Translations under genes and position numbers: made by a program
Notes under the pieces: model-generated
What the model saw: the letters and a program-made list of their open reading frames with translations, nothing else
The model's database searches: none
Told to the model about the DNA's origin: nothing
Shown: in pieces, positions 1-64,000 of the stretch
Position numbering within the stretch: the first letter of the stretch is position 1
Layout: each line of letters begins with the position of its first letter
NCBI RefSeq assembly: GCF_001436695.1
Contig: NZ_AYZG01000007.1
Location: 1 to 64,000, forward strand
Direction: 5' to 3'
Source: Lactobacillus taiwanensis DSM 21401
GTDB lineage: Bacteria; Bacillota; Bacilli; Lactobacillales; Lactobacillaceae
Length of the DNA: 64,000 bases

Positions 1-53
1 CTTTCATAGATAGTACTTTATATATTTGTACTGTCTACTAAAGTAGGACTATA

Positions 54-416
54 TCAAAAAAACTTAGCAGTATTTTTATCATTTGAATTAGATGATTTAA
101 AGAAAACAATTAGATATTGCAGAAAGAGTGTAAAAGAAAGCAGACTAGCAGCAAGGAAAAAGGTAGTTAAATCTTTTGAACTAGTATTGGTAAAGGAATT
201 GGACATATACAGCAAAGTCATCATATCAATGAAATAAAAAGTAATATCTGCCCAACTAGGTGAGCCATACCGGTTAGTAAAAACTGACTGGAACATCCAA
301 GAATTAATGAAGACAATAACGATAACTGCAAAAATTAAAAATGAGATAGGTAAAATGGTGCCGTGATGTAAATGATGAATCAAACTCGTTGCTTGCGAGA
401 TCATATAAGTAAACAC
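54..416 (-). CDS. Small hypothetical membrane protein
   Basis: I do not recognise the family. The product of about 116-120 residues is hydrophobic, with three likely membrane segments at about residues 20-42, 55-72 and 84-106 and a short Asn/Ser/Lys-rich tail. The start is uncertain: a GTG at 416 or an ATG at 404, neither with a clear ribosome site. It stands alone on the minus strand with no partner visible inside the window. It may be a real gene because the frame is open and membrane-like, but no function can be given. Confidence 0.5.
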   Translation of the reverse strand: MFTYMISQATSLIHHLHHGTILPISFLIFAVIVIVFINSWMFQSVFTNRYGSPSWADITFYFIDMMTLLYMSNSFTNTSSKDLTTFFLAASLLSFTLFLQYLIVFFKSSNSNDKNTAKFF

Positions 417-580
417 AAGATCATAAAATAATTCAATTATTGAGACACGCTTTGTTAATATATTAGGTATTGTATGAAATCCTTTCTTACTGAGTAACTG
501 CTATTATTATAAAGTAAGAGAGAGAAATATAGTGGAAGAAATTAATTTTATATTCTTAGATACTAAAACTAGACAAAATA
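417..580. other. Intergenic region upstream of the small membrane gene
   Basis: AT-rich spacer of about 160 bases. A TATAAT-type element read on the minus strand near 505-515 could drive the small membrane gene. Nothing else is recognisable. Confidence 0.3.
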
Positions 581-625
581 AAAAATCATTCAGAAAGCAA
601 TAAAAGCAATCTGAATGATTTTTAT
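581..625 (-). terminator. Terminator of pepC
   Basis: Inverted repeat with arms at 581-594 and 610-623, read on the minus strand just after the pepC stop and followed by a T-rich tract. Confidence 0.75.
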
Positions 626-627
626 TT

Positions 628-1977
628 CTAATAATTATTAGCTAAAGCACCCATTGGATCCCAAGGAAGTAATTGAATTGGATCTTTACTGCCGTCCTCA
701 AATGTTTTCTTCAAGTCATTGCTAAGATACTTCTTGTTGATAACTGCTTGGTAAACAAATTTATCGAACCAGCTGTCACTCATTACAAAGTAACCCTTAA
801 ATCCAGGCTTTTCACCCCAAGAATTTTCAATCTTCCACTTAGTTGGCTTGCCATCTACTAAATCAACACCTGTAATAACCATTGCGTGGTCCATCATACT
901 TTCGCCTGAATCAAGCATGTCAGCTTTAGACATTTCAAAGTCAACATCAAATAAGTCATCACGTTTGTATAGTTCAGTATCAAGTAAACCAGCTTGACGT
1001 TCAGAGTCTTTAACAACGTTTGATCCAAACCAAACAACTTCACCATTTTTAAGTTGAGTGATAATCAAATCTTTCATTTCGTCAATTGGTAAGTTCAAGT
1101 GACGTACTTGACGTCCACCTTCCACATTTCCTAAGTATTCAACCGAAAATACCTTGTGGAAAGGTTTGTCTTTAGTTGGTGCATTAATTGTGGAAATGTA
1201 CTCGTTTAAATCCCAGCCAACGTACTTTTTAAAGAAGTCTTGTGGACTTAGGGCAGCATCTCTATGGTAGTTACCATCGTCATCTTTGTATTCAAAATCA
1301 AAAGTTTTAGGTGGAACACCGAGAGAAATAGCTAAAATACGGTAAACTTCCTTAAGCATTTCGTTTTTGCGTGCTTGAACTTTTTCTTCACTCTTTCCAT
1401 CTTGAACCATCTTGCGTAATTCAAGTCCATCTTTTCTAAGAAGCGTATTTAGAGTGTCATTTAAAGCACTTGAATTAGTTGCATTAGCTGTTTCTGGGTA
1501 AACTTTCTTTGGAACAATACCATATTTTTCAATGATTCCGCAAAGCATATCCCATTGACCACCGTCTTGTTGTGGAGTTGCAAATAGGAAAGCAACTTTA
1601 CGATCGCCTAAATCTTTGTCAGCAGTAGCAATTACATTTTCAAAGAACCAGTTTGACTTTTCAAATTTGTCCCAAAAGTTAGTGTAATTTTGAGATAATT
1701 CAAAGTCCTTAATTTTGAAGTTCTTTTGAATTGAATGACGCATAGTGTTTAAAGCACTGAACATCCAGCAGCGACCAGATTGTTTTTGGTTAGCAACTTT
1801 ACCAGTATCAATTTCAATTGAAAAAGTTGGGTCTAAGTCAATCTTAGTTTGTAGATTTTGACTAGCTTTAAAAATACCATTTTCTTGAGCTGCACGAGCC
1901 GCAATTTTGTTAGCTTTACTTGAGTTAAAGTCATTTTCGAAATTATTAATAAGATCGTTTGTGATTTTTTTACTCAT
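628..1977 (-). CDS. pepC: Aminopeptidase C (bleomycin hydrolase family, C1B)
   Basis: Cytosolic cysteine aminopeptidase of 449 residues, the usual PepC length, which releases N-terminal residues from peptides in the lactobacillar casein/peptide degradation system. The papain-type catalytic set is visible: Gln64 and Cys70 in QKQSGRCW, His364 in MDHAMVITG and Asn385 in ENSWGE. The ATG at 1977 is preceded on the minus strand by an AAGGAGGAT ribosome site. The gene is monocistronic, divergent from dut, and has its own terminator. Confidence 0.97.
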   Translation of the reverse strand: MSKKITNDLINNFENDFNSSKANKIAARAAQENGIFKASQNLQTKIDLDPTFSIEIDTGKVANQKQSGRCWMFSALNTMRHSIQKNFKIKDFELSQNYTNFWDKFEKSNWFFENVIATADKDLGDRKVAFLFATPQQDGGQWDMLCGIIEKYGIVPKKVYPETANATNSSALNDTLNTLLRKDGLELRKMVQDGKSEEKVQARKNEMLKEVYRILAISLGVPPKTFDFEYKDDDGNYHRDAALSPQDFFKKYVGWDLNEYISTINAPTKDKPFHKVFSVEYLGNVEGGRQVRHLNLPIDEMKDLIITQLKNGEVVWFGSNVVKDSERQAGLLDTELYKRDDLFDVDFEMSKADMLDSGESMMDHAMVITGVDLVDGKPTKWKIENSWGEKPGFKGYFVMSDSWFDKFVYQAVINKKYLSNDLKKTFEDGSKDPIQLLPWDPMGALANNY

Positions 1978-2159
1978 AAGATCCTCCTTAATTAGAAAAA
2001 GCTTAATTCTATTTTAGCTTAAATTAAAGATAGTCGTCTAGTACTTGAAAAAAGAATATCTGACCTAAAAAAATAGGTGCTTTTTTTCGTATATATAATT
2101 AGGGACATCTTACAATAATTAACGTAAAATATAGGTCTAGGAAAAAGAGGGGAAAAATA

Positions 2160-2711
2160 ATGAAAAAACGTGGTTTTGAAATAGTATCTAAGTATCGTAA
2201 TGCTGGTCTTAGCTTGCCTCAACGTCAAACGATTGCTAGTGCAGGTTATGACTTTGAGTGTGCACAAGACATAGTTTTGCCATCTATTTGGTGTATGAAC
2301 TTCGTAAGAATTTTTAGATTAATTAGAAATAGTCATGAATTAAATGAGCGAGATTTAGAATTAGCAGAAAAAGTATTGAAACCTTTTTTGGTGCCTACTG
2401 GTATTAAAGCTTACATGCCAGAAGATGAAGTCTTAATTTTAGCTAATCGTTCATCTAATACTTATAAACGTAATGTCACCTTGCCTAATGGAATTGGTGT
2501 AATTGACAGTGATTATTACAATAATGAAAAAAATGAGGGGGAAATTTATTTCCAATTGGTTAATTATGGAGTTCGTCCCTTAAAGATCAAAAAGGGTGAA
2601 CGAATTGGTCAAGGAATCTTTATGCCCTACTTAAAAGCTGATAATGATGAACCAGTTCAAAGACAACGTCTTGGTGGTTTTGGTTCTTCTGGAACAAGGA
2701 ATGAAGAATAA
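2160..2711 (+). CDS. dut: dUTP diphosphatase, trimeric type
   Basis: Hydrolyses dUTP to dUMP and pyrophosphate, keeping uracil out of DNA and supplying dTMP synthesis. All five trimeric dUTPase motifs are present in order: ASAGYDFE near the N-terminus, NRSS, GVIDSDYYN, RIGQGIF and the C-terminal RLGGFGSSG. At 183 residues it is longer than the classical 145-150 because of an insertion of about 40 residues between motifs 1 and 2, as in many Firmicutes homologues. The site AGAGGGG precedes the ATG. Its stop overlaps the radA start by one base (TAATG), suggesting translational coupling. Confidence 0.93.
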   Translation: MKKRGFEIVSKYRNAGLSLPQRQTIASAGYDFECAQDIVLPSIWCMNFVRIFRLIRNSHELNERDLELAEKVLKPFLVPTGIKAYMPEDEVLILANRSSNTYKRNVTLPNGIGVIDSDYYNNEKNEGEIYFQLVNYGVRPLKIKKGERIGQGIFMPYLKADNDEPVQRQRLGGFGSSGTRNEE

Positions 2712-4090
2712 TGGCAAAAGTAAAAACACGTTATAAATGTCGTAATTGTGGTTATATTTCAGCTTCTTATTTAGGTAGATGTCCAAATTGTGGTGCCTGG
2801 AATCAATTTGAAGAAGAAACACAAGAAGTTAGAAAAGTTTCAACTAAGGCTACCGCTAGCCGTTTAATGACAAAAATTGGAAATAATGATCCAGTAAAAT
2901 TAAATGAAGTAAGGGCTGAAAAGGAGAAAAGAATTGTAACTCCTTTTGAAGAATTAAATCGTGTTTTAGGAGGGGGAATTGTCTCAGGATCCTTGGTTTT
3001 GATCGGTGGAGATCCTGGAATTGGGAAATCTACCTTAATGCTTCAAATTACCGGAGCTTTGGCCAAAGAACACAGTGTTTTATATGTTTCAGGTGAAGAG
3101 TCGGCTAGTCAAATAAAGATGCGAGCAGACCGGTTAGGGGTAAGCAATAGTGGGATCTTGCTTTATCCTGAAACAAATATGCAGAATATACGTGAGCAAA
3201 TCGATGAAATTAAACCAGACTTTTTAGTAATTGATTCTATTCAAACAATGAATGAACCATCCCTTGATTCAATGGTGGGTTCAGCTTCTCAAGTTCGTGA
3301 AGTAACTAGTGAATTAATGAAGATTGCTAAAAATGATCAAATTACTACCTTTGTTATTGGACACGTGACTAAAGAAGGAGCAATCGCTGGTCCAAAGATT
3401 ATGGAGCATATGGTTGATACTGTTCTTTATTTTGAAGGCGACGGACACCATTCTTACCGAATTTTAAGATCAGTTAAAAATCGTTTCGGAGCAGCTAACG
3501 AGATTGGTATGTTTGAAATGAAAAATGAAGGGTTAACTGAGATAAATAATCCTTCTGCAATCTTTTTAGATGAAAGATTACCTAATTCAACTGGTTCAGC
3601 AGTTGTAGTTTCTCTTGAAGGAACTAGACCACTCCTTGCAGATATTCAGGCTTTAGTGACCCCTACAGCTTTTGGTTATGCAAAAAGAACAACTTCGGGT
3701 TTAGATTTCAATCGTGTAGCTCTTTTATTAGCAGTTTTAGAAAAGCGCGGCAATTTAATGCTTCAAAATCAAGATGCGTTTTTAACTGCAACTGGTGGGA
3801 TAAAATTAAATGAGCCAGCAATTGATTTAGCAATTTGTATGGCTGTGGCATCCAGTTATAAAAATAAAGAAATTTCTTCTACAGATTGCTTTGTAGGTGA
3901 GGTTGGTTTAACTGGAGAAATTAGAAGAGTAAATCAAATTGATTCAAGAGTAAAAGAAGCTGCTAAGGTTGGGTTTAAGAGAATTTTTATTCCTAAACAT
4001 AATCTGACTTCTGAATTAAAAAATAATTCTAATATTGAAGTAATCGGAGTATCAAGTTTGCCACAAGTTTTAAAACTTGTTTTTAACTAG
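2711..4090 (+). CDS. radA: DNA repair protein RadA
   Basis: RecA-like helicase that acts in recombination intermediate processing (Sms/RadA). The 459-residue product has an N-terminal four-cysteine zinc finger (Cys10, 13, 24, 27), a Walker A motif GGDPGIGKST at about 99-108, the RadA-specific KNRFG motif at about 256, and a C-terminal Lon-like domain with GEVGLTGEIR. This is full family length. It is coupled to dut by a one-base overlap and lies upstream of gltX, as in many Firmicutes. Confidence 0.97.
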   Translation: MAKVKTRYKCRNCGYISASYLGRCPNCGAWNQFEEETQEVRKVSTKATASRLMTKIGNNDPVKLNEVRAEKEKRIVTPFEELNRVLGGGIVSGSLVLIGGDPGIGKSTLMLQITGALAKEHSVLYVSGEESASQIKMRADRLGVSNSGILLYPETNMQNIREQIDEIKPDFLVIDSIQTMNEPSLDSMVGSASQVREVTSELMKIAKNDQITTFVIGHVTKEGAIAGPKIMEHMVDTVLYFEGDGHHSYRILRSVKNRFGAANEIGMFEMKNEGLTEINNPSAIFLDERLPNSTGSAVVVSLEGTRPLLADIQALVTPTAFGYAKRTTSGLDFNRVALLLAVLEKRGNLMLQNQDAFLTATGGIKLNEPAIDLAICMAVASSYKNKEISSTDCFVGEVGLTGEIRRVNQIDSRVKEAAKVGFKRIFIPKHNLTSELKNNSNIEVIGVSSLPQVLKLVFN

Positions 4091-4171
4091 AAGATGGATT
4101 GAACTTTTGCTCGTTAAAAGTTACACTTAAATGGATGAATTTTAATAAATTTTGAAAGAGGCGCTTTAATT

Positions 4172-5671
4172 TTGGCAAAACAAAAAATTCGTGTTCGTTA
4201 CGCACCAAGTCCAACAGGCCACTTGCACATTGGTAACGCGCGTACTGCATTATTTAACTATTTATTTGCACGTCATAACAAAGGGACAATGGTCTTAAGA
4301 ATTGAAGATACCGACCAAAAACGTAATGTTGAAGGTGGTTCTAAGTCCCAAATGGAAAACTTGCACTGGTTAGGTATTGACTGGGACGAGGGTCCTGATA
4401 AGGGTGGCGACTTTGGCCCTTACCGCCAATCAGAGCGTAAAGATATTTACAATAAGTACATTAAGCAATTAATTGACGAAGGTAAGGCTTACTACTCATA
4501 CAAGACTGAAGAAGAACTTGAAGCACAACGTGAAGAACAACGTGCAATGGGTATTGCTCCTCACTATACTTACGAATATGAAGGCATGACTGCTGATGAG
4601 ATTAAACAAGCTCAAGCAGATGCAGAGGCAAAGGGCTTAAAGCCAGTTGTTCGTATTCATATTCCAGAAAATAGAACTTATGCTTGGGATGATATGGTTA
4701 AAGGCAAGGTGTCATTTGAATCTGATACTATTGGTGGCGACTTTGTTATCCAAAAACGTGATGGTATGCCAACTTATAACTTTGCCGTTGTAATTGATGA
4801 CCATTTAATGGAAATTACTCACGTTCTTAGAGGAGACGACCACGTAGCTAATACTCCTAAGCAATTAGTAGTTTATGAAGCACTTGGTTGGGAACCACCT
4901 AAGTTTGGTCACATGACTTTGATCATTAACTCTGAGACTGGTAAGAAGCTTTCTAAGCGTGATGAATCAGTTCTTCAATTTATTGAACAATATCGTGATC
5001 TTGGTTACCTACCAGAAGCAATGTTTAACTTCATTACTTTACTTGGTTGGTCACCTGTTGGTGAAAGTGAAATTTTCTCACAAAGAGAATTAATTAAATC
5101 ATTTGATCCTAAGCGTTTATCTAAATCACCAGCTGCTTTTGATCAAAAGAAGCTTGAATGGATCAACAACCAATACGTAAAGAAAGCAGATCGTGATGTT
5201 TTATTAGATCTTGCTTTAAATAATTTGCAAGAAGCTGGTTTAGTTGATAAAGAAATTTCACCTGAAAAGATGGAATGGGTTCGTCAATTAGTAAATATCT
5301 ACGCTGTGCAAATGTCTTACACTAAGCAAATTGTAGATATTACTAAGATCTTCTTTGAAGAAGCTCCAGAATTATCTGATGCAGAAATTGAAGAAATTAA
5401 AAAAGACGATGCACGTCCAGTAATTGAAGAATTTAAGAAGCAACTAAATGCTGTTCCTCGCTTTACTGCAGTTCAAGTTATGAATGCAATCCAAGCTACT
5501 CGTCGTGAAACTGGTGTAAAGGGTAGAAAATTATTTATGCCAATTAGAATTGCTGCTACTCGTTCAATGGTTGGACCTGGTATTGGTGAAGCGATTGAAT
5601 TAATGGGTAAAGAAAAAGTTAATAAACACATTGACTTAACTTTGAAGCAATTAAGCGATTTAGGTCTTTAA
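4172..5671 (+). CDS. gltX: Glutamyl-tRNA synthetase
   Basis: Class I aminoacyl-tRNA synthetase charging tRNA-Glu, and in lactobacilli usually also tRNA-Gln for later amidation (family knowledge). The 499-residue sequence has the HIGH-type motif [12 protein letters not shown] at residues 11-22 and the KMSKS-type motif KLSKR. The start is a TTG at 4172 preceded by GAAAGAGG; no ATG in this frame lies upstream of the conserved N-terminus. I see no T-box leader in the 80 bases before it. Confidence 0.97.
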
Positions 5672-5688
5672 TTATTTCTAATACAGTT

Positions 5689-5716
5689 AAAGCTACGTGA
5701 AAGCGTGGCTTTTTTT
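5689..5716 (+). terminator. Terminator after gltX
   Basis: Nine-base-pair stem AAAGCTACG / CGTGGCTTT with a six-base loop, running into seven T residues. Confidence 0.85.
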
Positions 5717-5765
5717 GTTAGAATAATAGTTATGAAAGAATGTCTTAAGTGAAAGAAGGATGATC

Positions 5766-7178
5766 ATGAAAGTCTTTAACACTTTAACTCGAAAAAAAGA
5801 AGAGTTTAAGCCATTAGTGGCTGGAAAAGTAAGCATGTATGTGTGTGGTCCAACTGTTTATAATTACATTCATATAGGAAATGCCCGGAGCGTTATTGCA
5901 TTTGATACAATTCGTAGATATTTCGAATATCGTGGTTATGACGTAAAGTATGTTTCTAACTTTACTGATGTTGACGATAAGATGATTAATGAAGCACGTA
6001 AGGAACATACAACAGTTGCTGAACTTGCTGAACGTTATATTAAGGCTTTTATAGAAGATACAGAAGCCTTGAATATTCAGCCAGCCGCGCTTCATCCTCG
6101 AGCTACTCATGAAATTAAAGAAATTATTGGTTTTGTTCAAGATTTAATTGATAAAGGATATGCTTATGAAGTTGATGGTGATGTATATTACCGGGCTAGA
6201 AAATTTCCTAATTATGGACAATTAAGCGATCAAAATATCGCTGAGCTTGAAGAGGGAGCTTCTGAGCATATTAATGAGGAAGAACAAAACAAAAAAGAAG
6301 ATCCAATTGATTTTGCTTTGTGGAAGGCTCAAAAAGAGGACGATGAAATTGCTTGGAATTCGCCATGGGGTAAAGGCCGTCCCGGCTGGCACATTGAGTG
6401 TTCAGTTATGTCCACCACATATTTAGGTGATACGATTGATATTCATGGTGGTGGTCAAGACTTGGAATTTCCACACCATGAAAATGAAATTGCTCAAAGT
6501 GAAGCTAAAACTGGTAAAAAGTTTGTTAATTACTGGATGCATAATGGTTTTGTAACTGTTGGTAAAAAACAAGAAAAAATGTCAAAGTCACTCCATAACT
6601 TTGTTACAGTGCATGATATTTTGAAGCAAATTGATCCACAAGTTTTACGTTTCTATATGTCAAGTGTTCAATACCGCCGACCAATTAATTATTCTAAGGA
6701 TGGTTTAAAACAAGCAGAAACTGTTCTTAAACGCTATCAAAATACTTTACGCAATCTTGAGGCTAGACTGCAGGATGAAACAGATTCACTTGAGGATAGC
6801 ATATTAAGAGATAATCTTACGCAAGCAAAGGCTGAATTTATTGAAGCAATGGATGATGATTTTAATGTTCAAAACGCTTTGAGTGTGATGTATGATTTGA
6901 CTTCTACCCTTAATACTCATCTTCAAGAGGATAAAGTGGATAAACCAGCATTAAAACGTGCTAAAAAGATATTAATTGATTGGCTTGAAATTTTTGGCGT
7001 TAACTTTAATGAAAATCAAGCTGAAGATGATACAGATATTGAAAAGATGATTTCTGAACGTGATGCAGCTCGTAAAAACAAAGATTGGGCTGAAAGTGAT
7101 CGTCTGCGAGATCAATTACAAGCTAGGGGCATTGTAATTGAAGATACCCCACAAGGAACGAGGTGGCATCGTGCTTAA
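5766..7178 (+). CDS. cysS: Cysteinyl-tRNA synthetase
   Basis: Charges tRNA-Cys. The product of 470 residues carries [15 protein letters not shown] (zinc Cys plus HIGH-type motif), ECSVM and HHENEIAQ zinc ligands, and the KMSKSLHN motif. I chose the ATG at 5766 (MKVFNT) over the ATG at 5760 because the latter abuts the ribosome site AGAAGGA, whereas 5766 has normal spacing. It heads a tight cysS-mrnC-rlmB operon, with its last eight bases inside mrnC. No T-box is visible upstream. Confidence 0.96.
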
Positions 7179-7614
7179 GCCAAAAGTTTTAACAGAAAGA
7201 ACGACTAATCCAGATGCTTTAGGTCCATTAACCTTAGCTTATCTTGGAGATGGTGTATATGAAGTTTATATCAGACGTCACTTAGTTAAGGGTGGTATTG
7301 TAAAACCACAAATGCTTCAAAGATATGCGACTCATTATGTTTCTGCCAAAGCGCAAGCTGCTTTAATTACGAAGATGCAAGACTTAAATATGCTTGATGA
7401 AAATGAACTAGCAGCGTTTAAGCGTGGAAGAAATGCTAAAAGTCATACACATGCTAAAAATACTTCAATCAATACTTATAAACTATCAACAGGTTTTGAA
7501 GCAATGCTTGGATACCTAGACTTGCTAGGTAAAAAAGAACGAATTGATGAGTTGGCAAAATGGTGCATTGATCAAGTGGAGCAAGGAGGATTAGATAACT
7601 ATGAGTTCAAATAA
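7171..7614 (+). CDS. mrnC: Mini-ribonuclease III
   Basis: Small RNase III-like enzyme lacking the double-stranded-RNA-binding domain, which matures 23S rRNA in Bacillus and relatives. The RNase III signature region appears as [15 protein letters not shown], with the later [14 protein letters not shown] region typical of the family. I chose the GTG at 7171, with ribosome site AACGAGGTGG five bases upstream, giving 147 residues; a TTG at 7138 would add 11 residues of cysS-overlapping sequence. It overlaps cysS by 8 bases and rlmB by 14. Confidence 0.94.
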
Positions 7615-8356
7615 TGATGAATTTGTGTATGGACGTCATGCTGGGATTGATTTTTTAAAGACACAAGATGCCAATTTAATTAATAAAGTATTTTTACAAA
7701 ATGGAGTGCAGGAAGAATTTGCTAATCAAGTCTATCAATTAGCACGTAAAAAGAATTTAGTCGTACAAAATGCTCCGAAAAATAAATTGGATCAGATGGT
7801 TAATCATGAAAACCACCAAGGTTTGGTTTTGACAGTAGCGCCATTTGAATATGCAGATTTAGATCAACTTCTTGATAAATTTGATCAAGAAGGAAAAGAT
7901 CCATTTATTTTAATGCTAGATTCTATTGAAGATCCACATAACTTAGGTTCAATTTTAAGAACGTGCGATGCTACTGGCGTTGATGCAGTAATTATTCCAA
8001 AAAGAAGAGCGACTGGCTTAACTTCCGTTGTTGCCAAGACTTCGACTGGAGCAATTGACTATGTTCCAGTGGCTCGCGTTAATAATTTAGTACAGACTAC
8101 TAAGATCCTTAAAAAGCGCGGTTACTGGATCTTTGGAACTGCGATGGAAGGCGAAGATTATCGTAAGTGGAATGCCAAAGGCAAAACAGTGCTTGTTATT
8201 GGTAATGAAGGCAAGGGGATTTCGCCATTGTTATTAAAGCAAATGGATCAAACTTTAACCATTCCAATGGTAGGACATGTACAATCCTTAAATGCTAGTG
8301 TAGCAACTGGTGTTTTACTTTATGGGATGTTCAATAGTCGCCATCCAGAAAAATAA
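7601..8356 (+). CDS. rlmB: 23S rRNA 2'-O-methyltransferase RlmB (SpoU/TrmH family)
   Basis: SAM-dependent methylase predicted to modify Gm2251 of 23S rRNA. The 251-residue product has an N-terminal substrate-binding domain beginning EFVYGRHAG and the SPOUT knot motifs DSIEDPHNLGSILRT, VIGNEGKGIS and MVGHVQSLNASVATG. In Bacillus the next genes are rae1 and sigH; here a decayed sugar operon occupies the rae1 position. Confidence 0.94.
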   Translation: MSSNNDEFVYGRHAGIDFLKTQDANLINKVFLQNGVQEEFANQVYQLARKKNLVVQNAPKNKLDQMVNHENHQGLVLTVAPFEYADLDQLLDKFDQEGKDPFILMLDSIEDPHNLGSILRTCDATGVDAVIIPKRRATGLTSVVAKTSTGAIDYVPVARVNNLVQTTKILKKRGYWIFGTAMEGEDYRKWNAKGKTVLVIGNEGKGISPLLLKQMDQTLTIPMVGHVQSLNASVATGVLLYGMFNSRHPEK

Positions 8357-8373
8357 AAATTCAAGAAAAACGT

Positions 8374-8513
8374 TTGCATATATTAACTGAACCTGATATG
8401 ACAACAAGCAGTAAGAGATTGAAAAAGTAGTTTGTTACTATTGGATTGGGCGAGACTACTGAATAACTCTAACTAACAGTACGTTAGTGGAGCTTATTCA
8501 GTAGTCTTTTTTT
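8374..8513 (+). promoter_or_regulatory. Decayed bgl leader: promoter, RAT-like element and terminator
   Basis: A promoter TTGCAT-17-TATGAC (8374-8402) overlaps a weak cre-like site centred on the CG at 8371-8372. Downstream, 8428-8460 resembles a BglG/LicT antiterminator RNA target (GTTACT followed by GGGCGAGAC). Its 3' end overlaps the 5' arm of a very strong terminator (stem GACTACTGAATAA at 8454-8466, U tract ending at 8513). This is the layout of an antiterminator-controlled beta-glucoside operon. The hairpin also ends the rlmB operon. Confidence 0.55.
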
Positions 8514-8539
8514 ATCCTTTTTTAAGGAGGTGGGGAGAG

Positions 8540-8811
8540 TTGTTGTTGATCAAGCGCGTGTTTAATAATAATTCAGCTTTGGTTGAGCTAGGCAATAATC
8601 TTGAAGCAGTTGTAGTAGGAAACCGAATTGCTTTAAAAAAACTGAAGGAAAGGAGATAGATACGAGTAAAGTTGAAAATATTTTTTATCTTGAAAATAGT
8701 GCGACAAAACGGACTATTTTCTCATTATTAAAGAATACACCAGTAGATATTGCTGTAACTACTATGCATGTCGTTGATCACGCACATAGAAAATATCACT
8801 ATGAATTAATG
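8540..8811 (+). pseudogene. BglG/LicT antiterminator, 5' remnant
   Basis: A TTG start region after the ribosome site AAGGAGGTGGGGAG reads LLIKRVFNNNSALVEL then GNNLEAVVVGNRIA, the RNA-binding domain of BglG-family antiterminators. A frameshift near 8635-8650 is needed to continue into DTSKVENIFYLEN and then TPVDIAVTTMHVVDHAH, the start of the first PRD domain. The sequence then changes to PTS EIIC at about 8811, so the rest of the regulator was deleted. Confidence 0.75.
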
Positions 8812-9664
8812 GGCTTTTTGTCCTTAATGGCTGCTTCTACTGTAGCTAAAGCTTTAACTGGAAGTTTAAATCTAAAGTTGCCTAAAACTAACCAAATTCC
8901 AGTTGCTGGGGTTCAATATACAGCTCAAATTTCTTTTTCATTTGTGGCAATAGATACTTTATTAAATAAAGGAAATTTATATTTAGCTACTGATATGATT
9001 GGAACTAAAGGCTTGATTTGTATCTTCTTAGTAGCATTTATCGTACCTAATATTTATTATTTTTGTTTTAAACATAATGTCACGATCACGCTACCTGACG
9101 CAATATCTCAAAATATAGCTCAAGCATTCAAGAATAGTATTCCTTTTGCTTTAGCAACTACTTTCTTTTAGTCATTTACACTAATTTTTAGAGCTTTAAC
9201 TAATATGAATTTGGCAGCTTGGATAATTAAAAGCCTAACTCCACTTTTTACAGCAGCAGATGGGTATGTCGGATTGACAATTATTTATGGTGCAATAGCG
9301 TTTTTCTGGTTTATCGGAATTCAAGGCCCCTCAATCGTTGAACCAGCAGTTACGGCAATATATCTAACCAATGTTGAAGCTAATTTAAAAGCATTTAATT
9401 CAGGAAATATTCAAGGCATTAATCATATTTTGTTGCAAGGAATTCAAATGTTTGTTGCTACTTTGGGAGGAACTGGAGCAACTTTAGTAGTAACATTTAT
9501 GTTTGCTTTTTATTCAAGTCTAACCAATTAAAAGCAGTTGGACATGCATCAACCATTCCAGTTATTTTTGGTGTAAATGAATCTATTTTATTTGGTGCTC
9601 CATTAATCTTAAATCAGATTTTCTTTATACCTTTTATTTTTGCACCAATTCTTAATGTTTGAAT
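8812..9664 (+). pseudogene. PTS cellobiose/lactose-type EIIC, decayed remnant
   Basis: The segment encodes EIIC membrane sequence of the lactose/cellobiose family. The first part (to 9171) includes LMAASTVAKALTGSLNLKLP and FVAIDTLLNKG; after an in-frame TAG at 9169-9171 the same frame resumes at SFTLIFRALTNMNLAAW and runs to 9531. A frameshift near 9525 is then needed to read [19 protein letters not shown], a conserved EIIC motif, to about 9664. The N-terminus is missing through the fusion to the antiterminator remnant. It is non-functional. Confidence 0.8.
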
Positions 9665-9682
9665 CTTTAAAATTTTTGTTAA

Positions 9683-9841
9683 TGTGCAGGCTATTTCCTG
9701 TAGTCTTTACAAGATAAATCTTCGTGGTCAAATGGATATAATAAACGTTACGAGTTAATTTATGTGGATTTCGCTAGTCAAGATAGGCATTTAAAAAGCA
9801 GTGTTTTGTTGTTTAAAGTCTTAAGTAAAACTTTGCAATAA
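9683..9841 (+). pseudogene. 6-phospho-beta-glucosidase (GH1), 3' remnant
   Basis: The frame reads GYFL-stop-SLQD then WSNGYNKRYELIYVDF and ends with TAA at 9839-9841. This matches the C-terminal GH1 pattern GYFxWSLxDNFEWxxGYxKRxGLxYVD, with the conserved Trp codon turned into TAG at 9701-9703. It is the last trace of the enzyme that would have cleaved the imported phospho-disaccharide. Confidence 0.65.
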
Positions 9842-9930
9842 TAATTTTTTAACAGATAATAAATTATCGTTCCGAAACTAAGCACAACCTTTTTATACTT
9901 GTATCCCATAAACGTTCGTTCCCTTAGAAA

Positions 9931-9980
9931 AAAATCTTCCTTTTTTTATTCTGATGATCAAATAGAAAAAGGAGGATTTT
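9931..9980 (+). promoter_or_regulatory. Hairpin sequestering the sigma-gene ribosome site
   Basis: Arms at 9931-9945 (AAAATCTTCCTTTTT) and 9966-9980 (AAAAAGGAGGATTTT) pair over 15 positions with one G-U wobble around a 20-base loop. The 3' arm contains the Shine-Dalgarno AAGGAGG of the following gene and no U tract follows, so it looks like a translation-blocking structure rather than a terminator. Confidence 0.6.
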
Positions 9981-9984
9981 CCTG

Positions 9985-10542
9985 ATGGAAAGAATGGATG
10001 AAGTTTATTTAATTAGACGCGTGAAAGAGGAACAAGATACAATTGCACTGCGTGAGCTAGTTAATCGATATCGCCCATTAATTAATGGAGCAAAATTAAA
10101 TTTTTATCTGCGAAATTTTGATCAAGATGACTGGGAACAAGAAGCCTTGATTATGTGTTATCAAAGCTGTTGTACGTATGACGAAGAAAGGACAGAAAAT
10201 TTTGGTGCGTATTATCGAACCAAGTTTTATAACCACTTACGCTCACTTTTAAGATATGAGTTAGCTCATAAAAGAAACGCATTTTCTAAATCTATTTCCT
10301 ATGATAATGTGGTGCAGAAAAATCTAATTAAAGAAGAAGTGGAAGAGATGCATATTACGCCTCGAAAGGAAATGTATCAAAAATTTATTAAAAAACTCTC
10401 TGAGAAAGAACTAATAGCCTTAAAAATTTTTTTGGGAGAGATAACAATTGAAGAGGCTCAAGCTAAAACAAAGTATAGTCGCTATCAATTATTGCAGGCC
10501 AAAGCTCGTTGTAAAACAAAATTACGGAAGGAATTGTTTTAA
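9985..10542 (+). CDS. Sigma-70 family factor, SigH/ComX-like
   Basis: Product of 185 residues with a sigma region 2-like N-terminal half (LVNRYRPLI, QDDWEQEALIMCYQSC, GAYYRTKFYNHLRSLLRYEL) and a short C-terminal helix-turn-helix-like segment (KTKYSRYQLLQAKARCKTKLRK). Position between rlmB and rpmG-secE-nusG is that of sigH in Bacillus, so it is probably the lactobacillar SigH/ComX orthologue linked to competence genes; that role is inferred. The ATG at 9985 lies eight bases after AAGGAGGA, which is buried in a 15-bp hairpin. Confidence 0.85.
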   Translation: MERMDEVYLIRRVKEEQDTIALRELVNRYRPLINGAKLNFYLRNFDQDDWEQEALIMCYQSCCTYDEERTENFGAYYRTKFYNHLRSLLRYELAHKRNAFSKSISYDNVVQKNLIKEEVEEMHITPRKEMYQKFIKKLSEKELIALKIFLGEITIEEAQAKTKYSRYQLLQAKARCKTKLRKELF

Positions 10543-10609
10543 ATTCGCATAGAGGTGATAAAAAGACTATAATAATATTTGTAGAATTTATTTAGGAGGT
10601 AATTTTAAG

Positions 10610-10828
10610 ATGGCAGATGAAGTTATTAAGACAGAATTGTTAGACCGTCACATGAAGGAAGTTTTTGATTGGAGCGACTCTGACATGCCTGTTAGAGATG
10701 CACTATGGGACTACTTTATGGAAAAGAATGGTAGAGATACCATGAAGACGGAAAGTGACATGCTTCCGTTCTTGAAAGACTCTGACGATAAGATCGAAGC
10801 CTTCGTCAACGAAAATCTTAAGAAGTAA
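10610..10828 (+). CDS. Small acidic hypothetical protein
   Basis: Product of 72 residues, charged and soluble, without signal or membrane segment; I do not recognise its family. It has a strong ribosome site (TTTAGGAGGTAA) and its own likely -10 TATAAT at 10568-10573, so it is probably a real and well expressed gene. It follows the sigma gene in the same direction, but nothing in the sequence links their functions. Confidence 0.7.
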
Positions 10829-10858
10829 CATCACCTAAAAATAATAATTCTACGCACC

Positions 10859-10914
10859 GTGGTCACGCACTGTTTGACCACCAAAGAACAGTCTCTAGGG
10901 ATTGTTCTTTTTTT
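10859..10914 (+). terminator. Tandem hairpins, the second a terminator, before the FGGY kinase
   Basis: The first hairpin has perfect arms GTGGTCA (10859-10865) and TGACCAC (10875-10881). The second, from AAAGAACA at 10883 to TTGTTCTTTTTTT ending at 10914, has a U tract. Together they end the small acidic gene and could act as a leader attenuator for the kinase 36 bases on. Confidence 0.65.
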
Positions 10915-10949
10915 GTGAGAAAATATATTTTAAAAGAAAGGGGCGGCTT

Positions 10950-12458
10950 ATGGACTATATAATTGGGATGGATATCGGAACAACAGCAAGTAAGGGTGTA
11001 TTGTATCAAGAAAATGGTAAAAATATTGAAGAATTATCAATTCCTTACCCTTTAATTCAAGAACAAGTGGATCAAGCAGAAGAAGATCCACAAGTAATAT
11101 TTGATGCTGTTCAAAAGATTATTTTCGGCTTAAGTAAAAGAGTGTCAGGAAAAATTAAAGCAATTTCTTGGTCGAGTCAAATGCATAGTTTAATCGGTAT
11201 TGGAAAAGACAATCAAGTACTGACTAACAGTATTACTTGGGCAGATAATCGAAGTAGCCAGATTGTGGCGCAAGCAAAAGAAAGTGGACTTGCGCAAGAT
11301 ATTTATCAACAGACAGGAATGCCGCCTCATCCAATGGCTCCTGTGTATAAATTATTGTGGATTAAAGAAGAAAATCCTAAACTTTTTGCACAAGTGCAAA
11401 AGTGGATTGGAATTAAAGAATATATCATTTGGCGTTTAACTGGTAAGATAGTCACCGATACAACTATGGCAGCTGGAACTGGCTTGCTTAATCTTCACAC
11501 TTTAACTTGGGATGGGAAATTACTTGATAAAATTGAACTAGATCCAAAAAAATTGCCAAGCTTAGCTAAACCAGAAGATGTAGTTGGAAAAGTAGAGACA
11601 GAATATATACAAAAATTGAGTTTAAATCCTGAAACAAAAATTATTTTAGGAGCTAGTGATGGATATTTATCAACAATTGGTGTTGGTGTTTTAGATAAAA
11701 AGTATTTTGCACTAAATGTTGGTACATCAGGAGCTATAAGAGCCATTGCACCTAAAGCAATAGTTGACTCAAAAAATCGCTTCTTTTGTTATCCGGTGGA
11801 TAAAAGCCATTATCTTCTTGGCGGTCCGGTAAACAATGGTGGAATAGTCTTTGAGTGGGCTAGAAAAACGATTTTTGGGCCCGATCAGACTGCAGAAGAT
11901 TTTATTAGTGTTGCTGAAACTGTTCCTGCTGGTAGTAATGGCTTGATTTTTCATCCTTACTTAGGAGGAGAGCGGGCACCAATTTGGAATGCTCAAGCTC
12001 GTGGATCTTTTATTGGATTAAGTCGAAACCACACTAAACCGCAAATGGCGCGGAGTGTTTTAGAAGGTATTGTCTTTAATCTTTTAGGTGCAGCTAGAGG
12101 CTTGCGCGAAAAATTAGGGGAACCAGAAGCATTAAGAGTCACTGGCGGCTTTGTAAGGAGTGATTTTGTAAGGCAGTTAATTGCTGATATTTTTAATTTA
12201 CCAGTAGTGGTAATTAAAAATGATCAAAGTGGAACTTTAGCAGCCATGTTTCTAGCACAATTGGGCTTAAATGAAGAGAATAGCTTAGACAAAATAGTGA
12301 AAGAAATAGATAACAGTAAAGTCTACTTTCCAAATCCAAAAAATGTGCGGATCTACCAGGATATAATTCCAATCTATCGAGAAGTAGAACACGATTTAGA
12401 CCAAAGCTATGATAAAATAGCTCGGTTTCAGAAAAAATATCCTAAATTATTTGAATAA
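10950..12458 (+). CDS. gntK: Gluconokinase-like FGGY-family carbohydrate kinase
   Basis: ATP-dependent sugar kinase of 502 residues, most like gluconokinase (gluconate to 6-phosphogluconate, feeding the pentose phosphate pathway); xylulokinase is the main alternative. Visible are the N-terminal phosphate-binding GMDIGTTASKGVLY, the substrate region SWSSQMHSLIG with ITWADNRS, and the C-terminal ATP-site motif VTGGFVRSDFVRQLIADI. I chose the ATG at 10950 (MDYIIG) because GAAAGGGGCGG is correctly spaced before it; an upstream extension lies in the terminator. It converges on the DXS-like gene. Confidence 0.85.
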   Translation: MDYIIGMDIGTTASKGVLYQENGKNIEELSIPYPLIQEQVDQAEEDPQVIFDAVQKIIFGLSKRVSGKIKAISWSSQMHSLIGIGKDNQVLTNSITWADNRSSQIVAQAKESGLAQDIYQQTGMPPHPMAPVYKLLWIKEENPKLFAQVQKWIGIKEYIIWRLTGKIVTDTTMAAGTGLLNLHTLTWDGKLLDKIELDPKKLPSLAKPEDVVGKVETEYIQKLSLNPETKIILGASDGYLSTIGVGVLDKKYFALNVGTSGAIRAIAPKAIVDSKNRFFCYPVDKSHYLLGGPVNNGGIVFEWARKTIFGPDQTAEDFISVAETVPAGSNGLIFHPYLGGERAPIWNAQARGSFIGLSRNHTKPQMARSVLEGIVFNLLGAARGLREKLGEPEALRVTGGFVRSDFVRQLIADIFNLPVVVIKNDQSGTLAAMFLAQLGLNEENSLDKIVKEIDNSKVYFPNPKNVRIYQDIIPIYREVEHDLDQSYDKIARFQKKYPKLFE

Positions 12459-12460
12459 TC

Positions 12461-12503
12461 AAAAAGGGTAAGTTGTATCAAATTAGTACAATTTACCCTT
12501 TTT
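12461..12503. terminator. Bidirectional terminator between gntK and the DXS-like gene
   Basis: Arms at 12461-12477 and 12487-12503 are almost perfectly complementary, with A and T runs on the outer ends, so it can act on both strands. Confidence 0.85.
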
Positions 12504-12525
12504 CTAATATAAATATGAATTTAAC

Positions 12526-14286
12526 TTATTTTAGGATTTCTAAAATGTCACTAACAATTTGATCAGGCATTAAATGGTCGCGCTTGTAGATAGATTCTTT
12601 TGGTTCATTATCAGTGTATTCTTTTTTAGCACCATAATTATTAACCATCATCTTGGTTGGACCATAGTAGCTCGCAATCTTTTGACCAAAACCACCATCA
12701 ATACTATTGTCTTCTAGAGTAACAACTAATTCATGGTCGTTTTGAAGTTTATCTAATGCTTCATAATCAAGGTGAGCGGCAGACTTTGGATTAATCAAAG
12801 TGGCATTAATATTTTCTGTCTTTAATAAATCAACTACCTTTTCACCTAATTGATAAAAGTCACCTAAACCAATGATTGCAACTTTAGAACCGGGCTTTAC
12901 ATCATATTTAATAATTGAGTAATCTTCATCAGCCGCTTCACCTTCAGGGACTGGATTCACTGGAGACTTAATTGCTACGGGATGCTTTCTTTGCTTAACT
13001 GCCCATTCAAGCATTGATTTTAATTCATTCAAAGTGGTAGGAGCTAAGTATTCCCAGTTTGGCCAATTTGCGACCATGGCGTTGTCAAAAATACCTAAGT
13101 GAGTCTTAGAAGTACCAGTAATTCCGCCACCAGCTACCACCATTACGACTGGTAAGTCGTTAGCTGCTACATCGTGCGAAAGTTGATCATAAGCACGTTG
13201 TAAGAAAGTAGAATTTTCAAATAAAACTGGGACAATTCCTTCTTTAACAGCCCCTGCAGCAAAGGCGACAGACTCTTGCTCAGCAATTCCTACATCCTTA
13301 TAATTCTTAGGATATTTATTCTTAATCTCGCCTAAGCTAAAGACGCCTGGGATAGCAGCATTAATTGCTAGAATGTTTTCTTGATTTTCGATATATTTCT
13401 TTAAGAAATCAAGAATTACAGTAGTTGGATTAGGAGTCTTTGGAGCTGGTACAGTTGTCTTGTCCGTCTTAAGATCAAAAGGCAATACCCAGTGGTGACT
13501 AGCTTCATTTTCAATAGCTGGTTCGTATCCCTTACCCTTAAGGGTATTGATATGCAAAACAATTGGATGATCAATATCTTTAATTGATTTAAAGGCATCA
13601 ATCATTGCTTTAATATCATTTCCTTGACCGACATATTTATAATCCAGTCCCATCGCAGTAAAAGGATTATCAGCTGTTTGACCATTCGATTCGCGTAGTT
13701 TCTTCAAAGCAGTTACAACCCCACCGACATTATCGTCAATCGACATTTGATTGTCATTTACTACAATAATTAGATTATGCTTTTCATCAGTCGCATTATT
13801 AAAGCCTTCAAAGGCTAAGCCACCAGTTAAAGAACCATCCCCAATAAGAGCTGTAATATTTTCATGTTCTCCTAGCATATCACGTGCTCTAGCCATTCCA
13901 GTTGCTAAGGCAACTGAAGTTGAAGTATGACCAACAGCAAAGTAGTCATAGGGACTTTCCTCAGGATTAGAATAAGGAGTTACATCTTCGTACTTATCTG
14001 GATCAAGCCACGCATAAGCACGGCCAGTTAACATCTTGTGTGGATAGGTTTGGTGAGAAACGTCCCAAACAATCTTATCTTTAGGTGCATCAAAAACATA
14101 GTGGTAGGCAATCGTAGTCTCGACAATTCCGAGGTCTGGCCCAAGGTGTCCACCTTCTACGGAGTCTTTTTCTAGAATTAAAGTTCTAATTTCACTAGCT
14201 AATTGTTCTAGCTCTTTTAAGTTTAATTTTTTTAAATCTTTTGGACTTTCAATTTTGTTCAATAAAAATTCTGGATGTTTATTCAT
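12526..14286 (-). CDS. 1-deoxy-D-xylulose-5-phosphate synthase-like TPP enzyme
   Basis: Transketolase-family protein of 586 residues, shorter than the usual 620 of DXS. DXS hallmarks are clear: DKIVWDVSHQTYPHKMLTGR, the TPP motif GDGSLTGGLAFEGFNN, NDNQMSIDDNVGG, DVGIAEQ and STFLQRAYDQLSHDV. The DXS block DRAGxVGxDGxTH is replaced by VAGGGITGTSKTH, losing residues equivalent to E. coli Arg420 and Asp427 while keeping the His. Activity is therefore uncertain. The start chosen is ATG 14286 with GGGG eight bases upstream; a GTG at 14295 is possible. It lies downstream of an MFS gene, with a terminator between. Confidence 0.8.
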   Translation of the reverse strand: MNKHPEFLLNKIESPKDLKKLNLKELEQLASEIRTLILEKDSVEGGHLGPDLGIVETTIAYHYVFDAPKDKIVWDVSHQTYPHKMLTGRAYAWLDPDKYEDVTPYSNPEESPYDYFAVGHTSTSVALATGMARARDMLGEHENITALIGDGSLTGGLAFEGFNNATDEKHNLIIVVNDNQMSIDDNVGGVVTALKKLRESNGQTADNPFTAMGLDYKYVGQGNDIKAMIDAFKSIKDIDHPIVLHINTLKGKGYEPAIENEASHHWVLPFDLKTDKTTVPAPKTPNPTTVILDFLKKYIENQENILAINAAIPGVFSLGEIKNKYPKNYKDVGIAEQESVAFAAGAVKEGIVPVLFENSTFLQRAYDQLSHDVAANDLPVVMVVAGGGITGTSKTHLGIFDNAMVANWPNWEYLAPTTLNELKSMLEWAVKQRKHPVAIKSPVNPVPEGEAADEDYSIIKYDVKPGSKVAIIGLGDFYQLGEKVVDLLKTENINATLINPKSAAHLDYEALDKLQNDHELVVTLEDNSIDGGFGQKIASYYGPTKMMVNNYGAKKEYTDNEPKESIYKRDHLMPDQIVSDILEILK

Positions 14287-14307
14287 ATTTTTCACCCCAA
14301 CATTAAT

Positions 14308-14351
14308 AAAAAAGCTTACTCATTTATTGTAAGTCAATGAGTAAGCTTTTA
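14308..14351 (-). terminator. Terminator between the MFS gene and the DXS-like gene
   Basis: Arms AAAAGCTTACTCATT and AATGAGTAAGCTTTT are perfectly complementary; on the minus strand the stem ends in a run of T. Confidence 0.85.
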
Positions 14352-14383
14352 CTAATATTAAGTTAGCATAGAGAAGTATGAGA

Positions 14384-15631
14384 TTAATCTATACTTTCTT
14401 CGAATGGTTGAGGTGCATTTTGCTTTTTGAGGGTAAGGAACAAAGCAACAAAACTTAGCGCAAAAGCAGTTGCGTTGATTGCCCAACCGAAGTTATAAGA
14501 ACCAGTAGTATCAAATAAAAGACCGTTTAAGTAAACAGATGCAGACATTGCAAATGCACCAGTCATATTAATTACTGAAAGAATTGTACTGTAGTCCTTA
14601 GCTCCGAATTCTTCTCGAATAAGGTAAGGAAGAGCAACTAAACACACACCTTGACCCAAACCTAAAATAAAGGCAGAGGCAATAAGTGGAAGACTAGTCT
14701 TAAAGAAAATTTCGCCGCTCCAGCCTAACAAGCCAAATAAAGAATAAATAAATAAAGTAGCTCGTGTATTAAAACGATCAAGCATAAAACCGATAGAAAT
14801 CTTACCAGCTGCTGCTCCAAGCATTACCCCAGAAACTACTGAGGCACCAATTGTTAATGGGAGACCCTGGCTGGTAATATGACCTGAAATATGTTGCACA
14901 GATCCAGAAACAAATTGCAGTGCAAGCATTGCAAATGCTAAAGCATAAAAGACAGGTGTCTTAAGTGCTGCCTTAAGGGTAACACCACTAGTTTCAAGAA
15001 CTTTTTCTGGTATATTTTTCACTTTGCCGTATGCTTGATGTTTTTGGTTAGGTTTTTCTCTTAAGAAGAATGCTGAAGGAACTAAAATTCCGAGAATTAG
15101 TAATCCTTCGCAGATGAAGCCACCTCTCCATCCAAAGTTGGTAATGATGTTACCAATAATTGGATTAAAGATGGTACCACCAAAGGCTGAAACTCCAAGG
15201 GCAATTCCCATCACAGTTCCTAATTTTTCATTGAACCAGTTTCCTAATAGAACAGGGATGGATAAAGTAATAGCAATTGGTTGGCAAATTCCAATGATGA
15301 TCCAAGCAATGTAAAAATGAGTTAAACTTTGTGCTACTGATAAGCTAAGCATGGAAAATCCAATTACAGCAAAACAGAAAGTTAAAAGCCAACGCAAGTT
15401 AAGCTTGGTCATAATTTTACCTGCAAACAGCAAGGTAATTGCGGCAGCAGCATTTTGCAAGGTTGTCATTAAGGCAACGCTTGCCCGACCAACATGGAAA
15501 CTTTTACTAATTGGCTCAAAGAATAAACCAATAGTATTAACAATTAATCCAAATCCTACTAAAGAAATTAAACAGGAGGCAATAAAAACCCACCAGGCAA
15601 AAAAATGCGAATTTTCTTTTTTCTTAGTCAC
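14384..15631 (-). CDS. MFS transporter, OFA/monocarboxylate-porter-like
   Basis: Twelve-helix major facilitator of 415 residues with no signal peptide and a charged cytoplasmic loop at about 195-220. Loop 2 resembles the MFS motif A (GKIMTKLNLRWLL), repeated as GKISIGFMLDRFNTR in the second half. The overall look, with FGWRGGF near helix 5-6, suggests the oxalate/formate antiporter (OFA) group, so a small carboxylate is the likeliest substrate; this is inference. It has its own terminator and sits between the polyprenyl synthase and the DXS-like gene on the same strand. Confidence 0.8.
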   Translation of the reverse strand: MTKKKENSHFFAWWVFIASCLISLVGFGLIVNTIGLFFEPISKSFHVGRASVALMTTLQNAAAAITLLFAGKIMTKLNLRWLLTFCFAVIGFSMLSLSVAQSLTHFYIAWIIIGICQPIAITLSIPVLLGNWFNEKLGTVMGIALGVSAFGGTIFNPIIGNIITNFGWRGGFICEGLLILGILVPSAFFLREKPNQKHQAYGKVKNIPEKVLETSGVTLKAALKTPVFYALAFAMLALQFVSGSVQHISGHITSQGLPLTIGASVVSGVMLGAAAGKISIGFMLDRFNTRATLFIYSLFGLLGWSGEIFFKTSLPLIASAFILGLGQGVCLVALPYLIREEFGAKDYSTILSVINMTGAFAMSASVYLNGLLFDTTGSYNFGWAINATAFALSFVALFLTLKKQNAPQPFEESID

Positions 15632-15703
15632 TTCTTTTCCTACTTTCTAGAATTATAATCCAAAAAAAGATTATAGCGAATTGGTAAAGAATAGGGAAAG
15701 AAA

Positions 15704-15725
15704 AGAGAATGTCTTAACATTCTCT
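15704..15725 (-). terminator. Terminator of the polyprenyl synthase gene
   Basis: Perfect stem AGAGAATG / CATTCTCT with a six-base loop. On the minus strand it follows the stop codon directly and runs into TTTTCTTT. Confidence 0.75.
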
Positions 15726-15728
15726 TAA

Positions 15729-16781
15729 TTAATAACTTCTTTTTAATAAAATATTTGTTAGCTCTTCAAGTTGCTGGCGAGTTTTGTTGTCTGGCCAATG
15801 CTTTTGTAAGTTGTGTAAAGCTTTATCAGTGAATTTATCAGCTAACTTTTGTGCTCGTTTTACCCCGCCAAGGTCATTAACCATTTTTTCTATCTCTTGC
15901 AATTGTTCTTTAGTCAAATCTTGTCCTAATTTAACTAACTCATGTAAGCGGCCTGTAGAGTCGTTTTGTAAGGCGAAAATTAAGGGACCAGAGTAGATAC
16001 CATCTTTAACATCTAATAAGACTGGCTTTTTAAAAGTAAAACTAGTAGTCGTGTAGTCTAAAATATCATCTCGTAGTTGAAAAGCTTGGCCCAAGTATTC
16101 ACCAAACTTTTTAGCTTTTAGGGCCTTAGTTACTTTAAGGCCACTCTCATAAGCACCAATAAAACAGGCTAGACCAAATAAGACTCCAGTTTTACCTTTA
16201 ATCTGATCTAAGTATTCTTTTTCAGAAATATTAATGTTATACGCATTGTTATATTGTTCAGTTTCGCCGACTAGGATATTTTGCATAGTTTTTCCATCCG
16301 CAATAACGCTGTGTAAGCTTTGAGCATTTTCACTTAAAAGAGTGAGCGATAAAGCAAATAAATAGTCGCCAGCATAAACTGCGATATGCTTGCCATATTT
16401 GGTCTGAATTGAGGGCCTACCATGGCGCATGCTCGATTCATCGATAATATCATCGTGAATTAAGGTAGCATTATGGAGAGTCTCAATTGAGGTTGCTATT
16501 TTTTGTAGTTCTTCGCGTTTTTGGTTAGCATTTGGCCCAAAAGACCCAAAGAGCATTACGCAAGCAGGACGCAGCATTTTCCCAGGAGCTACAAAAGTGT
16601 CTTTTAAGGCCTTTCCTAGTAGACCCGGAACAGTATTTACATGTTTTAAAATAATACGATTGATGGCAATCATATCTTTTTGAGTTTCTGGAAACTTGTC
16701 CCAAAAAGTGAAATTGCTCGTGTTATTGGTTCTTTTTTCGGAAAGTGAATTTTGTAGTGGATGAGTTGAATTTTCTGCCAT
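15729..16781 (-). CDS. Trans-polyprenyl diphosphate synthase (HepT/IspA superfamily)
   Basis: Class I prenyltransferase of 350 residues that extends allylic diphosphates with isopentenyl diphosphate. The first aspartate-rich motif is LIHDDIIDES, with DDxxD, and the second is LRDDILDYT; MRHGRPS and GKTGVLFG are also typical. There is a non-conserved N-terminal extension of about 30 residues. Chain length cannot be read with confidence; a medium or long chain (HepT-like) is likely. No menaquinone genes are nearby, so the user of its product is unclear. Confidence 0.85.
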   Translation of the reverse strand: MAENSTHPLQNSLSEKRTNNTSNFTFWDKFPETQKDMIAINRIILKHVNTVPGLLGKALKDTFVAPGKMLRPACVMLFGSFGPNANQKREELQKIATSIETLHNATLIHDDIIDESSMRHGRPSIQTKYGKHIAVYAGDYLFALSLTLLSENAQSLHSVIADGKTMQNILVGETEQYNNAYNINISEKEYLDQIKGKTGVLFGLACFIGAYESGLKVTKALKAKKFGEYLGQAFQLRDDILDYTTTSFTFKKPVLLDVKDGIYSGPLIFALQNDSTGRLHELVKLGQDLTKEQLQEIEKMVNDLGGVKRAQKLADKFTDKALHNLQKHWPDNKTRQQLEELTNILLKRSY

Positions 16782-17110
16782 GATAAATATTTAATTAAAA
16801 GGAAAAGTTGCTCCTTTTAATTAATAAATCCTTCCAATCAGTTGAATATCAGCATAAGAGCAGTTAAAATTAAACGGAAATAAAGTTAATGAAGTAAAAT
16901 TGTTATTTTTTAGTTTATTTTCAATTTTGAAGATAGCTTTATTTTTAATTAAAAATGATCTTATAAGTATAATTCTACACTATCTATTAATATTATTTAA
17001 AAGGAGATATAATTTTTTGATGGGTAAATTAGGTTCTTCTTTACTTTATTGATAGGAATTGCTAAAATAACATTTTTTTGCTAAGATAAATGCAGTTTAG
17101 GAGTGGTTTT
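16782..17110. promoter_or_regulatory. Spacer with rpmG promoter and a tiny open frame
   Basis: A promoter TTGCTA-17-TAAGAT (17059-17087) ends just before the rpmG ribosome site. Further upstream, TATAAT at 16968-16973 is followed by AAAGGAGA and a 10-codon frame at 17020-17052 (MGKLGSSLLY); whether it is translated is unknown. The rest of the 330-base spacer is AT-rich and shows nothing else. Confidence 0.5.
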
Positions 17111-17260
17111 ATGGCAGTAAAGAAAGCAGCTCTTGCATGTACTGTATGTGGTTCTCGCAATTATTCGATTGCAGCAAGCAAGAATAGAACGCAAAGACTT
17201 GAACTTAAGAAGTTTTGTAAGCATTGCGGAAAGCAAACTTTGCATAAGGAAACGAGGTAG
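17111..17260 (+). CDS. rpmG: Ribosomal protein bL33
   Basis: Protein of 49 residues of the large ribosomal subunit, too short to be obvious among longer frames. It reads [18 protein letters not shown] and later [14 protein letters not shown], so it retains the four zinc-binding cysteines (CxxC ... CxxC, the C+ form). GGAG lies before the ATG. The rpmG-secE-nusG order is the standard Firmicutes arrangement and secE starts seven bases later. Confidence 0.95.
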
Positions 17261-17267
17261 GTAAGCA

Positions 17268-17438
17268 ATGTTTAAGTTTATTAAGAGTGTTAACCAAACT
17301 ATGGCAAAAGTATCATGGCCTACATGGAAACAAAATAGACGTGATACAGGTGTTGTAATCATCAGCTCAATTTTGTTTGGTGCTTACCTTGGTTTGCTAG
17401 ATTTATTATTTAGCTACTTAACGCAAATGTTCTTATAA
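17268..17438 (+). CDS. secE: Preprotein translocase subunit SecE
   Basis: Single-span SecE of 56 residues, a usual size for Gram-positive bacteria. The amphipathic N-terminal part MFKFIKSVNQTMAKVSWPTW contains the conserved KVSWPTW motif, followed by one membrane helix (about residues 28-52). It stabilises SecY in the translocon. It lies between rpmG and nusG with its own terminator-like hairpin downstream. Confidence 0.95.
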   Translation: MFKFIKSVNQTMAKVSWPTWKQNRRDTGVVIISSILFGAYLGLLDLLFSYLTQMFL

Positions 17439-17472
17439 AAACAGTATATGTGTTATAATTAAATCGGTTAAA

Positions 17473-17497
17473 AAGCCTCCCTCGGAGGTTTTTTTAT
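17473..17497 (+). terminator. Terminator/attenuator between secE and nusG
   Basis: Short GC-rich stem CCTCC-CTC-GGAGG followed by seven T residues. Read-through is likely needed if nusG shares the secE promoter. Confidence 0.7.
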
Positions 17498-17532
17498 TTG
17501 CATAAAGGTATTATTTTAAGGAGTTTAGAAAC

Positions 17533-18084
17533 ATGGTTGAAACCAGCGAAAAGAAATGGTACGTTTTACACACTTATTCTGGCTACGAAGAAAAAGTTAA
17601 GAAAGATTTACTTTCTAGAGCCCAATCAATGGGTATGCAAAATTATATCTTTCGAGTAATTGTTCCTGAAGAACAAAAAACTGAAACTGTTCGTGGTAAG
17701 AAACAAGAAGTAGATGAAAAGGTATTTCCAGGTTACGTTTTAGTAGAAATGGTAATGACTGATGAAAGTTGGTATGTTGTCAGAAATACGCCAAACGTTA
17801 CTGGATTTGTTGGCAGTCACGGTGGTGGATCAAAGCCATCTCCTTTATATGATGACGAAATTGAAAGAATTCTTGCTTCTCAAGGCCAACCAGCTAAAAA
17901 ACCTAAAGCTGACTATGAAGTTGGTGAAACAGTAACTATTATTGACGGTGCATTTAGTGGCATGAGTGGTAAGATTACTGAAATTAATCCAGAAAAAGAT
18001 AAACTTTATGTTTCTATTGATATGTTCGGCAGAGAAACAAATGCTGAACTTGACTATAACCAAGTAAAAGAATTTGACCAATAA
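17533..18084 (+). CDS. nusG: Transcription termination/antitermination factor NusG
   Basis: Product of 183 residues, normal length. The N-terminal NGN domain begins KKWYVLHTYSGYEEKVKKDL and includes FPGYVLVEM; the C-terminal KOW domain contains VGETVTIIDGAFSGMSGKI. It binds RNA polymerase and links it with Rho or the ribosome. The ATG at 17533 follows AAGGAG. It precedes rplK as in most bacteria. Confidence 0.97.
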   Translation: MVETSEKKWYVLHTYSGYEEKVKKDLLSRAQSMGMQNYIFRVIVPEEQKTETVRGKKQEVDEKVFPGYVLVEMVMTDESWYVVRNTPNVTGFVGSHGGGSKPSPLYDDEIERILASQGQPAKKPKADYEVGETVTIIDGAFSGMSGKITEINPEKDKLYVSIDMFGRETNAELDYNQVKEFDQ

Positions 18085-18102
18085 TAAAAATTTAATTAGC
18101 TA

Positions 18103-18215
18103 TTGTCAATTTAATAAATTGCTGGTAGTATATTAGAGTATCTTTATTATTGTGGGAGGAGAAGAAGGAAAATTCTCCACTATAACCGCATCACGGAATC
18201 AAGGAGGTATTGACC
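18103..18215 (+). promoter_or_regulatory. rplK promoter and structured leader
   Basis: Promoter TTGTCA-17-TAGTAT at 18103-18131. The leader forms a hairpin with GTGGGAG (18152-18158) pairing to CTCCAC (18175-18180). The same GTGGGAG heptamer recurs in the rplK-rplA spacer, as expected if ribosomal protein L1 binds its own mRNA. AAGGAGGT at 18201-18208 fixes the rplK start. Confidence 0.5.
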
Positions 18216-18641
18216 GTGGCAAAGAAAGTTATTAACGTAGTTAAACTGCAAATTCCTGCTGGTGCAGCAACTCCTGCACCTCCAGTTGGTCCTGCATTGG
18301 GTCAAGCTGGAATCAACATCGTTGGTTTCACTAAGGACTTCAACGCACGTACTGCTGATCAAAAGGGTATGATTATCCCTGTAGTTATTACTGTCTATGA
18401 AGATCGTTCATTCGAATTCATTACTAAGACTCCACCAGCTGCTGTTCTTTTGAAGAAGGCTGCTAAAGTGGACAAGGGTTCTGGTGAACCTAACACTAAG
18501 AAGGTTGCTAAGGTAACTAAGGACCAAGTTAAGGAAATTGCCGAAACCAAGATGAAAGATCTAAACGCTGCAGATATTGAAGCTGCTATGCGCATGATTG
18601 AAGGTACTGCTAGAAGCATGGGCTTCACTGTAGAAGACTAG
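18216..18641 (+). CDS. rplK: Ribosomal protein uL11
   Basis: L11 of 141 residues, a component of the GTPase-associated centre and needed for stringent-response activation. It begins [20 protein letters not shown] with the conserved PPVGPALGQ and the C-terminal GTARSMG. The start is GTG at 18216, seven bases after AAGGAGGT; a TTG at 18210 would be only one base from that site and is rejected. Confidence 0.97.
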
Positions 18642-18661
18642 TGTTTTTAGGAACGTCGGAT

Positions 18662-18718
18662 CGTTAATCAAAATTAACGAATCAAGGTGGGAGAGTGTGA
18701 GAAGACTCGTTTGACCAC
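18662..18718 (+). promoter_or_regulatory. Two hairpins in the rplK-rplA spacer, possible L1 site
   Basis: A perfect stem CGTTAAT-CAAA-ATTAACG (18662-18679) is followed by GTGG (18687-18690) pairing with CCAC (18714-18717), with an inner GAGT/ACTC stem. The GTGGGAG start matches the rplK leader. No U tract follows, so these are not terminators; an L1 autoregulatory role is inferred. Confidence 0.4.
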
Positions 18719-18738
18719 ATTTTCAGGAGGATTTTTAC

Positions 18739-19431
18739 ATGGCAAAGCATGGAAAGAGATATTTAGAAGCAGCTAAAAAAGTTGATTCAACTAAATTTTA
18801 TTCAGTAGATGAAGCTATGAAGTTAGCAAAAGAAACTTCATACGCAAACTTTGATGCAACTATTGAAGTTGCATATAACTTAAACGTTGACCCTAAGCAA
18901 GCAGATCAACAAATTAGAGGTGCATTGGTACTTCCAAACGGTACTGGTAAATCTAAGAAAGTTGTTGTTTTTGCTGAAGGTCCACAAGCTGACCAAGCTA
19001 AAGAAGCAGGTGCTGACGAAGTTGGTTCTGATGATTTAGTAGAAAAAGTTCAAAACGGTTACTTAGACTTTGACGTAGTTATTGCTACTCCAATGATGAT
19101 GGCTAAGGTTGGTCGTTTAGGTCGTATCTTAGGACCTAAGGGCTTAATGCCAAACCCTAAGACTGGTACTGTTACTATGGACGTTGCTAAGGCTGTTGAA
19201 AACCAAAAAGCAGGTCAAGTTGAATACCGTGTTGATAAGCAAGGTTTGATCCACGCACCAATCGGTAAGGCTTCATTTGACGCTGAAAAATTAGCACAAA
19301 ACTTTGATGCTTTACGTGACGTTATTCTTCGTGCACGTCCTGCATCAGCTAAGGGTCAATACGTTAAGAGTGTTGCCGTTTCTGCAACCTTTGGCCCTGG
19401 TATCCACTTGGATCCATTAAACTTAGACTAA
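18739..19431 (+). CDS. rplA: Ribosomal protein uL1
   Basis: L1 stalk protein of 230 residues, normal length. The conserved signature region includes [20 protein letters not shown], and [12 protein letters not shown] marks the C-terminus. It binds 23S rRNA and in other bacteria represses its own mRNA. AGGAGG precedes the ATG. A strong terminator follows, separating it from the amino-acid ABC transporter. Confidence 0.97.
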
Positions 19432-19452
19432 TTAATAGTTGTTTAATTAAGC

Positions 19453-19484
19453 AAAAAGACTTCACAATTGTGAAGTCTTTTTTT
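19453..19484 (+). terminator. Terminator after rplA
   Basis: Perfect palindrome AAAGACTTCACAATTGTGAAGTCTTT flanked by A and T runs. Confidence 0.9.
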
Positions 19485-19561
19485 GTACTAAGGTTGAAAG
19501 TGTAATGAGATTTTAGTTAAAATTAAACAATATGCTATTTTTAGAACAGGAGGTGAAGGAA

Positions 19562-20206
19562 ATGCTAAATTATATTTTTAGTATTTTACCTTCATTATTT
19601 TCCGGTGCTTGGTTAACTATTGAGATCTTTTTTTGGACGACAGTAGTTTCTATTCCGCTAGGTTTATTAGTTGCCTTTGGTTTACATTCAAAATTGAAGT
19701 TAGTTAAAGCTATTTTGAAATTTTATGTATGGATTATTCGTGGTACACCGCTTTTACTACAATTAATTTTTATTTTTTATGGCTTACCAACTGTGGGAAT
19801 TGTCTTTCCAAGATATGAAGCTGCTTTAGTTGCTTTTATTATCAATTATGCAGCTTACTTTGCAGAAATCTTTCGTGGTGGGCTTCAAGCAGTACCAGTC
19901 GGACAATTTGAGGCAGCACAAGTCCTAGGGTTAAGTAGATGGCAAACAATTAATAGAATTGTACGTCCACAAGTTGTTAAGATTGTTTTGCCTTCAATTG
20001 GTAATGAGCTGATAAACTTAGTTAAGGACTCCAGTTTGGTCTATGTAATTGGTTTAGGAGACCTTTTACGTGCTGGAAATGTTGCGACTGCAAGAGATGT
20101 ATCTCTAGTTCCACTCGTATTAGTAGGGTGTGTATATTTGGCAATGACAGCAGTTTTAACAGCTTTATTGAGAGTAGTAGAGAAGAGAAGCAATGTTTGG
20201 AAATAA
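19562..20206 (+). CDS. Polar amino acid ABC transporter permease
   Basis: Inner-membrane permease of 214 residues of the HisM/GlnP family with about five membrane helices. The EAA-type loop that contacts the ATPase is visible as EAAQVLGLSRWQTINRIVRPQ, here split as EAAQVLGLSRWQ then INRIVRPQ. I chose the ATG at 19562 because AGGAGGTGAAGGA lies just before it; an ATG at 19532 lacks a site. It overlaps the ATPase gene by 14 bases. Only one permease is present, so it probably works as a homodimer. Confidence 0.9.
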   Translation: MLNYIFSILPSLFSGAWLTIEIFFWTTVVSIPLGLLVAFGLHSKLKLVKAILKFYVWIIRGTPLLLQLIFIFYGLPTVGIVFPRYEAALVAFIINYAAYFAEIFRGGLQAVPVGQFEAAQVLGLSRWQTINRIVRPQVVKIVLPSIGNELINLVKDSSLVYVIGLGDLLRAGNVATARDVSLVPLVLVGCVYLAMTAVLTALLRVVEKRSNVWK

Positions 20207-20840
20207 AGTTTTAGAGCTCAAGAATATAAGTAAGAGCTTTGGCACGAGAAAAATTATTGATAAATTAAGTTTGTCATTAGATCAAGGAGATATCTTAAGT
20301 ATTATTGGCCCCTCAGGTGCAGGGAAAACGACCCTACTTCGTTTAATTGCTGGTCTTGAGAGTGCCGATAGTGGGAAATTCATCCATAATGGAAAAGAAT
20401 TTGATCCTACAGACCGTAATAATCACTTGGTAGGGATGGTTTTTCAAGACTACAATCTTTTTCCAAACCTTTCGGTAATGGATAATATTACGCTTGCTCC
20501 AATTATGGTAAATAAGATGAGTAAAGCAGAAGCTGAAAAAGCAGCTACACCTGTTTTAGATCAACTAGACTTAAACAAGTTTAAAACTTTATATCCATAT
20601 CAATTATCAGGAGGACAAAAGCAACGTGTAGCCATTGCTAGAGCACTGCAAATGAAACCTGAAATCTTATGTTATGATGAGCCTACATCTGCTTTAGACC
20701 CTGAGTTAGTAGGAAAAGTAAAAGATATTTTCTTAAAGCTTAAACAAACTGGAATGACGCAGGTAATTATTACTCATGATCACCAGTTTGGAAAAGCTGT
20801 TGCTGATAAAATCTTAAAAGTTGAGCCAATAGAAAAATGA
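20193..20840 (+). CDS. Polar amino acid ABC transporter ATP-binding protein
   Basis: ATPase of 215 residues of the GlnQ type. Walker A is GPSGAGKTT, the Q-loop QDYNLFPN, the signature LSGGQKQR, Walker B ILCYDEPTSALD and the H-loop ITHD. It is a little shorter than the usual 240 residues but all motifs are present. It overlaps both the permease gene upstream and the binding-protein gene downstream (ATGA), forming one translationally coupled transporter. Confidence 0.93.
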   Translation: MFGNKVLELKNISKSFGTRKIIDKLSLSLDQGDILSIIGPSGAGKTTLLRLIAGLESADSGKFIHNGKEFDPTDRNNHLVGMVFQDYNLFPNLSVMDNITLAPIMVNKMSKAEAEKAATPVLDQLDLNKFKTLYPYQLSGGQKQRVAIARALQMKPEILCYDEPTSALDPELVGKVKDIFLKLKQTGMTQVIITHDHQFGKAVADKILKVEPIEK

Positions 20841-21628
20841 TGAAAAAAATAATACGATTTTTGTGCCTATTGATCATTGTGCTAGCTTCTGTTGGCGTGG
20901 CTGGATGTCAAAGACAGGAAAATTCATGGCAGACGATTAAGTCGCGCGGTACTTTAGTAATTGGTGTTGACGACAGCTTCGTACCAATGGATTTTCGCCA
21001 AAAAAATGGTAAGCTTGTTGGCTTTGATGTTGACTTAGCTAAAGCGGTTTGCAAGGAAATTGGGTTAAAACCTGATTTTCAAACAATAGATTGGTCAATG
21101 AAAGAGACTGAGCTTCGTAATGGAACCATAGATGTTATCTGGAATGGATACACTAAGACGAAGGCTAGGGCAAAGAAAGTAGCATTTTCAAAACCTTACC
21201 TTGAAAATGATCAGATCCTGGTTACACGGAAAAATAAGGGAATAGATAATTATCGACAAATGAAGGGAAAAATTCTTGGAGTTCAGACAGGATCTTCAGG
21301 AGCCGATGATTTGGATAATTATCCTAAAGTCTTAAAAAAACGCGTTAAAAGTACAGTTTTGTATGATACTTATAACAATGCCTTCATTGATTTAAAAGCT
21401 GGTAGAATTGATGGTTTATTAATCGATGGGGTATATGCAAATTATTATTTAGCTCATAGCAAGTATCAAAAAGAATTTAAAAAAGAAAAATTACCATATC
21501 CAAGTGAAAAATTTTCAGTAGGAATCAATAAAAAAGATAAAACTCTTAAAAACAAAATCAATCAAGCTCTTAACCACCTAGAGAAGACAGGAGAGCTAAA
21601 AAAGATTCGCGAAAAATGGTTTAATTAA
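20837..21628 (+). CDS. Amino acid ABC transporter substrate-binding lipoprotein
   Basis: Extracellular binding protein of 263 residues, family 3. A lipoprotein signal peptide with lipobox VAGC places the acylated Cys near residue 28. The family-3 start appears as GTLVIGVDDSFVPMDF with GFDVDLAKAV. The substrate cannot be read from sequence; glutamine, cystine or a basic amino acid are all possible. It is the last gene of the three-gene uptake operon inserted between rplA and rplJ. Confidence 0.92.
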   Translation: MMKKIIRFLCLLIIVLASVGVAGCQRQENSWQTIKSRGTLVIGVDDSFVPMDFRQKNGKLVGFDVDLAKAVCKEIGLKPDFQTIDWSMKETELRNGTIDVIWNGYTKTKARAKKVAFSKPYLENDQILVTRKNKGIDNYRQMKGKILGVQTGSSGADDLDNYPKVLKKRVKSTVLYDTYNNAFIDLKAGRIDGLLIDGVYANYYLAHSKYQKEFKKEKLPYPSEKFSVGINKKDKTLKNKINQALNHLEKTGELKKIREKWFN

Positions 21629-21637
21629 AAAAAGCTA

Positions 21638-21783
21638 TTGACGACTTACCTAATTTACGGTAATATATTGTACAGTAAATTCTACCTAAGACTCGGGTGG
21701 CTAACGTGCCTTAATATCCCGCCGAGGCCAGAAAAACAAAGAGTTTTACAACTCCATGTCTTTTTGGCATGGGGTTTTTATTT
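21638..21783 (+). ncRNA. rplJ promoter and L10 leader RNA with terminator
   Basis: A near-consensus promoter TTGACG-17-TAATAT (21638-21666) precedes a leader of about 110 nt containing CGGGTGGCTAACGTGCC and CCCGCCGAGGCC, as in L10 leader RNAs bound by the L10-L12 complex. It ends in a terminator hairpin CTCCATG-loop-CATGGGG plus U tract (21752-21783) before rplJ. Confidence 0.8.
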
Positions 21784-21827
21784 CGGCTGATAGAATTTAT
21801 CTTAAAGTAAATTTGGAGGTGAATTCG

Positions 21828-22328
21828 TTGAGTAAAGCAATCATTGCTAAAAAAGAAAAGCTTGTTGATGACTTTGCAGCAGAACTTAAGGAAGCGAAAG
21901 CTATCTTAGTAATTGACTACTTAGGTTTAACTGTTGAAGAAGTAACTAACTTACGTAAGGATTTACGTGATTCTAACGTTAAGATGAAAGTTATCAAGAA
22001 CACTTACTTAAAGCGTGCTGCTGAAAAGGCTGGTATCGAAGGTTTAGACGATACTTTTGTTGGTCCTACTGCTGTTGTTTACACTGCTGATGCAGAAGAC
22101 ATTACTGAACCAGCTCGTATTGTTTCTAAATACGAAGATGATATCGATGCATTATCAATTAAAGGTGGTATGCTCGAAGGTAAGGTTGCCAGCCAAGAAG
22201 AAATCAAGAAACTTGCAGCTATTCCAGGTCGCGAAGGTTTACTTTCAATGCTTGTATCTGTATTACAAGCTCCAGTTCGCAACTTTGCATACGCTGTTAA
22301 GGCTGTCGCTGATTCAAAAGACGAATAA
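21828..22328 (+). CDS. rplJ: Ribosomal protein uL10
   Basis: L10 of 166 residues, the base of the L7/L12 stalk. It begins LSKAIIAKKEKLVDDF and contains the conserved VIDYLGLTVEEVTNLRKDL and KVIKNTYLKRAAE. The start is TTG at 21828, seven bases after GGAGGT; earlier in-frame starts lie inside the leader terminator and are rejected. rplL follows 42 bases later with its own strong ribosome site. Confidence 0.96.
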   Translation: MSKAIIAKKEKLVDDFAAELKEAKAILVIDYLGLTVEEVTNLRKDLRDSNVKMKVIKNTYLKRAAEKAGIEGLDDTFVGPTAVVYTADAEDITEPARIVSKYEDDIDALSIKGGMLEGKVASQEEIKKLAAIPGREGLLSMLVSVLQAPVRNFAYAVKAVADSKDE

Positions 22329-22370
22329 TATAGTAAATTTACACATATCTAATTTCGGAGGAAACTTATA

Positions 22371-22733
22371 ATGGCTTTAGATACTGAAAAGATTATTGAA
22401 GATTTAAAAGGTGCTTCAATCCTTGAATTAAACGACTTAGTAAAGGCTATTGAAGACGAATTTGGTGTTTCAGCTGCTGCTCCAGTTGCTGCTGCAGGTG
22501 CTGCAGGCGCAGGTGCAGAAAAGACTGAATTTGACGTTGAATTGACTGATGTTGGTCAAGAAAAAGTTAAGGTTATCAAGGTTGTTCGTGACATCACTGG
22601 TCTTGGCCTTAAGGATTCTAAGGACCTTGTTGATGGTGCTCCTAAGAACGTTAAGGAAGGCGTTTCTGAAGACGAAGCTAACGACATCAAAGCTAAACTT
22701 GAAGAAGTTGGCGCAACTGTTACTGTTAAGTAA
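22371..22733 (+). CDS. rplL: Ribosomal protein bL12
   Basis: L7/L12 of 120 residues. The N-terminal dimerisation domain is followed by an Ala/Gly-rich hinge at about residues 38-50 and the C-terminal domain with [20 protein letters not shown]. It recruits translation GTPases. CGGAGGA precedes the ATG; the gene is co-transcribed with rplJ and ends at a strong terminator. Confidence 0.97.
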
Positions 22734-22758
22734 TAAAGTCTTAACTGAATACACTGTT

Positions 22759-22796
22759 AAAAATGAGGATTCTATTTTACGGAGTCCTCATTTTTG
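22759..22796 (+). terminator. Terminator after rplL
   Basis: Arms AAAAATGAGGA and TCCTCATTTTT with a 15-base loop, U-rich 3' end. Confidence 0.85.
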
Positions 22797-22810
22797 TTTA
22801 CAATAAAATT

Positions 22811-23647
22811 ATGATTAAGAAGAATTTTTATAAATGGTTTAAAGCTACCTTGGCCATTATTTCAATTATTTTAATTGTATTAGATTTTGCGGCAATAATT
22901 GATATTAATGGTGCTAATAGTAAATGGTTTTGGCTTAATAATATTATTTTAATTATTTTAGCGATTGATTATTTTTATCGCTTATATTTAGCAAAAGATA
23001 AGCAAGTATTTTTTAAAAATAATATTTTTGAATTATTGGCAATTATTCCGGTAGGAATTGCTTTTAATTGGATGAAATTTGCTCAATTAGGTGACATCGG
23101 TCTTTACTTTCGCTTGTTACGTTTAATTCGGCTGGCAGGTCTTGTGGGAATGCTAAAGGATATCTTGCATACTCACGGAATTTTATATGTAATATATTTT
23201 AGTATTGCCTTTTTGATGCTAGGTTCAGTTGCTATTTCGATTACAGAGCATGTTTCACTTGATCAAGCTTTTTGGTGGGCTATTACTACTGCTAGTACAG
23301 TTGGCTATGGTGATATTTCCCGTCATACAATTTCTCCGCAGTCCTTACTTGGAAAATTAGTAATTCTAGCGATGATTCTAATTGGAGTAGGGGTAATGGG
23401 AATTGTTACTAGTTCTCTTACTACATATTTAATGAGAAGAAATGAGGGCAACATTAGCATTAAAGATAAAGATGCGGAATTGACTTTGATTTTAGATAAA
23501 TTAGACCGCCTAGAGGAACAAAATAAACTTTTAGCTGAACAAAATCAAAATTTACAAAAGCAAATCCAGGAATTAAAGCCTACCCATACTCCTAGCGAGT
23601 GGAATAAGTTTAGGGACTGGATTGAAAAGAAAAAAGATAAAAATTAA
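22811..23647 (+). CDS. Voltage-gated-type potassium channel
   Basis: Membrane protein of 278 residues with the six-helix Kv-like plan. An S4-like segment RLLRLIRLAG is at 101-110, the pore helix at 150-162 and the K+ selectivity filter TVGYGD at 163-168, followed by S6 and a cytoplasmic coiled coil (about 225-260, LEEQNKLLAEQNQNLQKQ) that probably aids tetramerisation. The ATG at 22811 lacks a ribosome site and lies six bases after TACAAT (22799-22804), so the mRNA may be leaderless. Confidence 0.92.
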   Translation: MIKKNFYKWFKATLAIISIILIVLDFAAIIDINGANSKWFWLNNIILIILAIDYFYRLYLAKDKQVFFKNNIFELLAIIPVGIAFNWMKFAQLGDIGLYFRLLRLIRLAGLVGMLKDILHTHGILYVIYFSIAFLMLGSVAISITEHVSLDQAFWWAITTASTVGYGDISRHTISPQSLLGKLVILAMILIGVGVMGIVTSSLTTYLMRRNEGNISIKDKDAELTLILDKLDRLEEQNKLLAEQNQNLQKQIQELKPTHTPSEWNKFRDWIEKKKDKN

Positions 23648-23695
23648 AGCGTAAATTCGATAGACCCTATTACTGTTGAATTTACGCTTTTTTTA
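23646..23695. terminator. Bidirectional terminator after the K+ channel
   Basis: Arms AAAGCGTAAATTC and GAATTTACGCTTT are perfectly complementary around a 19-base loop. It lies between convergent genes and overlaps the stop of the minus-strand small gene. Confidence 0.85.
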
Positions 23696-23917
23696 GATAG
23701 ATAAATAAAAATGTAAGATGATCATAAATAGAATGTAGCAAACTGCGATAATAATGATTACCCAGCCAGTTGTTAACCAGAATCTTGCCCAAGTTTGGCT
23801 ATTTGTTGAAAGAACGCGTCCAAATACAGGTTGTTTGCCTTTTATTCTAAATCCTGTCCATAAACAGATAATTCCGATAATAATTGCTAAAATAAATATA
23901 GGAATAGAAATCGTCAT
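23693..23917 (-). CDS. Small two-helix membrane protein
   Basis: Product of 74 residues with two hydrophobic helices (about 5-24 and 48-72) linked by a basic loop containing GFRIKGKQPVFGR. I do not recognise a named family. The minus-strand site GGAAGAGATGG before the ATG is good. It is monocistronic and convergent with the K+ channel gene. Confidence 0.6.
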   Translation of the reverse strand: MTISIPIFILAIIIGIICLWTGFRIKGKQPVFGRVLSTNSQTWARFWLTTGWVIIIIAVCYILFMIILHFYLSI

Positions 23918-24026
23918 TCCATCTCTTCCTTTCTGTTCTGTAACATTCTAATTATAAAACTTTGTAGAAAAAAGCAAAGCAGAATTGATAAACTATAAAT
24001 GATAAATAAAAGAAGCGAGAATAATT

Positions 24027-24638
24027 ATGGCAAAAAAGAATCAAATGTATTTTGCGGCTAATCCAGATGCTAAGCATGATGAGCATTTAGTTGATTATCA
24101 TATTGACAATATTGACTTAAAATTTACAACTGATGCAGGTGTATTTTCAAAATTGAGAATTGACTATGGATCAGGTGTGCTAATCAAGACCATGAAAGAT
24201 ATCGATTTTCCAAAAAATGGAATTCTTGACGTTGGAACTGGGTATGGCCCGATGGGATTATTTGCTGCAAAATTTTGGCCTGATCAAGAAGTCGATATGG
24301 TAGATGTAAACGAGCGTGCCTTAGACTTAGCTAAAAGAAATGCACAATTTAATCAGGTAGATAATGTGAATATTTATCAATCAGATATTTATGAACAAGT
24401 GGATAAAAAATATGGGCTAATTATTACTAACCCCCCAATTCGTGCCGGAAAGAAAGTAGTGGACCAGATTTTAACTGAAGCCAAGGATCATTTAGTTGAA
24501 AATGGTGTTTTATTAGTAGTAATTCAGAAAAAACAAGGTGCACCAAGTGCAAAGAAATTAATGACAAAAGTATACGGAAACTGTGAAATTTTAGCTCGTG
24601 ATAAGGGATACTATATTTTAATGAGTAAAAATAATTAA
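24027..24638 (+). CDS. Class I SAM-dependent methyltransferase, RsmC-like
   Basis: Product of 203 residues related to the small-subunit rRNA guanine-N2 methyltransferases (RsmC/YbxB type). It has the SAM-binding ILDVGTGYGPMG and the catalytic ITNPPIRAG (NPPI motif), preceded by FSKLRIDYGS typical of this group. In Bacillus ybxB lies near rplL, and here too it is 1.3 kb downstream of rplL, supporting orthology. The rRNA target is inferred. Confidence 0.88.
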   Translation: MAKKNQMYFAANPDAKHDEHLVDYHIDNIDLKFTTDAGVFSKLRIDYGSGVLIKTMKDIDFPKNGILDVGTGYGPMGLFAAKFWPDQEVDMVDVNERALDLAKRNAQFNQVDNVNIYQSDIYEQVDKKYGLIITNPPIRAGKKVVDQILTEAKDHLVENGVLLVVIQKKQGAPSAKKLMTKVYGNCEILARDKGYYILMSKNN

Positions 24639-24715
24639 ATATATAACTAAAATGATTTATAATGAAAGCGAATACAAAATAAGAAACGAAATACTTTGAA
24701 AGAAGTGAATTCATT

Positions 24716-24898
24716 ATGAAACTGTTTATTAATATTATTTTAGTTTTGATTGTTTTGGTTGGTCTTGGTGGAATGATTTATTTATCGGTCAATGGTAATC
24801 GTTTTTTGGGAGCAGCTGGTTTGGCTACGCTTTACTTTGTTGGATCAATTGGCTATTTTGTTGATTGTTATACGATTAAAAAACATGGCCGAATTTAA
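24716..24898 (+). CDS. Small membrane protein
   Basis: Product of 60 residues with two hydrophobic helices (3-24 and 31-50) and a basic C-terminus. I do not recognise it. The ribosome site GAAAGAAGTGAA lies before the ATG, and codon use is like the neighbours. It follows the methyltransferase gene by 78 bases and could be co-transcribed. Confidence 0.55.
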   Translation: MKLFINIILVLIVLVGLGGMIYLSVNGNRFLGAAGLATLYFVGSIGYFVDCYTIKKHGRI

Positions 24899-25178
24899 GT
24901 AGAAAGGGTCAAAGGATCTTTTTTATTTTTACTTGTTATCCTATACATGAATATGTTTTATAATGAATTTATTTAAGTGAGCTGGTTAATTTAGCCAGCT
25001 TTTTTTAGTTATAACTTGATCCTTAAAGATATCGGGAGCGACTTACGTCTTAAAAATTATATAAGGTTATGCCGTAATAAAAAATTAGACTTTTTATTGT
25101 AATTTATGAAATATTGTATTATTTTTAATAAAAACAAAAAATATTAATAAAAAATATTAAGAAAGGAAGGGAATTATC
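24899..25178. promoter_or_regulatory. AT-rich spacer with an isolated terminator and bacteriocin promoter region
   Basis: A -10 element TATAAT at 24959-24964 is followed almost at once by a terminator with GCTGG/CCAGC arms and a T7 tract (24981-25006). Downstream, 25080-25160 is extremely AT-rich and probably contains the bacteriocin promoter, ending in the ribosome site GAAAGGAAGGG. No gene is seen. Confidence 0.45.
24981..25006 (+). terminator. Isolated terminator
   Basis: Stem AGCTGG/CCAGCT-type hairpin followed by seven T residues, 17 bases after a TATAAT element. Confidence 0.7.
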
Positions 25179-25473
25179 ATGAAAAAGAAAGGTAAGTAGA
25201 ATTATAACTGCTCTTGCAACGACTGGAGCAGCGTTAGCATTAACTATCACGCCAGCCTTGGCAGCAACAGTTTATGCTCAAGGAGGAACTTGGAATTATG
25301 GAGTAGGTAATACCTATGTCTGGTCATATTATTCACATAATGGTAGAACTCACAGTGCTTCCGTGAAGGGAAACTACTCGACTTCTAGTGGATGGACACG
25401 ACCAGGAGTAACTGCAAGAGCTTCTGCTACGAAGGCATGGATGGGAAACCAATCATATTACAATGTGAAATAA
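25179..25473 (+). pseudogene. Lactococcin 972-family bacteriocin, frameshifted in the signal peptide
   Basis: After a good ribosome site the ATG at 25179 reads MKKKGK then TAG. Skipping one base after codon 4 opens VSRIITALATTGAALALTI and a complete Sec signal peptide, then a mature part of about 70 residues with GGTWNYGVGNTYVWS, THSASVKGNYS and RASATKAWMG, the pattern of lactococcin 972 (secreted bacteriocins that bind lipid II). The downstream membrane protein and ATPase are those of the lactococcin 972 group. A single extra base, a sequencing error or slippage could explain the break. Confidence 0.8.
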
Positions 25474-25488
25474 TTTATAAAGGGAAAA

Positions 25489-25520
25489 ATAATAACGCAT
25501 TAGATGCGCTATTATTTTTG
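25489..25520 (+). terminator. Attenuator between bacteriocin and transporter genes
   Basis: Hairpin AATAACGCA-TTAGA-TGCGCTATT followed by five T residues, likely giving more bacteriocin than transporter mRNA. Confidence 0.6.
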
Positions 25521-25531
25521 TATATGAGAAA

Positions 25532-27517
25532 ATGTTTAGGATTGTTAAATTAGGAATCTTTGGAATTATAACTGCTCTTAGTTTGATTTTACTTGGTATG
25601 CTTACTCAGCAGTTGGATAAGGGAAATGTTCCTGGAAGTCCTACTGTTATTGAAGTAACCAATCAAAATGGAAAGTATTCTAAAAAAAGAGTATTTGATG
25701 AATTAAAGAAAAGTGCTACTCAAAATAACTATCAAATTAGTTTAGTAAGATTAAATACCGTAACTGGGAATACATCAAAGTCATTTTATAATTTTAATGA
25801 TAAATTAAATCAAAATATTACCTATTTCAAAAATTCAGATATTTCAAAAATAAACGACCAGAAACTTAATTTAGAAGAAGTTAAAGGACGTTACTATACC
25901 AACGCTGATTCTCAATCACTTAAAGAATTGAGTAAAAAATTATCAAGCTTAGGATTGAGTTTTACAATTTATCATATTTCTTTACTCAGCCTTTTAAAAA
26001 ATGAAAATAACATAATTAGCTATTTACCTATATTTATAAGTCTTTTAGCTATTTTACTTATCATTATGTTGATTGAAAAAATTTATTCATTTAAAAAATA
26101 TGCAGTTTTAAGGTTAAATGGATGGTCGTATTTACAGATAATAGTTAACGATCTAAAACGAATGCTTGTATCATTTAGTACTTTAATCGGCATATTTTTA
26201 GGACTGAGTATCGGTTATACGCTTTTAGTGATGAATAAAGATGGGATTATATTTTGGCTCAAATATAGTTTCTTAGTGTTGATATTTATATTTGCATTTT
26301 TCATCGTTTTGGATCTTATTTCCTATACTGTGTTAGCATATATTAATCTTTATCCAGCTTTAAAGGGACAAACTTATACTAGACCTTTCGTTGCTACAGG
26401 ATATATCTTTAAAATATCTTTGATAATTTTAACTACTATCAACGTCTTAAGCTTACACCATACGGTTGAGACTTTTAGAAATGACCAGACTATAATGCAT
26501 GAATGGATTAAGCACAATAGTGGTTATATTCTTCAATTTACTAATGTAGATGATAAAAATGTAACCGAAACAGATAAATTAGGGAGTTTAACTAGAGAAA
26601 CAATGGATTTAATGCCGAATAATATTGTTTCAAGAAATTCACAAGAATTTCATCCTAATTTACAAGATGATACTCCAGAAAGTGGAAATGTACTTTTTGT
26701 TAATAAAAACTACTTTAAATACAATGAAATCAAGAGTACTAATAATAAAAAAATCAGTTTTAAAGATATTAAAAATAAAAATTTTACAATCTTATTTCCT
26801 ATAAATAGAGAAAATCAGAGACAGAGTTTTATCAAAAAATTTAATGAATTTATAAATTTCCAGGAAACTTTATCAGGTACAAAAAAGATGAAGGGAAGTT
26901 TAAAGATAGTTACTTATGCGAACAATCAATCTATTTTTAATTATACAATTGGAAAAAAAATTGTTGATTCAATTTCAAGAGATCCAATTATTGTAGTAAT
27001 AAATGATTTGAATGCCTTATCGGATAATTTCTACTATTCTGCAGCAACTCAAGGGATGATTCAGTTTTTTGATTTAGACAAGTTGCAGCGAACTTTAAAT
27101 AAAACTGGACTTTCTAAGTATATTGGTGGAATTACAGATGCTAAAACAAGATTGGCTAACTTTAGAATTGAGTTAGTCCAGCGTATTACAATTTTATCCT
27201 TAATAGTTATAATTTCTTTAATTCAATTAATTTTAGTTATTGCATTTATCAGTTTATCCTTTATACAAAAAAATCGCTCAAAATTAACAATTAATAAATT
27301 ATTTGGTCAATCAAATATAAATTTGGTCTCTAGATTTGTTTTATTTAATTTAAGTATAGATACAATTTTATTTTTATGTGTGTTCATAGTCCAAAAAGCA
27401 TCCTTTAGTTCTCTTTGGTACTTAATTATCTATTTAATTGCAGAGGGTTTAATTATTTTCTTTCTTTCAAATCGATCTGAAAAGAAACTACTTTTGACGT
27501 TAAATAAAGGAAATTAA
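25532..27517 (+). CDS. Bacteriocin-associated integral membrane protein (lactococcin 972 group)
   Basis: Membrane protein of 661 residues with the layout of the large polytopic component of lactococcin 972-type loci. There is one N-terminal helix (about 5-25), an extracytoplasmic segment, a helix cluster at about 165-290, a second large exposed domain (about 305-550) and a final helix cluster (555-655), resembling MacB/FtsX-type permeases. With the adjacent ATPase it probably forms an exporter or immunity pump. The ATG at 25532 has only a weak site (GAGA). Confidence 0.85.
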   Translation: MFRIVKLGIFGIITALSLILLGMLTQQLDKGNVPGSPTVIEVTNQNGKYSKKRVFDELKKSATQNNYQISLVRLNTVTGNTSKSFYNFNDKLNQNITYFKNSDISKINDQKLNLEEVKGRYYTNADSQSLKELSKKLSSLGLSFTIYHISLLSLLKNENNIISYLPIFISLLAILLIIMLIEKIYSFKKYAVLRLNGWSYLQIIVNDLKRMLVSFSTLIGIFLGLSIGYTLLVMNKDGIIFWLKYSFLVLIFIFAFFIVLDLISYTVLAYINLYPALKGQTYTRPFVATGYIFKISLIILTTINVLSLHHTVETFRNDQTIMHEWIKHNSGYILQFTNVDDKNVTETDKLGSLTRETMDLMPNNIVSRNSQEFHPNLQDDTPESGNVLFVNKNYFKYNEIKSTNNKKISFKDIKNKNFTILFPINRENQRQSFIKKFNEFINFQETLSGTKKMKGSLKIVTYANNQSIFNYTIGKKIVDSISRDPIIVVINDLNALSDNFYYSAATQGMIQFFDLDKLQRTLNKTGLSKYIGGITDAKTRLANFRIELVQRITILSLIVIISLIQLILVIAFISLSFIQKNRSKLTINKLFGQSNINLVSRFVLFNLSIDTILFLCVFIVQKASFSSLWYLIIYLIAEGLIIFFLSNRSEKKLLLTLNKGN

Positions 27518-27528
27518 GGAGGATCAGT

Positions 27529-28182
27529 ATGTTATCGGCTATTCAGATTAGTAAAAAGTTTAAAGATAGAATTATTTTAAACGAGACTTCATGTGAATTT
27601 GAAAAAGGAAAGAGCTATGCAATTATTGGTCGGAGTGGTGCAGGAAAAACTACTTTTTTAAATATTCTTGGGGGACTAGAACAACCCGACTCTGGGAAGA
27701 TCTGTATCTCTGGAAAAGAAGTAAATGAAAAAAATATAGACAAATTACGAAGAGATACATTAGGATATATTTTTCAAAATTTTGGATTAATTGATAATGA
27801 TTCTGTTAAGAGTAACTTATCGGTTGGGATAAAGCATAAAAAGATATCGGAATCTCAAAAAATAAAATTAATGCATGAGGTTCTTGAGCAATTAGATTTG
27901 AAATATTTAGATTTAGAACGAAAAGTTTATACTTTAAGTGGAGGAGAGCAGCAGAGAATAGCCTTGGCGCGCATAATCTTGAAACAACCTCAAATAATTT
28001 TTGCAGATGAGCCAACAGGATCCTTAGATCCAGATAATGCTTCACTTATTTTAAAACATTTATTGGCAGATTTTAGTAAACAGGCAATAATTTTAATAGC
28101 AACCCATGATCCGAAAGTATGGAATGCCTGTGATTACGTAGTTAAATTAAACAATCATACTATTCAATTTGTTAAAAATTAA
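27529..28182 (+). CDS. Bacteriocin-export ABC transporter ATP-binding protein
   Basis: ATPase of 217 residues of the MacB/LolD type: Walker A GRSGAGKTT, signature LSGGEQQR, Walker B IIFADEPTGSLD and ATHD. AAGGAGGATCAG precedes the ATG, 11 bases after the membrane protein stop, so both form one operon. The combination bacteriocin, DUF1430-like membrane protein and this ATPase is characteristic of the lactococcin 972 group. Confidence 0.9.
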   Translation: MLSAIQISKKFKDRIILNETSCEFEKGKSYAIIGRSGAGKTTFLNILGGLEQPDSGKICISGKEVNEKNIDKLRRDTLGYIFQNFGLIDNDSVKSNLSVGIKHKKISESQKIKLMHEVLEQLDLKYLDLERKVYTLSGGEQQRIALARIILKQPQIIFADEPTGSLDPDNASLILKHLLADFSKQAIILIATHDPKVWNACDYVVKLNNHTIQFVKN

Positions 28183-28203
28183 GCTTTAATGCAGGGGGAA
28201 AAT

Positions 28204-28530
28204 ATGAAGAAATTTAAAATAGGAGTTATTTCACTTCTAACTGTACTGGTAATAGCAATTATTGGAGTTTTGACTGTTCATACGTCTGCTACCGATCGTT
28301 TAAATCCATTGGTTAGGGAAACAGTTAGTTATGCTAAGGTTCCAAAAAACACTCAGAATTACAAACAAGTAACGATCATTAACCCAAAGGATAGTAAAAC
28401 TAGAGCTTATAAAATAAAACAAGTAGGTGGTTATGATCCAAATCAGGAATATATTAAGATCCATCATAAGGGTCAATATGTAAAATCAATTTCATACATT
28501 ACAAAAAATCAATTTTATAACCAACAATAA
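28204..28530 (+). CDS. YxeA family (DUF1093) secreted or anchored small protein
   Basis: Product of 108 residues with an N-terminal hydrophobic segment (about 7-25) followed by an extracytoplasmic domain containing ITKNQ near the end and a YxeA-like core with repeated Tyr/Lys residues. The start at ATG 28204 follows AGGGGGAAA. It closes the bacteriocin operon, 21 bases after the ATPase. YxeA proteins often accompany peptide-antibiotic transporters, so an immunity or accessory role is plausible but unproven. Confidence 0.7.
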   Translation: MKKFKIGVISLLTVLVIAIIGVLTVHTSATDRLNPLVRETVSYAKVPKNTQNYKQVTIINPKDSKTRAYKIKQVGGYDPNQEYIKIHHKGQYVKSISYITKNQFYNQQ

Positions 28531-28538
28531 AAATTTTT

Positions 28539-28562
28539 AGCTAGCAGGTCGCTAGCTTTTTT
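28539..28562 (+). terminator. Terminator of the bacteriocin operon
   Basis: Perfect seven-base stem AGCTAGC / GCTAGCT with a five-base loop and T6 tail. Confidence 0.85.
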
Positions 28563-28603
28563 CTTTTTGTTAAAATATAAGCAGAAATTAAAGAGGAAGA
28601 TCC

Positions 28604-29086
28604 ATGTTAACTAAAAAGCAAAAAGAAAAATACATGCACCTAGCCTTTGAACAGGCAAAAAAGGCTGAAGAACAAGGTGAGGTACCAATTGGTGCAATTG
28701 TTGTAGATAAAAATGGCAATGTGATTGGCGAAGGATATAATAGACGCGAGCTTGATGAAGATGCAACGCAGCATGCCGAAATGATTGCGATTAGACAAGC
28801 CTGTAAAAAATTAAATTCCTGGCGCTTAGTCGACTGTAGTTTATTTATTACGCTTGAACCATGCCCTATGTGCAGCGGGGCAATCATTAATTCAAGACTG
28901 GCTGAAGTTTACTATGGTGCTTTTGATCCAAAAGCTGGAGCAGCAGGTAGCGTAATTGATTTATTTAAAGTGGAAAAATTTAATCATCATCCTCAAATTT
29001 ATGGTGGTTTATTTAGGGATCAAGCTGCTCAAATGCTAAAAGATTTTTTCCGTGAAATTAGACGTAAACAAAAGCAAGATAAATAG
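28604..29086 (+). CDS. tadA: tRNA-specific adenosine deaminase
   Basis: Converts the wobble adenosine of tRNA-Arg(ACG) to inosine. The 160-residue product has the deaminase zinc motifs HAE (in TQHAEMIAI) and PCPMCSGAI. GAGGAAGATCC precedes the ATG. Its position before the SRP RNA gene and dnaX is the standard Firmicutes arrangement. Confidence 0.96.
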   Translation: MLTKKQKEKYMHLAFEQAKKAEEQGEVPIGAIVVDKNGNVIGEGYNRRELDEDATQHAEMIAIRQACKKLNSWRLVDCSLFITLEPCPMCSGAIINSRLAEVYYGAFDPKAGAAGSVIDLFKVEKFNHHPQIYGGLFRDQAAQMLKDFFREIRRKQKQDK

Positions 29087-29117
29087 TGGAAAAATAAATC
29101 AAAATACTGTATTATAG

Positions 29118-29200
29118 TTTGTGGGCAATGTCCGACCTCCAAATTGTGTCAGGACCGGAAGGTAGCAGCACTAAGGTTACTTGGGCATGTGCCTTTTTTT
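29118..29200 (+). ncRNA. ffs: Signal recognition particle RNA, small bacterial type
   Basis: The conserved domain IV core GTCAGGACCGGAAGGTAGCAGC is recognised in two parts: GTCAGGACCGGAAGG then TAGCAGCACTAAGG. It is closed by flanking complementary sequence and ends in a T7 tract at about 29193-29200. A TATTAT -10 element at 29110-29115 marks the 5' end. It lies between tadA and dnaX, the usual place. Ends are estimates. Confidence 0.92.
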
Positions 29201-29212
29201 GAGAAAATAAAC

Positions 29213-29245
29213 AGCTCTTAGCTCGTTTGAGCTAGGAGTTTTTTT
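29213..29245 (+). terminator. Hairpin before dnaX
   Basis: Stem CTCTTAGCTC / GAGCTAGGAG with a four-base loop and T7 tail, 18 bases before the dnaX start. It is either a second SRP RNA terminator or a dnaX attenuator. Confidence 0.75.
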
Positions 29246-29262
29246 GATAAAGGAAGTGCAAA

Positions 29263-31071
29263 ATGGCTTATCAAGCGCTATATCGTAAGTGGCGTCCTAG
29301 AACTTTTGATGGAGTTGTAGGGCAGACAGCGATTACTGATACATTAAAAAATGCAATCAAGCGTGGCAAGATATCACATGCTTTTCTATTCGCAGGACCA
29401 CGTGGTACTGGTAAAACATCATGTGCTAAAATTTTTGCCAAGGCCTTAAATTGTACTAATCTGCAAGACGGAGAACCATGTAATAAGTGTGAAAACTGTC
29501 TTGCAGCAGATCAAGGAACAATGAATGATATCATCGAAATCGATGCCGCCTCCAACAATGGTGTTGATGAAATTCGAGATATCAGAGATAAAGTAAAATA
29601 CGCCCCAACACAAGGTAAATATAAAGTCTACATCATCGATGAGGTTCATATGCTTTCGATGGGAGCCTTCAATGCCTTACTTAAGACACTAGAAGAGCCA
29701 CCAGAGCATGTGGTATTTATCTTAGCTACGACTGAACTTCAAAAGGTTCCTGCAACTATTATTTCAAGAACTCAGCGCTACAACTTTAAGCGGATTGATC
29801 AACATGATTTAATTGCTCGAATGACTTATATTTTAGGCCAAGAAAAAATTGACTTTGAAGAAAAGGCCCTTGAAGTAATTGCTCAAGTAGCTGATGGTGG
29901 AATGCGTGATAGTTTAAGTATCTTGGACCAGATCTTGTCTTATGATCAAGATAAGGTTAAATATGAAGATGCTTTAAGAATCACCGGATACGCTGCTCAA
30001 GAAAAAGTTGAACAAGTATTATTAAATTTACTTAATGGTGAAACCTCGACAGCTCTTGAAATAGTTCATGGTCTCCTAAAAGACGGCGCATCAACTAAAA
30101 ATATTTTAGACGAGTTGATTAGTTTAACTGTTAAAGGGATGCTGGCAATTAAGAGTAATAAGGAAGAAACTTTTTTAACTGAGAATTATGCCTCTGAATT
30201 AGCTAAAATTCCAGAAGAAAAGTTTTATAATTTAGTCCAAGCAGCTAATACTGCTTTAAATGATTTACGCTATACTAATCAGCAACAAATTCCGCTTGAT
30301 GTATTTGTAGTTCAAGTAACTCAAGCTCCAGTAAAAAATGAATCTGCGGGCCAAGCAGCGGAAGCAATTTCATCAGATATTGTTCAAACTCTAAAAAATC
30401 AAATTGACACTTTAAGCAAGCAAGTTGCTGAATTGAAAAATCGGCCAGCGCCTGCTAGAAATATTACTTCAGACTTTTCTGGCACAATTAAAACTGAAAC
30501 TAAGTCACAAATTAAACCCCTTACCGATAAAGAAAATCAACTAGAACAAAAGCCGAGAAGAAGAAAGGCTAGTTCTAATAACCAAGCGGCTCAAGAAAAT
30601 AACCGCCGGCAAGTATATCATGTGCTTGAAAATGCCACTAAGGAAGATTTAAATACAGTAAAAGATATTTGGCCAGACTTACTGTCTACTCTAAAGGTTT
30701 CTCAACGAGCTGTAATGGAAGTTTTGGATCCTGTAGCTGCAAGTCATGAGCAAGTTGTTTTAAAATGTAAATATGAATTATGGTTTGAACGAGCAAATCA
30801 AGATGGGGATCTAATTTCTCAACTTGAAGCTGAAATTGCTAAGTTAACAAAGCATAATTATAGTATTGTTTTAGTTGCAGATTCTTCATGGTTGAAAGTA
30901 CGTCATGATTTTGTGGCAAGTCATAAAGAAGAGTTACTTGCTAAAAAATTTCAAAGACTAGAAAAATCTGAACAAGAAGCAAATGGTAATCAAATAGATC
31001 CAGAAGCCAAAAAGCAAGTCATTGATAAGGCAAAAGAACTTTTTGGTGATCTAGCACAAGTTAAAGATTAA
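29263..31071 (+). CDS. dnaX: DNA polymerase III subunits gamma/tau
   Basis: Clamp-loader ATPase of 602 residues. Walker A is [10 protein letters not shown], the zinc module CNKCENC with an upstream Cys, Walker B IIDEVHML and the sensor SRTQ. The C-terminal third, with a linker at about 360-440 and a tau-like domain, fits tau. I did not find an obvious programmed frameshift slip site. It heads dnaX-ybaB-recR-yaaL. Confidence 0.97.
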
Positions 31072-31084
31072 GGAGAGAAAAAAG

Positions 31085-31414
31085 ATGAGTAGAAGACCTA
31101 ATTTTGGCGGTATGGGCATCGGCAACATGCAAGGAATAATTAAACAGGCTAAGAAGATGCAACAACAAATGGAAGCTGAACAAGCAAGTTTGGCTACTCA
31201 AGAATTTGTAGGTAAATCAGCTGATGATATGGTTATTGCTACATTTAGTGGGGACCGTAAGTTAAAAGATTTAAAGATTAATAGAGAAGCAATTGATCCA
31301 GATGACCCAGATATGCTTCAAGATTTAGTTATTGATGCTGTTAATAAAGGAATTAAAGCTGTTGATGATGCGACTCAAGCATCAATGGGTAAATATACTA
31401 AGGGTTTGATGTAA
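31085..31414 (+). CDS. YbaB/EbfC nucleoid-associated protein
   Basis: DNA-binding dimer of 109 residues with the typical Met/Gln-rich first helix ([20 protein letters not shown]) and [13 protein letters not shown] core. It lies 13 bases after dnaX and one base before recR, the conserved dnaX-ybaB-recR operon. GGAGAGAAAAAG precedes the ATG. Confidence 0.96.
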
Positions 31415-31415
31415 G

Positions 31416-32015
31416 ATGCAATATCCATTACCAATTGCACGTTTAATTGATAATTACATGAAATTGCCTGGTATTGGTGAAAAAACAGCAACGCGATTAG
31501 CTTTTTATACAATGGATATGCCTGAAGATGATGTAGAAGATTTTTCTAAAGCATTAATACAGGTAAAAGAAAATCTTCATTCTTGTTCGATTTGTGGCAA
31601 TATCACTGAAAGCGATCCATGTGAAATTTGTCGTGATACAAATCGTGACCACTCTACCATTATGGTAGTTGAACAGCCTAAAGACGTAATGGCTTTTGAA
31701 GAGATGGGCGAATATAATGGTTTGTACCATGTCTTACATGGAGTTTTATCGCCAATGGATGGAGTTGGACCAGAAGAAATTAATATTAAAAGTTTAATTA
31801 CTAGGCTTCAAAAACAAGATGATGTGAAAGAAGTTATTCTGGCTTTAAACTCTAGCCCAGAAGGAGAAGCAACTGCCATGTATTTGGCTAAACTCATTAA
31901 GCCAGCTGGTTTGAAGGTAACACGTCTTGCTGCAGGACTAGCCGTAGGTAGCGATATCGAATATGCAAATTCAATTACTTTAAAGCGTGCTGTTCAAGGG
32001 AGAACAGATCTATGA
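31416..32015 (+). CDS. recR: Recombination protein RecR
   Basis: Recombination mediator of 199 residues working with RecF and RecO. It has the helix-hairpin-helix [15 protein letters not shown], the C4 zinc finger [16 protein letters not shown] and a Toprim domain starting [15 protein letters not shown]. Its stop overlaps the yaaL start by four bases. Confidence 0.97.
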
Positions 32016-32248
32016 TTGGAAAAAGGCATAAAGTTAAAAAAGCAGGAGACGAACGATTATTAAGGATTGTGGCTCAACTGCAAAGACAACTTGCAGAACA
32101 GAAAGTTTTCGACCAAACAACGGTTGATTATTCATTTGATAATCGTGTTTTAAATAAAATTCTTCATGCAAAATTTATTTTTTTATATGAAGAAGCAAGA
32201 AGAAGAAACACTAAATCTAGTAGCTCATCAAGCGTTATTACTAGATAA
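32012..32248 (+). CDS. YaaL family (DUF2508) protein
   Basis: Product of 78 residues, basic and helical, of unknown function. It overlaps recR by ATGA exactly as YaaL does in other Firmicutes, and the [20 protein letters not shown] core is typical. A terminator follows, closing the operon. Confidence 0.85.
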
Positions 32249-32251
32249 TGT

Positions 32252-32277
32252 AGTCCACCAAAGGTGGGCTTTTTTTA
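32252..32277 (+). terminator. Terminator after yaaL
   Basis: Stem AGTCCACC / GGTGGGCT with a three-base loop and T7 tail. Confidence 0.85.
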
Positions 32278-32355
32278 TGGAAAAATAAATAATCTTAAAA
32301 AAACAAGTCTGTCTTTCTTTTTTCTTTTACAGTACAATGCCAAGTGGGGGTAAAC

Positions 32356-32997
32356 ATGAGAGGATATTTAATTACATTTGAAGGCCCAGATGGGGCAGGA
32401 AAAACCACAGTTATCAACGAGCTTATCAAGCAATTACCTAAAACTTTGCAAGAAAGAACAATTGTTACACGCGAACCTGGTGGATCTAAAATTTCCGAAA
32501 ACATTAGGACAATTATTTTAGATCCAGAAAATAAAGAAATGGATGATCGAACTGAAGCTCTTCTTTATGCAGCTCAAAGAAGCCAGCATGTTAGTGAAGT
32601 GATTCGTCCTGCTTTAGCAGCTGGTAAAATTGTTTTATCTGATAGATTTATCGATAGTTCTTTAGCATATCAAGGTGTGGGTAGAGATTTAGGCGTTGAA
32701 GAAGTAAAACAAATTAATGATTTTGGAACTGGCGGACTTGAACCAGATTTAACGATCTTTTTAGATTTAGATCCAGCGGTTGGCTTGTCTAGAATTGAAA
32801 AAGAACGTGCAGGTCAAGAAGATCGGCTTGAGCAAGAAAAATTAGAATTTCATAATAAGGTTTATGCAGGCTATTCTGAGCTTTTAAAGCTATATCCTGA
32901 TAGAATTAAAAGAGTAGATGCAAATTTGCCGATCAAGGATGTTGCAGCCAATAGTGTTAAAATAATAAGAAAGCAATTACCTGATATTTTTATGTAA
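32356..32997 (+). CDS. tmk: Thymidylate kinase
   Basis: Phosphorylates dTMP to dTDP. The 213-residue product has the P-loop [21 protein letters not shown] and [14 protein letters not shown] chose the ATG at 32356, five bases after GGGGG; an in-frame GTG at 32344 overlaps that site. A TACAAT -10 at about 32333-32338 suggests a new promoter for tmk-darA-holB-yabA-rsmI. Confidence 0.96.
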
Positions 32998-33010
32998 GGA
33001 TTTGGTAAGA

Positions 33011-33337
33011 ATGAAACTTGTTTTAGCAATTGTGCAGGATAAAGATGCAGATGCATTAGCGAAAGAATTTATTCAAAATGATGTTCGGGCAACTAAATTA
33101 GCTACTAGTGGTGGATTTTTAAAGGCAGGAAATACAACTTTTATTGTTGGTATTGAAGATTCACGAGTAAATGAAGTATTAGAAATCATTAAGAGGAGTT
33201 CACATACTAGAGAACAATATGTTTCTAATATGAACATGGATGCGGCTGGTACGTCGATGTTAGGCAAACCTGTACAAGTTACTGTTGGTGGAGCGACGGT
33301 CTTTGTATTACCAGTTGAGGAATTTAAGCACTTTTAA
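33011..33337 (+). CDS. darA: PII-like cyclic-di-AMP receptor DarA (YaaQ)
   Basis: Trimeric PII-like protein of 108 residues that binds c-di-AMP in Bacillus, Listeria and Staphylococcus. Recognised by MKLVLAIVQDKDADAL, ATKLATSGGFLKAGNTTF and the C-terminal VTVGGATVFVLPVE. It sits between tmk and holB as in other Firmicutes; its stop overlaps the holB start by one base. Confidence 0.95.
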   Translation: MKLVLAIVQDKDADALAKEFIQNDVRATKLATSGGFLKAGNTTFIVGIEDSRVNEVLEIIKRSSHTREQYVSNMNMDAAGTSMLGKPVQVTVGGATVFVLPVEEFKHF

Positions 33338-34194
33338 TGATTGATTTAAAGAATATAGGTAGTAAGCAGGTTGATCTTTTAAGGGATGCTTATCTAAATA
33401 AAAAAGTTGCTCATAGTTACTTGTTTGTTGATCCTATGCAAAAAAAGGGACTTAATACAGCTTATTGGCTTGCATGTCTTTTTAATTGTACGGGAGAAAA
33501 CAAGCCAGATGGGACTTGCAACAATTGCCAAAGAATTTTGGATGGAAATCATCCAGATGTCTTTTTGGTGAAATTAGAGGGAAAACAAACTCTCTCTATT
33601 GATCAGATTCGTCCCTTAAAAGAAGAACTGGCAAAGAGCCCTGTTGAAGGAAATCGTCGATTTTTTATAATTGAAAATGCAGAAAAATTAACTTTAGCTG
33701 CTAGTAATGCTCTTCTTAATTTGTTAGAAGAACCTGTTGCACCAGTAGTTACAATTCTGATTACAAATAATGAAAATCAAATTTTACCAACAGTTAAATC
33801 TAGAACGCAGATTCTTAATTTTTCTGATGAAAAAATTGATAGTAAAAGAGCCGAGCTACTTGAATATGGTTTAACTGATGAAGAAATAGATGATCTCGGT
33901 GATACGAATAAGCTTGAAGAAGAGAGCAAATATTTATTTCAAGAATTATTAGAGCATAATGATTTAGCCTTAGTACGTGTTAGTCGAATAAGTAGCCTTG
34001 CTACTAAGTCTGCAAGTCAAAAGTTTGTTTTTTACCAGCTTAAGACTTTGGCTCTAAAGAATTTAGAAGCAAATAAAAAGTTAAGGGAAATCGCATACTT
34101 GTTAGAATTGTTAATGATAGCTGATAAGATGCGAGCTAGTAATGTTAGTTTCCACAATACGTTAGATTATTTAGTATTGAGTTTTGAACGGTAG
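33337..34194 (+). CDS. holB: DNA polymerase III delta' subunit
   Basis: Clamp-loader subunit of 285 residues. The zinc module is NCTGENKPDGTCNNCQ and the AAA+ region includes NALLNLLEEP and SRTQILNF. The Walker A Lys/Thr motif is absent, as is usual for delta'. The ATG overlaps the darA stop by one base. Confidence 0.95.
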   Translation: MIDLKNIGSKQVDLLRDAYLNKKVAHSYLFVDPMQKKGLNTAYWLACLFNCTGENKPDGTCNNCQRILDGNHPDVFLVKLEGKQTLSIDQIRPLKEELAKSPVEGNRRFFIIENAEKLTLAASNALLNLLEEPVAPVVTILITNNENQILPTVKSRTQILNFSDEKIDSKRAELLEYGLTDEEIDDLGDTNKLEEESKYLFQELLEHNDLALVRVSRISSLATKSASQKFVFYQLKTLALKNLEANKKLREIAYLLELLMIADKMRASNVSFHNTLDYLVLSFER

Positions 34195-34204
34195 GTGTTT
34201 TTGA

Positions 34205-34549
34205 GTGGATCCATTTTCACAATTGTCACAATTACAGCAAAATCTTCAAGCAATGACAAAAACTGTTGCCGGTCTGGAAAATGACATGCTTGAAGTATTA
34301 AAAGAAAATACAGAATTAAAGGTTGAAAACCAACTATTAAGAGAAAAAATTAGTAAGTTAGATGCAAATAAAGAACCAGCTGAGAATAAGTCTCAAGCTG
34401 GTTTAAAATCATTACGCAATATTTATGACTCAGGTTATCATATTTGCAATATGTATTATGGTTCTCATCGTGAATCTGGTGAAGACTGCATGTTTTGCTT
34501 AGATATTTTAGATAACTTTGTAAATCATAGGCAAAAGAGTAGGGGATAA
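34205..34549 (+). CDS. yabA: Replication initiation control protein YabA
   Basis: Negative regulator of initiation that binds DnaA and DnaN. The 114-residue product has an N-terminal leucine-zipper-like coiled coil (about 5-60) and a C-terminal zinc-binding part HICN ... CMFC. The start is GTG at 34205, with GGTAGGTG upstream. It lies between holB and rsmI as in Bacillus. Confidence 0.93.
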   Translation: MDPFSQLSQLQQNLQAMTKTVAGLENDMLEVLKENTELKVENQLLREKISKLDANKEPAENKSQAGLKSLRNIYDSGYHICNMYYGSHRESGEDCMFCLDILDNFVNHRQKSRG

Positions 34550-34553
34550 AATA

Positions 34554-35411
34554 ATGCAAGTGCAGAGTAGTTTTAATGAAAAAGATAAGGGACGTCTGTA
34601 TCTTGTCCCTACTCCAATTGGAAATTTAGAAGATATTACTTTAAGAGCTAAGAGAATTCTGACTGAGGCTGACTATATTGCTGCTGAAGATACAAGAACC
34701 AGTGGTATTTTGCTTGAAAAAATTGGCGTTCATAATAAGATGATCTCTTTTCATAAGTATAATTCAAAAGAACGTGCACCAGAGTTGATTAAGTTGCTTA
34801 AAGAGGGAAATACAATTGCAGAAATTTCTGATGCTGGAATGCCAGTTATTTCTGATCCTGGTTATATTTTGGTACAAGAGTGTATTAAAAATGATATTCC
34901 AGTAGTATCTCTTCCAGGACCTTCTGCTTTTGCGACGGCTCTAATTGCGTCTGGTTTTGATGCACAACCATTTACTTATTATGGTTTTTTACCTAGAAAG
35001 AGCAGCGAGCAAAAGAAATATTTTGAAATGATGGATCAAGCACGTGCTACATCTATTTTTTATGAAGCACCGCACCGTTTAAAGAAAACTTTGAAAACTT
35101 TAGCGGAAGTAATCAAGCCAGATAGAAAGATTGCTTTAGCTCGTGAGTTAACTAAAATTCATGAAGAATATATCAGAGGATCAATTAGTGAGATTAATGA
35201 GTATTTTACTAAGAATGATCCACGTGGTGAATTTGTGGTTTTAGTTTCGCCAAATGAAGAAGAGGAAAAGCAACTCTCCTGGGATGAATTGATTAAGCAA
35301 GTGGCTGATCGAGTTAAAGCTGGCGAAAGTAAAAAAGATGCTATTAAGTTAGTTGCTAAAGCTAATAAAGTATCAAAAAATGAACTCTATGATAAATATC
35401 ATCAAAATTAA
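34554..35411 (+). CDS. rsmI: 16S rRNA 2'-O-ribose C1402 methyltransferase
   Basis: Tetrapyrrole-methylase-fold enzyme of 285 residues. Signature segments are LVPTPIGNLEDITLRA, AAEDTRTSGILL, ISDAGMPVISDPG and SLPGPSA. The C-terminal tail (about 245-285) is the small HTH-like extension common in Firmicutes. It is four bases after yabA in the same operon. Confidence 0.96.
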   Translation: MQVQSSFNEKDKGRLYLVPTPIGNLEDITLRAKRILTEADYIAAEDTRTSGILLEKIGVHNKMISFHKYNSKERAPELIKLLKEGNTIAEISDAGMPVISDPGYILVQECIKNDIPVVSLPGPSAFATALIASGFDAQPFTYYGFLPRKSSEQKKYFEMMDQARATSIFYEAPHRLKKTLKTLAEVIKPDRKIALARELTKIHEEYIRGSISEINEYFTKNDPRGEFVVLVSPNEEEEKQLSWDELIKQVADRVKAGESKKDAIKLVAKANKVSKNELYDKYHQN

Positions 35412-35428
35412 TTGCGTGGTGAGCGTTA

Positions 35429-36169
35429 ATGGAAAAGATTTTTAAAGAAGGACATCAGGTTACTTATGGTGACTGTGATGAAACAGGAAGAATACAACTT
35501 CCTAAGTTAATTGAACATTTTATGCAAGTTTCAAATGATCAATTAACTCAAGGAGGAGCAGGTATCAAGGATTTGTTAAAGCAAAACTTGGGCTGGGTAG
35601 TGGTTGAATATCATCTTGATGTTGAGCGTTTACCTAAAGCTGGCGAAAAAATTACGGTAACAACTAATGGTAGTGGTTATAATCGCTTTTTTGAATACAG
35701 AGATTTTGGTATAATTGATTCTACTAACAAAAAGATAGTAGATGCTAAAAGCCAGTGGGTAATTTTAGATTTGGAAAATCGAAAAATTACTGAAGCAGAT
35801 AGTCAAATGATGGAAAAGTTTGGAAATCCGTATTTGAAGCATATGCCACGCTTTAAGAGATTGCGTCCTTTAAAAGAAAAGGAGTATGAATCAAATAAGA
35901 CATATGCAGTTAGATATTATGATTTAGATACGAACCATCATTTAACTAATAGTGTTTACTTTGATTGGATGATTGATACCTTACCTAGAGAGTTTTTAAA
36001 TTCTCATACTATTAAGAGTATTGATATTTCATTCAAGAAGGAAGTACAATATGGCGCTCAAGCTTTATCAGAGGTAAAACTTGATTCAGAAAGACTTATT
36101 TCGTATCATTTGATTTCTAATCAAGGTGAAACTTCTGCTTTAGCTGAGATTATTTGGAGAGAAAATTAG
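35429..36169 (+). CDS. Acyl-ACP thioesterase
   Basis: Double-hotdog thioesterase of 246 residues (FatA/FatB-like bacterial family) that releases fatty acids from acyl carrier protein. The second hotdog contains YDLDTNHHLTNSVYFDW with the expected Asp/Asn/His residues. The weak site GGTGAGCG lies before the ATG. It follows rsmI by 17 bases and is closed by a terminator. Confidence 0.88.
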   Translation: MEKIFKEGHQVTYGDCDETGRIQLPKLIEHFMQVSNDQLTQGGAGIKDLLKQNLGWVVVEYHLDVERLPKAGEKITVTTNGSGYNRFFEYRDFGIIDSTNKKIVDAKSQWVILDLENRKITEADSQMMEKFGNPYLKHMPRFKRLRPLKEKEYESNKTYAVRYYDLDTNHHLTNSVYFDWMIDTLPREFLNSHTIKSIDISFKKEVQYGAQALSEVKLDSERLISYHLISNQGETSALAEIIWREN

Positions 36170-36170
36170 A

Positions 36171-36203
36171 GGCATGACTTGTTAGTAAAGTCGTGCTTTT
36201 TTT
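36171..36203 (+). terminator. Terminator before folT
   Basis: Stem GGCATGACTT / AAAGTCGTGC followed by seven T residues. Confidence 0.85.
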
Positions 36204-36214
36204 GGAAGGTAGGG

Positions 36215-36736
36215 ATGCCGATGAAGACAGGAATAAAGAAAATAGATTTGCAGGGCTTAGTTACTCTGGCATTACTGGTAGCAATGAATGTTGTGCTACA
36301 AAAAATATCGTTTGGTCCAGCTACAGTAAAAGTAGGATTGGGATTTATTGGAAGTGCATTATTGGCTTATTATTTTGGTCCTTTCTGGGGCGGAGTTGGT
36401 GCAGTACTAAGTGATTTATTAAAATCAGCTGTTTTTGGCGTTGAGGGTGGATTTTTCCCAGGATTTATTCTCTCAGCAATAGTAGGGGTTGTGATTTATG
36501 CGATCTTTTTATATCAAAAACCAATTAAATGGTGGCGCATTATTGCTGCAACTTTATTAGTGACAATAGTTGTTAATGTATTAATGAATACATATTGGAT
36601 TCATCTATTATATGGGTTAGATTTAAGAGCTGCATTTTTACAAAGAATATTAAAGGAATTAATTGTACCTTGGATTCAAATTGTCCTCCTTTACGTAATT
36701 TTAAATGCTCTACAACGTGTTAAAATAAAAAGGTAA
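36215..36736 (+). CDS. folT: ECF transporter S component, folate-specific FolT
   Basis: Substrate-binding membrane protein of about 173 residues with six helices, which uses the shared ECF energising module (not in this window) to import folate. LVAMNVVLQKISFGPATVKV and GLGFIGSALLAYYFGPFWGG are typical of FolT. The start may be ATG 36215 or ATG 36221; both follow GGAAGGTAGGG. It has a terminator in front and precedes tsaB by 29 bases. Confidence 0.85.
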   Translation: MPMKTGIKKIDLQGLVTLALLVAMNVVLQKISFGPATVKVGLGFIGSALLAYYFGPFWGGVGAVLSDLLKSAVFGVEGGFFPGFILSAIVGVVIYAIFLYQKPIKWWRIIAATLLVTIVVNVLMNTYWIHLLYGLDLRAAFLQRILKELIVPWIQIVLLYVILNALQRVKIKR

Positions 36737-36765
36737 TTTTGATAAGTATTAAGGATAGAGTTTAA

Positions 36766-37491
36766 ATGAAAATATTAAGTATCACGACTGCAACCAATCA
36801 TTTGAGCGTAGCACTAAATGATGGAGATAAAATTTTTGAAAAAAATGAAGAGGATCATCGTAATCATAGTGAACATTTAGATCCTTTAATTAATGAATTA
36901 TTGAGAGAAAATAACCTTACCCTAAAAGATATCGATCGCTTTGCTGTCGCAGAAGGTCCAGGTTCTTATACAGGATTGAGAATTGGTATTACAACTGCTA
37001 AGATGTTTGCTTCTATCTTGAATAAGGATTTAGTAGGCGTGTCAACTTTAGCTGCTTTAGCTAATGGTGTAAGTGATGGTGTGATTGTAAGTGAACTTGA
37101 TGCTCGCAATAAGAATTTCTTTGCAGGAGTTTATCGAAAAGTAGATGGTAAGCTAGAAAACTTAGTTCCGGATGGTCATTATCATATAGATGATTTAATT
37201 AACAAAGTTAAAGAGTTAAATTTACCTGATCAAGTTATCTTTGTAGGAAGCTCCATTGATAAGCATCATGATGAGATTGCAGAATTACTAGGTTCAGATA
37301 ATTTTGTTCAAGCAGAAAGCGATAATCAAATTCACGCTGGTGAAATTGGTAAGTTAGCACTTAATAAAGAAGCGGTTGATCCTGATAAGATGGTGCCAAA
37401 ATATTTAAGACGTACGCAAGCTGAAATTGATTGGCATAATAAGACTGGAAAGGCTTTTGGTTCAGATAGCGACTATGTTGAGGAAGTTTAG
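36766..37491 (+). CDS. tsaB: tRNA t6A synthesis protein TsaB
   Basis: Inactive-kinase-fold partner of TsaD in making N6-threonylcarbamoyladenosine in ANN-decoding tRNAs. The 241-residue product has EGPGSYTGLRIGITTAK and ELDARNKNFFAGVY. It forms tsaB-rimI-tsaD, each overlapping the next. Confidence 0.95.
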   Translation: MKILSITTATNHLSVALNDGDKIFEKNEEDHRNHSEHLDPLINELLRENNLTLKDIDRFAVAEGPGSYTGLRIGITTAKMFASILNKDLVGVSTLAALANGVSDGVIVSELDARNKNFFAGVYRKVDGKLENLVPDGHYHIDDLINKVKELNLPDQVIFVGSSIDKHHDEIAELLGSDNFVQAESDNQIHAGEIGKLALNKEAVDPDKMVPKYLRRTQAEIDWHNKTGKAFGSDSDYVEEV

Positions 37492-38032
37492 TTTATTTTT
37501 TCATCCAGTAGAAATTGACTTAAGTTTTTCACCTTTTGCTTTGAGGTTAGAAAATGAAACTTATCAGATTATGAAGGCTAGCGATGAAAATATTGCAGAC
37601 TTATTGAAATTAGAGCAAGAGGTATATTTTGGCAGAACTCCTTGGGGTCGGTTTTCTTTTAAGAGTGAATTAAAAAAGCATGCCAATTCTTTATATTTAG
37701 TAGTTTATCAGAGGTCAACCCTAGTTGGCTTTGTTGGAATGAGAATGCAAGCGCAAGAGGGACATATAACTAATATTGCGGTAAAGCCAAGCTTTCAAAG
37801 AAGAGGAATTGGTGAATTTTTGCTCAGGACAATGATTGAAATGGCGCGAAAAAATCATGCAGTTCAGATGACTTTAGAAGTGCGAAGCGATAATTATAAT
37901 GCTCAAAGCTTATATCGAAAACTTGGGTTTAAGGATAATTTTATTCGAAAAAACTACTATATTACAGAACAAGCTGATGCAGTAAATATGCTTAAAAAAT
38001 TAACAGATAAAGAACAGGAAGAAGTAAATTGA
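37475..38032 (+). CDS. rimI: Ribosomal-protein-alanine N-acetyltransferase RimI
   Basis: GNAT acetyltransferase of 185 residues, predicted to acetylate the N-terminus of S18. The acetyl-CoA motif is [11 protein letters not shown], with [20 protein letters not shown] after it. The ATG at 37475 lies inside the end of tsaB (17-base overlap). There is a 30-residue N-terminal addition before the GNAT core. Confidence 0.9.
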
Positions 38033-39075
38033 CAAAAAAAGATATTCGAATTTTAGCATTTGAAAGTTCATGTGATGAAACTTCTACCGCAGTCATTAAA
38101 AATGGCCGTGAAATAGAAAGCTTGATTGTAGCTACGCAAATTAAAAGTCACCAACGTTTTGGTGGAGTAGTACCTGAAGTTGCAAGTCGTCACCATATTG
38201 AAGTAATTACTCAAATTACTAAGGAAGCTTTAGCTGAGGCAAACACTACTTGGGATGATATTGATGCAATTGCAGTTACCTATGGACCAGGACTAGTTGG
38301 AGCCTTGTTGATTGGGGTTAGTGCTGCAAAAGCTGCTTCAATGGCAACTGGGATTCCGTTGATTGGCGTTGATCATATTATGGGCCATATTATGGCTGCT
38401 CAATTAAAGGATGAAATTGAATATCCAGCTCTAGCTTTGCAAGTTTCTGGTGGACATACTGAGATTGTCTTGATGAAAGATCCTATCCACTTTGAAATTG
38501 TGGGCGATACGAGAGACGATGCGGCTGGTGAAGCATACGATAAGATCGGTCGTGTGCTAGGAGTTAATTATCCAGCTGGTAAAACCATTGATGAATGGGC
38601 ACATAAAGGTAAGGATACTTTCCACTTCCCACGAGCAATGATGGAAGATGATGATTATGATTTCTCATTCTCAGGATTAAAGAGTGCCTTTATCAACACT
38701 TGCCATCATGCAGATCAAATTCATGAAAAGCTTGATAAGTACGATTTAGCTGCAAGTTTTCAGGCTTCGGTTGTTGATGTGTTGAGTCACAAGACAATTA
38801 GAGCGATCAAAGAATATAAGCCGAAGACATTCATCTTGGGCGGCGGTGTCGCCGCGAATCACGGCTTACGCGATAGATTAGCAGAAGAAATTGAGAAGTT
38901 GCCTGCTGATATTAAGCCAAAGATGATTTTACCAGACTTGAAGCTTTGCGGAGACAATGCGGCAATGATTGGTGCTGCAGCATATAACTTGTACAAAGCT
39001 GGTAAGTTTAGTGATGAGAATTTGAATGCAGATCCATCACTTGAGTTGCCATATGCAGAGAGTATGTTGAAATAG
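38029..39075 (+). CDS. tsaD: tRNA t6A synthase catalytic subunit TsaD
   Basis: Threonylcarbamoyl transferase of 348 residues, normal length. The metal-binding HIMGH motif, [10 protein letters not shown] and the C-terminal [12 protein letters not shown] and [10 protein letters not shown] are all present. It starts with TTG at 38029, overlapping the rimI stop by four bases, with AGGAAGAAG upstream. Confidence 0.97.
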
Positions 39076-39090
39076 AAGGTAGTAGTTATA

Positions 39091-39124
39091 AAGAGAGTCG
39101 AACAGGGATGTTTGGCTCTTTTTT
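39091..39124 (+). terminator. Terminator after tsaD
   Basis: Stem AAGAGAGTC-AACA / TGTT-GGCTCTT with mismatches, followed by T6. Confidence 0.7.
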
Positions 39125-39178
39125 GTAGAATGTTTTTGTTTTCTAGTTTTAAATAACTAACACATTAATATTTCATCA

Positions 39179-39214
39179 AACCCAAGCAATTTCTTCGTTG
39201 CTTGGGTTTTCTTA
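39179..39214. terminator. Second terminator in the tsaD-39312 spacer
   Basis: Perfect stem AACCCAAGCAA / TTGCTTGGGTT with an eight-base loop and a T-rich end. The following promoter TTGCCG-18-TATAAT (39244-39273) serves the next gene. Confidence 0.8.
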
Positions 39215-39311
39215 TTTCAATCAAATGCCCACAAGCCCTTATTTTGCCGTTTTATAGCAATTATTGTTATAATAAATATGGAAGATAAATAGTCTTGAGG
39301 AGGGAATTAGT

Positions 39312-39935
39312 ATGAAAGATGAAGCTCAATCTCCACAGGAAGAAACTCCTAACACTTATTGGCGTTGGTTAGTAGAATCATGGCGCTATCCTTTAGGTCA
39401 CAATCCTGCAGAGAAGTGGTACGGAGTTGTTACCTTATTAGGTGAAGATATTGTATTATTCATTGGTTTAGCAGTTGCAGGTAATTATATTGCTAACCTG
39501 TTTGACATGCCATTAGTACACCATGGATCTGGTGCAACTTTCTGGGCAATAGTAATTTTATTTGTTGTTCAGCTTATTACAATTCTTTGTTCCATGGTTG
39601 GTCACTTATTCGTGTTTGGTAACACAGGTGGCTTCTGGCAGTATGTTAATAAGGTTGCTCAAGTAACTAACTGGAACTTCTGGATTGCAATTTGTGCATT
39701 CTTTTTCTTAATTTTGAGTTTAAGCTCAGGCTTGCTTGGATTTGGAGAAGTTTTAGTTTGGATTTTCTATGCATTATTTGCATTGGGATCATTTCTTTTA
39801 GTTGTTTGCCCAGATCCGGGAACGGAAAAGATGATTCACGACCCATTCTGGGGAGCAGTTATTTACTTAGTAATGGTAGCTGTAGTTTATGCCATCATTT
39901 GGGGCATAGCATTAAGTATTTTAATTAACTTGTAG
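39312..39935 (+). CDS. Hypothetical polytopic membrane protein
   Basis: Product of 207 residues with five to six hydrophobic helices and a soluble N-terminal part containing TYWRWLVESWRYPLG. I do not recognise a characterised family, though the N-terminal WRW motif and the helix pattern suggest a conserved lactobacillar membrane protein. It has its own promoter, the strong site TGAGGAGGGAA, and a terminator, so it is a genuine single-gene unit. Confidence 0.7.
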   Translation: MKDEAQSPQEETPNTYWRWLVESWRYPLGHNPAEKWYGVVTLLGEDIVLFIGLAVAGNYIANLFDMPLVHHGSGATFWAIVILFVVQLITILCSMVGHLFVFGNTGGFWQYVNKVAQVTNWNFWIAICAFFFLILSLSSGLLGFGEVLVWIFYALFALGSFLLVVCPDPGTEKMIHDPFWGAVIYLVMVAVVYAIIWGIALSILINL

Positions 39936-39957
39936 GAGAATCATTATTTCCTATATA

Positions 39958-40008
39958 AAAAGGTGTTGATCATCTTCGCTTATTGCGATGAATGATTAAC
40001 ACCTTTTG
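39958..40008. terminator. Bidirectional terminator between convergent genes
   Basis: Arms AAAAGGTGTT and AACACCTTTT with an inner ATCAT/ATGAT stem. Confidence 0.85.
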
Positions 40009-40027
40009 TTTTGAAAATATTTATGAA

Positions 40028-41401
40028 TTATTCTTCTGCATGTTTGACTTCAGGTAAGTTAGATAACTTGTGATAATTCATCTGAATTCTTAAAGCTGCG
40101 TAAATTGGTTTTCCACCTAAGAGATCTAACACAAAGTAAGCGATAAAAGTAGTAATCAGCATTGGGAAGATCTGCTCAACTGACCCAACCATTTCTGTTA
40201 AAAGCGTTAAAGCTGTAAAAGGAGCCTTTTCGATTGCACCAAAGTAAGCACACATAGAAGTGACAATTATAATGCCGTAACAACGCTTAGGGGCAATATT
40301 AAAGTGAATCATAATTACTGCAAATATAACGCCCAGAAGTGCTCCTAGAACTAAGATTGGCATAAAAATACCACCAGGTACAGAGGCACCATAAGAGATC
40401 ATAGAAAAGATAAAGCGAACAATAAACCAAATTAATGGAAGTAACATTAAACTCAAAGTCCCCGTTTGGATATTTTTCATGAAAATCGGTTCAAAAAGAC
40501 TAGAAATGAAATCATGAGAACCGCCAAGTAAAGTTGCATTCCATAAACCAATTGGAATTACTAGGAGTAAAGGGATGATACTGTGATAAATCTTAGGTAT
40601 CTTAGTAAGTTTTGAATAAACTGGCTTCAGACTTAAGAGACAATATTGATAGAGATGAGCCAGTAAGCCTAATGCCACGCCCATAATAGTAACAAACCAA
40701 TAGGAGGTAAGTGGCAAGGATTTTTCTAAAGGAAGATAAAGGCAAGGCTGAGTACCAAAAAAGAATAGTGTCATTAAGTCGGAAGACATAGCGGCAGCTA
40801 GGGCCGTCAAAACTTCTTTGGGTGTAAAGTTAAAGGTTATTTCTTCTACTAGAAAGAAAACCCCAGCTAAAGGAGCCGAAAAAGCTGCACTAAGGCCAGC
40901 CGCTATACCGCAGCCTTGCAGGCGCTTAAGATCATCCGGATCGGCATGGAAAAGATTTTCACCAAAAGCTTGCCCCACCATTGCACCCATTTGAATACAA
41001 GGACCTTCACGTCCTAAAAATAGACCGGGACAAATTGCAAGAAGTCCACCTACATATTTTCGCCATAAAATGCTCCACCAATTCATCTTGTTTTCATTAA
41101 GCATTACAGCTTCAACTTGAGGTACACCAGAACCAGTAATGTTATTCAACACTGGTTTAATGACTTGACCAAGGATAAAAACAATTAATAAAGTAGCAAT
41201 AACATACGGAATTAAGTAGATTGGCTTTTGACGCATTAAAGGATAAATGAAAAAGAGAAATTTCATTGTGTGGTCAATAATCCATCGAAAGGTACCAACA
41301 ATTAGGCCCGTTATCATTCCAATCATAATCCCTTGTAAGAAAATAAAGAAAAAGTTTGATGTAAACGGCTTAGCTAAGACTTGCTTGGCAGTTTTAATCA
41401 T
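40028..41401 (-). CDS. CLC-family chloride channel or Cl-/H+ exchanger
   Basis: Membrane protein of 457 residues with the three CLC selectivity motifs: GSGVPQVE, GREGPCIQMGA (containing the gating glutamate) and GGIFMPILVLGALLG. The GREGP motif argues for the chloride branch over the CLC-F fluoride branch. There are no C-terminal CBS domains. GGTGAAG precedes the ATG on the minus strand. It stands alone, likely for pH or osmotic homeostasis. Confidence 0.92.
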   Translation of the reverse strand: MIKTAKQVLAKPFTSNFFFIFLQGIMIGMITGLIVGTFRWIIDHTMKFLFFIYPLMRQKPIYLIPYVIATLLIVFILGQVIKPVLNNITGSGVPQVEAVMLNENKMNWWSILWRKYVGGLLAICPGLFLGREGPCIQMGAMVGQAFGENLFHADPDDLKRLQGCGIAAGLSAAFSAPLAGVFFLVEEITFNFTPKEVLTALAAAMSSDLMTLFFFGTQPCLYLPLEKSLPLTSYWFVTIMGVALGLLAHLYQYCLLSLKPVYSKLTKIPKIYHSIIPLLLVIPIGLWNATLLGGSHDFISSLFEPIFMKNIQTGTLSLMLLPLIWFIVRFIFSMISYGASVPGGIFMPILVLGALLGVIFAVIMIHFNIAPKRCYGIIIVTSMCAYFGAIEKAPFTALTLLTEMVGSVEQIFPMLITTFIAYFVLDLLGGKPIYAALRIQMNYHKLSNLPEVKHAEE

Positions 41402-41502
41402 TTCTTCACCAGCTTTCTAAAAATTACTTATTAAGTTTAGTTTACATCAATTAATATTTAAGCCAATAAAAATAACGATAGCTGTTTGACATCGTTATTG
41501 AT

Positions 41503-42495
41503 TTACTTATCGCCATCAAAAATAGAAGATTTTACAATAACATAATCTACTACACGGATTGCACTTAGATCTTTACCACCAGCATAGGAGATTGAAGATT
41601 GTAAATCTTCCTGCATTTCACGCAAGGTATCCTTAATATAACCACGGTAAGGAACTAGCATTTGCTTTCCTTCAACATTACGGTAAGCTCCTTTTTGAAC
41701 CTCGGAGGCTGACCCCCAGTATTGCTTATATCTCTTACCATCAATTGTAATTAAGTTGCCAGGAGATTCTTCATGTCCTGCAAATAGAGATCCAATCATT
41801 ACCATTGAAGCGCCAAAGCGAACAGACTTGGCAATGTCACCGTTGTGGCGAATACCACCGTCAGCGATCAATGGCTTTCTGGCTGCTTTAGAACACATTC
41901 TAAGTGCTGCTAATTGCCAGCCTCCGGTACCAAAGCCAGTTTTTAACTTAGTAATACATGCTCTACCAGGGCCTACGCCGACTTTAGTTGCATCAGCTCC
42001 AGCGTTTTCTAATTCACGAACTGCTTCAGGAGTTGCAATGTTGCCAGCTGTTAAAAATGTATCAGGCAACTTATCTTTAATGTATTTAATCATCTTAATT
42101 ACATAATCTGAATGGCCGTGAGCTACGTCGATTGTAATATATTCAGGAATAATCTTTTCTTTAGCTAAGTAGTCAATAAAGTCATATTCGCTATCTTTAA
42201 TTCCAACTGAAATTGAGGCAAATAAACCTTTATCATGCATCGTTTTAATAAAATCAGCTCGTTTTTCTGGATAAAAACGGTGCATTACATAATAATACCC
42301 ATTTTCTGCTAGCCAAATAGCTAGATCTTCATCAATAACGCTTTCCATGTTTGCTGGAACGACAGGAATTTTAAATGTCCGGCTTCCAAATTTAACACTA
42401 GTGTCAGCTTCCTTACGGCTTTTAATGATGCATTTATTCGGTACAAGTTGAATATCATCATAATCGAAGGCTTCCATACTAAAGTAATTGCTCAT
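41503..42495 (-). CDS. guaC: GMP reductase
   Basis: NADPH-dependent enzyme converting GMP to IMP with loss of ammonia. The 330-residue product has the IMPDH-superfamily loop [11 protein letters not shown] with the catalytic Cys, and lacks CBS domains, which separates it from IMP dehydrogenase. I chose the ATG at 42495 ([10 protein letters not shown]), preceded by GAGG; an upstream extension is not conserved. It is divergent from purA, and both feed adenine nucleotide balance. Confidence 0.93.
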
Positions 42496-42597
42496 GTAAT
42501 ATACCTCATGCTTTTTTAAAACTACATGAGTTAATATACGGGGGTTGTTAGGTAAAGTCAAGAGCAAAAATGAATGTTTATTTTATTAGTTATTAAA

Positions 42598-42654
42598 AAC
42601 GTTCGGAAATAATTGACTATTGAAGCTTAGATTGTTAAACTAGTCTTCGGTTTT
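42598..42654 (+). promoter_or_regulatory. purA promoter with two PurBox-like sequences
   Basis: The promoter is TTGACT-17-TAAACT (42613-42641). The reverse complement of 42598-42610 reads ATTTCCGAACGTT, 12 of 13 bases of the lactococcal PurBox AWWWCCGAACWWT. A weaker copy, AAAACCGAAGACT, is the reverse complement of 42642-42654. PurR control of the divergent guaC-purA region is inferred. Confidence 0.5.
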
Positions 42655-42684
42655 AAGAAAATGATTTTTATGAGGTGAAATCAA

Positions 42685-43974
42685 ATGACAGCAATAGCAG
42701 TTGTAGGTAGTCAATGGGGCGACGAAGGAAAGGGTAAAATTACTGATTTCTTAAGTAAGGATGCAGCCATGGCTGTACGTTCAAATGGTGGTAACAATGC
42801 AGGCCACACAATTGAAATTGGTGACAAGACTTTCAAGATGCGCCTAATTCCATCTGGAATTTTTGCTGCTAAGAAGGGTGCTGTAATTGGTAATGGTGTA
42901 GTTATCAATCCAGAAGTAATGTTCGGAGAATTAGACAACCTTGAAAAAGAAGGTATCGACATTAGTGGCTTAAAGATTTCTAATCGAGCACATGTAATTA
43001 TGCCATACCACATTTTGCAAGATACTTATCAAGAAGAAGCTAAAGGTGACAAGAAGATCGGAACTACCAAGAACGGTATTGGTCCTTGTTACATGGATAA
43101 GGCTTCAAGAATTGGTATTCGCGTTTGTGATTTACTTGAAAGAGATACTTTTGAAGAAAAATTACGTACTAATTTAGCTGAAAAGAATGCTTTATTCACT
43201 AAGGTTTATAACAAGCCTGCACTTAAGTTTGAAGATATTTTTGAAAAGTATCTTGAATATGGTCAAAAGATGAAGAAATACGTTACTGATACTTCAGTAG
43301 TGGTAAATGAAGCTTTAGACAATGATGAAAAAGTCTTATTCGAAGGTGCGCAAGGTGTAATGCTTGATATTGATGAAGGAACTTATCCATATGTAACTTC
43401 TTCAAACACTATTTCAGGCGGAATTGCTTCTGGTATTGGAATGGGTGCTAACCGCTTAAATACTGTAATTGGTGTCTGCAAGGCTTACACTACTCGTGTT
43501 GGTGAAGGTCCATTCCCAACTGAATTATTAGATGAAGTTGGCGATCGCATTCGTGAAACTGCTCATGAATATGGTACTGTTACTGGTCGTCCACGTCGTG
43601 TTGGTTGGTTTGACTCAGTAGCTCTTCGTCACGCAAAACGTGTTGCTGGTATCAATGCCTTAAGTTTGAACTTATTAGATGTATTTTCTGGTTTTGAGAA
43701 GATTAAGATTGCTACCGCTTATGAACTTGATGGTAAGAAGATTGACTACTACCCAGCAAGTTTGAAAGAATTATACAGATGTAAGCCTGTTTATGAAGAA
43801 CTACCTGCTTGGGATGAAGATATTACTAATGTAAAGACATGGGAAGACTTGCCAGAAAACGCTAAGAAATTCTTGAACCGCGTTTCTGAATTAGTTGGTG
43901 TTCCTTTAGTTACTGTTTCAGTTGGTCCAGATCGTGAACAAACTATTGTTTTGAAGAATCCATGGGAAATGTAA
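42685..43974 (+). CDS. purA: Adenylosuccinate synthetase
   Basis: Joins IMP and aspartate with GTP hydrolysis to form adenylosuccinate. The 429-residue product starts with the P-loop [12 protein letters not shown] and contains [16 protein letters not shown] and [22 protein letters not shown] precedes the ATG. It is followed after three bases by purB, so both AMP-branch steps are in one operon. Confidence 0.97.
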
Positions 43975-43977
43975 TTT

Positions 43978-45273
43978 ATGCTTGAACGTTATACTCGTCC
44001 AGAAATGGGCAAAATTTGGTCGTTAGAAAATAAATATAATGCTTGGCTAAAAGTTGAAATTGCGGCGACTAATGCATGGGAAGAACTGGGTGAAGTTCCT
44101 GCTGAAGACGCTAAGAAGATTGCTGACAATGCTTCTTTTACAGTAGAGCGTGTTAGTGAATTAGAAGCTATTACTCACCACGATGTAGTTGCTTTTACTA
44201 GAACAGTTTCTGAAAGCTTAGGAGAAGAAAAGAAGTGGGTTCACTTCGGCTTAACTTCAACCGACGTTGTAGATACTGCACAAGGTTATATCTTAAAGCA
44301 AGCTAATGAGATCATTTTGAAAGACTTAGAGGCTTTAAAAGAGACTATTGCAGATAAGGCTAGAAAATATAAATACACTGTTGAAATGGGACGCACTCAC
44401 GGTGTTCAAGCAGAACCAACTACTTTTGGTTTGAAGCTTGCTCGCTGGTATGCCGAGATTAACCGTGATATTGAACGCTTTAAAGTAGCTGCTAAAGATG
44501 TTGAATCTGGTAAGATTTCTGGTGCTGTTGGTACTTTTGCTAATGTCCCACCAGCAGTTGAAACTAGCGTTTTAAAGCAGCTTGGTTTAACTCAGCAACC
44601 AGTTACTAGTCAGGTTTTGCCAAGAGACTTACATGCATACTACATTGCTACGATTGCTTTAATTGCTACAAGTATTGAAAATTGGGCAACAGAAATTCGC
44701 GGTTTGCAACGTAGTGAAATTCATGAAGTTGAAGAACACTTTAGAGCTGGTCAAAAAGGCTCTTCTGCAATGCCTCACAAGCATAATCCAATTGGATCAG
44801 AAAACTTATGCGGTATGGCTCGAGTAATGCGCGGCTTTATGGTGCCAGCTTATGAAGATGTGGCTTTATGGCATGAGAGAGATATTTCTCATTCAAGTGC
44901 TGAGCGTGTAATTTTACCTGATGCAACAATTGGAATAGATTACATGCTAAACCGCTTTAACCGGATTTTGACTAACTTAGATGTTTTCCCTGAGACAATG
45001 CTTAAGAACATGGATCGTACTTATGGTTTGATTTATTCACAACGTGTGCTCTTAAAGTTAATTGATGAAGCAGGCTTATCACGTGAAAAAGCTTACGATA
45101 TGGTGCAAAAATTAGCTAATAAGTCATGGCAAGAACAAACTTCATTTAGAAAGCTAATTGAAGATAGTGAAGTTATGAATTACTTGTCTGAAGACGATTT
45201 AGATGATGCATTTGATTATCATTATCACTTGAAGCATGTTGATGAAATTTTTGAAAAGTGCGGTTTAGACTAA
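43978..45273 (+). CDS. purB: Adenylosuccinate lyase
   Basis: Fumarase-superfamily lyase of 431 residues acting on adenylosuccinate and SAICAR. The superfamily signature is [16 protein letters not shown], with [15 protein letters not shown] before it. It starts four bases after purA with no room for a separate promoter and ends at a strong terminator. Confidence 0.97.
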
Positions 45274-45283
45274 GATAGAAACT

Positions 45284-45328
45284 AAAACGTTTTGTTAGAT
45301 ATAATTATGTCTGACAGAACGTTTTTTA
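45284..45328 (+). terminator. Terminator after purB
   Basis: Arms AAAACGTTTTGTTAGA and TCTGACAGAACGTTTTTT around a nine-base loop. Confidence 0.8.
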
Positions 45329-45350
45329 TTTTGGGGAGGAAAATATATTA

Positions 45351-46094
45351 ATGAATCAAGAACTACTAAATAAACTTGAGCATTTAACTGAAATATATAA
45401 ATCAGGGTACTGGGGAAGCAATGTGCCAGAAGATACACGTCCTCAAAATTTAGATCCTAATTCTGAAGAAAATGCTATTTTTTATACATTGCCAACTGCT
45501 TTAGATTATCAACGAAATTCTAATACCTTGTGGAAAAGTGCTACGGCTACTTTTGAAGATAATGAAACTAGCTTTGTATTTAATCCACAAGAAGTGATGA
45601 ATAAAGATTTTATTGAAGTACAGGCAGCCTTAACTAAATATAGTTTGGCTTTGCAGAAAAATAAGCAGACACAAATTTGGATTAGATTTTGTCAGACTTT
45701 AGATAATAATTTCAATGGGAAAGTAACTGATTTTTTTGCTTATTTTGACAATGATGTTCAAAAAGTTCGTCATTATATGCAGGTAGAGAGGAAAAAGGAT
45801 TTTCTATACCTGTCTGGTAAAAAATTGTGTAATTACTGGCTATATGTGATGTATCAGTATACGAATCTACCTTTGATTAATACTGATCAAATTTATATTG
45901 CTGCAGATCGTCATATTATTAGAGCTACGCATAAACTTGGGCTGATTACAGATGAAGAAGTAGAAAGTACAAAAGTACAGGATTATGTAATAAAAGCTTG
46001 GATTGAAGCGCTAAAGGGTACCAATTATATACCTATTGATTTTCAATCTGCCCTTTGGTTATGGGCAAGGAATGGATTTAAAGAAGAGTTGTAA
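45351..46094 (+). CDS. Unrecognised protein, possibly HhH-GPD glycosylase-like
   Basis: Soluble product of 247 residues with good ribosome site GGGGAGGAAA. I do not recognise it firmly. The stretch LSGKKLCNYWLYVMY followed by IAADRHIIRATHKLGLI recalls the helix-hairpin-helix plus catalytic-Asp region of HhH-GPD DNA glycosylases such as the AGOG group (VDxHVxRVxxRLGL), which would make Asp in AADRH the candidate catalytic residue. No FeS cysteine cluster is visible. The NUDIX hydrolase gene follows 16 bases later, so a nucleotide-damage theme is possible. Confidence 0.5.
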   Translation: MNQELLNKLEHLTEIYKSGYWGSNVPEDTRPQNLDPNSEENAIFYTLPTALDYQRNSNTLWKSATATFEDNETSFVFNPQEVMNKDFIEVQAALTKYSLALQKNKQTQIWIRFCQTLDNNFNGKVTDFFAYFDNDVQKVRHYMQVERKKDFLYLSGKKLCNYWLYVMYQYTNLPLINTDQIYIAADRHIIRATHKLGLITDEEVESTKVQDYVIKAWIEALKGTNYIPIDFQSALWLWARNGFKEEL

Positions 46095-46110
46095 TTAAAG
46101 GAAAAATATC

Positions 46111-46560
46111 ATGAAACATGAACATTCAGCAGGCGCAATTATCTGGCGTAAGCAAAATAATGAAATCCAATATCTATTAGTTCAAAGTCAGCCTTATAAG
46201 CAATTTAAAAGTGCATGGGCTTTTTCAAAAGGACATCTTGAAGCAGGAGAAACAGCGCAAGAAGCTGCAAAACGAGAAATTTTTGAAGAAGTAGGTTTGA
46301 AGCCTGAATTTAATTTTGATTTTAGTAAAAGCTATTCATATCAAGTTACTTCAGAAATTGAAAAGACCGTAACTTTATTTTTAGCAAAATACAATCCTCA
46401 TCAGGAAATAAAACGACAAGAAAGTGAAATTAGGCAGACTGCTTGGCTAAACTATGAAGATGCACAAAAAAGAATCAGAGAGCAAAACTTTAAGGAATTT
46501 AGTTTTGAAGATTTATCCTTTATTCTGGAGAAGGCTAATGATTATTTAAATGGATATTGA
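46111..46560 (+). CDS. NUDIX hydrolase, Ap4A-hydrolase-like
   Basis: Product of 149 residues with a complete NUDIX box, beginning GHLEAGETAQEAAKREIFEE and ending VGL, which fits GX5EX7REUXEEXGU. The start SAGAIIWRKQN and the short size suggest the bis(5'-nucleosyl)-tetraphosphatase subgroup, but substrate is not certain. GGAAAAATATC precedes the ATG. A diverged copy of its last 40 codons lies at 51542-51667. Confidence 0.88.
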   Translation: MKHEHSAGAIIWRKQNNEIQYLLVQSQPYKQFKSAWAFSKGHLEAGETAQEAAKREIFEEVGLKPEFNFDFSKSYSYQVTSEIEKTVTLFLAKYNPHQEIKRQESEIRQTAWLNYEDAQKRIREQNFKEFSFEDLSFILEKANDYLNGY

Positions 46561-46678
46561 TTCTGAGAATAATCAGTGTGATGAGATTTTCTATAATTTA
46601 AGCAAGATTATATCTAGTTAAAATTAAATACAACGTATATAAATTGTAGTATAATTTTAGAAAAGGAGAGTGATTAAT

Positions 46679-46978
46679 ATGGCACATACATATAGTTATC
46701 GTGCAGATTCTAAAGATCATGATGAAGTTAAAAGAATTTTAGATAATCTCGGTTTAGACATGTCTACTAGTATTAAAATGTATTTTAAACAAATTATTAG
46801 ACATAATGGAATTCCCTTTTCAGTAACCAATTCTAATACGCTTACAGACGATACTAAGAAAGCTCTTTTACTGGCAGAAGCTAAAGATATGGGCTTAATT
46901 GAAGACGATACTCCAGCCTTTAAAGATACTAATAAATTGATTAGTTATATGAAAAAACGTGCAAAGGAATTAGAGTAA
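46679..46978 (+). CDS. RelB/DinJ-family antitoxin
   Basis: Antitoxin of 99 residues with an N-terminal ribbon-helix-helix-like domain (YSYRADSKDHDEVKRILDNL, then LDMSTSIKMYFKQIIRHNGIPF), the DinJ/RelB pattern. AAAGGAG precedes ATG 46679; a GTG at 46670 overlaps that site. Its stop overlaps the toxin start (TAATG). Upstream are TATAAT at 46650-46655 and an inverted ACAA ... TTGT that may be the operator. Confidence 0.88.
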   Translation: MAHTYSYRADSKDHDEVKRILDNLGLDMSTSIKMYFKQIIRHNGIPFSVTNSNTLTDDTKKALLLAEAKDMGLIEDDTPAFKDTNKLISYMKKRAKELE

Positions 46979-47286
46979 TGTATGAAATAAAGGCCAAAGA
47001 TACTTTTATTCAGGATGTAAATCGTTGGAGTAAGAAAGTTCCTGAGTTATGGGATGAAATTCAAACAATAACTTCATATATGCAAGAAACTGGAGAAATA
47101 CCGGAAGAATAGGATCCACATCTTTTAACTAATGAGGAATTGAATTATGTAGGATATTTTGAATTTCATTTATTTGAGGGGAAACTTGATTTGCTTGTTA
47201 TTCATACAAAAAACAAAAATAAAAAAGTCTTTCGATTGGTTAGACTAGGGTCTCATAATGAATTATTTCATTCTGATTTACGATAA
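46978..47286 (+). pseudogene. YafQ/RelE-family toxin interrupted by an amber codon
   Basis: The ATG overlaps the antitoxin stop by one base. The frame reads MYEIKAKDTFIQDVNRW to residue 44 and meets TAG at 47110-47112, then continues in the same frame with DPHLLTNEELNYVGYFEFH and VFRLVRLGSHNELFH to TAA at 47284. The total of 103 codons and the pattern match YafQ mRNA-interferases; the TAG replaces a position that is commonly Tyr (IPxxYxxH). The toxin is probably inactive while the antitoxin is intact. Confidence 0.85.
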
Positions 47287-47294
47287 TTAAAATT

Positions 47295-47322
47295 AAAGTC
47301 GTCGATATCAAACGGCTTTTTA
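47295..47322 (+). terminator. Terminator of the toxin-antitoxin unit
   Basis: Stem AAAGTCGT / ACGGCTTT with a short loop and T-rich tail. Confidence 0.6.
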
Positions 47323-47385
47323 TTTTGCTCATTTTTATCTAAAATAAGACTTGAATACAATTAAAATAAGAAAGCGTATATAAAA

Positions 47386-48573
47386 ATGTCAGAACCAAAT
47401 TATGCCAAGTTAGAAGCAAATAATCCTCATTTAGATAAAGATAAGCCATATCCACTAGCAGGAATCTTAGTTGTGGACTTCACCCATGTCTTGTCAGGTC
47501 CAACTTGTACAAGAATGCTTGCCGACGCAGGTGCACGAGTAATTCATATTGAAAGAAAAACAGGGGATGATACCCGCCACATGGGACCATACATTGCAGA
47601 TGGTTCAAGTGAATACTTTAGAATCTGTAATGCAGGTAAAGAATCAATTGCTTTAGATTTGAAAGATCCAAAAGATCATGCTTTAGTCGAAAACATGATT
47701 GCTAAGGCTGATATAGTTGTAGAAAACTTCCGTCCAGGTGTAATGACACGCCTAGGATTTGATCCAGAAGAAATGGTTAAAAAGTATCCAAAGCTAATAT
47801 TTGCTTCTATTTCTGGTTTTGGTCAATACGGACCATGGTCTAAACAGGCGGCTTACGATACCATTGTTCAGGCAGTATCTGGATTAATGGATGCTACAGG
47901 TGAACCAAACGGTAAGCCAACACGTGTTGGAACTTCAGTTTCTGATGTTGTTGCAGGAATCATGGGCTATAGCGCGATTACCACTGCTTTAGTAGCAAGA
48001 GAGCGAACAGGAAAGGGTACAACTGTAGATGTTTCGATGCTAGATTCTACCTTCTCTTTAATGGTGCAAGACCTAATGATTGCTCTTGGGCCACATGAAG
48101 TACCACACAGAATTGGCAATCGTCATCCTGATATGTATCCGTTTGATACTTTTGATTGTCAAGATCAGCCAATTGCTATTTGTTGTGGAAATGATCATTT
48201 ATGGGGATTATTATCTAATGCATTAGGGCATGAAGAATGGATTAATCAAGCAGATTTTAAGACAAATGATTTGCGTGAGAAAAACTGGCAAAAAGTTAAA
48301 AATGCAATGCAGGATGTACTTAAAACTAAGACTGCTGCTGAGTGGGATAAGATCTTACATGAAGCAGGTGTGCCAGCTGGTTTAGTTTTGAATGTGGATA
48401 AGACCAGACGCCTTGATCAAATTATTGAGCGCGGGATGGTTAAGACGCTACCTGATGGCAATGAAGTTTTAGGTTCACCACTTAAATATGGAACTTGGAA
48501 TTCTTATGGATTGCAAAAAGATGCACCAGAACTAGACGAACAAGGTGAGCAGATTCGTAAGGAATTTGAATAA
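47386..48573 (+). CDS. CaiB/BaiF family (class III) CoA-transferase
   Basis: Product of 395 residues, normal for class III CoA-transferases. It begins its fold with LAGILVVDFTHVLSGPTCTRMLADAGA, split here as VVDFTHVLSGP and TCTRMLADAGA; the catalytic Asp lies in AYDTIVQAVSGLMDATGE. Formyl-CoA transferase is the best known relative in lactobacilli, but no oxalyl-CoA decarboxylase gene is nearby, so the acyl group is unknown. It is a single-gene unit ending at a terminator whose sequence recurs at 51000. Confidence 0.85.
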   Translation: MSEPNYAKLEANNPHLDKDKPYPLAGILVVDFTHVLSGPTCTRMLADAGARVIHIERKTGDDTRHMGPYIADGSSEYFRICNAGKESIALDLKDPKDHALVENMIAKADIVVENFRPGVMTRLGFDPEEMVKKYPKLIFASISGFGQYGPWSKQAAYDTIVQAVSGLMDATGEPNGKPTRVGTSVSDVVAGIMGYSAITTALVARERTGKGTTVDVSMLDSTFSLMVQDLMIALGPHEVPHRIGNRHPDMYPFDTFDCQDQPIAICCGNDHLWGLLSNALGHEEWINQADFKTNDLREKNWQKVKNAMQDVLKTKTAAEWDKILHEAGVPAGLVLNVDKTRRLDQIIERGMVKTLPDGNEVLGSPLKYGTWNSYGLQKDAPELDEQGEQIRKEFE

Positions 48574-48579
48574 AAGCAG

Positions 48580-48633
48580 ACATGAAAAAAGATCAAGATT
48601 TTCTATTTTTTGAGAATCTTGATCTTTTACTTT
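48580..48633 (+). terminator. Terminator, copy 1 of a 54-bp repeat
   Basis: Stem AAAAGATCAAGATT / AATCTTGATCTTTT after the CoA-transferase. The whole segment is identical to 51000-51053. Confidence 0.85.
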
Positions 48634-48711
48634 GTGGGAAAATATTTATATATAATGATTTAAAATTTTTTTGCGATAAAATTGATTAAATTTTTAGAGA
48701 TGAGGATCAAA

Positions 48712-49533
48712 ATGACTATTGGAGAAGCATTAAAAAGAGAAAGAGAAAGTTTAGGATTGACTCAAGAAGAAATGACGAAGAATGTTATTCAAAAGAGTCA
48801 TTATTCTAAAATAGAGCGCAATATTGAAGGAATTTCAGCAGATAGTTTGTTTAAAATTCTGTTTGCACATCATATTGATGTTGATGAATTTTTAGAAAGT
48901 ATAAAAGATACATATACTTCTAAAGAAGATGTTACAGCCGGCTTATTAGAAAAAAGGATGATGAATGCTTTTAATACTTCAAATACTGAAGCAGTCAAGA
49001 AATGTTTAGCAGAAATTCTTGAATTGGATGAAAATCTTATTTTTAAATATCGTGCGCTCATCGCTGTTGCTACCTTTGACGGGAATTTGGATCAATTAAG
49101 CGAAAATACAAGAAAAAATATAGTTAAAAAATTCAACGATTTTAACAACTGGGTGGAAAATATCGATTCATTACGTTTGTTAGCTAATTGTATGTCTGTA
49201 TTTACTCAAGCGCAATTAGATAATAATATAGATTATTTATTAAATTATTATAGAAAAAAAGATGATCATCCAGAAATAAAAATAGAAAGAGTAGCAATTA
49301 TTTGCAATAACTATTTATATTATTGTTATTATTCTGATGTTAATGGAGATAATATAAAAAAGTGTTTAGATTATTTAAAGAATTTACCTAAGAATATCCA
49401 TTTTCTTTTTTATCATATTAGCTGTAATTTTTATACTAACTTATTTAACGGAAATAAAAAAGAGGCAATAGATATAAAGGAATCACTATGTAAATGGGGA
49501 TATGAAAACAGAGTTAAAAGTTGGAAAGTGTAA
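48712..49533 (+). CDS. Rgg/RopB-like transcriptional regulator (first of three)
   Basis: Cytosolic regulator of 273 residues with an N-terminal XRE helix-turn-helix (MTIGEALKRERESLGLTQEE then SHYSKIERNIEG) and a helical repeat domain that in Rgg proteins binds a short peptide. ATG 48712 is chosen because the two paralogues begin in the same way; GAGG lies upstream. An 822-bp gene followed directly by a perfect 9-bp inverted repeat and an MFS efflux gene. A -10 TATAAT at about 48650 is likely its promoter. The peptide partner is unknown. Confidence 0.88.
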   Translation: MTIGEALKRERESLGLTQEEMTKNVIQKSHYSKIERNIEGISADSLFKILFAHHIDVDEFLESIKDTYTSKEDVTAGLLEKRMMNAFNTSNTEAVKKCLAEILELDENLIFKYRALIAVATFDGNLDQLSENTRKNIVKKFNDFNNWVENIDSLRLLANCMSVFTQAQLDNNIDYLLNYYRKKDDHPEIKIERVAIICNNYLYYCYYSDVNGDNIKKCLDYLKNLPKNIHFLFYHISCNFYTNLFNGNKKEAIDIKESLCKWGYENRVKSWKV

Positions 49534-49560
49534 TTTAAGTTTCGCATAGCAAAACTTAAA
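49534..49560 (+). promoter_or_regulatory. Inverted repeat downstream of the first Rgg gene
   Basis: Perfect arms TTTAAGTTT (49534-49542) and AAACTTAAA (49552-49560) around CGCATAGCA. The core GTTTCGCATAGCAAAAC resembles the repeat after the second Rgg gene (GTT, YATAGC, AAC in register), suggesting an Rgg operator. No U tract follows. Confidence 0.5.
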
Positions 49561-49739
49561 TATGAAATTGAAAAATATGTGTAATACTAATATCAAATAA
49601 TTAAGAAAGAAGAAAAACATGATCTGGGAAGTACCCATTATTATAAATTAGTGGTAGATTTCCATTTTTACCAAGGGAAGAAAACTGGAAAGAAAGCTTT
49701 CAACACGAACTTGAAATAGAAGATTCTTAGGATAAAGCT
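49561..49739 (+). other. Spacer with a tiny hydrophobic open frame and a coding remnant
   Basis: After AAGAAAGAAG an ATG at 49619 opens a ten-codon frame MIWEVPIIIN ending at TAG 49649-49651. Two overlapping frames of 25-40 codons also look protein-like: one reads KHDLGSTHYYKLVVDFHFY (stop before the MFS gene), another ISGRFPFLPREENWKESF. At most one is original; the rest of a lost gene is the simplest reading. Confidence 0.35.
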
Positions 49740-50993
49740 ATGACAAAACAAACAAAAAAGAAAGATGTTTATAATTTATTATTTGGTAGAATATCTACCA
49801 ATATTGCTGATAGTTTATTTTATATGGCTATACTATGGCACTTTAAAGAAGTATCGCGTTCGCCTTTTATCGTATCAATAATTTTTGCAGTAGCATCAGG
49901 AATTGATATGATTTCATTTGGATTTGGACCACTAATCGATCGAATTTCCATCAAAAAACTTCTAGAAAGTTCAACTTTTCTTCAAGCTGCTATTAGTGTT
50001 ATTACATTTTTAATTCTATACTTACGTATTGATAATTTAATCATCAGCATCATTTTAATAACTTTATATATTGCCTCAACTATTCTTTCAGCCATAATTT
50101 ATCCAGCAGAATATAAATTGTTGCCTTTATTTGTGTCAGAAAAAGAGTTACTTCGTTTCAACGGCATTTTTCAATTAACATATAGGGTTTTAGATTTGCT
50201 ATTAGATGCTGGAGTAACAGTAATTATAACTTTAACATCTATTCCGATTACTGTAGTTTTATCTGCTATAGTATTCGCAATTGCACTTAAGTTCTATGGA
50301 AGTCTGAAAATAAATTTAGCTGCAAAAGAATTTTTAGAAGAGGACGAATACTTTACTGGTTCTTATCGTAAAGATATGGCATTAGGTTGGAAAACTTTAC
50401 GTAAAGAGAAAAATATATTGGAATTAATTTTGCCAATTGCCTTTACTAATTTCTTTTATGGTATCTTTTCGGTGGGATTACCTTATTTTGCTCAAAGCTA
50501 TATTCGTGATTCAGCTTTAGGATATGGAACGCTGTTATTTACGTCCTCTTTAGGAAGCATTGGGGGTACGTTATTAGTTCAACGTTTTAAAATCGGAAAG
50601 AAAGATATGCAAATTTTTATTGCAATTTGTTTCTTAGGAGCAGGAATTTTTAGAGTATTAGTTCCCATTTCTATTTATCTTAACATTTGGGTATTATTGG
50701 TTGCATCAGCGATTTCTTCAATGTGGATTACCATGATGAATACCAATTTTGAGGCCTTAGTTCAAACTAGCTTTTCCTCATCAATTTTAGGCAGAGTCGA
50801 AACTATAAATGATAGTATTCTGTCAGCCATGATTCCGATTGGTACATTAGTTGGTGGATGGATTATTAAAGTTAGTGGTTCATTAATGACTCAATATATT
50901 TATGGAGCAGCATTATTATTAAGTGCGGTTTACTACTTCTTAATTTTAAAGGATAAAAAACAAAAAAATGTTTCTGACAATGAAATAGAATAA
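49740..50993 (+). CDS. MFS transporter, probable drug/peptide efflux
   Basis: Major facilitator of 417 residues with twelve helices, starting KDVYNLLFGRISTNIADSLF, the style of the MFS_3/enterobactin-exporter-like efflux group. The inter-helix loop GPLIDRISIKKLLE corresponds to motif A. There is a charged central loop around residues 195-225. It starts after TTAGGAT. Its place behind an Rgg gene and an inverted repeat suggests that the regulator controls it; export of the signal or of a toxic compound is possible. Confidence 0.82.
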   Translation: MTKQTKKKDVYNLLFGRISTNIADSLFYMAILWHFKEVSRSPFIVSIIFAVASGIDMISFGFGPLIDRISIKKLLESSTFLQAAISVITFLILYLRIDNLIISIILITLYIASTILSAIIYPAEYKLLPLFVSEKELLRFNGIFQLTYRVLDLLLDAGVTVIITLTSIPITVVLSAIVFAIALKFYGSLKINLAAKEFLEEDEYFTGSYRKDMALGWKTLRKEKNILELILPIAFTNFFYGIFSVGLPYFAQSYIRDSALGYGTLLFTSSLGSIGGTLLVQRFKIGKKDMQIFIAICFLGAGIFRVLVPISIYLNIWVLLVASAISSMWITMMNTNFEALVQTSFSSSILGRVETINDSILSAMIPIGTLVGGWIIKVSGSLMTQYIYGAALLLSAVYYFLILKDKKQKNVSDNEIE

Positions 50994-50999
50994 AAATAA

Positions 51000-51053
51000 A
51001 CATGAAAAAAGATCAAGATTTTCTATTTTTTGAGAATCTTGATCTTTTACTTT
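51000..51053 (+). repeat. Terminator, copy 2 of a 54-bp repeat
   Basis: Identical over 54 bases to 48580-48633, including the whole hairpin. The GAATAAAA preceding both copies, which includes the stop codons of the upstream genes, is also shared. Copy 2 joins directly to an ABC-F gene fragment. Confidence 0.9.
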
Positions 51054-51540
51054 ATTCAAATTCATCTAGGGTTTCTAAGGCATTTTCCCAGTCAGTATTT
51101 GCCTGGTCTAATTGCTCTTGAACAGCGGATAATTTTTCTTGGAGTGGTCCAAGCTTTTCAAATGAAGCGGCAATATCTGGATTTTCCATTTCAGTTTGGA
51201 TTTCTTGTTCTTCTGCTTCTAATTTTTCAATCTTAGCCTCGGCATCGCTAACTGCACGTTCTAGTTTTCTCTTTTGAGAATCGCGTGCCTTTTGTTCTTG
51301 ATAGGAAAGTTTACCTTTATTTTGATTAGCACTAGTAGCACTTTCAGTTTGTTCAGCTTTTGCTTCTTGAACAGCCGCAGCTTGTTTAGCTTTTTCATCT
51401 AAGTAGTAGGAATAATTACCATTGTAAATCTTAGCGTGACCATCACGAACTGAAATAATCTTATTAGCTAACTCATTAATAAAGTAACGGTCATGAGAAA
51501 CAAAAAGCAAGGTTCCATCGTAATTATCTAGTGCTTCTTC
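51052..51540 (-). pseudogene. 3' fragment of an ABC-F ATPase gene (second copy)
   Basis: The minus strand encodes EEALDNYDGT then LLFVSHDRYFINEL-type sequence to the natural stop, the last 160 residues of the ABC-F protein encoded intact at 54763-56688. The proteins differ at about 6 of 152 positions, and the DNA is more diverged than that, so it is not a fresh duplication. It lacks both Walker A motifs and a start, so it cannot be functional. Confidence 0.9.
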
Positions 51541-51541
51541 T

Positions 51542-51667
51542 GAATGGTTAAATTATCACGCTACTCAAGAAAGAATTAGAAAGCAAAACTTTAAGGAGTT
51601 TAGATCTGAAGACTTGTCAGCAATTTTGGATAAGGCTAATGATTATTTGGTGAGGCGTGAGGGATAG
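51542..51667 (+). pseudogene. 3' fragment of a NUDIX hydrolase gene (second copy)
   Basis: The frame reads EWLNYHATQERIRKQNFKEF then RSEDLSAILDKANDYL and stops at TAG 51665-51667. It aligns with the last 40 residues of the NUDIX protein at 46111-46560 with about two thirds identity. It abuts the ABC-F fragment, so the junction is a recombination scar. Confidence 0.85.
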
Positions 51668-51865
51668 AAGGAAACACACTTTTGAAAAAATTAGACAGAA
51701 ACTTAGGATTAGTTTTAAACCAGAGATATAGAGGAATTAACAACCAAAAGTAACTAATTAACACGAGTCAAATTAATCATCTAGATAAAGAATTCAGTTT
51801 TCTGAATTCTTTTTTTGTTATAAAATTAATAAAAAATAAATAAAAGTAAATAAGGAGATGAGATT
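51668..51865. other. Spacer upstream of the second Rgg gene
   Basis: Contains a terminator with AAAGAATTCAG / CTGAATTCTTT arms (51788-51818) and the AT-rich promoter area of the next gene. A 23-codon TTG-started frame from 51681 has no support beyond being open. Confidence 0.4.
51788..51818 (+). terminator. Terminator upstream of the second Rgg gene
   Basis: Perfect stem AAAGAATTCAG / CTGAATTCTTT with a TTTT loop and long T tail. It probably terminated the NUDIX copy. Confidence 0.85.
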
Positions 51866-52684
51866 ATGAAAATTGGACAGGCGTTAAAAGAAGAACGTCA
51901 AAAATTAGGCTTAACTCAGGAACAGATGATAAAGGGCATTATTAACAAGGGTCATTATTCAAAAATAGAGCGTGGATTAGAAAGTACTTCAATTGATACT
52001 TTATTTAGAATTCTTTTGAAACACCATATTGATATCAGTGATTTTTTTAATAAAGTTAAGTATGATTACTATACGTCTGAAGATAAAAAAGCTGAAGAAT
52101 TGAAGCAAAAGATGTTGCATGCTTTTAATAACAATCAAAGGGAAAAAGTAGGAATTTATTTAAATGAAATCCTAGATTTAAAAGAGCATCAACTTTTTAA
52201 ATATCGAACAATAATTGCTATTGCTTCTTTAGAAAATAGCTTATCTGACTTAAGTTTAGCCTTTAAAAATAAAATAGTTACTAGATTTTCAGAACATGAA
52301 AATTGGGTGGAAAATATCGGTGCATTACAATTATTTTCTGATTGTATGAAGATATTTTCTTTAGAGCAAGTAGACTATTTTCTTGGTCAATTATTAAAAC
52401 ATTATCAAAAGAATTCTTGTTCTGAGAGTATGAGGGAAAGAGTAGCAATTATTTGTAATAATTATCTTTGTTATTGCTATAAGCAAAAATTAAACGGAGA
52501 TAATATTGAAGCTGCATTAGATTATTTAGCGAGCTTAGAAACGACTACTCATTTTTTGCTTTATCGAATTTGTCATGAGTTATATTTTAATTTATTTAGT
52601 GGGAATACAGAAAAAGCAACTCAAATAAAAAAATTGCTGATGAAATGTAGATATAAAGATTGTATGGAATATTGGCAAATTTAG
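51866..52684 (+). CDS. Rgg/RopB-like transcriptional regulator (second of three)
   Basis: Product of 272 residues, clearly paralogous to the protein at 48712: MKIGQALKEERQKLGLTQEQ, then GHYSKIERGLES, and a helical C-terminal domain with ENWVENIGALQLFSDCMKIF. AAGGAGATGAG precedes the ATG. The gene overlaps by one base a 17-base inverted repeat and is followed by a small membrane-anchored protein gene in the same direction, its likely target. Confidence 0.88.
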   Translation: MKIGQALKEERQKLGLTQEQMIKGIINKGHYSKIERGLESTSIDTLFRILLKHHIDISDFFNKVKYDYYTSEDKKAEELKQKMLHAFNNNQREKVGIYLNEILDLKEHQLFKYRTIIAIASLENSLSDLSLAFKNKIVTRFSEHENWVENIGALQLFSDCMKIFSLEQVDYFLGQLLKHYQKNSCSESMRERVAIICNNYLCYCYKQKLNGDNIEAALDYLASLETTTHFLLYRICHELYFNLFSGNTEKATQIKKLLMKCRYKDCMEYWQI

Positions 52685-52700
52685 TTGTGTATAGCACAAC
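52684..52700 (+). promoter_or_regulatory. Inverted repeat downstream of the second Rgg gene
   Basis: Perfect arms GTTGTG and CACAAC around TATAG. It shares GTT, TATAGC/CATAGC and AAC in register with the repeat after the first Rgg gene. No U tract follows, so it is more operator-like than terminator-like. Confidence 0.5.
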
Positions 52701-52801
52701 ATAATGAATAAAAACTGAAAAAGCGGTGATAATTATAAACAACAAATGATAAATATAAATTTATTATTTGTGTAAATATTTCTAGATAGGAAAAGTGAGC
52801 T

Positions 52802-53266
52802 ATGAAAAATAAAAAACTATTTGTGGCTACTTTTGTAGCATTATTGCTTTTCGTTGGTGGAGGAGCATGGTTTTATCATAATCAGACCACGGTTCCTGAG
52901 GAATGGGTTGGTCAAAGTCTAATGACTTTAGAAAAAGAAGATAACCGGTTAAGTAATTCTTTTTATTTAATGTTTGATAAAAATACTGCTTATATTGCCA
53001 CACGCTTAGGTGGCAATGAAGAGAGCAAGCCATCAAAATTAAGTAAAGATATTTTAAATGCCTTTTCGAAGAATGGAAATACTCGACCACAAGCTGGTGA
53101 ATGGGTGAAATTAGGACGGGTTAAAACTGAGCGATTGAAAGATGGCTATAAAATTAAAACAAGGAAAGTAACCTTTGATTTAAAAAAGGCTTCTAATGGA
53201 GCATACCAAAGTCAAGATGGTACTTACTGGCAATTAGTTCCTAAAGGGGTGGAAAATAAACAATAA
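52802..53266 (+). CDS. Small membrane-anchored exported protein
   Basis: Product of 154 residues with an N-terminal membrane anchor or uncleaved signal (about 4-24, FVATFVALLLFVGGGAWFY) and a polar extracytoplasmic domain of about 125 residues. I do not recognise a family; the length and style resemble lactobacillar small lipoprotein-like or DUF-type proteins, but there is no lipobox Cys. AGGAAAAGTGAG precedes the ATG. Its position behind the second Rgg gene suggests regulation by it. Confidence 0.7.
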   Translation: MKNKKLFVATFVALLLFVGGGAWFYHNQTTVPEEWVGQSLMTLEKEDNRLSNSFYLMFDKNTAYIATRLGGNEESKPSKLSKDILNAFSKNGNTRPQAGEWVKLGRVKTERLKDGYKIKTRKVTFDLKKASNGAYQSQDGTYWQLVPKGVENKQ

Positions 53267-53302
53267 AAATGGACATTAGCGATATTAATATTAACCGTAT
53301 AC

Positions 53303-53352
53303 AAAAATATGCCTGATTGGACCAAGATAGATCTAATTAGGCATATTTTTTA
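53303..53352. terminator. Bidirectional terminator
   Basis: Arms AAAAATATGCCT and AGGCATATTTTT, with an inner GATT/AATT stem, between convergent genes. Confidence 0.85.
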
Positions 53353-53359
53353 TGTTTAA

Positions 53360-54652
53360 TTATTGTTTCCAGCTAGCATCAAATTTTTGCTTGGCAGTCT
53401 GAATAGCTGGATTAATATTTTTCTTCTTTTTAGCATCAGCTAAGATTGCTTGCATACTTGCTTGAACTTGGTCATAAGCAGGTGTGGCATTCTTAGTTAC
53501 TGGTAAGAAGTACAAGTCTTTAGTAGTCTCAGCCAAGATTGCTGATACTTTACTTGTATTAAGTGACTTGTAAGCTTGTGAGTTTAGGACTTGCGTATTA
53601 ACTGGCATATAGCCGGTAGTTTTAGTCCAGTAGAATTGTTCTTTCTTACTGGTCAAGAATTTTAGATACTTGAAGGCAGCTGACTTTTGTCTAGCGCTAG
53701 CCTGGTTAAACATATAAATATCAGTTCCTTGTTGCGCATTAACCTTGCTTGGACGAGGGGCAATGCCAAATTGATATTCTTTCTTCAAGCCTTGTTTTAG
53801 ATATGCTTCATTAGCAGTTGAACCGATAAACATTGCTACCTTACCAGAATTAAATGGGGTAGACATATATTTTTCAGTACCAGCTTGCATGAAGTAGCCC
53901 TTACGAACCCCATCAGCGTAGTAGTCAATTACTTCTTTTGAATCTTTACCAGAAAAGTTAATCTTCTTAGTAAAGTTGATGCCTTTTTCCTTCATCCCCA
54001 ACATATAGTAATTGTTTAAAGCATCAAAACCAGCCCCAGTTACTTGATGGTCACTCTTTTGATAGATCTTTTCAGAAGCAGACTTAAGCTCGCCCATTGT
54101 TTGCGGAACTTTGAGATTATATTGATCTAGTAAAGTCTTATTATAGAAAAGTACTTCAACTGACTTATTGAATGGGACTCCGTATTGAGTATTGTTAATT
54201 TTTGCGCCGTTCCAAAGTGCTTGCTTAATATTACTTTTAGCATAGGAGCCCCAGCCAAGGTCATCATTTTTAACATAAGGAGTGAGGTCAACTAGCATTT
54301 TTTGCTTAGCGGCATTATACAACCATCCTGGATAAGCCTGGGTGATAGTCGGCAAATTATCAGGTGATTGCATTGTTGAGGAAAGCTTAGACTGAAGATC
54401 CGCATAATTACCGCCTTGGCTTTCAAGCTTGATCTTGATTTTTGGATTTTCTTTTTCAAAGTCCGCAGTCATCTTCTTGAGGGCTTTTTCAGAAGAACCG
54501 GTTAATGAATACCAAAAAGTTACCGTAGTATTCTTGGTAATCTTAGTCGGAATTTTGCTACTAGACTCCTTAGTTTGAGTCTTAGAGCATCCAACTGCTA
54601 AAAGTGCCGTTCCAATTGCGGCAAGAGTTAACATCTTTTTTCTAAATTTCAT
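53360..54652 (-). CDS. Sugar ABC transporter substrate-binding lipoprotein, orphan
   Basis: Extracellular binding protein of 430 residues, family 1 (UgpB/MalE type). The signal peptide ends in lipobox LAVGC, with the acylated Cys near residue 22. TVTFWYSLTGSSEKALKKM and PFNKSVEVLFYNKTLLDQY are typical of glycerol-3-phosphate or oligosaccharide binders. No permease or ATPase gene lies in either direction, so it must share components coded elsewhere or be an orphan. GGGAGAAG precedes the ATG within an inverted repeat at 54662-54683. Confidence 0.88.
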   Translation of the reverse strand: MKFRKKMLTLAAIGTALLAVGCSKTQTKESSSKIPTKITKNTTVTFWYSLTGSSEKALKKMTADFEKENPKIKIKLESQGGNYADLQSKLSSTMQSPDNLPTITQAYPGWLYNAAKQKMLVDLTPYVKNDDLGWGSYAKSNIKQALWNGAKINNTQYGVPFNKSVEVLFYNKTLLDQYNLKVPQTMGELKSASEKIYQKSDHQVTGAGFDALNNYYMLGMKEKGINFTKKINFSGKDSKEVIDYYADGVRKGYFMQAGTEKYMSTPFNSGKVAMFIGSTANEAYLKQGLKKEYQFGIAPRPSKVNAQQGTDIYMFNQASARQKSAAFKYLKFLTSKKEQFYWTKTTGYMPVNTQVLNSQAYKSLNTSKVSAILAETTKDLYFLPVTKNATPAYDQVQASMQAILADAKKKKNINPAIQTAKQKFDASWKQ

Positions 54653-54731
54653 TTTTCTTCTCCCGTCAATTCATTTTGACAGGTACTATTTTAACATGAA
54701 TTTAAAATTAGCCGAAAATTTTTAAAATAAT

Positions 54732-54757
54732 AAAAAACCATCCCTCATCGGATGGTC
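54732..54757 (-). terminator. Terminator of the ABC-F gene
   Basis: Stem ACCATCC / GGATGGT with a T-rich end on the minus strand, just after the stop. Confidence 0.8.
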
Positions 54758-54762
54758 AAAAA

Positions 54763-56688
54763 TTATTCAAATTCATCTAGTGCCTCTAAAGCATTTTCCC
54801 AGTCAGTATTTGCTTGATCTAGTTGCTCTTGAACAGCAGATAATTTTTCTTGAAGAGGTCCAAGCTTTTCAAAAGAAGCAGCAATATCTGGATTAGCCAT
54901 TTCAGTTTGAATCTCTTGTTCTTCATTTTCTAATTTTTCAATTCTAGCTTCTGCATCACTAACAGCGCGTTCTAACTTACGTTTTTGTGAATCACGAGCC
55001 TTTTGCTCTTGATAGGAAAGTTTACCCTGATTTTGATTAGCACTAGTAGTACTTTCAGTTTGTTCAGCTTTTGCTTCTTGAACGGCAGCAGCTTGTTTAG
55101 CTTTTTCATCTAAGTAGTAAGAATAATTACCATTGTAGATCTTAGCGTGACCATCGCGAACTGAGATAATCTTGTTAGCTAACTCATTAATAAAGTAACG
55201 GTCGTGAGAAACAAAGAGCAGGGTGCCGTCGTAATTATCTAAAGCTTCTTCAAGCACTTCTTTAGCTTCAATATCTAAGTGGTTGGTAGGTTCGTCCATT
55301 AATAAGAAATTGTCTTTTTCAAGAGACAAAACAGTTAGAGTAAGTCGAGCCTTTTGACCACCAGATAATTGACCAACAGTCTTATCGATATCTTCGGCAG
55401 TGAATAAGAAGGAAGCCAAAATAGAGCGGACATCTTTTTCAGGCATTGTCTTGTGACGATCCCAAATTGTATCAAGAACAGTCTTTGAAGGATCTAAACT
55501 TTGGAGCTCCTGATCATAATAACCAATATCTAAGCTTGCGCCATATTTAATTGAGCCATCTTTTGGTTCAAGTTTTTTCATAATGGTCTTGAGCAAGGTA
55601 GACTTACCAATTCCGTTAGGGCCGATAATAGCAACGCGGTCATTCTTATTAACTTGGAAGTCGATATCAGAAACCATTACTTTATCAGGATAGCCGATAG
55701 TCAGATCCTTAGCGATCAGTACTTCTTTTCCAGAAGGACGTTCGCTAGTGAAGTTAATACGAACTTTTTGTTTATGCTTAGGTGGCTTAATTCGCTCCAT
55801 CTTGTCTAAAACCTTACGTCTACTTTGAGCACGTTTAGTAGTAGAAGCACGAACTAGGTTTTTTTGAATAAACTCTTCTTCCTTTTTGATCTTTTCTTGT
55901 TGCTTTTCATAAGCAGCTTCTTGCTGGCTATCCATCAATTCACGTTCTTTAACGTATTGGCTGTAATTACCCTTGAAAGTAGTTAATTTACCGAAGTTTA
56001 ATTCGAAAATTTGATTAGCTAAGTGATCTAAGAAGTACTGGTCGTGGGAAACAGTAATAATTGCGCCTTGATAGTTTTTCAAGAATGCTTCTAACCAATC
56101 TAAAGTGTCTAAGTCAAGGTAGTTAGTAGGCTCGTCAAGTAATAATACTGGTGGCTTTTGCAAAAGCAATTTAACAAAAGCAAGTCTCGTCTTTTCACCG
56201 CCAGAAAGGGTGCCAATTACTTTATTCCAAGTATTTTCTTTGAAATTGAATCCGTTAAGAATACTTTTAATTTCAGCTTGGTAGGTAAAGCCGCCTTCTT
56301 GTTCAAAGTCGTAGGCTAATTGATCATAACGCTTGAGCAATTCTTCATCTTCGGGATGGTCGGCAATTTGCTCCTGCATTTTGGTGATCTTTTTATTTTT
56401 TTCAATTAAATCATTAAAAACAGTAAGCATTTCATCCCAGATTGTTTTTTCTTCATCGAGACCATTTTCCTGGGCGATGTAGCCGACTTTCAATCCCTTA
56501 TTAATAGTAAATTGACCACTAGTTGGTTCTTGTTGACCAGTCATGATCTTTAATAAGGTAGTCTTCCCAGCTCCATTAGGTCCGACAAGACCGATTCTGG
56601 CATTGTCAGGAACTGAGAAAGAAATGTTACTGAAGATAGTATTGCCTCCAAAACGTTGTTCGAGGTCTTGAGCTTGTGCAATAATCAT
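54763..56688 (-). CDS. ABC-F family ATPase, translation factor type (Uup/YfmR-like)
   Basis: Soluble protein of 641 residues with two ABC domains and no membrane segments: Walker A GPNGAGKTTL and GPNGIGKSTL, signatures LSGGEKTRL and LSGGQKARL, Walker B LLLLDEPTNYLD and FLLMDEPTNHLD. A coiled-coil C-terminal extension of about 100 residues (repeated Glu/Gln/Lys) suggests the Uup-type branch. ABC-F proteins act on the ribosome. It is not likely a transporter. A second copy of the 3' end lies at 51052-51540. Confidence 0.92.
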   Translation of the reverse strand: MIIAQAQDLEQRFGGNTIFSNISFSVPDNARIGLVGPNGAGKTTLLKIMTGQQEPTSGQFTINKGLKVGYIAQENGLDEEKTIWDEMLTVFNDLIEKNKKITKMQEQIADHPEDEELLKRYDQLAYDFEQEGGFTYQAEIKSILNGFNFKENTWNKVIGTLSGGEKTRLAFVKLLLQKPPVLLLDEPTNYLDLDTLDWLEAFLKNYQGAIITVSHDQYFLDHLANQIFELNFGKLTTFKGNYSQYVKERELMDSQQEAAYEKQQEKIKKEEEFIQKNLVRASTTKRAQSRRKVLDKMERIKPPKHKQKVRINFTSERPSGKEVLIAKDLTIGYPDKVMVSDIDFQVNKNDRVAIIGPNGIGKSTLLKTIMKKLEPKDGSIKYGASLDIGYYDQELQSLDPSKTVLDTIWDRHKTMPEKDVRSILASFLFTAEDIDKTVGQLSGGQKARLTLTVLSLEKDNFLLMDEPTNHLDIEAKEVLEEALDNYDGTLLFVSHDRYFINELANKIISVRDGHAKIYNGNYSYYLDEKAKQAAAVQEAKAEQTESTTSANQNQGKLSYQEQKARDSQKRKLERAVSDAEARIEKLENEEQEIQTEMANPDIAASFEKLGPLQEKLSAVQEQLDQANTDWENALEALDEFE

Positions 56689-56807
56689 AATTATTTTTCT
56701 CCTAGTGCTTATTTTAACATAGTGAATCTTTTAAATTTTATGAAAATATGACCTTTGTGAAAATTGTTTCTTGATTTATCCTTAAAGAATGCCTATTATT
56801 AGTTTGA

Positions 56808-56825
56808 TTAGTAAATATTTCACAT
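56808..56825 (+). promoter_or_regulatory. Rex-operator-like site upstream of rex
   Basis: TTAGTAAATATTTCACAT matches the Rex consensus TTGTGAAATATTTCACAA at 14 of 18 positions. It lies about 30 bases before the rex start, just upstream of a TATAAA element (56834-56839), fitting autoregulation. A further half site TTGTGAAAA begins at 56755. Confidence 0.45.
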
Positions 56826-56855
56826 TCGTATTTTATAAAAGAAAGAGGCCTCTTA

Positions 56856-57500
56856 ATGGATGAAATTAAGATTCCTAAGGCTACTGCCAGACGCTTGCCG
56901 CTGTATTATCGCTATTTGATCTTTTTAAATGATGAAGGAAAAGAAAAGGTTTCTTCAACTGAACTTGCTGAAGCAGTTCAAGTTGACAGTGCTTCGATTC
57001 GTCGTGATTTTTCTTACTTTGGTGCTTTGGGTAAGCGTGGCTATGGCTATGATGTTAAGAACTTGCTTAATTTCTTTAAAAAGATTTTGAACCAAGATAC
57101 TTTAACTAACGTTGCCTTAGTTGGTGTTGGTAATATGGGACATGCGCTTTTGAATTATAACTTCAAGCGTACTAATAATATCAGAATTAGCGCTGCTTTT
57201 GACATTAATCCTGAAATTACTGGAACAATTATGTCAGGTGTGCCAGTTTATGATATGAGTGAAATGAAGAAACAGCTTCGTGAACAACAAATTACGATTG
57301 CGATCCTTTGTGTACCACAAACAGCAGCACAAAAGACTGCCAATGAAATGTTTGATGCCGGAATTAAAGGAATTATGAACTTTACGCCGCTTCGTTTATC
57401 TGCTCCATCTAGCGTAAGAGTTCAGAATGTGGATTTAGCAACTGAACTTCAAACTTTGATTTATTTTTTAGACTCTGATAAAGATAAGAACAAAAAATAA
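56856..57500 (+). CDS. rex: Redox-sensing transcriptional repressor Rex
   Basis: Senses the NADH/NAD+ ratio and represses fermentative genes at high NAD+. The 214-residue product has a winged HTH ([20 protein letters not shown]) with the conserved [13 protein letters not shown] and an NAD-binding Rossmann motif [18 protein letters not shown] precedes the ATG. It is divergent from the ABC-F gene and ends at a terminator. Confidence 0.95.
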
Positions 57501-57501
57501 T

Positions 57502-57553
57502 CTACTATATTATAGTAGTTTTGCACAAGTTCATGTAGGCTTGTGCATTTTTT
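57502..57553 (+). terminator. Hairpin and terminator after rex
   Basis: A stem CTACTATA/TATAGTAG (57502-57518) is followed by a stronger one, TGCACAAG / CTTGTGCA with a T6 tail (57522-57553). Confidence 0.8.
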
Positions 57554-57632
57554 ATGCACTTTTATTTGTAATCAGAGAGAAAATAATTTTAAGATAAATG
57601 CGCATAGAATTTTTAGAAATAAGGTAGATAAA

Positions 57633-58199
57633 ATGATTAAAAAGATTGCAGTTTATTGTGGAGCGCGAACAGGCAACCGATCAGAGTATGCTAAGACAGC
57701 TTATGAATTTGGTAAGAAAATGGCAGAACATCAGATCGAATTAGTCTATGGCGGAGGTAAATATGGTTTAATGCGGGCAGTTGCAGACGGTGTTTTAGAA
57801 AATGGCGGCATTGTCCATGGCATTATTACTGAAGAATTAAAAGACCGCGGAGCAGCTTATGAGAAAGTACAAGATTTTCGCGTAGTTGAAAATATGAATA
57901 AAAGAAAAGACGTCATGATGGAGTTAGCTGATGGGATGGTGGCTCTTCCGGGCAGTATTGGTACTTTGGAAGAGATCAGTCAAGCTATTTCTTGGACAGC
58001 AATTGGTGATAATGCTAAGCCGGTGGCTTTCTATAATTATGATAGTTTCTATGATAATTTAGATAAATTACTCAAGCGGATGAATAAAGACGACTTTTTA
58101 GAAGATATTTATTTAGATGCAATTTATTTTGAAACTGATTTTGATAAAATTTTGCAGTTTATGAAAGAATACCAGGCTCCAGCTTATCGAGAATATTAA
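57633..58199 (+). CDS. LOG family protein (putative nucleoside 5'-monophosphate phosphoribohydrolase)
   Basis: Rossmann-like protein of 188 residues related to plant LONELY GUY and bacterial TIGR00730 proteins. YGGGKYGLMRAVADG and LPGSIGTLEEI correspond to the family motifs GGGxxGLMG and PGGxGTxxE, with Ser for the second Gly. I chose ATG 57633 (MIKKIAVYCG) with AAGG upstream; an upstream extension is not conserved. The bacterial role is unclear. Confidence 0.88.
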   Translation: MIKKIAVYCGARTGNRSEYAKTAYEFGKKMAEHQIELVYGGGKYGLMRAVADGVLENGGIVHGIITEELKDRGAAYEKVQDFRVVENMNKRKDVMMELADGMVALPGSIGTLEEISQAISWTAIGDNAKPVAFYNYDSFYDNLDKLLKRMNKDDFLEDIYLDAIYFETDFDKILQFMKEYQAPAYREY

Positions 58200-58220
58200 T
58201 TTATTAAGCTAAAAATTAAA

Positions 58221-58271
58221 AGAAGTATGAACTAATTTTTTCCCCCACATCTTTAGTTTCATGCTTTTTTT
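58221..58271 (+). terminator. Terminator after the LOG-family gene
   Basis: Arms AGTATGAACTAA and TTAGTTTCATGC with one bulge, around a C-rich loop, ending in T7. Confidence 0.75.
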
Positions 58272-58272
58272 G

Positions 58273-58302
58273 ACCGCTTGGAACTTTAAATTAACCGCTT
58301 AG
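58273..58302 (+). promoter_or_regulatory. LytTR-type direct repeats
   Basis: Two 9-bp repeats, ACCGCTTGG at 58273-58281 and ACCGCTTAG at 58294-58302, are separated by 12 bp (21-bp period, two helical turns). This is the known geometry of LytTR-domain binding sites (AgrA, ComE, HdrR/BrsR), and the sequence resembles ACCGTTNAG-type half sites. They lie 75-104 bases upstream of the LytTR regulator gene. Confidence 0.7.
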
Positions 58303-58376
58303 TCAATTTCACTAGATTTTAATCTTATATCCATGTTTAATATAAATATCAAGAACGAAACAAGGAAGTGAGAATT

Positions 58377-58835
58377 GTGAAAGTTAAGCTTGAGCTTGAT
58401 CCAGATCAGCAAGAGACAGAAATAACGATCCATGCTAAAAGTTTAACGCCTGAGGTAGAAAGAATTTATCATCAACTTCAAACTGATTCAGAACATCCTG
58501 ATCAAATTGAAGGGATGATGGACAATACTTCCTATTATTTAAGTATTAACGATATTCTCTTTTTTGAAACAGACGCTAGGCAGGTAATGGCGCATACGAC
58601 TAGGAATGCATATTTTGTTAAGTATAAATTATACGAACTAGAAAACTTATTAAGTGGGCAGTTCATGCGAGTATCGAAATCGACGATATTAAATTTAGAT
58701 CAGATTTATGCTGTTACTAAATCGATCTCTAATTGTCAGATTAAGTTTCATGATTCATATAAAACTGTCTATGTTTCAAGAAGATATTACCGAGATTTAA
58801 ATGAGAGATTAAAAGAGAGAAGGGCATTATCATGA
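58377..58835 (+). CDS. LytTR-domain transcriptional regulator, no receiver domain
   Basis: Product of 152 residues: a short N-terminal region, then a LytTR DNA-binding domain (about 50-148) with DILFFETDARQVMAHT, FMRVSKSTILNLDQI and VSRRYYRDLNERL. The absence of a receiver domain and the tight coupling (ATGA overlap) to a membrane protein match the LytTR regulatory systems of streptococci, where the membrane partner inhibits the regulator. The GTG at 58377 is eight bases after AAGGAAG; a GTG at 58368 is too close. Confidence 0.88.
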   Translation: MKVKLELDPDQQETEITIHAKSLTPEVERIYHQLQTDSEHPDQIEGMMDNTSYYLSINDILFFETDARQVMAHTTRNAYFVKYKLYELENLLSGQFMRVSKSTILNLDQIYAVTKSISNCQIKFHDSYKTVYVSRRYYRDLNERLKERRALS

Positions 58836-59590
58836 GAAAGGCAAGTTTTGGAAGAGTTCTTTGGGGGCTAGGTTTACTTGCGGCAGCTGCATTTTTAGTT
58901 TTAGATCAGCTCCACTTGATGCCACTAGAATTAGGTTTTTGGGCAATTTTTTGGACAGTTGTATTTGGAGCAACTTTGATTACATCATTAGTTAATAAAA
59001 GTTTAGGAGGCAGTATTTTTTCAATTGCATTCCTATTAATTATTTATGCAAAACCTCTACACATTGAGCGTATTGTTCCTTGGACAGTACTTTTAGCAGC
59101 ATTTTTAATCTGGGGAGGTTTGAGATTAATTTTCAAGAAAAGCTGGAGACCGACTGTGATTATTAATGGTGAAAAAGTTAATGCTAATTGGTCAGACTTG
59201 AAGGCTCCACATAAATTTAAGGCTGAGCACGTATTCTCTGATACATCTAGTTCAGACAATGGTGACAATATCGTAATTAGTGAAAAGATGTCTTCTACTT
59301 CGCGTTACATTCATTCGCAACACTTAGAAACGGTGACTGTGAATGTTTCAATGGGAGATGTTAATGTATATCTTGATTCAGCTAAGCCTGCTGGGGATGA
59401 AGTAGTTGCTAATATCAATATGTCGATGGGAGATATAAATATTTATATTCCAACTTCTTGGCGAGTTGATAATCAACTTGAACATAAATTTGGTGATTTT
59501 ACTATTGAGGGTGATCAACCAGCAGAAGGGCCAACATTAGTACTTCAAGGTCGTGCTAACATGGGAGATCTTACTATTAAGAGAGTTTAG
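58832..59590 (+). CDS. LiaF-like membrane protein, partner of the LytTR regulator
   Basis: Product of 252 residues with four N-terminal membrane helices (about 8-100, LiaI/LiaF-TM-like) and a C-terminal beta-rich domain where SMGDVNVYL, SMGDINIYI and NMGDLTIKR repeat, as in LiaF/cell-wall-stress DUF domains. It overlaps the regulator gene by four bases. It is probably the membrane anti-activator of the LytTR regulator, sensing envelope stress; this is inferred from the gene pair. Confidence 0.85.
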   Translation: MRKASFGRVLWGLGLLAAAAFLVLDQLHLMPLELGFWAIFWTVVFGATLITSLVNKSLGGSIFSIAFLLIIYAKPLHIERIVPWTVLLAAFLIWGGLRLIFKKSWRPTVIINGEKVNANWSDLKAPHKFKAEHVFSDTSSSDNGDNIVISEKMSSTSRYIHSQHLETVTVNVSMGDVNVYLDSAKPAGDEVVANINMSMGDINIYIPTSWRVDNQLEHKFGDFTIEGDQPAEGPTLVLQGRANMGDLTIKRV

Positions 59591-59652
59591 AACTAGAACA
59601 AGACAATCCATATTGAAATTTTAAATAAATATCCAAGTAAATTAGCACTTTT

Positions 59653-59764
59653 TTAGCACTCTAGGTAAAAAAGTGCTAATTTTTGTGTCTAAATACTTGC
59701 TTTTCTTTTATAAACAATGTACTATCGTAATTGTAAGTTAGCACTTATGATATATGAGTGCTAA
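59653..59764 (+). promoter_or_regulatory. groESL promoter with two CIRCE operators
   Basis: CIRCE 1, TTAGCACTC-N9-AAGTGCTAA, is at 59653-59679 and CIRCE 2, TTAGCACTT-N9-GAGTGCTAA, at 59738-59764. The promoter TTGCTT-17-TACTAT lies between them (59697-59725). A further half site, TTAGCACTT, starts at 59642. HrcA repression relieved by heat is the known logic. Confidence 0.9.
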
Positions 59765-59807
59765 GTAATATAATTATAGATTTAAATTATGTACAGGAGG
59801 GACTAAC

Positions 59808-60092
59808 GTGTTACAACCAATCGGTGATCGCGTGATCGTTAAAGTAAAAGACGAAGAAGAAGAAAAAGTTGGAGGCATTGTCCTGGCTTCTAACGCTAAA
59901 GAAAAGCCTCAAATGGGCGAAATTATTGCCGTAGGAAATGGTAAGCGCAACGCAAATGGCGACTTAATTCCTATGTCAGTTGCAAAAGGTGAAACTGTAT
60001 TTTTTGATAAATACTCTGGCACTAACTTGAAGTACGAAGGCGAAAAGTACTTAGTTCTTCGTGAAAGCGACTTATTAGCTGTCGTTAAGTAA
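59808..60092 (+). CDS. groES: Co-chaperonin GroES
   Basis: Chaperonin cap of 94 residues. It begins [22 protein letters not shown], here cut as [12 protein letters not shown], includes the mobile loop [14 protein letters not shown] and ends with the beta-hairpin and SDLLAVVK. The start is GTG at 59808 after AGGAGGGA. It is 30 bases before groEL in a two-gene operon under CIRCE control. Confidence 0.97.
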
Positions 60093-60107
60093 TAAAATTT
60101 GAAATAA

Positions 60108-61754
<1,647 letters not shown>

Positions 61755-61796
61755 TTTAGAAACTAATTACGTTTACTAATTTAATAGATTGATAAA

Positions 61797-61832
61797 ACAC
61801 TCCATGATTTTTGATGATCATGGAGTGTTTTT
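61797..61832 (+). terminator. Terminator after groEL
   Basis: Arms ACACTCCATGAT and ATCATGGAGTGT with an eight-base loop and T5 tail. Confidence 0.9.
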
Positions 61833-61902
61833 GTATAGTAGAGTATAATATCTTAATAAAAAATTAAACTGTGATTTTTCATTAAGAAAGAAGATGACAG
61901 GG

Positions 61903-62730
61903 ATGACTATTGGCGAAGCTTTAAAAGAAACTAGAAAAAATCTAGGATTATCTCAAACTGAGATGGCGTATCCTATTCTGACAAAATCGTATTATTCTAA
62001 AATTGAACGAGGAATTCATGAGATTAATGCCAGTGATTTAATTAAGATTTTAGAGATGCATGACATTGATATTAGTGAATTTCTGACAAAATGCGGGGTT
62101 AAGGATAATAGAATTGATAAAGAATATTGGGGAGAGCAGTTAAGCCGGGCATACTATGATCAAGACTTGAATAAGGTTAAAGAATTAGAATTAGAAATAC
62201 CAAATATTAAAACAGATAACTATACTAAAGATCTTTTAAAATCGATGATTATTCTGAATAAGGCAAATTTAAAGGGAAGTATAGATACCTTACCTAATGA
62301 AATAAAAAAACATGTTAAATCTCTAATTTTCAAAGCAGAAAATTGGAATAAAGAAAATCTTAGTTTATTCTCAATCAGTCTTCCTTTATGGTCAGATCAA
62401 GAAATGAAACCAATAGTAACATCTCTTTTGAAAAAATATATTAATATTGAAAACTTTCCACGAGAGATGCAAATTTTAGTTTCTTCAATAATGGTTAATT
62501 ATCTGTCCCTATTGATTCGATCATCATCACAAAATTTAGACTTAGTAGAAGATATATTCATTTTATTAGATAATTTATCAGTAAAACCATTAAACTGCTT
62601 TGGAAAAATAATGAAAAATTTTTATCGAGCATATTTTCAAGGCGATGAGAAAAAAATACAGGATATCCTAGACTTTTTTACTAACAATAATATGAATAAA
62701 ATTTCTGAAATTTTAAGGGTGTCAATTTAG
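61903..62730 (+). CDS. Rgg/RopB-like transcriptional regulator (third of three)
   Basis: Product of 275 residues with the same design: XRE helix-turn-helix (MTIGEALKETRKNLGLSQTE, then SYYSKIERGIHE) and a helical repeat domain. ATG 61903 matches the paralogues' starts; an ATG three codons upstream (61894) is possible. It is more diverged from the other two than they are from each other. It opens a cassette with a small membrane protein, a tiny peptide gene and an ABC exporter, all co-directional. Confidence 0.85.
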   Translation: MTIGEALKETRKNLGLSQTEMAYPILTKSYYSKIERGIHEINASDLIKILEMHDIDISEFLTKCGVKDNRIDKEYWGEQLSRAYYDQDLNKVKELELEIPNIKTDNYTKDLLKSMIILNKANLKGSIDTLPNEIKKHVKSLIFKAENWNKENLSLFSISLPLWSDQEMKPIVTSLLKKYINIENFPREMQILVSSIMVNYLSLLIRSSSQNLDLVEDIFILLDNLSVKPLNCFGKIMKNFYRAYFQGDEKKIQDILDFFTNNNMNKISEILRVSI

Positions 62731-62739
62731 ACACTTTTT
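62717..62739 (+). terminator. Hairpin at the end of the third Rgg gene
   Basis: Arms GGGTGTC and GACACTT (perfect GTGTC/GACAC) span the stop codon and are followed by a T5 tract, so it may terminate the Rgg mRNA. Confidence 0.65.
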
Positions 62740-62885
62740 ATTTTGCACTAAAAATGTGAGTAAAATGATAAATATAAAAAATAATTGTCTGTAAATATAA
62801 TCATTTTCATAATCAGATTTATATGGATTTGAATTGGAACATGACATATAGTTTTCATATTTTACAATAATGGAATGAGTTACGT
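62731..62885. other. Spacer with sequence shared with the second Rgg module
   Basis: AAATGATAAATATAAA (62763-62778) is identical to 52744-52759 in the spacer after the second Rgg gene, and both copies are followed within 20 bases by TGTAAATAT. In both places this opens a nine-codon frame starting MINI. A loose inverted repeat GAAC ... GTTTTC occurs at about 62837-62856. Confidence 0.4.
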
Positions 62886-63125
62886 ATGAATAACCAATTT
62901 CAATTTTATCTTATAATACTATCAATAATCGTGAGTTTTATTCTCTATTATATTATTCGACCAAGAATTCCAATTTTATACGAAGCGTTAGTATGTACTT
63001 ATGTAACTTTATTTTGTCTGTATTTGGTAATACAAGGAAAATACATCTTATTAATCGGTGTAGCTATTTTTACTGTGTTGTCTATTTACTATTGGAAAAA
63101 ATATTATACTAAAAAAAGTAACTAA
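62886..63125 (+). CDS. Small membrane protein in the third Rgg cassette
   Basis: Product of 79 residues, mostly hydrophobic, with three short helices (about 5-24, 30-50, 53-69) and a basic Lys/Tyr-rich C-terminus. I do not recognise the family. The ribosome site is weak (GGAATGAG). Its size and place before a peptide gene and ABC exporter would suit an immunity or accessory protein, but this is only contextual. Confidence 0.55.
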   Translation: MNNQFQFYLIILSIIVSFILYYIIRPRIPILYEALVCTYVTLFCLYLVIQGKYILLIGVAIFTVLSIYYWKKYYTKKSN

Positions 63126-63226
63126 TTCTTCAAATAATAAATTTTGGATTAATTAATCTTTTTAATAAAAAACACATTTTATTATAGTATAATTTAATAA
63201 AATATTTAAATAAGGAGGATTAAATT
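63126..63226 (+). promoter_or_regulatory. Promoter region of the 16-residue peptide gene
   Basis: TATAAT at 63188-63193 has no good -35, suggesting activator dependence. An inverted repeat AATAAAA-AACACA-TTTTATT (about 63164-63183) lies where the -35 would be and could be an Rgg site. The ribosome site AAGGAGGA at 63212-63219 is close to ideal. Confidence 0.5.
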
Positions 63227-63277
63227 ATGCCGACAGTAGTATTAAATGCTCATCAAAATTTACAAAACAATAAATAA
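63227..63277 (+). CDS. 16-residue peptide, candidate signal or modified-peptide precursor
   Basis: MPTVVLNAHQNLQNNK followed by TAA, seven bases after AAGGAGGA, the strongest ribosome site in the cassette. It has no signal peptide, no Cys and one His. It stands between an Rgg regulator and an ABC exporter, and is separated from the exporter by a hairpin (ATGAGCGGA 63281-63289 / TCCGTTCAT 63316-63324), as precursor genes often are. Function is unknown; it could also be a leader peptide controlling the exporter. Confidence 0.5.
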   Translation: MPTVVLNAHQNLQNNK

Positions 63278-63280
63278 TAG

Positions 63281-63324
63281 ATGAGCGGAGAATAGTTACA
63301 ATTCATTTTGTTGAATCCGTTCAT
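63281..63324 (+). promoter_or_regulatory. Hairpin between peptide gene and ABC exporter
   Basis: Nine-base-pair stem with one G-U pair, with an inner GAAT/ATTC stem. There is no U tract, so it may stabilise the peptide mRNA end or limit read-through rather than terminate. Confidence 0.45.
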
Positions 63325-63337
63325 CAAGGAGGACAAA

Positions 63338-64000
63338 ATGAAACATTTACAAAAATTAAACCAATACTTCAACGAATTAACTAGAACTTATCGTCTGTTC
63401 TTCAAATCGGCCCCTTTAGTTGCCACGTGTGTCTTATTACTTGCGCCACTTCAAGCTGTAATTCCTCTACTTGCTGTGGCAGCAGGGCAAAAGGTAATTG
63501 ATCAAGTTACTAATCATTCACCTTTTATGGAAATGATCATTGTATGGATTGTAGCTACTGCGTTTCAACAATTTTTACCATCCCTTTCGACGATGGTTCA
63601 AGGAGTTCTAACAGATAAGTTAACAGGCTTCATCAATATTAGCTTGATGAAAAAATCTGAAGATTTGCAATCAATCAGTATTTTTGATGACAGCAAATAT
63701 TTTGATGATTTACAAATGCTCAGAGATGATGCAAGCTGGCGTCCAGTTAATTTAATTGTTTTTGGTGTATCAGTTTTGCAATCGTTTCTAACGCTAGCTT
63801 TTATGCTAATCTATCTAGCACGATACAATTAGTGGCTGGCATTGCTCTTATTAATTGTAATGGTGCCACAGAGTATTTCTTACTACCGTATTCAGCAGCA
63901 GTCATTTGAAACAATGGTTGAAAGAAGCAAGAATGCGAGATATCTACATTACTATAGTAGTTTGTTGTTAGATCGCAGGGATGCTAAAGAAGTTAGACTT
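63338..64000 (+). pseudogene. ABC exporter (membrane plus ATPase type), amber codon, truncated by window end
   Basis: The ATG at 63338 follows AAGGAGGAC. The first 164 residues form the N-terminal half of an ABC exporter membrane domain (helices at about 20-45, 58-80, 135-158). TAG at 63830-63832 interrupts the frame, which then continues in register to the window end with WLALLLLIVMVPQSISYYRI and RYLHYYSSLLLDRRDAKEVR. The rest, including the ATPase domain, should lie beyond 64000. Either it is inactivated, or the amber codon is read through. Confidence 0.8.

What the first reader, a model, noticed from the sequence alone, without database searches (positions are those of the whole stretch)
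61903..64000. Rgg3, tiny peptide and ABC exporter cassette
A third Rgg-like regulator is followed by a small membrane protein, a 16-codon gene with the best ribosome site in the area (AAGGAGGA), a hairpin, and an ABC exporter. The Rgg-peptide-exporter order is the plan of peptide signalling or small modified-peptide systems. The peptide (MPTVVLNAHQNLQNNK) matches no class I know and has no leader, Cys or Gly-Gly motif. The exporter has an in-frame TAG, so this strain may carry a broken copy.
Basis: partly seen in the sequence, partly recalled or inferred. Interest (0 to 1): 0.72.

Follow-up and report, generated by a model that had tools for sequence, protein, structure and literature searches.

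The report
Ribosome-stalling switch controls an ABC exporter
The tiny 16-codon gene looks like a sensor that a ribosome reads rather than a signal peptide: if the ribosome gets stuck on it, the messenger RNA is predicted to refold and switch on the pump gene next door, the same logic that turns on classic antibiotic-resistance genes.

Summary
The 16-codon ORF is conserved: 11 of 75 Lactobacillus genomes searched have it, always 16 codons, always directly before the same ABC exporter. Rgg3 is optional: 4 of the 11 have it next door, 6 do not, 1 is cut by a contig end. ORF and spacer form an ermC-like translation attenuator. At rest, leader codons pair with the bases after the stop (1:2) and an 11-12-bp helix (3:4) buries the exporter's start codon. 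A ribosome paused in the leader blocks 1:2, lets 2:3 form and frees the start; one at the stop codon leaves it closed. Of 1000 shuffles, 2 do all three; fold z-score -3.5. Covariation is thin, and two carriers deviate. Most likely job: inducible export triggered by ribosome-stalling compounds; the inducer is inferred. This strain's exporter has an in-frame TAG; 9 of 10 full-length matches at 87% identity or more (the tenth is this strain) have no stop. Beyond the window lies a class I lanthipeptide cluster with its own Rgg.

The parts
61903..62730 (+). Rgg3, Rgg/GadR/MutR-family regulator; optional neighbour, not part of the core unit (an upstream in-frame ATG lies at 61894)
   Evidence: TIGR01716 E 6e-13; upstream of the leader in 4 of 11 carriers, frameshifted in one of these, G046
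62715..62738 (+). terminator-like site overlapping the end of rgg3 (GTGTCAATTTAGACAC + T tract)
   Evidence: one of 2 terminator-like sites in 61800-63500; shuffles give 0.4 on average
62886..63125 (+). 79-aa membrane-like ORF that travels with Rgg3
   Evidence: seen with Rgg3 in G000, G006, G037 and G046; no family above cut-off
63188..63193 (+). -10 element TATAAT of the leader-exporter transcript (inferred); no good -35
   Evidence: TATAAT present in all 11 upstream regions; the two-hexamer scan did not report a + strand promoter here
63212..63218 (+). Shine-Dalgarno of the leader ORF (AAGGAGG)
   Evidence: sequence
63227..63277 (+). leader peptide ORF MPTVVLNAHQNLQNNK (16 codons + TAA); consensus M-x-x-V-V-x-x-A-H-Q-[ND]-x-Q-x-x-[KR]
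   Evidence: 11 of 75 genomes, 11 sequences compared
63247..63254 (+). segment 1 (UGCUCAUC, leader codons 7-10)
   Evidence: pairs with segment 2: 97.5% of cells paired over 10 aligned carriers
63280..63288 (+). segment 2 (GAUGAGCGG), starting inside the second stop codon
   Evidence: pairs with segment 1 or with 63317-63325; the nine 2:3 pairs are formed in 100% of cells, 10 aligned carriers
63302..63325 (+). segment 3 (UUCAUUUUGUUGAAUCCGUUCAUC): first part pairs with the exporter start region (3:4), last part with segment 2 (2:3)
63326..63342 (+). segment 4: exporter Shine-Dalgarno (63326-63332, partly paired) and start codon (63338-63340), closed by 3:4
   Evidence: AUG unpaired probability 0.00 in resting RNA, 0.28 and 0.55 with a ribosome at codon 5 and 9
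63338..64000 (+). ABC exporter (permease-ATPase half transporter, 587 codons, continues to G000:C3:65101), interrupted here by TAG at 63830-63832
   Evidence: of 10 full-length matches at 87% identity or more, this one has the stop and 9 have none

Best explanation
The 16-codon ORF plus its spacer is a leader-peptide translation attenuator for the ABC exporter. Resting state: helices 1:2 and 3:4 form, 3:4 hides the exporter's start codon and part of its ribosome-binding site, and little exporter is made. A ribosome that finishes the leader and waits at its stop codon leaves 3:4 closed. A ribosome stalled with its P site anywhere from about codon 4 to 13 covers segment 1, so segment 2 pairs with segment 3, segment 4 is freed and the exporter is translated. 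Shown by computation: conservation of the ORF, the mutually exclusive helices, the predicted switch. Inferred: that the leader is translated, that a ribosome-targeting drug (or another cause of stalling) is the trigger, and that the exporter pumps a related toxic compound. In this strain the output gene is interrupted by a nonsense codon.
For: Leader conserved in 11 of 75 genus genomes, in all 11 beside the exporter and 16 codons long; pooled pN/pS 0.59 over non-independent pairs. One copy per genome. On 10 aligned carriers, 97.8% of 227 cells of 1:2 + 3:4 and 94.6% of 130 cells of the 2:3 fold (100% in its main helix, 82.5% in its inner helix) are standard pairs, against 40-55% and 25-53% when slid by 1-3 columns. 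One 3:4 pair is A-U in 5, U-A in 3 and unpaired in 2 sequences. Free energy -30.4 kcal/mol against a shuffled mean of -19.15, z -3.47, 1 of 200 shuffles as good. Ribosome masking in the window sequence: P(2:3) goes from 0.00 to 0.99 and P(3:4) from 1.00 to 0.01 for P-site codons 4-13. With a ribosome at the stop the start codon is closed in 11 of 11; with one at codon 5 it is open (0.28-0.60) in 10 of 11. Of 1000 dinucleotide shuffles 2 meet all three conditions; of 62 mechanical ORFs of the window tested with the same mask positions one does, and it is the exporter. No terminator-like site in the leader, so control would be at translation.
Against: No experiment shows translation, stalling or induction. 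Covariation is thin: one pair changes on both sides, 36 of 500 shuffles have at least as many such cells and 462 of 500 as many such pairs; the 2:3 fold has only one-sided changes and does no better than any of its 500 shuffles. Exceptions: in G016 segment 1 mismatches segment 2 and the resting RNA is already open (0.53); G011 is partly open at rest (0.30); in G013 a ribosome at codon 5 or 9 barely opens the start (0.03). The folding uses an assumed transcript start and an assumed 31-nt ribosome mask. Conserved Val-Val and Ala-His-Gln codons lie partly in predicted helices, so peptide and RNA constraint cannot be cleanly separated. G012 keeps an 88% identical exporter without the leader.
Confidence: 0.82

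Rival explanations
1. The 16-mer is an exported pheromone read by Rgg3 and secreted by the adjacent exporter.
For: Order Rgg3 - small ORF - 16-mer - exporter in the window. In other species the same exporter family lies after an Rgg gene with a tiny hydrophobic ORF: G012 MYPLFPF, G021 MDPWYPL, G048 MWEWEFPVLP.
Against: 6 of 11 carriers of the 16-mer have no Rgg upstream of it and 1 cannot be told. The peptide is polar, has no recognisable leader, and is unlike the 7-10-residue hydrophobic ORFs beside related Rggs. The leader has its own conserved TATAAT downstream of the terminator-like site of Rgg3. A distant Rgg acting on it is not excluded.
Confidence: 0.05
2. The 16-mer is itself the cargo (a leaderless bacteriocin or RiPP core) and the hairpin only tunes transcript stability.
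For: Strong ribosome site, conservation, exporter next door.
Against: No modification enzyme in the unit: after the exporter comes mutS in 6 of 11 carriers and a second Rgg gene in 5; a lanthipeptide cluster follows that second Rgg in 2 of them, with its own precursor. The RNA refolds over the exporter start codon, which a simple cargo gene does not need.
Confidence: 0.05
3. It is a leader-peptide attenuator, but it senses amino-acid or tRNA supply rather than a drug: slow decoding of particular codons pauses the ribosome.
For: Any pause at codons 4-13 is predicted to open the switch; codons GTA-GTA, CAT-CAA and the second CAA are identical in all 11.
Against: No run of codons for one amino acid, and the target is an exporter with no evident link to amino-acid synthesis; no direct test.
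Confidence: 0.12

Closest known systems
ermC-type translation attenuation (erm, cat, cmlA, fexA, tetQ leaders; review PMC5418344, passages read)
   Same: Short leader ORF, alternative folds, target ribosome site or start hidden until a ribosome stalls, no terminator needed. The 1:2/3:4 versus 2:3 naming is recalled.
   Different: Leader sequence unlike those printed in the passages read (MsrDL, MefAL, ErmDL) and unlike the ErmCL and ErmAL1 leaders recalled from memory; compared by eye only. Target is an ABC half-exporter at a chromosomal groEL-mutS locus of Lactobacillus; inducer unknown.
Attenuated ABC genes (bmrCD, vmlR, lmo0919, msrD)
   Same: ABC-family targets controlled by attenuation in the mRNA leader (msrD).
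   Different: Those act by transcription termination; no terminator-like site was found here. MsrD is a ribosome-acting ABC-F protein, not an exporter; the same for vmlR and lmo0919 is recalled.
ABC-leader of L. gasseri and L. johnsonii, Naville and Gautheret 2010 (PMC2965389, passages and section 9 read)
   Same: An RNA leader before a multidrug export system in the same species group.
   Different: Described as a premature terminator with antiterminator before an operon; the locus is not named in the text read, and figures and supplements were not available. Here there is no terminator-like site, and the one L. johnsonii genome held (ATCC 33200) lacks the element, so probably a different locus, not proven.
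Rgg/leaderless communication peptide (LCP) systems (PMC10518010: abstract, section 6 part 1 and passages read)
   Same: Rgg-family gene near an ABC transporter; the paper lists ABC transporters and RiPP clusters among likely LCP targets.
   Different: Most LCPs are 8-10 hydrophobic residues beside the receptor; the 16-mer is polar and goes with the exporter, not with Rgg.

Membership tests
Leader-peptide translation attenuator (ermC type) | short upstream ORF with its own ribosome site, conserved as an ORF | tested here: met
   11 of 75 genomes, 16 codons in all; a stop is kept where 3 bases are missing in G046 and G071. Translation itself not shown
Leader-peptide translation attenuator (ermC type) | mutually exclusive helices 1:2 + 3:4 versus 2:3 | tested here: met
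   by prediction and pair counts; covariation thin; G016 breaks two 1:2 pairs
Leader-peptide translation attenuator (ermC type) | target start region hidden in 3:4 at rest | tested here: met
   AUG unpaired probability prints as 0.00 in 9 of 11 resting RNAs; 0.30 in G011 and 0.53 in G016
Leader-peptide translation attenuator (ermC type) | a ribosome stalled in the leader, but not one at its stop, opens the target | tested here: met
   in silico only: open with a ribosome at codon 5 in 10 of 11 (one of these, G016, is already open at rest; G013 fails), closed at stop in 11 of 11
Leader-peptide translation attenuator (ermC type) | drug-dependent ribosome stalling in the leader | not testable with these tools
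   needs toeprinting, reporters or ribosome profiling
Rgg/SHP or Rgg/LCP peptide signalling | peptide gene beside its Rgg receptor gene | tested here: not met
   6 of 11 carriers of the 16-mer have no Rgg upstream of it; two of the 11 (G000, G037) and three more (G046, G071, G002) have a second Rgg after the exporter
Rgg/SHP or Rgg/LCP peptide signalling | hydrophobic ultrashort peptide, or cleavable hydrophobic propeptide | tested here: not met
   MPTVVLNAHQNLQNNK and variants are polar, 16 residues, judged by eye
Rgg/SHP or Rgg/LCP peptide signalling | peptide binds Rgg and changes transcription | not testable with these tools
   needs binding and reporter assays
RiPP or leaderless bacteriocin cassette | modification, processing or immunity genes in the unit | tested here: not met
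   core unit is leader + exporter, then mutS (6 of 11) or a second Rgg gene (5 of 11); the lanthipeptide cluster in G000 and G037 comes after that Rgg and has its own precursor in G000

The most novel reading that the evidence does not exclude
A new class of arrest peptide (M-x-x-V-V-x-x-A-H-Q) senses a specific compound in the ribosome of gut and vaginal lactobacilli and switches on its exporter by translation, and the same exporter is alternatively wired in sister species to Rgg with a leaderless signal peptide: one pump, two interchangeable control systems. The conserved Ala8 would fit stalling by drugs of the chloramphenicol or oxazolidinone kind with the P site at codon 9.
Probability: 0.3. 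Interest if true: 0.68.

Novelty: new member of a known kind. Interest (0 to 1): 0.52.

Why it matters
Lactobacilli are food and probiotic bacteria whose intrinsic, inducible drug responses are poorly known (general knowledge). A chromosomal exporter under an ermC-like switch, with an apparent swap between two control systems in sister species, gives a compact and directly testable sensor. It also warns that a tiny ORF before an exporter need not be a pheromone or a bacteriocin: the RNA around it should be folded first.

Tried and rejected
Rgg pheromone model: judged unlikely from the distribution of the peptide. RiPP or leaderless bacteriocin: no enzyme in the unit. Known RNA family: six sub-threshold Rfam matches in 61700-64000, none over the leader. 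Plasmid or phage copies: 5 plasmid records (Borreliella) and 1 phage record match only query bases 7-60 and 9-47, the promoter and ribosome-site part up to the first codons. Nine further genus genomes match only that part and were not counted as carriers (20 of 75 reported, 11 counted). Solved structures gave general ABC transporters (best 60 of 290 at E 1e-20 seen) and, for Rgg3, distant Rgg/MutR and PrgX-type regulators. The exporter has no specific NCBIfam name: only the 419 residues after the stop were scanned and the best 25 of 195 families were shown, none above its cut-off; Pfam on the 164 residues before the stop found only a weak TRIC match. The leader was not found outside the genus: 301 family genomes, 6 matches, all in the genus, with the stricter filters that such a search uses. 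G071 was left out of alignments A1 and A2 (10 of 11 carriers aligned) but is.
Full report
What is there. The window is contig C3 of an unnamed 1.87-Mb genome, by its relatives of the Lactobacillus gasseri/johnsonii group (inferred); named records with the same exporter include L. hominis, L. johnsonii ATCC 33200 and L. psittaci. Beyond the window the exporter frame runs on to C3:65101 with its ATPase part complete. Of 10 full-length matches at 87% identity or more, this one has the stop and 9 have none. The copy in G002, seen in two pieces, also looks damaged by an internal deletion.

The tiny ORF is real and belongs to the exporter. A search of 75 genus genomes with 176 bases around it found 11 full matches and 9 that cover only the promoter and ribosome-site part. 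A covariance model found the same 11, one per genome, and none outside the genus among 301 family genomes. All 11 sit directly before the exporter. All 11 ORFs have 16 codons, with consensus M-x-x-V-V-x-x-A-H-Q-[ND]-x-Q-x-x-[KR] and pooled pN/pS 0.59 over non-independent pairs. Among the 20 of 61 sampled genus genomes with an exporter match at E 1e-60 or better, 10 have the leader. Of the 11 matches at 83% identity or more only G012 (L. johnsonii ATCC 33200) lacks it, and none of the more distant ones has it. One search drew 61 genomes, so G071 was seen only in the fuller searches.

Rgg3 is optional. It lies upstream of the leader in G000, G006, G037 and G046, where it is frameshifted. It is absent there in G002, G013, G016 and G055 (leader directly after groEL) and in G011 and G031 (after a gene for a protein with an LPQTG-type C-terminus). 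G071 is cut by a contig end. Rgg3 ends in a terminator-like site (62715-62738), and a TATAAT lies before the leader in all 11 (63188 here). After the exporter comes mutS in 6 of 11 (G006, G011, G013, G016, G031, G055) and a second Rgg gene in 5 of 11 (G000, G002, G037, G046, G071). So the 16-mer is not tied to one Rgg.

The RNA is a switch. Folding ten carriers showed a repeated pattern in nine of them (G016 differs, and the lowest-energy fold of G011 changes with the stretch folded). Leader codons 7-10 (63247-63254) pair with the bases right after the first stop codon (63280-63287). Separately, an 11-12-bp helix pairs 63301/2-63312 with 63332-63342 and so buries the exporter AUG, while 63316-63318 clips its Shine-Dalgarno. 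The alternative helix joins 63280-63288 to 63317-63325 and cannot coexist with 1:2 or with the 63316-63318 pairing next to 3:4, and it is predicted to exclude 3:4. On the alignment of 10 carriers, 97.8% of 227 cells of 1:2 + 3:4 are standard pairs, against 40-55% when slid; the 2:3 fold has 94.6% of 130 cells paired, against 25-53% when slid, with 100% in its nine-pair main helix and 82.5% in a four-pair inner helix. Covariation is limited: one 3:4 pair is A-U in five, U-A in three and mismatched in two sequences, 36 of 500 shuffles have as many such cells, and 2:3 does no better than its shuffles. The window sequence folds at -30.4 kcal/mol, z -3.47, 1 of 200 shuffles as good.

What a ribosome would do. 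I masked 31 nt for a ribosome with its P site at each codon in six carriers. In the window sequence, pauses at codons 4-13 move P(2:3) from 0.00 to 0.99 and P(3:4) from 1.00 to 0.01; a pause at codons 14-17, including termination, leaves 3:4 closed. Over all 11 carriers the start codon is closed in the resting RNA in 9, closed with a ribosome at the stop in 11, and open (0.28-0.60) with one at codon 5 in 10. Exceptions: G016 is open at rest (0.53), G011 partly so (0.30), and G013 stays shut (0.03). As a null, 68 of 1000 dinucleotide shuffles were closed at rest, 5 of these opened with a ribosome at codon 6, and 2 closed again at the stop. Of 62 mechanical ORFs of at least 100 aa in the window, tested with the same mask positions, one behaved so, and it is the exporter. 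No terminator-like site lies in the leader, so the control would act on translation.

Most likely working. This is the ermC scheme: completed leader translation keeps the gene off, and stalling turns it on. The review PMC5418344 (passages) lists translation attenuators for erm, cat, cmlA, fexA and tetQ, and transcription attenuators for the ABC genes bmrCD, vmlR and lmo0919. The trigger is inferred to be a ribosome-targeting compound, and the exporter to pump it or something related. A lead: chloramphenicol and linezolid stall ribosomes best with alanine in the penultimate position of the nascent chain, shown for chloramphenicol also in Lactobacillus plantarum (PMC8987054, passages). The invariant Ala8 would place such a stall at P-site codon 9, inside the opening range. 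The Val4-Val5 pair recalls the IAVV motif of the ErmAL1 leader, but that motif is from memory; a look for it in one paper gave nothing. Both conserved stretches lie partly in predicted helices, so this is a lead, not a result.

What it is probably not. Not an Rgg pheromone: wrong company, wrong chemistry. Not a RiPP: no enzyme in the unit. The class I lanthipeptide cluster downstream (precursor-like ORF, LanB-like Lant_dehydr_N E 1.7e-60, LanC-like E 5.9e-44, two ABC transporters) follows the second Rgg and its own tiny ORF. Among the neighbourhoods listed it is seen in G000 and G037 only, with LanB in pieces in G037. That second Rgg shows a helix-turn-helix match but no Rgg_C or TIGR01716 match; I call it Rgg-like by its size and layout.

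Some relatives of this exporter do sit after an Rgg gene. In G012 the order is Rgg - tiny ORF MYPLFPF - a 223-229-aa protein with no Pfam match - exporter. G048 has two Rgg genes, one broken, MWEWEFPVLP, a broken relative of that protein (50% over 68 residues) and the exporter; G021 has Rgg, MDPWYPL and the exporter; G020 has Rgg and a split exporter without a tiny ORF. In another genus, G272 has a regulator that resembles Rgg3 only in its first 98 residues (28%), a 217-aa relative of the same protein (37% over 222 residues, E 4e-47) and the exporter. The tiny hydrophobic ORFs match the leaderless communication peptide idea of PMC10518010 (abstract, section 6 part 1 and passages read), which names ABC transporters and RiPP clusters among likely targets. 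At this locus no such ORF with a good ribosome site follows Rgg3. The exporter thus seems to have changed controller between sister species.

Novelty. The mechanism is known; the leader, the target and the organism appear new. Searches of the paper library for leader peptide or attenuation with Lactobacillus, gasseri, ABC transporter or exporter listed nothing on this locus in the rows shown (1 of 1, 4 of 4, 15 of 55, 15 of 44). The one near match is an ABC-leader in L. gasseri and L. johnsonii described as a premature terminator before a multidrug export operon (PMC2965389). It is probably another locus, because this one has no terminator-like site and is missing in the one L. johnsonii genome held, but its figure and supplement were not available.

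Noticed in passing
L006:4280-12267 (G000:C3:66159-74146), just beyond the window: Class I lanthipeptide cluster before mutS: after an Rgg-like gene (L006:3364-4194) come a tiny ORF MIIVTLPVLPKSN, a precursor-like ORF MKELNLDVEKFDLADNLEVILEANGVTSTGCCNGPSKLQG, LanB-like, LanC-like and two ABC transporters.
   Followed up: partly
window 48712-49533 and after (tiny ORF at about 49619); L006, L008, L009; relatives L037, L041, L042, L110, L113, L114, L115: Of 18 Rgg-type genes examined (6 in this genome; a truncated one on C27 left out), 11 are followed 66-110 bases after their end by a 7-13-residue proline-containing ORF with at least 4 of 6 Shine-Dalgarno bases: MFIPCYPL, MYPTIPNF, MIWEVPIIIN, MIIVTLPVLPKSN, MYPLFPF, MWEWEFPVLP, MDPWYPL, MYPWFPL, MFIPWYPL, MGPCFPL, MFIPWYLL; in a few cases another short ORF scores as well. 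Of 63 window ORFs, 1 has such an ORF behind it, and that one is an Rgg gene. Candidate leaderless signal peptides, many with a P-W/C/L-Y/F-P core.
   Followed up: partly
L037 722 to 33 bases before the exporter (L054:8279-8968); L139:4565-5218 on the reverse complement: A 217-229-aa protein family with no Pfam match, ending in N-P-x-N-W or P-E-N-W, sits directly before this exporter in two genera (37% identity over 222 residues); possibly the exporter's partner.
   Followed up: partly
window 62715-62738 and after other rgg genes: Several Rgg genes end in a palindrome of the TGTCA-n-TGACA or TGTTA-n-TAACA kind followed by T; it reads as a terminator but could double as an operator.
   Followed up: no
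L109 after rgg (G000:C33) and L116 (G006): Another Rgg gene is followed by a small membrane-like ORF and no tiny proline-containing ORF, like Rgg3 and its 79-aa neighbour.
   Followed up: no
L045 292-1673 (G002): The exporter behind an intact leader is in two shorter frames that lack an internal stretch, so a second carrier seems to have lost it; the record is a metagenome assembly.
   Followed up: partly
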